Assembly: GCA_026417415.1 (NCBI GenBank) | Contig: JAOADG010000025.1 | Span: 1 to 36,674 of the forward strand | Origin: a bacterium | Lineage (GTDB): Bacteria; Electryoneota; JAOADG01 | DNA: 36,674 nt | Reading direction: 5' to 3' | Shown: positions 1-36,674 of the stretch, in pieces | How positions within the stretch are numbered: position 1 is the stretch's first letter | How the letters are laid out: every line of letters starts with the position of its first letter | The notes under the pieces: generated by a model | The model's input: only the letters and a program-made list of their open reading frames with translations | Database searches by the model: none | What the model was told of the DNA's origin: nothing | Translations under genes and position numbers: made by a program

Positions 1-186
1 TTTATTCTAAATATGAATTTGCAAAAATGGCTTGAATAGATCTTATAGAAATTAAAAAATAATTATCAATAGTGAATTTGAACGTAGTAGTTAATCCATT
101 TTGAATGAATTCTTAAAAAACATTGAATATCTTCTTATTCATTCAAATTACTCTGTATCTATTACGATTTAGTCTCTGAATTGACG

Positions 187-537
187 TTATCTCGAACTTG
201 TCCGACTTATAAAAATCGAATCTTTATCAAACAATTGACCATCAGAAACAATTAGCTTAACATAGGCAGAATCGGTTAAATACAACGGCGTATGGCGTTG
301 AGTAGGATAAAAAACCGTACCCCTCTCACAAAACCAAGTATAACTCAAACTGTCATTATCAGGATCAACAGCAATGGCGGTTACTTCAAAATCGAGACCA
401 TTTCTTGAATACCCAATGTCTACAATCTCAGGCGGTCGATTTTGGATCGTTGGTCCTGTACTATTGCAGTTCTTTTCATTACAACCAATACTAACAATAA
501 TATTTATTACAAGAACAAGGAAAGCATATGGTTTCAT
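187..537 (-). CDS. small putative lipoprotein with an Ig/PKD-like fragment
   Basis: A 116-residue protein with a hydrophobic N-terminus (residues 3-18) ending in SIGC. This suggests a lipoprotein signal with Cys19 as the lipidated residue, although Ser at -3 makes the lipobox imperfect. The mature part contains DPDNDSLSYTW near residues 58-68 and a C-terminal strand-rich segment ending in a KDSIFI motif. That is the pattern of PKD/Ig-like domains in surface proteins of the Bacteroidetes-Chlorobi group. An AGGAG SD lies about 8 bases before the ATG, and a good sigma-70-like promoter lies at 570-599. The domain is short for a full PKD fold, so it may be a small anchor or a remnant of a larger surface protein. 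I recognise no specific function. Confidence 0.7.
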   Translation of the reverse strand: MKPYAFLVLVINIIVSIGCNEKNCNSTGPTIQNRPPEIVDIGYSRNGLDFEVTAIAVDPDNDSLSYTWFCERGTVFYPTQRHTPLYLTDSAYVKLIVSDGQLFDKDSIFISRTSSR

Positions 538-569
538 ATTGGTTCTCCTTTGTACTAATGATAAATGCT

Positions 570-599
570 ATTGTAGAATTCATTTTCAATTTGTGTCAA
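570..599 (-). promoter_or_regulatory. sigma-70-like promoter of the small lipoprotein gene
   Basis: On the minus strand, TTGACA (599-594) is followed by an 18-base spacer and TACAAT (575-570). The predicted transcript starts near 563, about 26 bases before the ATG at 537 and upstream of the AGGAG SD. Confidence 0.6.
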
Positions 600-605
600 T
601 AAATT

Positions 606-640
606 TAGCAACCCCTATTTTGGGGTTATAGGGGTTGCTA
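606..640 (-). terminator. 12-bp hairpin after the Lys/Ala/Pro-rich gene, probable terminator
   Basis: Arms 606-617 and 629-640 are perfect 12-bp inverted repeats (TAGCAACCCCTA) around an 11-base loop, 18 bases past the stop of the minus-strand gene ending at 659. The tract after it on the minus strand is only AAATTTATT, so as an intrinsic terminator it is T-poor. Within it AACCCC (610-615) can also pair with GGGGTT (622-627), so two exclusive hairpins are possible. Confidence 0.5.
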
Positions 641-658
641 TTACAAATAAAAGAATGC

Positions 659-1435
659 TTACACCTTCACCTGCTTAAATCCAAGTTCGGTGATGAAGAA
701 TTTGTCCCCTTCGCGGGCACAGAATCCTTTTTTAATGTTGGTCTTTAAGGAATCGGTCGGGCGATGGAATTTCCCTTCACCAATTTCCAGAAGTGCTAAA
801 TTGATATCGTTGGGTCGCATCCGTATTTTTCCGTTGTGGTGAAGCCATACCGCCGTAACTAAAAATTTCTTCATTAATGTTTCATTGGCATTATTCATTT
901 TTAAAAATTCAGCTAACGGGGGCATAGAACCTTTGGGCTGAACATCCGGTGCGGTCACTGAAGGTGCTACTACTTTTGCAGGTTTCTTTCCACGTTTGGT
1001 TTTAGGGGCTTTCGGTTTTGCTGCTTTCGCTTTTTTTGGTGCTTTTTTTTTCGCAGGTTTGGATGGTTTGATTGCTTCGGGAGCGAGTGCTTTTTCTTCT
1101 GTCAATGGCTCTGCAGCAGCGGTTTTTACTGTTTTTGTAGCGGCTTTGACCTTTTTGATTTTAGGTTGTGCTGCCAATTTTTTTGCTTTTTTCTTCCCCT
1201 TTTTCTTAGTGGCTTTCGCTTTTGGTTCCGTGGATTTTTCTGCTTTTGGTTTGGGTGTAACGGGTTTTGGTGTTTCTTCGGGAGTTGCTTTAGGTGTTGG
1301 AGCTTGTGCAGGTTTTGCTACCCCTTTTCTGGGGAGAAAATCAAGCAAAAACTTTTCATACATCCGCATCACCCAACTTTCGGCACCTTCGCATTCAAAT
1401 TCAACTTCACCAATTTGCAATTCAATCTTTGCCAT
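659..1435 (-). CDS. Lys/Ala/Pro-rich linker protein with conserved N-terminal module and putative winged-helix C-terminus
   Basis: A 258-residue protein in three parts. Residues 1-36 form a compact module (IELQIGEVEFECEGAESWV) followed by a helix. Residues about 38-165 are a low-complexity Lys/Ala/Pro linker like the tails of histone H1. Residues about 168-258 are folded, with PPLAEFLKMNN, a hydrophobic helix, MRPNDINLALLEIG, then NIKKGFC and a basic C-terminal strand pair. The last part looks like a winged helix. From memory this N-module plus C-terminal helix-turn-helix plan also occurs in uncharacterised archaeal and bacterial proteins, but that was not checked. AAGGAG lies 8 bases before the ATG. 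A DNA-associated role is inferred from the basic linker and possible winged helix; no specific function is known to me. Confidence 0.75.
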   Translation of the reverse strand: MAKIELQIGEVEFECEGAESWVMRMYEKFLLDFLPRKGVAKPAQAPTPKATPEETPKPVTPKPKAEKSTEPKAKATKKKGKKKAKKLAAQPKIKKVKAATKTVKTAAAEPLTEEKALAPEAIKPSKPAKKKAPKKAKAAKPKAPKTKRGKKPAKVVAPSVTAPDVQPKGSMPPLAEFLKMNNANETLMKKFLVTAVWLHHNGKIRMRPNDINLALLEIGEGKFHRPTDSLKTNIKKGFCAREGDKFFITELGFKQVKV

Positions 1436-1466
1436 AATGTGCTCCTTTCAGTGGTTAAAATAAACC

Positions 1467-1498
1467 TTATTCCCAATATAGGGAGTAAATGGGAATAA
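1467..1498. repeat. operator-like perfect inverted repeat over the promoter
   Basis: TTATTCCCA (1467-1475) and TGGGAATAA (1490-1498) form a perfect 9-bp inverted repeat with a 14-base spacer. Nested inside, TCCC (1471-1474) also matches GGGA (1481-1484). The repeat covers the -10 box and the -10/-35 spacer of the promoter for the gene at 659-1435, which is where a repressor would bind. Confidence 0.5.
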
Positions 1499-1503
1499 TG
1501 CAA
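1475..1503 (-). promoter_or_regulatory. sigma-70-like promoter of the Lys/Ala/Pro-rich gene
   Basis: On the minus strand, TTGCAT (1503-1498) is followed by 17 bases and TATATT (1480-1475). The predicted start is near 1468, giving a leader of about 33 bases with the SD in it. The histone-H1-like gene at 5935 has the same TTGCAT -35 hexamer and the same 17-base spacing. Confidence 0.55.
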
Positions 1504-1658
1504 GTGATTTGTTAACCCGATCCATTTTTTTCCCTACTTTGGTTGCAACACATGAATCCCATTGGTTTTGCAAGGAATCAAGACACAACACTAATCAAAT
1601 GAATGAAAAGTCCATAAACCCATTTTGAACCCATTGATGACTAAAAACGATAAAGAAA

Positions 1659-1682
1659 AAGAGCATACCCAAGTATGCTCTT
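1659..1682 (-). terminator. Rho-independent terminator of the aldehyde dehydrogenase gene
   Basis: A perfect 10-bp stem (AAGAGCATAC with GTATGCTCTT) around a 4-base loop, starting 28 bases past the dehydrogenase stop. On the minus strand it is followed by a T-rich tract (TTTCTTTA). Confidence 0.8.
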
Positions 1683-1709
1683 AATCAATCTTGTTCATTT
1701 TGTAGACGA

Positions 1710-3191
1710 TCACAACCCAAATGGATTCAGTGGTTTTGTACCGTAGTACCACTCAATGGATTTGGGTTCAGTGTAGTGTTTTAAGGTTTCCAAAGCCAAT
1801 TCACGACCAAAACCGGATTCTTTCCAACCACCAAACGGCATGCCCGTTTGTCCAGTCATAATGGTGTTTACTCCCACCAATCCAGTTTTCAAAGCAGCAG
1901 TCACACGAAGTGCACGTGCACCATTGGTGGTCCATACTGTACCTGCGAGGCCGTAGCGTGAATCGTTTGCAATAGCAACCGCTTCTTCTTCAGTTTCAAA
2001 AGGAATTGCTACCGCTACCGGTCCAAAAATTTCTTCTTGTGCAACGGTCATTGAATTCTTCACATTAGAAAGCAAGGTAGGTGCATAAAAAGCACCTTTG
2101 GCAAGTTCACCTTCCATCAATCGCTTACCACCACAAACCAAAGTAGCCCCTTCTTGTACGCCTTGTTCAACATAACCGTTGACGACTTCTAACCGTTGCA
2201 AGGAAATCAGTGAACCCATCTGTGTCCCTTTTGCCATCGGATCACCCACTACAATTTTCTTGGCTTTATCCGCAAAATCTGCTACAAATTGATCATAGAA
2301 CGACTTGTGAACTAAAATCCTTGAGCGTGCTTCACACGATTGACCGGCACTGTAATAAATCCCAAATAAAGTTCCCGCTAAAGCCGCATCATAATCAGCA
2401 TCCTCAAAAACTATCGCAGCCGATTTTCCGCCCAATTCCAACGTAAGTCGCTTTAAGGTTTTGGCACAGGTAGCCATTACAATTTTTCCGGTTTGGGTTC
2501 CACCTGTAAATGAAACTTTATCTACTTTAGGATGTTCAAGCAATGCTTGTCCTACTTCGCTTCCAACGCCATTCACGATATTCAAAATCCCATCAGGAAA
2601 CCCAGCCTCTTTGGCAAGTTCCGCAAGTGCAAATGCAGTAATGGGTGTAAGTTCAGAGGGTTTAAGTACCACCGCATTTCCCGCAGCCAATGCGGGTGCT
2701 AGTTTCCAGATTGCAAGCATCAAAGGATAATTCCACGGAACAATCAATGCACACACCCCAACAGGTTGATGCAAGGTGATTCCCAAATGGGAAGGTAATG
2801 GTTTGGTTTCACCTGTAAAGGTAGCAGCAGCACCTGCATAGTATTCAAGAAGTTCTACACTATCTTTAATTTCTGCAGTCGTACCCCAAAGCACTTTACC
2901 TACATTTTGGGTTTCCATAGTGGCTAAGGTTTTGGAATGTTGCTCAATCAGTAAAGCAAGTTTAATCAACAACTTTCCACGTTGATTGCCTGTCATGCGT
3001 TGCCACTTAGGATTTTCAAAAGCATGGCGTGCTGCTTGGACTGCAGTGTCAACTACCTCAGCCGTACCCTTCGCAACGGTACTCATGGTTTCACCTGTGG
3101 CTGGGTTCATAACGGGTAAAAACTCGCCGTCCCATTCCGTTGCTGTACCGTTAATCCAATGGGTGTAGCGTGGTAAAATTTCACTGTTCAT
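1710..3191 (-). CDS. NAD(P)-dependent aldehyde dehydrogenase
   Basis: A 493-residue member of the aldehyde dehydrogenase superfamily, which oxidises aldehydes to carboxylic acids in the cytoplasm with NAD(P). The catalytic Cys is Cys286 in SAGQSCEARSR, and the general-base Glu is Glu252 in LELGGKSA. The cofactor-binding segments PWNYPL, KPSELTP and FTGGTQTG are all present, as is the C-terminal GRELALETLKHYTEPKS. Length and motifs are those of the betaine-aldehyde or phenylacetaldehyde dehydrogenase branch, but the substrate cannot be told from sequence. TAAGGAG lies 7 bases before the ATG. It is transcribed alone, divergently from the T9SS cargo gene at 3421, with its own terminator. It stops with TGA, showing that TGA is a stop codon in this genome. 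Confidence 0.95.
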   Translation of the reverse strand: MNSEILPRYTHWINGTATEWDGEFLPVMNPATGETMSTVAKGTAEVVDTAVQAARHAFENPKWQRMTGNQRGKLLIKLALLIEQHSKTLATMETQNVGKVLWGTTAEIKDSVELLEYYAGAAATFTGETKPLPSHLGITLHQPVGVCALIVPWNYPLMLAIWKLAPALAAGNAVVLKPSELTPITAFALAELAKEAGFPDGILNIVNGVGSEVGQALLEHPKVDKVSFTGGTQTGKIVMATCAKTLKRLTLELGGKSAAIVFEDADYDAALAGTLFGIYYSAGQSCEARSRILVHKSFYDQFVADFADKAKKIVVGDPMAKGTQMGSLISLQRLEVVNGYVEQGVQEGATLVCGGKRLMEGELAKGAFYAPTLLSNVKNSMTVAQEEIFGPVAVAIPFETEEEAVAIANDSRYGLAGTVWTTNGARALRVTAALKTGLVGVNTIMTGQTGMPFGGWKESGFGRELALETLKHYTEPKSIEWYYGTKPLNPFGL

Positions 3192-3420
3192 TTTGACTCC
3201 TTAAAAAAATAGTAAAAAAGAAAAGCGCTAATCTAATTGTAAGAAAAGGTATTTTCAACAATGCAAAAGAAAATGGTACGAAAGAAAAAATTAAATGATG
3301 TAAATACTGCTTTTGAAATTTTAATAAATTTCATACCTTACAATAGATAGATCTTCGTGTAAACGAAACGAAATCAGATGTAACTTTTCCTTAATCAACC
3401 CTTAAATGAAGGAGATTTCT

Positions 3421-5475
3421 ATGAAATTGAAGACGTGGTTGCTTCTATCTTTGAATACTTTGTTGGTGCTTTCACTGTATGTGGGTGCCAGCGCTTATCC
3501 AAGAGCAGTGCTGTTGGAAGAGTTTACTTCTACTACCTGAGGACCTTGTGCGGCAGCCCATGCGTGGCTTGACCCTCTCCTTGCGGCGCAAGGACCTCAA
3601 AATTTTCCAGCAATAATGTATCATATGAATTGGCCTTCGCCGGGAAATGATCCGTGGTATGCAGCCAATCCGACCGATAACAATGCACGACGAACCTACT
3701 ACTCGGTGAATGCAACCCCTACCCATATTGTAGATGGAGCTTCAGCCAGTGGTCAATCCGGTGTCACTACACGTTACAACTCACGACGCGTGGTCGCTTC
3801 GCCGGTATGGTTATCCATAACGTCACGTATGAACCCATCAGGAACTGGTATTGATGTGACGGTGAAAGCCGTTGCAGAACAAGCCATAAGCGGCAACTAC
3901 CGATTGCGAATCGCACAAGTGGAGATCCACGAAACCTGGACTACACCAGCACCTAATGGACAAACCTCGTTCCATTTTCCGATGGTTCAGTTTGCTCCAA
4001 ATGCGAACGGTTTTGCATTCACTCATAGCGGTTCTACTTCGGATACGTTAACTTTTAATGCAACCTTTCCGCTACGAACCACAGGACCACAACCCTACAC
4101 AGTAGATAATTGTGCATTTGTAGCGTTTGTACAAAATGAATCAACCAGAGAAATCGTTCAAGCCAAATACGAACGCTTCCCATTAGATTTTCCTAACTTG
4201 GTTTATCAGACGCACACTGCTACTGATGTTACAGGCAATATGGATGGTAGAATTGATCCCGGTGAAAATGGTGCGATACGGGTAACCATTCGTAATCTGC
4301 AGTACTTTGAAACTGCAACCAATGTAGTAGGAACTTTGCGTACTGCAGTTGCAGGTATTTCTATGATTGATAGCACTGCAAACTTTGGTAACATTCCACA
4401 AAACACCTCTGCAAACAACAATGCGGATCCATTTATCATTCAAGTTGCACCCAATACACCGGTGCAATGGGCAAACTTTACCTTGGTAGCAGTGACCGAT
4501 AGTGGACATTCATTTCAGTTACCCTTTCAAGTGCGTATCGGTCGTCCACCGTTGTTAATTGTTCAATCGGATTCTACTCTTGACTTCAAGAATTTCTACA
4601 TTTCTGCTTTGGATTCACTTGGATTGGAGTACGATTGGTGGGATGCGGATGTAGATTTTCTGACGCACGCAGAATTTCAACGATACCAAAAAGCCATTTG
4701 GTTTACTGGAATGAAAACGGTGGATGTGTTTACTGAATGGGATAAGATTCAGATCACCAACTTCATCAACGCAGGAAAAGACATTATCCTAAGTAGTCAA
4801 AACGGATTGGAAGACGCATTGCAGACCAATGTGGCGTTTGTTGAAAATGTATTGCGTGCAAACATGGTGATGCCGGATATTTCAAACTATGTAATGAATG
4901 GTGTTGCCGGTGATCCGTATTTTGATCAATTAACCGTACGCACAGCAGGTGCAGGTGGAGCTGGAAATTGCGATAATCCAACCGTAGTGACACCGCGATC
5001 CAACAGCACGGGAATGTTACGTTACAACAACCGTACCGACTTTGGTGGTGTGTACTACGAAAACGGAACGTCACGAGTGGTATTCCTTGCATTTCCACTG
5101 GAAGCGGTAAGTGGAGCTTCCAATTCAACTTCCAGAACCACATTTTTCAGTCGTTTGTTCCAATACATTGATGGCGTAACATCCACACCAGAGGCACCAT
5201 CCGTCAATATGCCGAACCAATTTCAAATTCATTCGGTTTACCCGAATCCATTTAATCATTCTACTACTGTATCTCTAACTCTTCCAAAAACAAGTACCAT
5301 TGTTAGTGTGGTGTATGATGTCAATGGACGAGAAGTGTATTCCAATGTGAGGACGTTTCCTGCTGGCAATCATAGGTACACGCTTGACCTCTCAAAGGAA
5401 GCAGGTGGCGTTTACTTCTTAAAAGTTTCCCAAGGAAACGAACATCGTTGGATGAAATTGGTCTTTCTGAAATAA
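3421..5475 (+). CDS. candidate selenoprotein: secreted thioredoxin-like (Omp28-type) protein with T9SS sorting domain, in-frame TGA at codon 40
   Basis: A 684-residue reading frame if the TGA at 3538-3540 is read as selenocysteine. Residues 1-25 are a signal peptide ending ASA. Residues 26 to about 110 are thioredoxin-like: VLLEEFTSTT, then TGA (U40), then GPC (Cys43), giving UGPC where relatives have CGPC; then MYHMNWPSPGNDPWY and NATPTHIVDG with a cis-Pro at residue 100. A beta-rich middle (DGRIDPGENG near 280) and a region starting LLIVQSDSTLDF (about 380-540, perhaps a glutamine-amidotransferase-like fold) follow. Residues 605-684 are a T9SS type A sorting domain (YPNPFNHSTT). AAGGAGA lies 6 bases before the ATG at 3421. 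The next in-frame ATG (3616) has no SD and would lose the signal peptide and active site. The alternative is a recent nonsense mutation. Confidence 0.75.
3541..3596 (+). promoter_or_regulatory. candidate bacterial SECIS-like RNA structure just after the TGA
   Basis: The 60 bases after the TGA are 65% GC (39 of 60), against 50% in the 60 before and 38% in the next 60. A small hairpin pairs 3558-3560 (CCA) with 3565-3567 (TGG), continues with AG (3555-3556) to CT (3568-3569) across a bulged C, and exposes a TGCG loop (3561-3564) with G in second place, about 20 bases from the TGA. Bacterial SECIS loops usually have a G in the first two positions and lie about 16-37 bases from the UGA. An outer stem pairs 3541-3551 with 3586-3596 (10 of 11 positions, one G-T). 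A rival local hairpin is CCTTGC/GCAAGG (3579-3593). Pairing was done by eye. Confidence 0.5.
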
Positions 5476-5495
5476 CTGATCTACTGATTGAAGAG

Positions 5496-5530
5496 ACAGG
5501 ATGTGCTTCGAGAGTACATCCTGTTTTTTT
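5496..5530 (+). terminator. Rho-independent terminator of the selenoprotein-candidate gene
   Basis: ACAGGATGT (5496-5504) pairs with ACATCCTGT (5516-5524). The stem can be extended inward by four more pairs, two of them wobble. A run of seven T (5524-5530) follows. It starts 20 bases past the stop at 5475. Confidence 0.9.
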
Positions 5531-5706
5531 CTCTGATTACGAGAGATGGAAGTGAGAAACGATCTGTAAAAGAGTGTATGGTAAACTTTTCCGATCTTGT
5601 GAAAGTGTGAAATGATCTGGTGAGAAGGGTTATGGCTACTTCTTAAAAAAAGTTGCAATAGGTAAAGATAGAAGCAGAAAATTTTTTCAAAAATTTTTTT
5701 CATCAC

Positions 5707-5735
5707 TTGCATTTACGAAAATGATTCTGTAAAAT
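5707..5735 (+). promoter_or_regulatory. sigma-70-like promoter of the histone-H1-like gene
   Basis: TTGCAT (5707-5712), a 17-base spacer, and TAAAAT (5730-5735), preceded by A and T runs. The predicted start near 5742 leaves a leader of about 190 bases. Confidence 0.55.
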
Positions 5736-5744
5736 GGAAAAGTG

Positions 5745-5790
5745 AGAGAAAGTTCGATTGAAATGCATTGTTGTTTTCTCGAACTTCTCT
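5745..5790 (+). other. hairpin at the 5' end of the H1-like leader
   Basis: The arm at 5745-5757 (AGAGAAAGTTCGA) pairs with 5779-5790 (TCGAACTTCTCT): 12 base pairs with a single bulged A and a 21-base loop. It lies right at the predicted transcript start. It is not followed by a T run, so it is not an obvious terminator; an mRNA-stabilising or regulatory role is inference. Confidence 0.45.
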
Positions 5791-5934
5791 GACAGAAATT
5801 CCAAACGTCAATCGCAGTGTGGTTTTCCCCGCCAACTGCAGTAGTTTGGAAACTGGATGAGGAGGAAAATTCCAGTGAAGTTAAGTTGGGGAAATTCTCA
5901 TTTGAATTGGTAAACCCCTTAACAGGAGAACTCT

Positions 5935-6330
5935 ATGGAGAAGAAAGCACCTGCAAAAAAAGCACCAGCAAAGAAGAAAGCAGCAGTTAAAAAAGCTGCA
6001 CCCAAAAAGGTAGCGGCAAAGAAACCAGCAGCAAAGAAAACAACGGCGAAAAAAGCAGCACCAAAGAAAGTTGCTAAGAAGCCCGTGAAGAAAGCTGTAG
6101 CAAAGAAAACCACTGCAAAGAAAACGGTAAAGAAAGCCGCACCGAAGAAAGCAGCAGCAAAGAAGACCACCGCAAAGAAAGCAGTTAAAAAAACCACTGC
6201 CAAGAAACCAGCAGTTAAAGCAACAACTGCGAAAAAAGCACCAGCAAAGAAAACTGCTGTAAAGAAAGCTGCTCCAAAGAAAGCAGAACCGAAACCACCA
6301 GAAGTTAAGCCAACAGAACCGGCTATGTAA
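5935..6330 (+). CDS. histone-H1-like Lys/Ala-rich DNA-binding protein
   Basis: A 131-residue protein composed almost wholly of Lys, Ala, Pro, Thr and Val in degenerate repeats such as [15 protein letters not shown] and VKKA, ending in a Pro/Glu tail. This composition matches the C-terminal tail of eukaryotic histone H1 and bacterial H1-like proteins (Hc1/Hc2, AlgP types), which bind and compact DNA non-specifically. No folded domain is visible. AGGAG lies 7 bases before the ATG, and a strong terminator follows at 6361, so the gene is probably transcribed alone from the promoter at 5707. Its repeats make it prone to slippage and length change. The nucleoid role is inferred from composition. 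Confidence 0.8.
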
Positions 6331-6360
6331 TTGATTTGGTGCTTTGAATGTGCACAAACG

Positions 6361-6389
6361 ATGCCCCCTAAAAGGGGGCATTTTTGTTT
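6361..6389 (+). terminator. Rho-independent terminator of the H1-like gene
   Basis: ATGCCCCCT (6361-6369) pairs perfectly with AGGGGGCAT (6373-6381) around a 3-base loop, followed by T runs at 6381-6385 and 6387-6390. Confidence 0.9.
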
Positions 6390-6444
6390 TGGAAGATTTC
6401 ATAAACTACTTTGGTTTTCTGAACCAAAAAGGAGATTCATTGAA

Positions 6445-7209
6445 TTGATCACTTGGTATGATACTCATTGTCATTTAACAGAGAATGCCTATCAGAAAGA
6501 TCGGTACGAAGTCATTCAACGAATGAAAGCAATCCATGGAGTTGCAATTACATTAGGTGTAGATGTTGCTACATCAGAACACTCTAAAAGTTTAGCGTTG
6601 TTACATTCACACATCTATTTTTGTGCAGGTATTCATCCACACGAAGCTGATCGATGTAATGCAAAAAATTATCAACCACAACTTGAAACATTATGGCAAC
6701 ATCCAAAGTGTGTAGCCGTTGGTGAAATTGGATTAGACAACTTTCGTGATTATAGTAAAATTGAAAATCAAGCATGGAATTTTCTTTTTCAATTGGAATG
6801 TGCAAAAGCATTTCATAAACCTATTGTGATTCATAATCGCAATGCATCGGATCAAATTTTGAAATGTCTTGATCAAGTGCGATATAGTGGAACAGGCGTC
6901 TGGCACTGTTTTTCAGGAGATAAAGCACTGGTTGAGGAAGTGGTTGCAAGAGGATTTTATGTAAGTTTTGCTGGCAATGTAACTTATGAATCTTCTCCAC
7001 TATTGGAAGTAGCATTGAGTGTTCCACTGGATCGATTGCTTATAGAAACGGATGCTCCGTGGCTTGCACCAAATCCATTGCGTAAAACCCGCAATGAGCC
7101 GTCTTATGTGGCTTACACAGGTTCATTTCTCGCACAACAATTTGGAATTGAAGAAACAGAATTTCAAAAACAATTAGCAAAAAATTCACAACAATTGTTT
7201 CAATTTTAA
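6445..7209 (+). CDS. tatD: TatD family metal-dependent DNase
   Basis: A 254-residue amidohydrolase-fold protein of the TatD family (metal-dependent 3'-5' exonuclease or DNA-repair nuclease, cytoplasmic). All family motifs are present: DTHCHL (metal-binding HxH), GIHPHEAD, VGEIGLD (metal-binding Glu), IVIHNRNASD, WHCFSGD, and IETDAPWLAP near the C-terminus. I take the TTG at 6445 as the start: AAGGAG (6429-6434) lies 10 bases upstream, the family motif DTHCHL follows within a few residues, and the length is then typical. The frame is open further upstream to 6331, but that would run through the terminator at 6361. It heads a plus-strand run with the FAH gene, dapF and the rhomboid gene. Confidence 0.92.
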   Translation: MITWYDTHCHLTENAYQKDRYEVIQRMKAIHGVAITLGVDVATSEHSKSLALLHSHIYFCAGIHPHEADRCNAKNYQPQLETLWQHPKCVAVGEIGLDNFRDYSKIENQAWNFLFQLECAKAFHKPIVIHNRNASDQILKCLDQVRYSGTGVWHCFSGDKALVEEVVARGFYVSFAGNVTYESSPLLEVALSVPLDRLLIETDAPWLAPNPLRKTRNEPSYVAYTGSFLAQQFGIEETEFQKQLAKNSQQLFQF

Positions 7210-7224
7210 TGCAAAGGAATACAA

Positions 7225-8115
7225 ATGAAACTTGTCCATTATCAACTTTCAAATTCACAAAAACGAATCGGTTTGGTTGAGAATCAGTTTATCTATGATC
7301 TAAAAGATTTATTTACACTCTGGTCAAAACGTTATGATAAGCCACTTTTACCAGTATTCAGTTTTGAAGATTTTTTTCGTACAACATCCTATTCAAATTT
7401 TCAAACATTGCAAGAGGTTTTTGAATTTAAATCCGATGTACAACCTTTTGAATGGAATGAAGTGAAAATTCTTCCACCTATTTCAACTACTTCCAAAATT
7501 CTTGCAGTAGGAAGAAATTATGCAACTCATGCACGTGAATTAGGAAACGTTGCTCCATCAGAACCATTCTATTTTACAAAACTGATCAGCAGTGTGATTG
7601 CTCATTTAGAAACCATTTATCTTCCACCCGATTCACAACGTGTGGATCACGAAGGTGAACTTGCTGTAATAATTGGAAAAAAACTCAATCGTCACTCAAC
7701 GCAAGAAGAAGTGATGAATGCAATTTATGGTTACACTATCGTCAATGATGTAACAGCAAGAGATTTACAAAAATCATTTAGTGAAAAAGGTTTGCCTTGG
7801 ACACGTGCAAAAAATTATGATACCTTTTGTCCACTCGGTCCTGTAATCATCACTGCAGATGCGTTTCAACCCAACAATAAAACCATACGTGTAACAGTCA
7901 ATGAAATTGAAAAACAAAAAGGTAACACACAAAATTTCATTTTTGATATTCCTATTTTACTTTCTTTTATTTCAAAGCACATCACTTTTGAAGTAGGTGA
8001 TGTGTTGCTTACTGGCACACCAGAAGGTGTATCACCACTCAGCGATGGTGATGTTGTATCCGTTGAAATTGAAGGCATTGGAACGTTAACCAATTTTGTG
8101 AAGGCAGCACAATGA
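7225..8115 (+). CDS. fumarylacetoacetate hydrolase (FAH) family protein
   Basis: A 296-residue FAH-superfamily enzyme. An N-terminal domain (1 to about 80) precedes the catalytic domain: AVGRNYATHARELG, DHEGELAVIIGKK (acidic metal ligands), GYTIVNDVTARDLQ, then LTGTPEGVSPLSDGD. Family members act on beta-diketo acids or oxaloacetate-type substrates with Mg2+ or Mn2+: fumarylpyruvate or acylpyruvate hydrolase, oxaloacetate decarboxylase, or an isomerase in homoprotocatechuate breakdown. No neighbouring aromatic-degradation genes point to one of these, so only the family is called. AAAGGAA precedes the ATG, 15 bases after the tatD stop. Its stop overlaps the dapF start in an ATGA, implying translational coupling. 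Confidence 0.9.
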   Translation: MKLVHYQLSNSQKRIGLVENQFIYDLKDLFTLWSKRYDKPLLPVFSFEDFFRTTSYSNFQTLQEVFEFKSDVQPFEWNEVKILPPISTTSKILAVGRNYATHARELGNVAPSEPFYFTKLISSVIAHLETIYLPPDSQRVDHEGELAVIIGKKLNRHSTQEEVMNAIYGYTIVNDVTARDLQKSFSEKGLPWTRAKNYDTFCPLGPVIITADAFQPNNKTIRVTVNEIEKQKGNTQNFIFDIPILLSFISKHITFEVGDVLLTGTPEGVSPLSDGDVVSVEIEGIGTLTNFVKAAQ

Positions 8116-8984
8116 ATCTAAAAAAAGAATACATTCCATTTTGGAAACTTGAAGGTACAGGGAACGATTTTATTTTTTTCGATCGCGTACATTTGAATCA
8201 TATTTTTTTTGAAAATGGATTAACTACCTCATTGATTCAACAACTTTGTGATCGTCATTTTGGAATTGGTGCTGATGGTGTGATTGTACTTACAAAAAGT
8301 GAGCGTGCTGATTTCAAAATGAATTATTGGAATGCGGATGGTAGTATGGCTGGAATGTGTGGCAATGGTTTACGTTGTACCATGCATTTTGCTGTGCAAC
8401 GTGGTCATTGTCAAACAAATTCTGCAACTATTGAATTGCCAGACGGTTCAGAGGTTGTACGTGTGACTAAACTCGAGTCGAATCATTATGAAGTGGAAAT
8501 GCCAACACCCAAATTTGAATCACCTTCGTTACCGACTACTGCGGAAAGGATTGAAACGACTCTGTTGATTGATGGTGAAGAGTTTACTGGAATAGGTGTA
8601 GATGTAAAAAATCCTCATTTTGTGATTCCTGTTCCTGAAACGAACCGACAACTTGCAGAGCGTGTCGGAAAAAAAATTGAAGTTCATCCAAGATTTCCAA
8701 ACAAAACCAATGTTGAATTTGTCAAGTTATCCAATCGTCGTGAAGTAGAACTTTGGGTATGGGAACGTGGATGCGGTATCACTCTTGCTTGCGGAAGCGG
8801 TGCTACTGCAACAGTAGCCGCATTAGTTAAGAAAAATTTATTAGATACCAATGTTCCAATTCAAGTTCATTTACCCGGTGGCACGTTAAAGGTGACCATG
8901 GCTGATGATTTGCAAAAGGTGCATTTAAGTGGACCTGCAAACATTGTGTATTATGGTTTCTGGGAAATTGAAAAAGGGATATGA
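8112..8984 (+). CDS. dapF: diaminopimelate epimerase
   Basis: A 290-residue enzyme that converts LL- to meso-diaminopimelate in the lysine and peptidoglycan pathway, without a cofactor. Both catalytic cysteines are visible: Cys83 in GMCGNGLRC and Cys227 in TLACGSGATAT, acting as the two-base pair. The N-terminal EGTGNDFIFFD and the WERGCG motif are also typical, and the length is normal (about 275-290). The ATG overlaps the preceding stop by four bases. The rhomboid gene follows after 39 bases. It implies a DAP-containing cell wall. Confidence 0.97.
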   Translation: MNLKKEYIPFWKLEGTGNDFIFFDRVHLNHIFFENGLTTSLIQQLCDRHFGIGADGVIVLTKSERADFKMNYWNADGSMAGMCGNGLRCTMHFAVQRGHCQTNSATIELPDGSEVVRVTKLESNHYEVEMPTPKFESPSLPTTAERIETTLLIDGEEFTGIGVDVKNPHFVIPVPETNRQLAERVGKKIEVHPRFPNKTNVEFVKLSNRREVELWVWERGCGITLACGSGATATVAALVKKNLLDTNVPIQVHLPGGTLKVTMADDLQKVHLSGPANIVYYGFWEIEKGI

Positions 8985-9023
8985 AAATACTCGTATCTTT
9001 ATTCATAAAACTTTGAGTGAATT

Positions 9024-9812
9024 ATGTTTAGAAATTTACAAGATGGTGTAAAAATTCTTTTGACGCTTAACATCGGTATTTTTGTGTTAAGTTATCTGCT
9101 GAAGATTGATCTTGATCAAACCTTCGGATTAGTGCCAGTCAAAGTGTGGCATGGTCATTTGTATCAGTTGGTGACCTATCTATTCATCCACGGAAATTTA
9201 ATGCACATCTTTTTGAATATGATGGGCTTATTCTTTTTTGGACCGCCGCTCGAAGAGCATTGGGGAACGGGTAAATTTCTTGGTTTTTTTATAGGAACAG
9301 GTGTTGCTGGTGGGTTACTGTCTGTTTTTCTTAATCCTAATTCGTTCATTCCTACCGTAGGTGCATCGGGTGCGATTTATGGAATTCTGGCTGCCAATGC
9401 GACGCTGTTTCCCAACACCGTTATATATATTTATCTGGTCATTCCGGTACGTGCAAAGTGGTTGGTTTTAGGTCTTGGGATCTACGAGTTTTGGATGTTG
9501 TTTTCTGGTGCCAGAAGTGGTATTTCCCACGAAGCCCATCTGGGTGGGTTGGTGGCAGGAGGATTGTATGTCCTAATTTCAGAAAAGTTTTTTGGCTATC
9601 GGCTCTCAAGACGTTATCTTCGACGGATAGTAGAACAAAGATGGGCTAGTCAAGAACGTGAAAGACAAAGAAAGTATGAAGAACTAAAACGTTTACGAGA
9701 AGAAGCCGATGAACTCTTAGATAAAGTCAACAGAAAAGGGTTAGATTCACTTACACCCTATGAACGAAAGCGATTGGATGAAATTGCTAAAAGAATGCGC
9801 GATGAACTTTGA
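9024..9812 (+). CDS. rhomboid family intramembrane serine protease with C-terminal cytoplasmic helix
   Basis: A 262-residue membrane protease. It has about six hydrophobic segments in residues 10-190. The catalytic Ser115 is in GASGAIYG, and the catalytic His172 is in HEAHLGG on the last transmembrane helix. HGNLMHIFLNM in the loop and helix 2 is also typical. After residue about 195 follows a charged, coiled-coil-like helix and a C-terminal LDSLTPYERKRLDE motif, a tail often seen on rhomboids of the Bacteroidetes-Chlorobi group. The family cleaves transmembrane substrates within the bilayer; the substrate here is unknown. SD is weak (GAGTGA). It is the last gene of the tatD run. Confidence 0.93.
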   Translation: MFRNLQDGVKILLTLNIGIFVLSYLLKIDLDQTFGLVPVKVWHGHLYQLVTYLFIHGNLMHIFLNMMGLFFFGPPLEEHWGTGKFLGFFIGTGVAGGLLSVFLNPNSFIPTVGASGAIYGILAANATLFPNTVIYIYLVIPVRAKWLVLGLGIYEFWMLFSGARSGISHEAHLGGLVAGGLYVLISEKFFGYRLSRRYLRRIVEQRWASQERERQRKYEELKRLREEADELLDKVNRKGLDSLTPYERKRLDEIAKRMRDEL

Positions 9813-9852
9813 CCTCTAAATTGTTTTCTGCCTCACTTCTTTGAAATACAAT

Positions 9853-9885
9853 CTATTTTCTGTGACTATCAACACAGTAAAATAG
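9853..9885. repeat. inverted repeat between the rhomboid and subtilase genes
   Basis: CTATTTT plus CTGTG (9853-9864) pairs with CACAG, a bulged T, and AAAATAG (9873-9885), giving 12 base pairs around an 8-base loop. There is no T run on either side, so it is at best a weak terminator or a protein site. Confidence 0.4.
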
Positions 9886-9914
9886 GAAAAAGGGATTGAT
9901 TGTACTTTTCATGC

Positions 9915-9943
9915 TTGAAATTTCTTACTACCTTTTGTGTACT
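9915..9943 (+). promoter_or_regulatory. possible promoter of the giant subtilase
   Basis: TTGAAA (9915-9920), 17 bases, TGTACT (9938-9943). The -10 match is only 4 of 6. If used, transcription starts near 9950, downstream of the GTG at 9937, which supports the ATG at 9979 as the start. Confidence 0.35.
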
Positions 9944-9978
9944 TGTTCACATACCATTTTTACTTTTCGGAGTTTCCA

Positions 9979-12900
9979 ATGTGTGCACCTATAGTGTCAG
10001 ATCGTTTGACTTGTAAAGTCAGATTCTTATTTCTTTGGCTAATGCTTATCCTGCTTGGTTTTTCTACCCCATCTGCCTTTGCACAAGTGGAGTTTTATTC
10101 GCAGGATCGTGTCTGGCTGATGTTAAACGACAGTTTTTGGCAGACCGCCATCAAAGAAAAGGATGGCAGCATTCGCTATCCCACAGGTGATGCTGTGCTG
10201 GATCGCGTGATGCAGCAAGTATCTGCAAATCGTTTGGAGCCGATGTTTACCCATGATCCAATTTCCTTAAAGAATCCTACGTTTTATGAAAACCGATTGC
10301 ATCTTCATTACAAAATTCTATGGAACTATCCCCAACAAAAATTTGATCCTTATCAATTGGTTTCACAACTAAAAAGCAGTGCAGCAGTGAATGAAACCGA
10401 TGTCATTTATCTTAAACATACTACACTTACTCCGAACGATTGGGGATTGAGTGGCCGCAATATGTGGTTTTTGGATTCGATAAAAGCCCGTTCGGCTTGG
10501 GATAACCAACAAGGCAATTCCAGTATTTTAGCCGTAACCATTGATACAGGCGTGGAATACAACCACGAAGATCTATATCCTAACATACGCACCAATCCTC
10601 TGGAAGATGTCAACGGGGATGGACGTTTTACCTCTGCCGACAATAATGGCAATGATGCAGATGGCAACGGTTTTGTAGATGATGTGATCGGATGGGATTT
10701 TGTAAGCCACAGTTACACGGAAATACCGGGAGCCAGTGCTGCAACAGGTGAAGATTACGGACCACGAGACAACACACCCTACGATGTACATGGGCATGGT
10801 ACACACGTAATGGGCTCTATTGCTGCACGGACCAACAACAGTATTGGTGTTCCGGCTGCTAGTTTTAATGTGCAAACATTGGCGATACGTGCAGGGTTTG
10901 CTTATATCTATTCAGGTCAATTGCGAGGTTCTGGTTACGATGACGACTTTATCGCAGCCATCCAGTACGCAGTGAATCGTGGTGCACGCATCATTAGCAT
11001 CAGTTTTGGTGGTGGAGGAAGCAGTTCAGCGTATCAAGATGCAGTAAACTATGCACGTTCCAACAACTGTCTGGTGTTTGCTGCCGCGGGAAATGATAAT
11101 TCAAGTACAGTGAGTTACCCTGCTGGCTATAACGGTGTATTGGCTATTGCAGCGTTAACTACAGGCAATGTAAAAGCATCTTTTTCTAACTATGGTTCAT
11201 GGGTGGATCTGTCTGCACCGGGTACCAGCATTTGGTCCACCATGGTGGTCAATACCTATAACCCCAACCCATATGTAGCATGGGATGGTACTTCAATGGC
11301 AACACCGACCGCTGCATCGGTGGGTGCGTTGGTTTTATCTGGGAATCCGTCACTTACCGATGATCAGTTAGAGACCATTCTTTTAACTACTGCGACCAGT
11401 GTCAATGCACAAAATCCAAGTTATGTGAATCAGTTAGGAAGTGGGATAGTGAATGCTCAAGCCGCGGTGGCGACTTTGCGTCCTGTAAATGTTGTCTATC
11501 CCAATGGTGGTGAAACCTTAACCATCAATTCCGGTGTAACAATCCAGTGGACCTACCAACCGTCGGTAACCAATGTGCGCATTGAATTGAATCGCAACTA
11601 TCCTTCGGGTACGTGGGAAACCATAGTTGCATCTACTCCAAGTAACGGTAGTTATTCATGGAACGTGACGGCACCCACGACCACCAATGCTAGAATACGC
11701 ATTGTGAATACCGCCAATTCATCTCAAGCCGACACTTCCAATGCCAATTTCTCCATTATCAATGCACCCACTTCGTTAGCCGAATTTTTTGAAGGGACTT
11801 TTCCCAATACAGGTTGGAGCAACTTAGGACGGTGGGAACAGTATCTCTATAGCAGCAATCGTTCAGTGCGGTTAAATTATTATAGTTTAAGCGATTTAGG
11901 GTCAACGGACACATTACTTGCACCCATTCTTAATCTTGCTGGTCAAACGGGTTTACAATTACGGTTTAGTACCAGTTATGTGAATTATAGTTCCTATAAT
12001 GACAGTTTGTTTGTGTTAGCACGGATTGGCAACGGTGCATGGACTTCACTCTGGCGTCAAGGTGGAGCCCAATTGACCAATAGACCCTCGGGGCGTGAAC
12101 CGACGGCGTGGCGAAGCAATCAAATTGTTATTCCCAGCCAATTTTTCGTATCAGGAGTACAATTTGCTTTTGTAGGATACAATGGTTATGGGGATAACCT
12201 TTATCTTGACTCTGTCCAGACGATTTTCACACCATCCACGATAACAGTACAAACCCCCAATGGTGGTGAGAATTGGGGGATTGGAACCACACAAAATATC
12301 ACTTGGACCTCTACTAATATAACGGGAAATGTTGCGATTGAACTTAACCGTAACTTTCCAAGTAGTAACTGGGAGACCTTGTATAGTAGTACAGCCAACG
12401 ATGGAGTTGAACCGTGGAACGTTACCGGTCCGATCACAACCACAGCACGTATTCGGATACGCACTGTAAGTATGTCACCAGAAATCAGTGATACCTCTAA
12501 TGCAAGTTTTTCAATATTAAACTTACCCACCACCTTAGCCGAGTACTTTGAAGGTACTTTTCCCAATACAGGTTGGAACAACTTGGGTCGCTGGGCACAA
12601 TATCTATACAACAATAACCGTTCTGCTCGTTTGAACTACTATAGTTTAACCAACATCGGATCTACGGATACGTTACTTACCCCTGTGCTTAACCTATTCA
12701 ACCAATCATCACTTCAATTGATTTTTAGCACCAGTTATGTAAACTATAGTTCCTATAATGATAGTTTATTTGTTTTGGCGCGTGTTGGCAACGGTGCTTG
12801 GACATCACTGTGGCGTCAAGGTGGAGCACAATTAACCAATAGACCTTCTGGACGTGAACCTACAGCATGGCGTAGAAATCAGTTCAACATTCCGAGTCAA

Positions 12901-15900
12901 TTCTTAGTGTCGGGGGTTCAATTTGCATTTGTAGGTTACAACGGCTATGGGGATAATTTGTATCTGGATTCAGTATTGACCGCTCAAACAATTCCAGAAA
13001 TCACCGTACTTTCACCAAATGGTGGCGAGATTTGGCCCATCAATACCAATCAAACCATCACTTGGAGCTCACAGAATATCGTTGGCAATGTGGCGATTGA
13101 TCTCAATAGAAATTATCCCACTGGCACATGGGAAACCATCATCCCCAATACTGCCAATGACGGTTCAGAAACGTGGAATGTAACGGAACCGATTACCGCA
13201 TTTGCAAGAATTCGTGTGCGCACGATTGCAATGTCGCCCGAAGTGAGTGACCTTTCCAATAATCACTTTACCATCACTACAGCACCTCAGATTTTTAACT
13301 CCACGTCAGTTCCTGTGGCAATCAATGATAACTCTACTGCTTATGCCTACATCAATATCCCCAATAACTTAATCATCACCGATGTAAACTGTTTAATTAA
13401 TATCAATCATACCTTTGTTGGTGATTTGGAAATACGGCTCATTTCACCACAAAACACCAATGTGTTGTTGGTTGATAATCGTGGTGGAAGTGGTGACAAT
13501 TTTACACAAACCTTGTTTGATGATGAAGCCAGTACTCCTATTACCAGTGGAAGCCCGCCGTTTACAGGGAGTTTCAGACCGGAAGGACTACTTTCTTCAT
13601 TTGATGGACAAAATGCTCAAGGACAATGGGCATTGATGGTGATGGATCAAGCAACAGCTGATGTGGGTACCATCACTCAATTCACCTTACAAATTGTAGG
13701 AGTGACTACTGTTTCAGGTACAGTCACTGCCAGTGTTGGAGGAGCCCCGATAGATTCGGTCTATATTACTTTAGGAATCTTCCAAACCTACTCCGATGTG
13801 AATGGATTCTATACTTTGAATGTACCAGCAGGTCAATTTACCATCAATGCGACAAAATTGGGGTGGGTGCCATATTCTGCGCCAATTAACGCAACCAGCA
13901 GTATCGTTCACAATATCACTTTATCTTCGCCTTTTGCAAACGTTGAACCCCCTACAGCAACTACAACCATTGAGGTACCTGATACAGCAGTGTTTACTGT
14001 GGTGTTGACCAATATAGGGGATGCGGTAATGAATTGGACGGCGGAATTGTTTCCGTCCCAAGGTCCAGGTCATACTGAGGTGCGATATTTCCCAACTGAA
14101 AATCATGGAACACTTGCCAAAGTGCTGGGACCCGTCGGTTCAATTGGTGCAGTGACCGCCAGCGCGACGGAACTCCATTCCTATCAACTGCCCCTATCTC
14201 AATCACCAACCGATGAAATAGATACAGGGAGTTGGGATTATACACCCGCAAGCGGTACCTTACCACCCGCAGGTCAACAAGTGTTTACCATACGATATAT
14301 CCCGCAATTGGGGGATCCGACCAGCACGCAAACAGCCAACTTCAAAATAAACTGGCGTGCTGACAATCAATTTACCATCGTGCCTCTGACTGTTAATGTC
14401 AACGCCACCCAGCAACCTGGTACGATTGTCTTTCCTAACGGAGGTGAAACCGTATTGATTAGCATACCAACGAATATCCAATGGACCCCGAACCCGAATG
14501 TTACCCATGTATCCATTGAATTGAATCGCAATTATCCCAGTGGACCATGGGAAACCATCGCACTGGAAGTAGCCAATAATGGAACCTATCCGTGGTCACC
14601 TACACCTCCTGAAGTCAATACTGCCAGAATCCGAATAACGGATGTCAACAACCCGTACCGTACGGTGGTATCTGCAGGGAATTTTACCATTGATACACCT
14701 GAAATCACTTCTATTTTAAGACCCAATGGTGGGGAACGGTTTTACATTGGTGTTCCAGATACGATTCGCTGGACCGCTAATTATATGGGCTTACCTGTAA
14801 GAATAGATTTAAACCGTAATTATCCCGGGGGAGCTTGGACCACACTGGTTAGTAGTGCCCCTAATACGGGAAGTTATCGCTGGACACCCACAGGTCCAGG
14901 AACAACCAACGCACGGGTACGTGTACGCTATGCTAGTGGTGTTGGGATTCAAAAGATTGCAGATGGCAATTTTACCATTTTACAAGCACAACTTAATTTA
15001 ACCACACACAATACTGTGGATACTTTGTATGTGGGTGATTGGGATACCCTGCGGTGGAACTTTACCGAGATCACGGGAAACGTTCGTTTGTTTGCCAATT
15101 GGAATTATCCCAATGGGATTTGGGAAGAAATTGGTACAGGTATCCCTATCACACAAGGTCAATTCCCGTACCTTGTATCTACTGCTGGGCAGGCACGTTT
15201 TGTGGTGCAATCCGTGCTTTATCCGATGATTCGTGATACCACCGATGCCACCACTGTGATTTTACCTCCACGATTCTTACAAATTGTAACCCCTAACGGT
15301 GGAGAAGTGGTCTATCGCAATCAACCGATGACCATTTCTTGGAATGCCAATTATCATTCTACGATTTCGTTGGGCTTTTCACCAGCAGGTCAACAAGTTG
15401 ATTCGTTGATATTAATCCCCGGTGCGGATAATCTTCCTTCAACGGTTGGAATGAATCATTTTGTTTGGATTCCTAACCGTACAACCCCAAACGGAATGAT
15501 TTATATTGTTGATCATTTTAGGCCGATTGAAGATTGGTCGGATGCTCCGTTTGAAGTAACCGACCCGATATTAACCGTTCAGTATCCCAATGGTGGAGAA
15601 AATCTTTATGTAGGTGTTCCTGTAGCGGTTCAAGTGTATAGCAGTATCCCCATGAATATTCATCTTGGATTTAGTGCTGCTGGTCCCAACGTTGACTCTG
15701 TTGCCTATATTTACCAGAATTATTCTATCGGAGCAGGAACCACTACATTAAACTGGACACCTTCCAGACCAACTACACAAGGAAGGATATACATCACTTC
15801 ACCGCAATATGGTGTTTTTGATTGGTCAAATGGAAACTTTAACGTAATTCAAAATACCATTCAAGTGTTGCGGCCCAACGGTGGCGAGACCTTTGTGGTG

Positions 15901-17514
15901 AATCGTCCTGATACCATTCGTTGGATTGCAAACTTTACAGGATTGGTGCAGATCCAACTGGCAAGGTATGGATTGTCCAACCCATCTAGAGAGTTAATTA
16001 CCAATAGTGCAGTAGCCCAACAAGGGTATTTTGTTTGGAATCCCACAGGTCCGGCGTCCAACAACTGTTACATCATTATTACCGATCCACTTACAGCCGT
16101 TTCCGATCAATCGGATAATAGTTTTAACATTGTCACCAGCAGTTTAACGTTGTTAAAACCCGTTGGTGGTGAAGTATTTTTAATAGGTGTACCGGATACA
16201 ATCCGATGGTCTGCAGCAAATGTGATGGGCAATGCTTCCATTTCAATACAACGGATACCTTTTGCTACGTGGATTAGTTTAGGTTCTGTCAATGCAACGT
16301 TATCAAATGAATTCCTTTGGGTACCCACTGGACCACCGACCAACACTGCTCGTGTACGGGTTTCTTCATTGGAAACTCAGGCCGTGGCAGATTCTAGCCC
16401 AGCATTTTTCTCAATACAATACTTCCAATGGGGAACATCCCCATTTCGCATTAAGAATACGAACACAAATCCACAAGCATCATGGCAGCCGCCTATTCCG
16501 TACGATCCCCAGACCAACGGGTTACCGCCGCTTTCCATTGTGTTCCCATCTCAAACGGGTACTCGAACCAATCCAGATTCAGTGACTGTCTCCTATCGTC
16601 CTTTTGGGCCTGCAGACGATGAAGTTTTGCCTTCCGAGACCATCAATCGTATATGGACCATAACACCCAGTTCCCAGAACTTCCAAGGTGCTACCCTTAC
16701 TTTACGGTTTACCTCTTCGGATTTACCCTCAACCATTCCTGATCCTATCAATGCTAATCCATCGTTGGGTGGGATTATGTCCGAAGATGGCGGGACGACG
16801 TGGATCTTTGTCCCCGGTGGGTCAGTAGATAATGATACCGCTGCCAATACCTACAAGATGACCATTCACAACGTGAATCAATTCTCGGATTGGGCAATTA
16901 CAAATCATGGGATAAGACCAAGATTTTCCACTTACAATACCTCAGATACTCTATACCTTGGTGATACCGCAACTTTCCGTTGGTCCAGAGACATTCTGGG
17001 AGGAAGTGTAACCATTCAAATCAATCGTAATTATCCTTTAGGAACATGGGAAACCATTCTTTCCAATACGGATAACGATTCCATTGAGAATTGGGTGGTT
17101 AGCGGTTCTGAAGCAGTTAATGTTCGCTTCCGTATCTATTCCAATTGGTTTAATGCGGATGGTGATACCACCGATGCCAATGTGGTGATTATGTATAAAG
17201 TTCCTAAAGCACCTAACAATTTTGTAGTAGTCCGTAACGGAAGTTCAATGAATTTGACTTGGTCTAAAGTGGATTCCAGTGTTTATGGTGAACGAATGAA
17301 CATTGATGGATATAAATTGTACTATATGGACATCTTCTCTTATTCAGGGATATGGACGTTACTAACGACCATTACCGATGCTGCGGATACTACGCATACC
17401 GACGTCAATATCTTAAATACCAATACAACGCGATATTATATGATCAAAGCGTATGTAGGGGGTACCACTTCGTCATCCAGTTACCCAATCTACATAAGGA
17501 GACGTGAAGAATAG
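9979..17514 (+). CDS. giant secreted subtilisin-like (S8) protease with multi-domain Ig-like stalk
   Basis: 2511 residues from the ATG at 9979, chosen because GGAG lies 6 bases upstream; an in-frame GTG at 9937 has none. A signal peptide ends near AFAQ (residue 36). The S8 domain (about 160-500) has Asp189 in TIDTGVE, His273 in GHGTHV and Ser439 in GTSMATP. Then come a PNGGE Ig-like repeat (about 503), two tandem [MAM/choice-of-anchor-J-like + PNGGE] modules (about 595-1100), a P-proprotein-convertase-like domain (about 1103-1240), a carboxypeptidase-regulatory-like domain (1243-1313), PNGGE repeats (1483 to about 2150), a unique domain, one degenerate repeat (about 2313) and a fibronectin-III-like end (2408-2511). 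No T9SS sorting domain is seen at the C-terminus. The role is probably extracellular protein breakdown or adhesion. Confidence 0.93.
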   Translation: MCAPIVSDRLTCKVRFLFLWLMLILLGFSTPSAFAQVEFYSQDRVWLMLNDSFWQTAIKEKDGSIRYPTGDAVLDRVMQQVSANRLEPMFTHDPISLKNPTFYENRLHLHYKILWNYPQQKFDPYQLVSQLKSSAAVNETDVIYLKHTTLTPNDWGLSGRNMWFLDSIKARSAWDNQQGNSSILAVTIDTGVEYNHEDLYPNIRTNPLEDVNGDGRFTSADNNGNDADGNGFVDDVIGWDFVSHSYTEIPGASAATGEDYGPRDNTPYDVHGHGTHVMGSIAARTNNSIGVPAASFNVQTLAIRAGFAYIYSGQLRGSGYDDDFIAAIQYAVNRGARIISISFGGGGSSSAYQDAVNYARSNNCLVFAAAGNDNSSTVSYPAGYNGVLAIAALTTGNVKASFSNYGSWVDLSAPGTSIWSTMVVNTYNPNPYVAWDGTSMATPTAASVGALVLSGNPSLTDDQLETILLTTATSVNAQNPSYVNQLGSGIVNAQAAVATLRPVNVVYPNGGETLTINSGVTIQWTYQPSVTNVRIELNRNYPSGTWETIVASTPSNGSYSWNVTAPTTTNARIRIVNTANSSQADTSNANFSIINAPTSLAEFFEGTFPNTGWSNLGRWEQYLYSSNRSVRLNYYSLSDLGSTDTLLAPILNLAGQTGLQLRFSTSYVNYSSYNDSLFVLARIGNGAWTSLWRQGGAQLTNRPSGREPTAWRSNQIVIPSQFFVSGVQFAFVGYNGYGDNLYLDSVQTIFTPSTITVQTPNGGENWGIGTTQNITWTSTNITGNVAIELNRNFPSSNWETLYSSTANDGVEPWNVTGPITTTARIRIRTVSMSPEISDTSNASFSILNLPTTLAEYFEGTFPNTGWNNLGRWAQYLYNNNRSARLNYYSLTNIGSTDTLLTPVLNLFNQSSLQLIFSTSYVNYSSYNDSLFVLARVGNGAWTSLWRQGGAQLTNRPSGREPTAWRRNQFNIPSQFLVSGVQFAFVGYNGYGDNLYLDSVLTAQTIPEITVLSPNGGEIWPINTNQTITWSSQNIVGNVAIDLNRNYPTGTWETIIPNTANDGSETWNVTEPITAFARIRVRTIAMSPEVSDLSNNHFTITTAPQIFNSTSVPVAINDNSTAYAYINIPNNLIITDVNCLININHTFVGDLEIRLISPQNTNVLLVDNRGGSGDNFTQTLFDDEASTPITSGSPPFTGSFRPEGLLSSFDGQNAQGQWALMVMDQATADVGTITQFTLQIVGVTTVSGTVTASVGGAPIDSVYITLGIFQTYSDVNGFYTLNVPAGQFTINATKLGWVPYSAPINATSSIVHNITLSSPFANVEPPTATTTIEVPDTAVFTVVLTNIGDAVMNWTAELFPSQGPGHTEVRYFPTENHGTLAKVLGPVGSIGAVTASATELHSYQLPLSQSPTDEIDTGSWDYTPASGTLPPAGQQVFTIRYIPQLGDPTSTQTANFKINWRADNQFTIVPLTVNVNATQQPGTIVFPNGGETVLISIPTNIQWTPNPNVTHVSIELNRNYPSGPWETIALEVANNGTYPWSPTPPEVNTARIRITDVNNPYRTVVSAGNFTIDTPEITSILRPNGGERFYIGVPDTIRWTANYMGLPVRIDLNRNYPGGAWTTLVSSAPNTGSYRWTPTGPGTTNARVRVRYASGVGIQKIADGNFTILQAQLNLTTHNTVDTLYVGDWDTLRWNFTEITGNVRLFANWNYPNGIWEEIGTGIPITQGQFPYLVSTAGQARFVVQSVLYPMIRDTTDATTVILPPRFLQIVTPNGGEVVYRNQPMTISWNANYHSTISLGFSPAGQQVDSLILIPGADNLPSTVGMNHFVWIPNRTTPNGMIYIVDHFRPIEDWSDAPFEVTDPILTVQYPNGGENLYVGVPVAVQVYSSIPMNIHLGFSAAGPNVDSVAYIYQNYSIGAGTTTLNWTPSRPTTQGRIYITSPQYGVFDWSNGNFNVIQNTIQVLRPNGGETFVVNRPDTIRWIANFTGLVQIQLARYGLSNPSRELITNSAVAQQGYFVWNPTGPASNNCYIIITDPLTAVSDQSDNSFNIVTSSLTLLKPVGGEVFLIGVPDTIRWSAANVMGNASISIQRIPFATWISLGSVNATLSNEFLWVPTGPPTNTARVRVSSLETQAVADSSPAFFSIQYFQWGTSPFRIKNTNTNPQASWQPPIPYDPQTNGLPPLSIVFPSQTGTRTNPDSVTVSYRPFGPADDEVLPSETINRIWTITPSSQNFQGATLTLRFTSSDLPSTIPDPINANPSLGGIMSEDGGTTWIFVPGGSVDNDTAANTYKMTIHNVNQFSDWAITNHGIRPRFSTYNTSDTLYLGDTATFRWSRDILGGSVTIQINRNYPLGTWETILSNTDNDSIENWVVSGSEAVNVRFRIYSNWFNADGDTTDANVVIMYKVPKAPNNFVVVRNGSSMNLTWSKVDSSVYGERMNIDGYKLYYMDIFSYSGIWTLLTTITDAADTTHTDVNILNTNTTRYYMIKAYVGGTTSSSSYPIYIRRREE
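11761..13278 (+). repeat. two tandem 759-bp modules inside the subtilase gene
   Basis: Copy 1 is 11761-12519 and copy 2 is 12520-13278, each exactly 253 codons: one MAM/choice-of-anchor-J-like domain plus one PNGGE Ig-like domain. For example GTFPNTGW occurs at the same offset in both. The protein is nearly identical in stretches (YNDSLFVLAR, GNGAWTSLWRQGG, LTNRPSGREPTAWR) while many third codon positions differ. Confidence 0.85.
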
Positions 17515-17535
17515 TGTTTTTATTCCATAGAATCG

Positions 17536-17570
17536 AAAAGGCAAGTTACGAGGTGACTTGCCTTTTGATT
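17536..17570 (+). terminator. Rho-independent terminator of the subtilase gene
   Basis: A 14-bp stem (17536-17549 with 17553-17566, one G-T pair, core GGCAAGTTAC/GTGACTTGCC) with a GAG loop, ending in TTTT and a further T-rich tract. It starts 21 bases past the stop. Confidence 0.9.
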
Positions 17571-17629
17571 TTGTTTATTCCAACGAAAACCTAAAAGAAC
17601 TATTTGAAGAATAAAAAAGGACTATTTCA

Positions 17630-18112
17630 ATGAACCAAATGGCACTTACACTTCAAAAAGGATTAGAAAAAAGCAATCTCTTTCTAAAATTTTTTACAAC
17701 TGGTCTTGAAGGTCCTGATTGGACACGGGAATTGGAAGGATTTCCGAATAGTGCACTTTGGACCTTAGGACATATCGCTTACTCACGGGCATATTTTTAT
17801 GAACTTTTAAGTGGTAAAAAAATCTATCAGGATGCTTGGAAGTCGTGGTTTGAATATGGTTCCCCGCATACAACTGTTGAACAACTTCCACCACTACAAG
17901 AGTGTTGGACTCTTGCTCAGATAGGATTTGACCATCTAATCGATTTCTTGTCCAACGTTTCTGAAGAAGATTTATTGTCGGCTCCGTACATTGCATCAAG
18001 CAGTTTTGCTACGAAATTGGATCTATTCATTCATTTGACACATCATGAAGCGCATCATACGGGCTCTCTTTCCATGATGCGACGAGTTATGGGAAAAGAG
18101 AAGTTGGTGTAA
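17630..18112 (+). CDS. DinB-like four-helix-bundle protein
   Basis: A 160-residue protein of the DinB/YfiT-like superfamily: putative metal-dependent enzymes or thiol transferases forming a four-helix bundle. The three-His metal site is suggested by LGHIAY near residue 47 and by HLTHHEAHHTG near 138-148. The motif order and length fit the family. AAGGA lies 8 bases before the ATG. The strong terminator upstream separates it from the subtilase. The substrate is unknown and the downstream DUF4159 gene gives no clear hint. Confidence 0.85.
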   Translation: MNQMALTLQKGLEKSNLFLKFFTTGLEGPDWTRELEGFPNSALWTLGHIAYSRAYFYELLSGKKIYQDAWKSWFEYGSPHTTVEQLPPLQECWTLAQIGFDHLIDFLSNVSEEDLLSAPYIASSSFATKLDLFIHLTHHEAHHTGSLSMMRRVMGKEKLV

Positions 18113-18165
18113 TTTAAGTACCATTCATTCCATTCGGTTATTGAAACTATTCGTATATTCTATCT

Positions 18166-18864
18166 ATGAAACGAATTATCGTTGGGTTCCTTTTGGGTCT
18201 ATCTACATTGAGTTGGAGTCAATTTCCTATTCAAAATGTGCCTAAAAGAGAAATTGAACCGTACACAGGTAAATTTCAAATTGCACGCTTGCACTACAAT
18301 GGGGGTGGAGATTGGTATGCCGATCCATCCTCATTGCCTAATCTTCTTCAATTTGCAAAGAATGCTATTGGTTTGGATGCAGAGCCACGTGAAGCGGTAG
18401 TGAAACTTACTTCAGTTGATCTCTGGCGTTATCGCTATCTTTATATCACAGGCCACGGCAACATCAGTTTTACCGATGAAGAAGCACGTACCTTGCGCGA
18501 CTGGTTAGAAGCAGGTGGATTTTTACATGCGGATGATTGTTATGGAATGGATGCAAGTTTTCGTCGGGAGATGAAAAAAGTTTTTCCCGATCAAGAACTT
18601 CGTGAAGTCCCTGCTTCCCATCCAATTTACCAAAAACCATTCCCTTTTCCGGACGGTAGGCCACCTAAAGTACACGAACATGATGGCAAACCTGCCCAGG
18701 GTTTTGGGTATTGGATCGGTAATCGTTTAGCAGTGTATTACTCTTACCAGTCCGATTTAGGTGATGGTTGGGAAGATGCGGATGTACACAAAGACCCTGA
18801 GCCGATCAGGCAACTGGCTTTGAAAATGGGTACCAACCTACTTTTCTATGCACTTACAAATTAA
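18166..18864 (+). CDS. secreted DUF4159 domain protein
   Basis: A 232-residue protein with a short signal peptide (residues 1 to about 19, ending SWSQ) and a complete DUF4159 domain. Motifs are RLHYNGGGDWYADPSSLPN, YITGHGN, GGFLHADDCYGMD, HEHDGK, GFGYW and SDLGDGWEDADVH. The fold is thought to be related to glutamine-amidotransferase-like domains (GHGN, DDCYG), but the function is not established to my knowledge. No SD precedes the ATG; TATATT lies only 7 bases upstream, so a leaderless or unusual start is possible. It sits 53 bases after the DinB-like gene. Confidence 0.9.
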   Translation: MKRIIVGFLLGLSTLSWSQFPIQNVPKREIEPYTGKFQIARLHYNGGGDWYADPSSLPNLLQFAKNAIGLDAEPREAVVKLTSVDLWRYRYLYITGHGNISFTDEEARTLRDWLEAGGFLHADDCYGMDASFRREMKKVFPDQELREVPASHPIYQKPFPFPDGRPPKVHEHDGKPAQGFGYWIGNRLAVYYSYQSDLGDGWEDADVHKDPEPIRQLALKMGTNLLFYALTN

Positions 18865-18919
18865 AAAAGAAGCCATTTATTTGCTATAACTTAGTGGATT
18901 GATTACATTTCGTTTTGAA

Positions 18920-19816
18920 ATGAAACATGTGGTGGTTGCTCAGAAAAATGCGTGGATTGTACTGCTTAGACCTCACCAATGGTTCAAAAATCTGCTCGTA
19001 TTTGCGGCACTTCTATTTTCTCAGCATTACGTTTATCCTTCGGATTGGCTGGCTACCCTTTTAACGTTTATTGCATTTTGCTTGGCTTCCAGTAGCATTT
19101 ACATCTTCAACGATTGGGTGGATCGAACCTCGGATCAACAACATCCCACGAAAAAACATAGACCTCTTGCAAGTGGCGTAATTCCAGTCATCCAAGCCGT
19201 GTTTCTGGCAATTCTATTGATGTTGATAAGTTTAGGGCTTGGTTTCTTTGTGAATCTGAAGGTTGTGTTGGTGCTGTTGGGTTATATCGGTTTAATGATT
19301 TTCTATACACTTTTCTTCAAACATGTGCTACTATTGGATTTGATCGTCCTGTCCGTTGGAATCATCTTACGTGCTATGATAGGTGCAATTGCTATCTCTG
19401 TAACCATATCCCATTGGTTGTTGGTATGTATGTTTTTCCTTGCGATGATGTTGGTCTGTGCGAAACGTCGCAGTGAAATTCAGTTGTTGAACAACATTCC
19501 ATTTGAACCGCGTACTAGTTTACTTGCAACTCCTGCAATGACCATTTGGGATATGTGGGGAATTGGTTTTGGAATCATCACCATGCTTGCTTATGCACTG
19601 TACACTGTGGATAGCCAAACCATAGAAAAGGTGGGCTCTATCGGAATGATTTATACTTTGCCTATGGTAATTTTGGGAATACTAAGGTTTCAATATCTAG
19701 TATTCACACAAAATGAAGGAGAGGATACTGCTAAAACCATACTTAAAGATCCCTTTTTGATGCTGGTCATAGCAATTTGGCTATTGATTTCGTATTTAGT
19801 GATTGCATTTCAATAA
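18920..19816 (+). CDS. UbiA-superfamily prenyltransferase, decaprenyl-phosphate phosphoribosyltransferase-like
   Basis: A multi-spanning membrane protein of about 298 residues. LRPHQWFKN at the N-terminus and the Asp-rich motif starting NDWVDRTSD at residue 64 and continuing HPTKKHRPLASG are the signature of 5-phosphoribosyl-1-phosphate:polyprenyl-phosphate transferase (Rv3806c type), rather than quinone or heme O prenyltransferases. A second motif AKRRSEIQLL is also present. The enzyme transfers phosphoribose to a polyprenyl phosphate. The next two genes encode DprE1- and DprE2-like proteins, which act on that product. The start is uncertain: ATG at 18920 and TTG at 18899 both lack a good SD. 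The DprE1-like gene follows after 7 bases. Confidence 0.85.
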   Translation: MKHVVVAQKNAWIVLLRPHQWFKNLLVFAALLFSQHYVYPSDWLATLLTFIAFCLASSSIYIFNDWVDRTSDQQHPTKKHRPLASGVIPVIQAVFLAILLMLISLGLGFFVNLKVVLVLLGYIGLMIFYTLFFKHVLLLDLIVLSVGIILRAMIGAIAISVTISHWLLVCMFFLAMMLVCAKRRSEIQLLNNIPFEPRTSLLATPAMTIWDMWGIGFGIITMLAYALYTVDSQTIEKVGSIGMIYTLPMVILGILRFQYLVFTQNEGEDTAKTILKDPFLMLVIAIWLLISYLVIAFQ

Positions 19817-19823
19817 AAGGATA

Positions 19824-21206
19824 ATGGTGAAAATAGTCCATCAATTGTTAAGCGGATGGGGGCGTGTTAATCCGAGAGATAGCAGAGTGTGTTATCCAAC
19901 GACCCCCTTTGAGATTGAAAAGGTTCTGGGTGGAACCAATGAACCCATCATTGCACGCGGATTAGGGCGAAGTTATGGAGATGCAGCAGTTTCTGATGCC
20001 ATTACCGTCAATCTATCTACCTTCAATTTTTTTCAAAGTTGGAATCCACAACATGGTATTATTCGAGTAAGCGCAGGGACGTCGTTAAAACAAATTTTGG
20101 ATTTTGTGGTCCCACAAGGGTGGTTTTTACCTGTTACACCGGGCACACAGTACTGTACCGTAGGGGGCTGTGTGGCTGCGGATGTTCATGGAAAAAATCA
20201 TCATATCCAAGGATCTTTTTCAAAATTCGTACATTCTTTTGATTTGATGTGTAGTGGTGGGTCCCTTTTAACCTGCAATCTCCAAACCAATTCTGATCTA
20301 TTCTTTGCTACCCTCGGAGGAATGGGTCTTACGGGAGTGATTGTATGGGTAGAGTTGCAACTAACGCCAGTCCAAACCATTTACATAACCGAACGTAAAA
20401 GGCGTATTCAATCTTGGGAAGAGTGCATTGAAGCATTCCAAGAAGATAATCCCAACGAACCTTATGCTGTCGCTTGGGTGGATGCTACTACAAGTATTGG
20501 TAAAGGGGAGTTATGGTACGGAAGACACACCAATGAAGATGAGTTACCGAAATTGGTGAAACCGTATCCCAAGAAAAAATCAAAAGAGCCGTGGACAGTA
20601 CCCAATCTATTTCAAAATTCCCTTGTTAACCGTCGTACCATAACACTTTTTAATCGTTTGAAGTATCTAAATTCTCCCAAACGGTCTCAAACAACTGTTG
20701 TTCCTTATTGGGAGTTTTTTTACCCGTTAGATCGGTTGTTGGAATGGAACCGATTGTATGGAAAAAGTGGTTTTATTCAATACCAATATGTTGTTCCTTT
20801 TGAAACGAACCCCACTTTTCATCGCCAGATCGTTGAATTGTGTTTACAAAATGGACAAATTCCGTCACTTGCAGTATTTAAACGAATGGGAAAGGGGATC
20901 CAAGAAGAACTCCCTACCTACGATCATTCCTTAAAATACCTACCCACGTTATCATTTCCGAAACAAGGGTGGACCTTAGCGCTTGATTTTCCGATGACAA
21001 ACGGTTTACTTCCACTTTTATCGCGTTTGGATCAGATGGTCATAGAAGCTGGAGGACGGGTCTATCTGGCGAAAGATGTACGATTAAGTCCCGAAACCTT
21101 TAGAAAGATGTACCCTGAGTTGTCCATCTGGAAAAACGTTTGTAGAAAGTACAATGATGAAATACGGTTTCAATCCAGTTTATCAAAAAGGTTACAAATA
21201 TGCTGA
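19824..21206 (+). CDS. FAD-dependent decaprenylphosphoryl-ribose 2-oxidase-like (DprE1-like)
   Basis: A 460-residue flavoprotein of the VAO/PCMH oxidase family; mycobacterial DprE1 is about the same length. FAD-binding motifs are RGLGRSYGD (45-53), PVTPGTQYCTVGG and HGKNHH (His122), with FFATLGGMGLTG after it. The C-terminal substrate domain ends with YLAKDVRLSPETFRKMYP, whose Lys417 matches the catalytic Lys of DprE1. The position of the benzothiazinone-reactive Cys387 is Ala386 here (GWTLALDFP), by comparison from memory. The reaction would be oxidation of polyprenyl-phospho-ribose at C2. Start choice: ATG at 19824 (or GTG at 19827) with AAAGGA just upstream; an upstream ATG at 19803 has no SD and overlaps the UbiA gene. 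Confidence 0.88.
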   Translation: MVKIVHQLLSGWGRVNPRDSRVCYPTTPFEIEKVLGGTNEPIIARGLGRSYGDAAVSDAITVNLSTFNFFQSWNPQHGIIRVSAGTSLKQILDFVVPQGWFLPVTPGTQYCTVGGCVAADVHGKNHHIQGSFSKFVHSFDLMCSGGSLLTCNLQTNSDLFFATLGGMGLTGVIVWVELQLTPVQTIYITERKRRIQSWEECIEAFQEDNPNEPYAVAWVDATTSIGKGELWYGRHTNEDELPKLVKPYPKKKSKEPWTVPNLFQNSLVNRRTITLFNRLKYLNSPKRSQTTVVPYWEFFYPLDRLLEWNRLYGKSGFIQYQYVVPFETNPTFHRQIVELCLQNGQIPSLAVFKRMGKGIQEELPTYDHSLKYLPTLSFPKQGWTLALDFPMTNGLLPLLSRLDQMVIEAGGRVYLAKDVRLSPETFRKMYPELSIWKNVCRKYNDEIRFQSSLSKRLQIC

Positions 21207-21940
21207 TCAAACAGTGGATACTAATTGGGGCGACTTCCGATATCGCGAAAGCATTGATCCAATACAACGAATTTGAACCCCATGCCTTAATGCTTTGTGC
21301 AAAAAATTCAGCCTTGCTCTCTCAAATGGTGGATGATCTAAAAGTTCGTAAACCACAGGTTCAAACCAACCCCATTACCATTGATTTAAGCCAAATAGAA
21401 AAGGTGAATTGGCTAGCGTCGGTAATTCAAAAAACGTTTACGGAACCCTATGGAATAATCTATTTTGCTGGAATTTTAGACGATGATGAAACTGCTTCAA
21501 AAGAGAAAATCATTGCCATGAACCATGTCAATTTCCTTTTTCCGATGCTCCTTTTCGAAGAAATTTTTAAGAACCCATCTGAAACAAAATGTCAATCCAT
21601 TGTAGTAGTAGGAAGCGTTGCTGGTGATCGTGGACGTGCAAAAAATTATCGCTATGGAGCCACCAAGGCCGCCATTGATACTTATTTATCAGGGTTACGT
21701 CAACGATTATTCAATTTTGGGATTCACGTCTTGACCGTGAAACCGGGATTTGTTAAAACCAAAATGATCCAACATCTCACCAAAACACCCCTTGCAGCAA
21801 CACCAGAACGTGTGGCAAAAGACATTTGGAAAGCCATTCAAAAGCGTAAGATGGTGATTTATACCCCATGGTTTATGCGGTGGATACTGTTCATTTTACG
21901 CCATTTACCGGAAAAATGGTTTTTGAAAATCAAATTTTAA
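21200..21940 (+). CDS. short-chain dehydrogenase, DprE2-like
   Basis: A 246-residue SDR enzyme. N-terminal GATSDIA is the NAD(P)-binding motif, the catalytic Ser is in VVGSVAGDRGR, and the Tyr/Lys pair is in YRYGATKAA, followed by VKPGFVKTKM. The GDRGR and NYRYG signature is that of DprE2, which reduces the 2-keto intermediate to polyprenyl-phospho-arabinofuranose. It overlaps the DprE1-like gene by 7 bases, supporting a two-step epimerase. The C-terminal end is hydrophobic and basic, perhaps a membrane-contacting tail. Substrate specificity is inferred from context. Confidence 0.88.
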   Translation: MLIKQWILIGATSDIAKALIQYNEFEPHALMLCAKNSALLSQMVDDLKVRKPQVQTNPITIDLSQIEKVNWLASVIQKTFTEPYGIIYFAGILDDDETASKEKIIAMNHVNFLFPMLLFEEIFKNPSETKCQSIVVVGSVAGDRGRAKNYRYGATKAAIDTYLSGLRQRLFNFGIHVLTVKPGFVKTKMIQHLTKTPLAATPERVAKDIWKAIQKRKMVIYTPWFMRWILFILRHLPEKWFLKIKF

Positions 21941-21974
21941 TGGTATAAAGTTAGCAAGCCCGTCAACCGTACCG

Positions 21975-22715
21975 CTATTTTTCTACCTTAATCAATGTAA
22001 ACCAAGCATATCTCTGGAACAGAAGAGATTGTAAAATCTTCTGATCCATTCGTTCAAACCATGGTAGAAATGTGGGTTGTACACGTTTTGGAAAAAAAGC
22101 AAGATACGGGGTGATAATGCTGTAAAAGGTTGTTTCCATTTTTGGAAAATGGGATTGGATAAACTGAAGGTCTTTCATTAGCAATGGATGTTCGTCTGCA
22201 CTTCGCAATTTGGGGGTAATCTTTCGAAACAAATTGATCAAAGGGTTGTGTCCTAAGGGTTCTGCAAAAATTCCTATTCCGTTGGGTTTTAACACACGTT
22301 TGATTTCACTGATGGACTTTTCTAAATCTAAGTGATGAAGAATCCCAGCACCAATCACCACATCAAACGATTGGTCTGCAAAGTTTAATGCTTCAGCATT
22401 CATTTCTAAAAAGGTTGTTTTATGTCCTATTTGTAGTTCGTTGGCTTTTTGAATAGATAACTGAATAGCAACCTGCGAGATGTCAATGGCAGTAAAATGT
22501 TTCGTAAGATGGGCAAAATACAAAGCACGACTTAAAGCACCGCAACCATACTCTAATACTTCTCGATTAGGAAAATACTTGCGTGCATAATCATCATAGG
22601 ATTGATGAAAACGGTGATGTACAGCATAGAACCGTGTTAATACTCGTCGGGGATCGTTAAGAAAGCGTTGGTCGTGAAACGATTTTTCTCGAGTAACCTG
22701 TTCCGAAACCACCAT
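21975..22715 (-). CDS. class I SAM-dependent methyltransferase
   Basis: A 246-residue methyltransferase. Motif I is VLEYGCGALSRAL (near residue 50-62), with AIDIS after it; then FDVVIGAGILHHL and RVLKPNGIGIFAEPLG. These match the UbiE/small-molecule type rather than DNA or RNA methyltransferases. The region after residue 170 (FRKITPKLRSADEHP) is not diagnostic. Its ATG shares a base with the stop of the SPOR gene (TAATG), so it is translated as the last gene of the miaB-lapAB run. It converges with the DprE2-like gene. The substrate is unknown; lipid or glycan methylation is only a guess from context. Confidence 0.85.
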   Translation of the reverse strand: MVVSEQVTREKSFHDQRFLNDPRRVLTRFYAVHHRFHQSYDDYARKYFPNREVLEYGCGALSRALYFAHLTKHFTAIDISQVAIQLSIQKANELQIGHKTTFLEMNAEALNFADQSFDVVIGAGILHHLDLEKSISEIKRVLKPNGIGIFAEPLGHNPLINLFRKITPKLRSADEHPLLMKDLQFIQSHFPKMETTFYSIITPYLAFFPKRVQPTFLPWFERMDQKILQSLLFQRYAWFTLIKVEK

Positions 22716-23452
22716 TATTTGATTTCAACCACTGTGTTGGGTAAAGTGGCATCCACCTCTTCCAAAACACGGTGAATACACTGTTGTGCTTCTCCACGTG
22801 TTGCAAAACGACCGCCCCATACACGGTAAAATGTCTTTCCATCACGCTGTGTCGGTGCAACTTCAGCTGAGAAGCCATACCGCTTCAATCGCTCTGCTAA
22901 AGCATTTGCACGTTCAGGTGTACTATAGGCACCAAATTGGGCAGCAAATTTACCCCCAAGGGGTGGAGCAGTAGGAGATATTGGGGCAGGTTCAATTTTA
23001 GTAGGAGAAGTAACCTGATCTGAGGTTTCAATTGGTGCGGGAGTATTCACCGAAGTGGGTGTTTGAAATGGTTCTTTCGTTTGAAGGGGTACTGTAGAAG
23101 ATGGGACTGAACCAGAAGTTTCAAGCGAGGGTGTCATAGTTTCCTTTGGTGTGGGTAGCTTTCCGCCCATTGCTGCATATTCAGATAAACGTCGTTGGGC
23201 AAATTGAGCTGCTTTATCGTTAGGGTAAAGCGAGACAATGCGTTCATACTGTTTTGCTGCTGAATCGCCATCTTCGGTTTTGAATGCAGCAAGCAACAAT
23301 TTCCAAGGTTCAGTTAGTTTTCCACTTTTATCGGCGGCTTCAAGGGTTTCCCAATCCCCTTTTTCCATTGCCTTAAGCCATTGATTGGGATTGGTATATC
23401 CAACCACGGATCCTAAACAAATTATCCCAATGATACAAATCAACAGTTTCAT
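22715..23452 (-). CDS. secreted SPOR-domain protein
   Basis: A 245-residue protein with a signal peptide (1 to about 19), a helical region (25-95, with KQYERIVSLYPNDKAAQFAQRRL, TPR-like), a Pro/Thr/Ser-rich linker (about 98-165), and a C-terminal SPOR domain (about 167-243: FAAQFGAYSTPERANALAE, then FYRVWGGRFATRGEAQQC). SPOR domains bind denuded peptidoglycan, usually at septa, so a periplasmic cell-wall role is likely. Three bases separate it from the lapB stop, and it overlaps the methyltransferase start by one base. Confidence 0.88.
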   Translation of the reverse strand: MKLLICIIGIICLGSVVGYTNPNQWLKAMEKGDWETLEAADKSGKLTEPWKLLLAAFKTEDGDSAAKQYERIVSLYPNDKAAQFAQRRLSEYAAMGGKLPTPKETMTPSLETSGSVPSSTVPLQTKEPFQTPTSVNTPAPIETSDQVTSPTKIEPAPISPTAPPLGGKFAAQFGAYSTPERANALAERLKRYGFSAEVAPTQRDGKTFYRVWGGRFATRGEAQQCIHRVLEEVDATLPNTVVEIK

Positions 23453-23455
23453 AGC

Positions 23456-24601
23456 TTACCTACTAAATGATTCCCAAGAACCACAACTTGGGCAATACCA
23501 TCTCATTTTTTCTGCTGTGAACCCACACTTTTTACAAACGTATGAACTGGTGGGTGGGGCTAAACGCTTCATTACATCCAAGCCCAGTTTTGCTAATTCG
23601 TCCACACGATTCATTTGTCGGAGCAGATTGGCATACTCAAATTGTATCAGTTCATTGCTGGGGTTAAGATCTAACCCCTCTTTCAAAATTTTCATTGCCT
23701 TTTCGTATTCACCTTTCCGTTGCACAATTTTAGATAGTGCGACGTAGGCGTGAACCAAATGCAGATGCTGTTGCGTAAGTTTTTGATAAAATTTTTCTAC
23801 TTCATCAAACCGATTCTGTTCAAACAATATCGTTTCTAATAGTGGAAATGCAAGTTCAGCATATTCTGGACAGTGTTCCACCAAAGCGTTGATTTCTTGT
23901 AGGGCTTCGTCGTATCGCTTTTCTTGACGATAAGATTCCGCCAAACCTAAATAGGAGGCAGGAAAATTCAAATCGTATTTGATGGCTTCACGGTAACGCA
24001 AGCGCCCATCTTTTCCTTTGCCGTTAGCCACCAAGCGATCGCCTTCTAAGGTAGAAACAATTGCCATTCGTCGGGAATCGATATTCTTTTGTTGTAAAGT
24101 AGCCAATCTTCGGGCGGTTTGTAGATAAGCGCCCCAATCCCCTTTTTCTGCTAAATGTTTTAAACTATGCTCTAAAGCCCATGTGTGGTCTTTATTCAAA
24201 GCCAAAATTTGATTCAAATGCAATAGTGCTTGTTGAGGAAGATTGGCTGCTTCAAAATCTACCACCAATGCCCTTAGAATGGCAATACGTTCGTTATTGG
24301 ACAGATGCTCCCGCTTTTGAAGTTCTAAATGAATTTTCATGGCGCGGTCAAGATCGCCTAACTTACGGAGCACCTCACCAATTCGAATACGAATAAAAAC
24401 ATTTTCAGGATCTTCTTTGGCAGCTAAATGTAACGATTTTAATGAACTTTGGAGGTCACCATCCAAAAGTTCATACAACCCCTTTTCAAAAGCATCCAAT
24501 TCAGAGCGACGCAACGGTTTACGAGACAGGGATTGGTAGTAAAAATAGCCGCCAAAAAGGATAAGAAGAATAAATGCAAGTAGTAAAAGTATTTCAACCA
24601 T
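23456..24601 (-). CDS. lapB: LapB-like TPR protein with rubredoxin-type zinc/iron domain
   Basis: A 381-residue protein: an N-terminal membrane anchor (MVEILLLLAFILL), several TPR repeats (about 30-340), and a C-terminal rubredoxin-like metal site (YVCKKCGF, then YCPSCGSW). This is the architecture of LapB (YciM), which in enterobacteria controls LpxC turnover and LPS assembly at the inner membrane; length (389 in E. coli) and order match. The start is ATG 24601, preceded by GGGAG; an in-frame ATG at 24619 would lengthen it by six residues and overlap lapA. It directly follows a LapA-like gene, as in enterobacteria. Function in this phylum is inferred. Confidence 0.85.
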   Translation of the reverse strand: MVEILLLLAFILLILFGGYFYYQSLSRKPLRRSELDAFEKGLYELLDGDLQSSLKSLHLAAKEDPENVFIRIRIGEVLRKLGDLDRAMKIHLELQKREHLSNNERIAILRALVVDFEAANLPQQALLHLNQILALNKDHTWALEHSLKHLAEKGDWGAYLQTARRLATLQQKNIDSRRMAIVSTLEGDRLVANGKGKDGRLRYREAIKYDLNFPASYLGLAESYRQEKRYDEALQEINALVEHCPEYAELAFPLLETILFEQNRFDEVEKFYQKLTQQHLHLVHAYVALSKIVQRKGEYEKAMKILKEGLDLNPSNELIQFEYANLLRQMNRVDELAKLGLDVMKRLAPPTSSYVCKKCGFTAEKMRWYCPSCGSWESFSR

Positions 24602-24606
24602 AAAAC

Positions 24607-24999
24607 TTATGCTCCCCATCCCGCTTCATCATCTTCTCGGATTGCGGTTCCTGCTTCTGCGATCGGTTTCGTTGTTGTCGTGGGTGGTGTTTTGTAATAC
24701 TCTTCAAGTTCTTTATCTAAATTTAAGTTTCGTAGTGTATTCAATTCATCTTGTAAACGTTCGTATTCACGACGGGCACGTGACAATTCACCCCGAATTT
24801 TGAGTTGATGGGTTAAAGATAATAGAAAGTAAAGAAAAATTCCAGTACCAAAAGCAATAAAGATGGCTAAAAAAAGTGGTATCTGTGGCGATTGATACCA
24901 TCCTATTTTAACAGTGACCAATTGGTCTTGATTTTGTAAAGCAAAACCCAACACAATACCTACAATGAACAATAAAATGAACCATTTGAGGACAACCAT
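24607..24999 (-). CDS. lapA: LapA-like (DUF1049) inner-membrane protein
   Basis: A 130-residue protein with two transmembrane segments (about 5-22 and 42-62) separated by the ALQNQDQLVTVKIGW motif typical of LapA/DUF1049, then a coiled-coil helix (ELSRARREYERLQDELNTL) and an acidic disordered end. It lies just upstream of the lapB-like gene, matching the lapA-lapB pair that tunes LPS synthesis. AAAGGA lies 8 bases before the ATG. It follows miaB after 30 bases in the same operon. Confidence 0.88.
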   Translation of the reverse strand: MVVLKWFILLFIVGIVLGFALQNQDQLVTVKIGWYQSPQIPLFLAIFIAFGTGIFLYFLLSLTHQLKIRGELSRARREYERLQDELNTLRNLNLDKELEEYYKTPPTTTTKPIAEAGTAIREDDEAGWGA

Positions 25000-25029
25000 A
25001 GTTTAGTCCTTTCTATATTACTTGGTTGG

Positions 25030-26343
25030 TTACAAGGGCTTGCCCACTAAAGTCATTGCCCGAGCATCCACTATCCGTACCTTAACCAAATCGCCCACTT
25101 GTCCACAAGCCGCTGGAACGATACACGGACGGTTTTGTGGGATACGTCCAATCCATTCCTCTTCTCGTTTTGGCGATACACCTTCTAACATGACTTCTGT
25201 TTCTTTGCCAATCCATTCTTGCACGATTTCGGCTTCTATAGAACGTTGCAATTCAATCAGTTCTTCCAGACGGCGCTGTTTTTCTTCTTCACTCACATCG
25301 TCCGGCATATGTTCTGCTTTGGTGTAAGGTCTGCGGGAATATTTGAACATAAATGCACCGGAAAAACGAACTCGGCGAACTACATCCAACGTATCTTGGA
25401 ATTGGTCGTAACTTTCCCCAGAGAAGCCGACGATAATATCAGTACTGAATGCAACATCGGGAAGTATTTCTCGAATATGATCCACCAATTTCAAATACTC
25501 TTCTTTGGAATAACCGCGGTTCATTCGTTGGAGAACCTCTGTGTTTCCTGCTTGTAAAGGTAGATGGATATGGGGTACCAGAACGTTTGGATTTTCTCGC
25601 ATAGCATACAAAAGTTCATCTGGAAAATCTTTCGGATGAGGGGAGGTAAAGCGGACCCGTTTAACCCCTTCTATTTGACCTACAGCACGGATTAAATCAG
25701 CAAATCGTTCACCGCTCTCTTCATCTTTCCAAGAGTTCACATTTTGTCCTAAAAGGGTAATTTCTTGGTATCCTTGTTCCACTGCTAATCGCACTTCACG
25801 TAAAATGTTGGACGATTTCCGAGAACGTTCCCTCCCACGAGTGAAAGGGACAATGCAAAAGGTACAAAAGTTGTCGCAACCACGCATAATGGAGACCCAA
25901 GCATTAAAACCCTCACCACGGACAGGAAAGATTTCTTCATAGTTTTCAAACCGATCCCGTCTTACAATCACTAAAGGTTCGTGGTCTGCAGATTGCAATT
26001 GTTGAATGGCTTTCGGAAGATCGCGATAAGAATCGGGACCCATCACCAAATCTACCCAAGGGCGTTTGTGAATTAACTCTTCTTTTAGGTTTTGCGCCAT
26101 ACAACCGATGACACCCAGAACCAAATTGGGCTTTTTTTCTTTATACTTTCTATAATGGGCCAATATCCCAAGAATACGGTCTTCCGCACCTTCACGAACT
26201 GCGCAAGTATTTAACAAAATGACGTCAGCTTCCTCGTGGTTTTCGGTATTGGTGTAACCTTCAGGCAACATTACACCGGCAACCAACTCCGAGTCGGCTT
26301 TATTCATTTGGCACCCGTAGGTCTCTATAAGAATTTTTTTCAC
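25030..26343 (-). CDS. miaB: tRNA-2-methylthio-N6-dimethylallyladenosine synthase
   Basis: A 437-residue radical-SAM methylthiotransferase that adds a methylthio group to i6A37 of tRNAs. The N-terminal domain carries the auxiliary cluster cysteines (ETYGCQMN, LLNTCAVR, GVIGCMAQ). The radical SAM motif is Cys156, Cys160, Cys163 in CDNFCTFC, and a C-terminal TRAM domain (LEGVSPKREEEWIGR, then VKVRIVDARAMTLVG) binds RNA. GTG at 26343 is the start: GGAG lies 7 bases upstream and the length is normal. The frame is open to an ATG at 26394, but that lies inside the -35 box of the promoter. It is the first gene of the operon with lapA, lapB, the SPOR gene and the methyltransferase. Confidence 0.95.
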   Translation of the reverse strand: MKKILIETYGCQMNKADSELVAGVMLPEGYTNTENHEEADVILLNTCAVREGAEDRILGILAHYRKYKEKKPNLVLGVIGCMAQNLKEELIHKRPWVDLVMGPDSYRDLPKAIQQLQSADHEPLVIVRRDRFENYEEIFPVRGEGFNAWVSIMRGCDNFCTFCIVPFTRGRERSRKSSNILREVRLAVEQGYQEITLLGQNVNSWKDEESGERFADLIRAVGQIEGVKRVRFTSPHPKDFPDELLYAMRENPNVLVPHIHLPLQAGNTEVLQRMNRGYSKEEYLKLVDHIREILPDVAFSTDIIVGFSGESYDQFQDTLDVVRRVRFSGAFMFKYSRRPYTKAEHMPDDVSEEEKQRRLEELIELQRSIEAEIVQEWIGKETEVMLEGVSPKREEEWIGRIPQNRPCIVPAACGQVGDLVKVRIVDARAMTLVGKPL

Positions 26344-26365
26344 TTCATTTCTCCAAATTCGATAT

Positions 26366-26394
26366 AATGTAGCAGTTTGCTCATTTGGGTGCAA
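26366..26394 (-). promoter_or_regulatory. sigma-70-like promoter of the miaB-lapAB operon
   Basis: On the minus strand, TTGCAC (26394-26389), 17 bases, TACATT (26371-26366). The predicted start near 26359 leaves about 16 bases before the GTG, with the GGAG SD inside the leader. Confidence 0.55.
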
Positions 26395-26597
26395 GTGATA
26401 CGAAGGAAAAAGCAGAATAAACTCATTTCATGAAAGAGAAGGTACTAAAAGAAGCATTTCATATTGGTTGAAGTTAAAGATAGAGGATGATCCATTGTTA
26501 TTGGATAATTTTTGAAAAATAGACCAAAACAAAGATGATTTAGAACAAGATGAACTAAAAAAAACTATACCTGTTTTTGTTTTTGAGGAAAATTTCC

Positions 26598-26626
26598 TTG
26601 ACTTTGTTGGAAAAGAATCTTATACT
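26598..26626 (+). promoter_or_regulatory. strong sigma-70-like promoter of recJ
   Basis: TTGACT (26598-26603), a 17-base spacer, TATACT (26621-26626), each one base off the consensus. The predicted start near 26633 gives a leader of about 140 bases. Confidence 0.65.
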
Positions 26627-26745
26627 TAAACGATTAATATTTATCGTCCAATGTACGAAAAGTTATTTCTCAACGGTAAAATTCACAAAAGGAAAGGTGT
26701 TTTACATTACCCAAGGACTCAAATCATTTTGATAGTACGACATCA

Positions 26746-26766
26746 CCCCACAAAATGTATGTGGGG
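26746..26766 (+). promoter_or_regulatory. hairpin covering the recJ ribosome binding site
   Basis: CCCCAC (26746-26751) pairs perfectly with GTGGGG (26761-26766) around a 9-base loop. The right arm overlaps the SD GGGGGAG (26763-26769) before the ATG at 26773, so the folded form would hide the ribosome binding site. Confidence 0.45.
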
Positions 26767-26772
26767 GAGCTG

Positions 26773-28482
26773 ATGTTACAAAAAAATTGGGTAATGCTCA
26801 ACCGATACGACTCCTCGGTGATAGAGGAGTTTTCGTGTTTGCATTCCGTTACACCACTTATTGCTATACTCTTACTAAACCGCGAGATAGTTACTCAAGA
26901 TCAAGTCCACGCTTTCTTTCACCCGACAGTTGAGCAACTCCATTCACCGATGTTGTTTCGGAATATGGAAGCTGCGGTGCATCGTTTATTGAAAGCACGG
27001 GTGCGAGGAGAAAAGATTGCTGTCTATGGCGATAGTGATGTGGATGGTCTATCTGCGTTGACCATACTCACACGTTTCTTGCGAAAATATGATTGGAATG
27101 TAGTTCCCTATTTACCCCAACGGAACCACACTGAATATGGTTTTCATTGTGAAGCGGTGGATGATTTAATCAATCAAGGGGTGGATCTCATCGTAACGGT
27201 AGATGTAGGGACGACGGCTCATAAAGCGATTGAGTATGCAAACTCAAAAGGCATTACTGTAATTGTCACCGATCACCACGAATTGTCGGGTGAATTGCCT
27301 CCTGCTTTTGCGATTATCAACCCAAAAGTTCAAGGTGAAACCTATCCCTTTCATGATTTGGCTGGTTGTGGTGTTGCATTCAAATTGGTTCATGCAATAT
27401 CCAAGTATATGCAACTTGATTTTTCAGAAATTGCACCGTTGTTGGAGTACGTCGCTTTAGGAACAACGGCGGATATCGTATCCGTTTGTGGTGAAAATAG
27501 AACTTTGTTAACCTTGGGCTTTGAACAACTTTCCCAGACCCAATTTCCGGGACTAAAAGCATTGGCGGAAAGTGCAGAAATGGAATTGGCAGGAGTTGGA
27601 ATAGACGAACTGCTGCTTGCAATTGCACCACGAATTAATGCTGCATCCAGAATGGGTGTACCGCAACATGCTTTACAACTCTTGTTGACCGATGATTCCA
27701 CGGTTGCTGACCAATGTGCCATCGCAATGGAACAAGAAAAGTATCGTCGTAAACGAATGGATGATGAAATGATGAAACTTGTTCAACAGCAGATTAAACA
27801 TTCCTTTGACCCTCAGAAAGATCCTGCTATTGTCGTGGCAGGTGAAGGTTGGCACTTAGGAATTATTGGGATCGTTGCATCGCGTATTGCAGAAATGTAT
27901 CATCGTCCAACAGCAGTTTTAGCCATAGAAAATGGCATTGCCAAAGGTTCTGTACGATCGGTAGATGGTGTGGATATTTTTGCTGCATTAGAAATTTGTA
28001 AAGAGGATTTGTTGCAATTTGGTGGACATAGAAATGCTGCAGGGATGTCAGTGGAAAAAGAAAAAGTTCCGCTATTTACGCAACATTTCAAGGATGCTAT
28101 TCAACAGTTGGTTTCTATTGAGGATCTACGTCCAACTTGTAATATTGATGCTGAAATCACGTTAGATCAGATCCATTTCGCATTTTTTGAACAATTGCAG
28201 CGGTTGGCACCGTTTGGACCAAGTAATCCAAAACCCATTTTTCTTGCTAAGAATCTTGAAATCATGGGTGAACCAAGAGTAACCTCTAACCGACATTTGT
28301 TTTTCAAAGTTCGACAGAAAGATACTGTGTACTCTGCGATTGGGTTTGGAATGGGACAACGTTTGAGTGAATTGAAACGAATGTACATTGATCTCTGTTT
28401 TCATGTCCAACAGTCACTCACCCATTGGGGACCGATTTTGCAGCTTAGAATCGTGGATTTTCGTACATCAAACAGAAATTGA
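26773..28482 (+). CDS. recJ: single-stranded-DNA-specific exonuclease RecJ
   Basis: A 569-residue DHH-family 5'-3' single-strand exonuclease for recombination and mismatch repair. Motif I is YGDSDVDG (Asp87, Asp89) where most RecJ have GDYDVDG. VDVGTTAHKAI is motif II, and TDHHE (Asp167, His168, His169) is the DHH motif, with AGCGVAFKL after it. The DHHA1 domain has GEGWHLGIIGIVASR, KGSVRS and GGHRNAAGMS. A C-terminal OB-like domain (about 460-569) follows. The start is ATG 26773 with a strong SD GGGGGAG 3-5 bases upstream; an in-frame ATG at 26755 lies inside the hairpin loop. Confidence 0.95.
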   Translation: MLQKNWVMLNRYDSSVIEEFSCLHSVTPLIAILLLNREIVTQDQVHAFFHPTVEQLHSPMLFRNMEAAVHRLLKARVRGEKIAVYGDSDVDGLSALTILTRFLRKYDWNVVPYLPQRNHTEYGFHCEAVDDLINQGVDLIVTVDVGTTAHKAIEYANSKGITVIVTDHHELSGELPPAFAIINPKVQGETYPFHDLAGCGVAFKLVHAISKYMQLDFSEIAPLLEYVALGTTADIVSVCGENRTLLTLGFEQLSQTQFPGLKALAESAEMELAGVGIDELLLAIAPRINAASRMGVPQHALQLLLTDDSTVADQCAIAMEQEKYRRKRMDDEMMKLVQQQIKHSFDPQKDPAIVVAGEGWHLGIIGIVASRIAEMYHRPTAVLAIENGIAKGSVRSVDGVDIFAALEICKEDLLQFGGHRNAAGMSVEKEKVPLFTQHFKDAIQQLVSIEDLRPTCNIDAEITLDQIHFAFFEQLQRLAPFGPSNPKPIFLAKNLEIMGEPRVTSNRHLFFKVRQKDTVYSAIGFGMGQRLSELKRMYIDLCFHVQQSLTHWGPILQLRIVDFRTSNRN

Positions 28483-28642
28483 AGTTTCGTAATTTTCCCT
28501 CTTTGTAAATTGACTTTTCAAAAAGGGCTGTCCATTTTTTCAGCAAGTTGTTCAACATTTCATCTTTTATTCATTTTTTTTCGTATTTTGTTAGAAAGTG
28601 GTTTCTATATTCTATAACCCACATCCATAAGGATTGATGAAA

Positions 28643-29323
28643 ATGTCCAATACGTTTGAAACAGAAGTTGAAAAATTAAAAAAAGGAATTTTAGGTGTAG
28701 GCACAAAGGTAGAAGAAAGTTTGCGAACAGCGATGCAATCTTTTTTTGAACTGGAAGCGGATTCAGCAGAAAGTGTAATTGAAAAAGACCCCAAAATAGA
28801 TATTGAAGAAGTCGCCGTTGAAGAAGAGTGTATCAAAATTTTAGCATTGTATCAACCCTTTTCCAATCAATTACGATATTTGATTACTGTGTTAAAGATT
28901 AACAACGATTTGGAACGGATCGGTGATTTGGCTGTAAACATTGCCCATCGTGCCTTAGATATCCAAAAGTATCCACGTATTCCACACCCCTTGAATCTGA
29001 GAAGGATGGCAGATTTGGTAGAAAACATGCTAGATAAAGCACTGGATGCATTTATTAAACAAGATGCAGAATTAGCACGGAAGGTATGCTTCTTAGATGA
29101 TGAGGTGGATCAATTGCATCGTGACTCCTATCCTTTGATTGCAGAAGCCATCAAACAAAAGCCAGAAGCGGCTGAATATTATTTGCATATCCTTTCCGTA
29201 TCCCGTTATTTAGAGCGTTGTGCGGACCAAGTGACCAACATCGCGGAAGATGTGATTTACTTGGTGGAAGGAAAAATCGTTCGTCATTACAAAGAACGTT
29301 TCAAGCAAACAACAGAAGGATAG
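28643..29323 (+). CDS. phoU: PhoU-type phosphate signalling protein
   Basis: A 226-residue all-helical protein with the two PhoU repeats and their acidic metal-binding motifs (EEVAVEEECIK, then LERIGDLAVNIAHRA in the first half; DDEVDQLHRDSYPL, then LERCADQVTNIAEDV in the second). PhoU represses the Pho regulon by linking the Pst transporter to PhoR. No pst or phoBR genes lie in the window; the large histidine kinase at the right edge lacks PhoR features. ATG 28643 is chosen because AAGGA lies 9 bases upstream and the family's N-terminus aligns; ATG 28637 and TTG 28634 are also in frame. Confidence 0.92.
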   Translation: MSNTFETEVEKLKKGILGVGTKVEESLRTAMQSFFELEADSAESVIEKDPKIDIEEVAVEEECIKILALYQPFSNQLRYLITVLKINNDLERIGDLAVNIAHRALDIQKYPRIPHPLNLRRMADLVENMLDKALDAFIKQDAELARKVCFLDDEVDQLHRDSYPLIAEAIKQKPEAAEYYLHILSVSRYLERCADQVTNIAEDVIYLVEGKIVRHYKERFKQTTEG

Positions 29324-29519
29324 AGTATTTCTTCTTCTTTTCCCAAACCGTTTAGCAACGGCAAACACTGTGGAAAGCGATTTCTTTCATGATGCATTTT
29401 CAATGCACAGGTTTTGGTTACAACGGTATTAACGTCAAATGCTCAAAAAATTCTCATAATGCATGATTGACAAACGATAAAGCAAGTAAGAAAGGAAAAT
29501 TTCTAAGAAAAATTGTGTA

Positions 29520-29553
29520 AAAAGCCCTCATCATCATTTTATTGAGGGCTTTT
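29520..29553. terminator. bidirectional terminator between phoU and rpmB
   Basis: AAAAGCCCTCA (29520-29530) pairs with TGAGGGCTTTT (29543-29553): 11 bp with a 12-base loop, A-rich before and T-rich after, so it can end transcription from both sides. It lies 24 bases beyond the rpmB stop. Confidence 0.85.
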
Positions 29554-29577
29554 CCAAATTCAAATGTAGAGGTATTG

Positions 29578-29772
29578 CTAAGAGGTTACTTTAACCACCT
29601 TCCCTGCTTGAATGCAACTGGTGCAAACTCGAATTCGTTGTGGACCATTTGAAGTTGAAATTTTAATCCGCTGAAGATTGGGTTTCCATCTTCTAATGGT
29701 TAAATTGTTGGCATGGGAACGGTTATGACCTTTAAGCGAACCTTTACCGCATACTTCGCAGATGTAACTCAT
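29578..29772 (-). CDS. rpmB: 50S ribosomal protein L28, zinc-ribbon (C+) form
   Basis: A 64-residue L28: [11 protein letters not shown], then GHNRSHANN and RRWKPNLQ, which contact 23S rRNA, and a C-terminal [11 protein letters not shown]. Cys5, Cys8, Cys50 and Cys53 form a zinc ribbon, so this is the zinc-binding C+ paralogue; zinc-free C- forms are induced by Zur in some bacteria. AAGGAA lies 8 bases before the ATG. It has its own promoter and terminator, and no rpmG is adjacent, unlike the common rpmB-rpmG pairing. Confidence 0.97.
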
Positions 29773-29805
29773 TGAAAAATTCCTTATATTCTAAAACGAG
29801 CGTAT

Positions 29806-29834
29806 AAAATAATAGAAGAAATACGCCTTGTCAA
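29806..29834 (-). promoter_or_regulatory. sigma-70-like promoter of rpmB
   Basis: On the minus strand, TTGACA (29834-29829), 17 bases, TATTTT (29811-29806). The predicted start near 29799 leaves a leader of about 27 bases. Confidence 0.6.
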
Positions 29835-29852
29835 CTCGAATGGAGTACTGTT

Positions 29853-30293
29853 ATGAAAGGAAAACGGATAATCGCTGTTTTACCGGCCTCCAAAGGAGAC
29901 GAATTTGATTTTATTGTACGAAATTACTACACACAAAGAGGTGGTTTTAATGCTGCCAGTGAACTTTTTCCACCAGCAGATTTATTTGAAACCGAAGAAG
30001 AGGTGATATTGGTGCTTGATGTTGGTGGAATTGATCCCAGCAATATCTCGCTGATTTACGATAACAACCAATTGCAGATAAAAGGGAGTCGCGAAGATAC
30101 TAGCAATTATATTCATCGGAATTACCACTTGATGGAGATCTACTACGGTCCATTCCAACGTTCTTTTGATATTCCTTGTAAGATAGAACCCAATACCATT
30201 CATGCGAAATATCAGAATGGGATTTTATTGATTACCATGCGCAAAAAAGGATATAAAAAAGAAAAACCAGTCGTGATAGAAGTGGGAGAATAA
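29853..30293 (+). CDS. small heat-shock protein, Hsp20/alpha-crystallin family
   Basis: A 146-residue chaperone that holds unfolding proteins without ATP. The alpha-crystallin domain spans about 40-135: PADLFETEEEVILVLDVGG, QLQIKGSRED, FQRSFDIPCKIEPNTIHAKYQNGILLITM. The short C-terminal tail carries PVVIEV, an I-x-V type motif used in oligomer contacts. GGAG lies 7 bases before the ATG. It is followed by lon after only 4 bases, so the two proteostasis genes are very likely co-transcribed. No clear heat-shock operator (CIRCE-like) was found in the 80 bases upstream. Confidence 0.93.
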   Translation: MKGKRIIAVLPASKGDEFDFIVRNYYTQRGGFNAASELFPPADLFETEEEVILVLDVGGIDPSNISLIYDNNQLQIKGSREDTSNYIHRNYHLMEIYYGPFQRSFDIPCKIEPNTIHAKYQNGILLITMRKKGYKKEKPVVIEVGE

Positions 30294-30297
30294 CTTT

Positions 30298-32796
30298 ATG
30301 CCCAGAAAACGAAACAACCAATCATCTCAAAAAGAAAATTCTGAAGAGCGTTCAACATCTAATTCAGCAAATGATCCCGTGGATTTACCTCCTCCTGAAG
30401 TGATGCCACTTTTACCCATTGAGGATATGATCATTTTTCCGGGTATGGTATCCCCTATTTTGGTCTCAGATGAGCCCTTAATCCAAATGGTGAACGAGGT
30501 TCTTGCTTCTAAAAAGTTGATGGCTTTGGTTACCAAACGACGTATATCCGTCTCTTTATTGCCTCCGCCTCCTCTACTTCCTGGATTTGATGATGTGTAT
30601 TCTGTTGGTTGCATTGTACAAATTTTGAAGTTGATAAGGATGCCGGATAACACCATCCGCATCTTGGTCCAAGGGGTGGATAGAATTGTTATTCAAGAAA
30701 TAGAACGTGAAAAACCTTATTGGCGTGCGCGGATACAGGTGATTAAACCCACAACTTCAGATGTAGAAAAAGCAGAAGCGCTACGAAAACGCATCTTAGA
30801 AGAAATGGGAATACTGTTCAAATTGACTGAATCGTTCCCCGAAGAGTTTAAAGTACTTATCCATAATGTTGAAAGTGCTGGTGGTTTAGCCGATCTCATT
30901 ACCGCAAATCTACAAATTACCATTCAGCAAAAGCAGTACATCCTTGAAGCTAGCGAAATTGTAGAGCGATTGACCCGTTTGTTGGGAATTATCTCTAAAG
31001 AGATTGAAGTTCTCAAATTGGCAAATCTGTTGCAATCTCAAGTGGATAGCGAGATCAACCGTAGTCAACGGGAGTATTTATTGCGCGAACAGCTGCGTGC
31101 GATTCAACGTGAATTGGGCGAATACGAAGGAAAAGAAATTGATGATTTAAGAGAGCAAATAGAAAAGAAAGACCTTCCTCCTCACGTGAAAGAAGCGGCA
31201 ATGAAAGAATTGGAACGTTTGTCGCGGATGAACCCTTCTTCTGCTGAATACTCTGTTTCACGAACCTATTTGGATTGGTTATTGGAGATACCTTGGAATA
31301 TTTCTTCCGATGACCAAATTGAAATCTCAAATGCGAAAACCATATTAGAAGAAGATCATTTCGGATTAGAAGATGTCAAAGAACGTATTTTAGAATTTTT
31401 AGCAGTTCGTAAACTGAAATCCACTTCCAAAGGTCCTATCCTTTGTTTGGTGGGTCCTCCCGGTGTTGGGAAAACCAGTGTAGGAAAAAGTATTGCCCGT
31501 GCTATGGGACGAACCTTTTTCCGCTTTTCATTAGGGGGTATGCGTGATGAAGCCGAAATTCGGGGTCATCGTCGTACCTATGTGGGAGCGTTACCCGGTC
31601 GCATTGTACAAGGGATTAAAAAAGCAGGGACCAACAACCCGGTATTTATGTTGGATGAAATTGACAAATTGGGTCAGGACTTTCGTGGTGACCCGGCAAG
31701 TGCTTTGTTAGAAGTGTTAGATCCGGAGCAAAATTCCCATTTTACCGATCACTATTTGGAAGTTGAAATGGATTTATCCAAAGTACTCTTTATCACCACT
31801 TCCAATACTTTAGAAACCATTCCACGTCCCTTGTTAGACCGTATGGAAGTCATACGGCTGCCGGGTTATCTGACGATGGAAAAGATTCAAATTGGTTTAA
31901 GATATTTAGTACCCAGACAATTAGAGGAAAACGGGTTATCCCCGCTGGATATTCATTTTACTCCTCAAGCCATTGACCGCATCATTACTGAATATACCCA
32001 CGAAGCGGGAGTACGAAATTTAGAACGCAAAATTGGTGCCATTTGTCGGAAAGTAGCCGTCAAAAAAGCATCTGACAAGTTAACTTCTTTGGTTAAGATT
32101 CACCGTAAAGCGGTACAAGAGTATTTGGGAGTACCGGTTTACTTTGATGTTGCAAAGCGAGAACAATCTGAAGTGGGTGTAGCAAATGGGCTGGCATGGA
32201 CACCTTTTGGTGGAGATGTGTTAAAAATTGAGGTAGCAACCATGCCGGGGACCAAAGGGCTGTTTCTAACGGGGCAGTTGGGTCCTGTAATGAAAGAATC
32301 TGCAGAAATTGCACTTTCAATCATCCGCTCAAGATACGAACAATTTGGATTGGATAAAAACTTTTTGAAAGGGTTAGATATTCATGTCCACGTTCCTGAA
32401 GGGGCTACGCCCAAAGATGGTCCCTCTGCAGGGATTACCATTGCTACAGCATTGGTTTCAAAGTTTACTCATCGTAAGGTGCGGGGAGATATAGCCATGA
32501 CTGGGGAAATCACTTTACAAGGAAAAGTGTTACCCATTGGTGGGTTAAGAGAGAAATCAGTAGCGGCAGTACGTGCAGGGATTAAAACCGTGATTATTCC
32601 CAAGCAAAACCAAAAAGACCTTAGCGAATTACCAAAACAAGTTGTCAATCACCTAACTTTCGTACCTGTAGAACATTTTGAAGAGGTCCTGGAAGTCGCA
32701 TTAGAAAAAAATGGAATAAATGAATTATCCAATACCAATGTCAAGAAAAAAGCGGTTGCGAAAGTTATTGACGAACACCCCGAAAAGGAACCGTGA
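30298..32796 (+). CDS. lon: ATP-dependent protease Lon
   Basis: An 832-residue soluble AAA+ protease that degrades damaged and regulatory proteins. The N-domain (about 38-235, [15 protein letters not shown]-like start) is followed by a coiled coil. The AAA+ module has Walker A GPPGVGKT (386-393) and Walker B FMLDEIDK. The protease domain has the Ser-Lys dyad: Ser710 in DGPSAG and Lys753 in [10 protein letters not shown]. The N-terminus before the domain is Ser/Asn-rich and the C-terminus has a basic and acidic extension of about 20 residues. Length is typical of bacterial Lon (780-830). GGGAG lies 10 bases before the ATG, inside the hsp20 end. Confidence 0.97.
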
Positions 32797-32841
32797 TCTC
32801 TATTGATTAATAACTTAAAATTGTTTTTTGGTAGTATTCAC

Positions 32842-32870
32842 TTGACTTTAGAAAGTTTTTGTTGTATCTA
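32842..32870 (+). promoter_or_regulatory. sigma-70-like promoter of the CBS gene
   Basis: TTGACT (32842-32847), 17 bases, TATCTA (32865-32870). The predicted start near 32877 lies downstream of an in-frame TTG at 32859, supporting the ATG at 32901 as start. Confidence 0.55.
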
Positions 32871-32900
32871 ATCAAAATTGAATGGATAGGGGGAAATCAA

Positions 32901-33335
32901 ATGTCCACAGTAGCGCAAATTTTGAAAGAAAAAGGGAACGAAGTCATCACCACATCACCCTTTACTTCACTGATCAATGCTGTACGTTTAATGATTGAAC
33001 GCAAAGTTGGTGCCCTTTTGGTGACACAGAATGATCAGATTTTAGGAATTTTCACAGAGCGTGATTTTCTTCGCTCCGCATTACGTACGGACAAGACACT
33101 GGCAGAAATCACGGTGAGTGAAGTGATGACCAAAGATTTAATTGTTGTGACTCCCGAATGGGAATTAGAAAAGTGTCTATCGGTAATGACCTTAAAACGA
33201 TGTCGTCACTTGCCAGTGATGCAAAATGGAAAGTTGGTGGGGATGATTTCAATTGGCGATATAGGAAAATTCTTATCAGCCGAAAAAGAGGCAGAAATCC
33301 AATTCCTAAAAGAATACATTCAAGGGAAATGGTAA
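32901..33335 (+). CDS. two-CBS-domain protein
   Basis: A 144-residue protein made of two CBS domains. The first spans about 8-65 (VITTSPFTSLINAVRLM, then IGALLVT-type core and GIFTERDFLR), the second about 75-135 (VSEVMTKDLIVVTPEWELEKC, then RHLPVM and GMISIGDI). Stand-alone CBS pairs bind adenine nucleotides and act as energy sensors; the partner is unknown. GGGGGAAAT lies before the ATG at 32901, the strongest SD in the frame. It lies 104 bases after lon and has its own promoter. Confidence 0.9.
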   Translation: MSTVAQILKEKGNEVITTSPFTSLINAVRLMIERKVGALLVTQNDQILGIFTERDFLRSALRTDKTLAEITVSEVMTKDLIVVTPEWELEKCLSVMTLKRCRHLPVMQNGKLVGMISIGDIGKFLSAEKEAEIQFLKEYIQGKW

Positions 33336-33455
33336 AAAATACTCCTTAGTGGGTTTAGGAATAGATTACCCCCTTGGAAAATTTCGGTACCTCCCTTGCG
33401 TAGAAATGATGAAGAATCGTTTTCTATAGGATTTTAACTTCCTTTCTTGTGCAAT

Positions 33456-36400
33456 TTAGGGTTCTAACACCTCTTGAACCGTCATCAATAAGGTATCGGA
33501 TGAAACAGGTTTCTGCAACACGGTAGCGCTTTGATAAATGCTTTCATCCAACTCAAAGGTACCAAAATCATACCCAGTACAAAAGATAACTTTGGCATTC
33601 GGTTTGAGATTTCTGATAAATCGAAATACTTCTATTCCATTTGCTTTGGGCATGATCCCATCTAAGATAAATGCATCTAAATCGTGGAGATACTGTTCTG
33701 CTACTTTCATTGCTTCTTCACCATCAGAGGCAGTATAGACCACAAACCCCGCCTGCTCTAAAATCCGTTTCATCACATATCGGACATCGGTTTCGTCTTC
33801 TGCCAACAGCAATTTTCGTCCTTCCCCTTTCACCTCAAAAAGTTTAATTTGTGTCCCAGTTTTCTTAGTAGTTTCGGTTTGGATAGTTTCAATAATGGGA
33901 AAATACAAATCAAATCGGGTACCTATTCCCACTTGACTATTGACGGTAATAAAACCACTATGCCTTCGTACAATTCCATACACCGTTGCTAAACCTAATC
34001 CTGTTCCTTTTCCACGACTTTTGGTGGTAAAGAAAGGTTCAAAGATACGGTGAAGAATCTCAGGGGGTATCCCTGTACCTGTATCGGATACACTAATACG
34101 AACATATTTTCCTACAGGTGCCCACGGATATTGGCGTAACATGGTATCGCTGGGGAAGACCGTATCCACTTTAATGGTAATTTTTCCACCGTTGGGCATA
34201 GCATCTCTTGAATTCACACAGAGATTCATCAAAATGAGTTCAATTTGTCCAGCATCCACTAAAGTTTCTGGAGTTCGTTCTTCAATCTGCAAACGCAATT
34301 CAATTTGTTCACCGATCAGCCGTTTCAATAGGTCTGTCGTAGATTGCACAATATCACTCAAAACATGGGGTTCAAGATTCATTTCACCACGTCGGCTAAA
34401 GGTTAAGAGCTGATGCACTAAATTTTTCGCACGTTCAGCGGCTTGCTGAATCAATTCAATTTCATCGTTGGGGAACGCACTGATCCCTAATTTTAGCTGT
34501 GCTAATTCTGTGTACCCTACGATAACTTGTAAAATGTTGTTGAAATCGTGTGCGACACCACCAGCGAGTTGGCCAATGGCTTCCATTTTTTGTGCTTGTT
34601 GCAAGGTATCTTCTAAGCGTTTCTTTTCTTGTTCTACACGCTTTAGATTGGTTATGTCATCAAAGAGAATCGCCAAATGATTTTTTGGTAGTGGAAATGC
34701 AACTACACGAAAGAATCCACCAATGCGTTCATCTTGATAAAACAGATCATTTAAGAATAAAGGATTTCCACTGGTCATCACACCAATGAAGGCATCTATC
34801 AAACCTCTGTCTTCACCTTCTGAGAATAATTCAAGAAACTTTTTACCGATTTGTTCATCAGAAATGGAAAGCATCTCTTTGGTTCTGTGGTTGAGTTGTA
34901 CCAAAGAAAGTTCTCGTGCCCCATCCCATTCAAACAGCATAAACCCACTTGGTAAATGGTCTAAAATGGTGGCTGAAGTGGTGATGGTTTCTAACAGTTT
35001 TGCCTCCGCTTTTCTTTTTTCTATCATGTGCCAAACGGTAGCAATAAACAGTTCCAAATGTTCAGCATCCTGTTGCGTATAAGGCAAACGCTTGTTGGCA
35101 ACACTCACAATTCCTAACACTTTGTTTTCTACAAGGATGGGGACAAATAGTGCTCGTTGTAATTTGATATGATTTTCTGGTAAAGAATCTGGATACTCAA
35201 AGTCAAAATCATTCACGATGATGTATCGTTTGGTGTCAATTACCTTTGTCCAAACATTTTCTTTTAATGGAAGGTATGCTACTTTAGCACATAACTGGCA
35301 TTGCAATTGTGATTCGGAACGTGCGATTGCCTTAAACGGCTCATCGTCTTTTTCTCGGAGGAATAAACTGGCATGTTCGCTTTCACTAATGGTGGATACT
35401 TCTTCAATCACTTGTCTTAAAAAAACTTCATCAGATTTGTACATATATTCGGTAAGTCGTAAAGTAGCATCTAACCGTTTTTGTGTTAATTTTTGATGAT
35501 CAAGTAGTAAAATTTCTGCAGTGATATCAGAAAATGTAACAAAAACGAACTGTGGTTCTGAGTCACTTTCTATGAATTCAGGAATAGCGTCAATAGAAAT
35601 CCAAATAAGTTGGTTGTCCGATAATCTGCGTATTCCCATGATTGCATTCAAAACCGGTTGTTTCGTTCGCAAAGCAATTTGAGATGGATGATCTTCTATT
35701 GGATAAGGTTCACCATTTTCACGAATTGAGTTCCATTCGGTTGTATAAGTGCAATCTCCTATCAGTTGATCACGTGATCGTCCGAGAATACGTTCAGCAG
35801 CGGGATTACAATCCAGAATCGTACCATTTTTATCCTGAATAACTATACCTTGTTGCATAGAATTGTACAGTTTTTGGTAATTTTGTTCAGCTTCCCACCT
35901 TCTTTTAGTCATTTGTTTTAATTCTGTAATATCTTGAGCAAGAGAGAGTAAATGTTTTTTACCCCCAATCTCAATGATAACCGCGTTGTAACGCATATAG
36001 ATGGTTTGACCATATTTATTGGTTGGACTAAGTTCCAGATCAAGGATTTTTCCTTGAGCCAAGGCCTCTTGTAATACTTTTGTACGTACTTCTTCTGTTA
36101 ACCAACCAATTTCTGAAGGGGTTTTACCAATCACTTCTTCTTTCGTAAAACCAGATACTTCAAGAAACCTTTTATTCACTTCAATAAAACGACTAGTTTC
36201 TGCATCTACAATTGTGGACATTAGTGGTGAATCATCAAACACGGTTTGAAATTGCTCTTTGCTTTCAACTAAATCTCGTAATGCATTTTTAAGAGGGGTA
36301 ATATCAGTAAATTGAATGATGAAAAAGTCAATGGTACTATTCATTTTATATATGGATGTTATATGCACTTTTGCCCAAAACAGTTTTTTATTCTTGTGAA

Positions 36401-36674
36401 TGCAACGAGCTTCAAACTCTGCATTTTCCAATAGTCCCAATTGGAGATTTTTTAATATTGTATTAGCATATTCAAGGTCATTGGGATAGATAAACTCTTG
36501 AAAAGGTTTTCCTGCAATATCAAAATGAGAATAACCCAACATTTTTAGAGCACTTTCATTTGCACTCTCAATTCGCCCATCTGCAAAAGTACGTAAAATA
36601 CCCGTAGGGGATTTTTCAAACAGTTCGCGAAATTTTTTCTCACTGGCTGACAAACGTTCATGAAACAATTTCTG
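33456..36674 (-). CDS. hybrid sensor histidine kinase with PAS and GAF domains (N-terminus beyond the window)
   Basis: More than 1070 residues; the frame stays open to the window edge (36674), so the start is missing. In order: PAS (FRELFEKSPTGILRTF), PAS (FQTVFDDSPLMSTIVDAE), PAS (YQKLYNSMQQGIVIQD), GAF (about 400-560, with VANKRLPYTQQDAEHL), PAS (ILDHLPSGFMLFEW), HisKA with the phospho-His in GGVAHDFNNIL (codon 34548-34550), a HATPase domain (NSRDAMPNGG, DTGTGIPPE, KGTGLGL), and a C-terminal receiver (LLLAEDETDVRYV) with Asp at 33660-33662 in FILDGIMPKANG. No transmembrane segment is visible in the part shown. It is probably a cytoplasmic phosphorelay node with an unknown partner and signal. 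Confidence 0.92.
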   Translation of the reverse strand, partial: QKLFHERLSASEKKFRELFEKSPTGILRTFADGRIESANESALKMLGYSHFDIAGKPFQEFIYPNDLEYANTILKNLQLGLLENAEFEARCIHKNKKLFWAKVHITSIYKMNSTIDFFIIQFTDITPLKNALRDLVESKEQFQTVFDDSPLMSTIVDAETSRFIEVNKRFLEVSGFTKEEVIGKTPSEIGWLTEEVRTKVLQEALAQGKILDLELSPTNKYGQTIYMRYNAVIIEIGGKKHLLSLAQDITELKQMTKRRWEAEQNYQKLYNSMQQGIVIQDKNGTILDCNPAAERILGRSRDQLIGDCTYTTEWNSIRENGEPYPIEDHPSQIALRTKQPVLNAIMGIRRLSDNQLIWISIDAIPEFIESDSEPQFVFVTFSDITAEILLLDHQKLTQKRLDATLRLTEYMYKSDEVFLRQVIEEVSTISESEHASLFLREKDDEPFKAIARSESQLQCQLCAKVAYLPLKENVWTKVIDTKRYIIVNDFDFEYPDSLPENHIKLQRALFVPILVENKVLGIVSVANKRLPYTQQDAEHLELFIATVWHMIEKRKAEAKLLETITTSATILDHLPSGFMLFEWDGARELSLVQLNHRTKEMLSISDEQIGKKFLELFSEGEDRGLIDAFIGVMTSGNPLFLNDLFYQDERIGGFFRVVAFPLPKNHLAILFDDITNLKRVEQEKKRLEDTLQQAQKMEAIGQLAGGVAHDFNNILQVIVGYTELAQLKLGISAFPNDEIELIQQAAERAKNLVHQLLTFSRRGEMNLEPHVLSDIVQSTTDLLKRLIGEQIELRLQIEERTPETLVDAGQIELILMNLCVNSRDAMPNGGKITIKVDTVFPSDTMLRQYPWAPVGKYVRISVSDTGTGIPPEILHRIFEPFFTTKSRGKGTGLGLATVYGIVRRHSGFITVNSQVGIGTRFDLYFPIIETIQTETTKKTGTQIKLFEVKGEGRKLLLAEDETDVRYVMKRILEQAGFVVYTASDGEEAMKVAEQYLHDLDAFILDGIMPKANGIEVFRFIRNLKPNAKVIFCTGYDFGTFELDESIYQSATVLQKPVSSDTLLMTVQEVLEP

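Follow-up and report, generated by a model that had tools for sequence, protein, structure and literature searches.

A predicted exported thioredoxin-like selenoprotein in Candidatus Electryoneota and a candidate long-spacer SECIS hairpin in its clade

Analysis of a 36,674-nt stretch of DNA (the window) from a genome of the phylum Candidatus Electryoneota uncovered a gene at 3421–5475 that, judging from comparison with its homologues, very probably encodes a selenoprotein. The same TGA codon recurs in relatives from several phyla, a recurrence that marks a real protein family as opposed to a broken gene. In Electryoneota and related phyla, we think it fairly likely that this family of thioredoxin-like selenocysteine (Sec) proteins is widespread, largely unannotated, and exported by the type IX secretion system (T9SS), with a part of it using a SelB hairpin located 43–44 nt past the UGA. 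The finding is already known in part, as this kind of Omp28-related selenoprotein is represented by the NCBIfam family NF045500. What appears to be new is a separate Sec clade, with predicted T9SS export in most Sec members and a candidate long-spacer SECIS.

Results

An in-frame TGA within a long open reading frame

The frame 3421–5475 translates to 684 aa on the forward strand and contains a single internal stop, a TGA at codon 40. This codon sits within VLLEEFTSTT-U-GPC, as an earlier sequence-only reading of this DNA had described, and is followed by 644 open codons (estimated there at about 645) ending in the TAA at 5473–5475. The ribosome binding site of that reading corresponds to an AAGGAG directly 5′ of the ATG at 3421, and the first 25 residues resemble a Sec signal peptide by inspection, again in agreement with it. 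Conventional ORF prediction for the gene does begin at 3616, as had been anticipated for standard annotation. Because seven other ORFs in the window terminate in TGA, where at least five had been claimed, TGA is a normal stop here. The proposed features of the gene are as follows.

3411..3416, + strand: Shine-Dalgarno-like AAGGAG, 5′ of the ATG at 3421 (from sequence)
3421..5475, + strand: predicted selenoprotein gene encoding 684 aa, one of them Sec (U40), and comprising a signal peptide, a Trx/Omp28-like domain, a middle module, and a T9SS tail
3421..3495, + strand: putative Sec signal peptide (inspection only), with probable cleavage after ...VGASA; helix 2–23 in the full-length model
3538..3540, + strand: UGA at the first UxxC position, predicted to be read as Sec (U40) (160-site comparison)
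3496..4182, + strand: thioredoxin-fold domain of the Omp28/HBP35 type, containing U40-G-P-C43 and, in the NATPTHIVDG loop, the invariant P100 (conservation, AF2, Foldseek)
4183..5220, + strand: middle module (beta-sandwich plus Rossmann-like part) that, along with the tail, also occurs in two S8 subtilases encoded by this genome
5236..5463, + strand: T9SS type A C-terminal sorting domain (PF18962, residues 606–681; TIGR04183, residues 606–676)

An Rfam scan of the window gave no match at gathering thresholds.

Selenocysteine and cysteine exchange at codon 40 among homologues

Homologues were gathered from 147 relatives, all 39 genomes of the phylum, and named genomes, most of the compared sequences being MAGs. 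A contig scan with the single window protein as query returned no relative; alignment A2 as query succeeded. Across 160 distinct sites, the codon-40 column contains 83 TGC, 39 TGT, 34 TGA, and 4 other codons (three Ser, one Asp), with TAA or TAG at none of the 160. Since the column is otherwise Cys in 122 of 126 homologues and 33 homologues besides the window carry TGA, the placement of the TGA is more than chance and agrees with the proposal that it replaces the first Cys of the CxxC of thioredoxin-like proteins. The TGA sites derive from Electryoneota and from records assigned to Gemmatimonadota, Calditrichota, and Marinimicrobia (Fidelibacterota). On a quick domain tree built with codon 40 left out, 14 Sec/Cys switches are needed, at least seven of which are forced by well-supported branches.

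These comparisons bear directly on whether the gene is simply broken. If the TGA were a nonsense mutation or a sequencing error, any product would start at the ATG at 3616 and lack the signal peptide and active site, and 3616–5475 is indeed what a standard gene caller would give. We consider this very improbable. The remaining frame is open in the homologues that share the TGA, the upstream signal peptide and VLLEEFTSTT are conserved among homologues, and upstream of codon 40 the comparison with the homologue L069 shows seven synonymous versus three replacement changes. The exchange of Sec and Cys is clean, without decay elsewhere; a pseudogene is ruled out by 34 TGA sites against zero TAA/TAG, and a base-calling error by the recurrence of TGA in many genomes of several phyla.

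Selenocysteine machinery of the genome

The source genome (2.2 Mb, 40 contigs) encodes all four components of the Sec machinery for which a search had been suggested: selA (contig C38, 447 bits), selB (contig C22, 386 bits), tRNA-Sec or selC (contig C26; Rfam 66.9 bits; called SeC by ARAGORN, anticodon tca), and selD (contig C33, 336 bits). With these genes present, none of the outcomes listed in the sequence-only reading as refuting it was observed. The selD gene (L021, G000:C33:39292-40218) itself contains one in-frame TGA, within DCAG-U-ASKVGP at the usual SelD Sec position, which points independently to UGA being decoded as Sec in this organism. A canonical SECIS-like hairpin with the apex GC-GGA-GC lies 20 nt after the selD UGA.

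A different decoding, in which a suppressor tRNA or a changed genetic code inserts another amino acid at UGA, would equally leave the frame open once the TGA is read through, but it is the least probable of the readings considered here. Homologues have Cys and never Trp in the codon-40 column, and the tRNA-Sec, SelA, SelB, and Sec-type SelD are all present. A code change, also judged unlikely in the sequence-only reading, is ruled out by the TGA stops elsewhere in the window.

The distribution of the Sec trait across the phylum agrees with a selenoprotein. Both selA and selB score over the cut-off in each of the 13 Electryoneota genomes that carry TGA copies, and the four genomes without selA and selB (G002, G028, G029, G030) contain Cys copies only. 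This agreement is consistent but weak as a test, because nearly all Electryoneota have the Sec trait.

A candidate SECIS hairpin 44 nt after the UGA

For the selenoprotein gene, the following hairpin is proposed as the SECIS.

3578..3594, + strand: hairpin UCCUUGC-GGC-GCAAGGA (proposed SECIS), whose loop G, at 3585, lies 44 nt past the UGA (covariation, 13 sequences)

In the window, it consists of a 7-bp stem and the 3-nt loop GGC, with a predicted energy of −8.3 kcal/mol. A scan for the best hairpin with a G in the first two loop bases, located 10–50 nt after the codon at ≤ −7.5 kcal/mol, was positive for 22 of 33 TGA sites, compared with 5 of 122 Cys sites and, from the same genes, 26 of 896 background sites (Fisher 4e-14, an optimistic p value given that the rows are related). 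The main classes of loop distance in TGA hairpins, which were set after inspecting the data, are 17, about 22, and 43–44 nt after the UGA, and the last of these comprises the window and 12 relatives.

In the alignment of these 13 long-spacer sequences, 87.9% of stem cells are paired, and the covariation score of 0.553 exceeds the shuffle mean of 0.230 (0/500) and falls to ≤0.198 when the stem is slid. The loop G (alignment column 48) falls on the third base of a codon. It is present in 13 of 13 sequences, in Leu, Gln, Val, Glu, Ala, and Thr codons alike, versus 22 of 122 Cys genes. In addition, the GC-GGC-GC apex in the window matches the GC-GGA-GC apex of selD. On its own, the window hairpin does not exceed in strength those from synonymous shuffling of the gene (p about 0.32), such that the SECIS is supported through the comparison of relatives and is not individually significant in the window sequence.

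The published model of the bacterial SECIS (bSECIS) gives a UGA-to-loop spacing of 16–37 nt (PMC13188914). Under the canonical bSECIS criteria (stem of 4–16 bp, loop of 3–9 nt, G in the first two loop bases, MFE ≤ −7.5), the stem, loop, G, and energy of the window hairpin are all within range, but its spacing of 44 nt falls outside 16–37 nt (PMC13188914).

The full 69-nt RNA favours an alternative fold (−28.4 kcal/mol), a longer stem that consumes the 3′ arm of the hairpin and would need to open before the hairpin could form. When the first 13 nt are removed, as if inside the ribosome, the +44 hairpin becomes the minimum. The gene may be a selenoprotein whose SECIS is a longer, UGA-containing stem or a weaker first hairpin near +20, a reading that we regard as possible but unlikely. 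The −28.4 kcal/mol fold pairs UGAGG/CCUCA and CCUUGUGC/GCGCAAGG (z −2.8), and the first hairpin (columns 18–31) shows some covariation. By inspection, however, the long UGA-containing stem is not seen kept in relatives, RNAalifold on the 13 relatives recovers only the +44 hairpin, and the covariation of the +44 hairpin, in addition to its invariant third-position G, is far better than that of the first hairpin. A two-hairpin SECIS was also considered and rejected, as the first hairpin is weakly supported and a +2 shift scores equally. We conclude that the +44 hairpin is probably the SECIS.

Fold and architecture of the protein

The N-terminal domain is modelled by AF2 with a pLDDT of 95.5. A strand at residues 32–36 and a helix at 41–57, with the UxxC/CxxC at the start of the first Trx-core helix and a Pro loop, are consistent with a thioredoxin fold. 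The U/C40 site, His68, and Pro100 are among the invariant positions, Pro100 lying within the Pro loop typical of thioredoxin folds. A phmmer search against PDB sequences gave no match for the window protein, while the best Foldseek match of the domain is HBP35 (5y1a, E 2e-12), followed by Omp28.

HBP35 of Porphyromonas gingivalis (PDB 5y1a) is the closest fold, with a TM score of 0.77 by query at 14% sequence identity. Recombinant HBP35 has thioredoxin activity dependent on both active-site Cys (PMC2907840), and HBP35 is exported by the T9SS through its CTD (PMC3120885). Therefore, this domain type and the T9SS route are already known together with Cys. Unlike HBP35, which has two Cys, the window protein is predicted to contain Sec plus Cys, and its middle module, about 350 residues long, is additional to what HBP35 has.

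The outer-membrane lipoprotein Omp28 is related at the level of both fold (PDB 2r2c) and sequence, with a Pfam match (PF11551) at window-protein residues 91–247. This match falls below the gathering score (23.5 vs 34.9 bits), and 25 of 30 complete Sec members match Omp28 at E ≤ 1e-3. In contrast to Omp28, the window protein has a T9SS tail, and its signal peptide is without a lipobox by inspection.

Predicted export by the type IX secretion system

The C-terminal tail scores above the cut-offs of both sorting-domain models (PF18962, 43.3 vs 27 bits; TIGR04183, 42.6 vs 23 bits), as expected from the sorting domain noted previously. The genome also encodes the T9SS translocon protein SprA (775 bits) and holds dozens of CTD-like matches. 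A tail over the cut-off together with SprA in the genome identifies the protein as a predicted T9SS type A cargo. The sequence-only reading called an exported Sec enzyme unusual; Sec and T9SS signals do occur together in this gene, but it is not a one-off, as the T9SS tail model is matched by 27 of 30 complete Sec members.

A selenoprotein that acts in the periplasm or is bound to the membrane, rather than exported to the surface by the T9SS, would be easier to supply with reductant, and Omp28-type relatives include outer-membrane lipoproteins (NF033782). We nevertheless hold this localization to be improbable given the CTD, the presence of SprA, the many CTD-like matches in the genome, and the tail shared by most Sec members; moreover, HBP35, of the same fold, leaves by the T9SS (PMC3120885).

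Relation to the Omp28-related selenoprotein family

The NCBIfam model NF045500, “Omp28-related selenoprotein”, corresponds to hypothetical protein GOS_C, which a 2008 study identified as Trx-like with a UxxC (PMC2398784) and which is included in the 2026 catalogue (PMC13188914). Its Trx-like domain with UxxC aligns with residues 23–250 of the window protein, across U40, and 28 of 30 Sec members match the model at E ≤ 1e-3. On this alignment, NF045500 is a distant relative of the window protein, homologous across U40. Assignment to NF045500 is ruled out on score, as the window protein reaches 25.3 bits against a curated cut-off of 200, a score attained in none of the phylum's genomes. The window clade further differs in having its own long-spacer SECIS candidate.

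The papers cited here for NF045500 do not mention T9SS export (PMC2398784, PMC13188914), and the only paper retrieved in which selenocysteine and type IX secretion both appear draws no connection between them. A T9SS tail is likewise present in a Marinimicrobia Sec member (L218) that scores 185.8 bits to NF045500, so the known family may include exported proteins as well.

Predicted mechanism and significance

Under the proposed mechanism, SelB and Sec-tRNA(Sec) would decode the UGA at 3538–3540, guided by the hairpin at 3578–3594, and readthrough would yield a 684-residue precursor instead of a 39-residue peptide. The precursor would leave the cytoplasm via the Sec signal peptide and the cell via the type IX system, with the product presumably on the surface or released. 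Sec40 is the putative attacking residue of the UxxC, with Cys43 as the resolving residue. Outside the outer membrane, the domain probably acts on disulfides, by reduction or exchange, or on peroxides as a reductase. We favour, with some reserve, such an exported disulfide or peroxide role for the window protein.

Most selenocysteine enzymes described so far are cytoplasmic or periplasmic. A family of thioredoxin-like Sec proteins crossing the outer membrane raises two questions, namely the source of their reductant on that side and the benefit that selenium brings, and the long-spacer hairpin offers a test of the working distance of SelB from the UGA. If these predictions are true, current catalogues understate both how much SECIS geometry can vary and how wide the range of extracellular selenoenzymes is. 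The existing selenoprotein model (NF045500) overlooks the whole clade, and standard annotation begins such genes at the inner ATG, with loss of the signal peptide and active site.

Variant homologues and other window features

Several homologous loci were noted in addition. In a Gemmatimonadota MAG, a Sec copy adjoins a Cys copy (L064, at 1564 and about 3645, and L105), which makes a natural pair for comparing Sec with Cys. Both tandem copies L096 and L097 (G095) have an active-site TGA, and a simple scan found no obvious strong hairpin in either. In L099 (G032), the active site is U-G-P-N-C, with the resolving Cys moved by one residue, and a strong long-spacer hairpin is present. In L083 (G139:C58), the reported match contains an in-frame TAG in addition to the TGA, and the frame, which stops early, may be truncated.

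Elsewhere in the window, 5935–6330 encodes a small Lys/Ala-rich protein with a histone H1-like HC2 match just above the Pfam cut-off. The region 9937–17514, for which the ORF list gives a GTG start, encodes a 2525-aa S8 subtilase with a proprotein-convertase P-domain; this large protein is probably a secreted protease.
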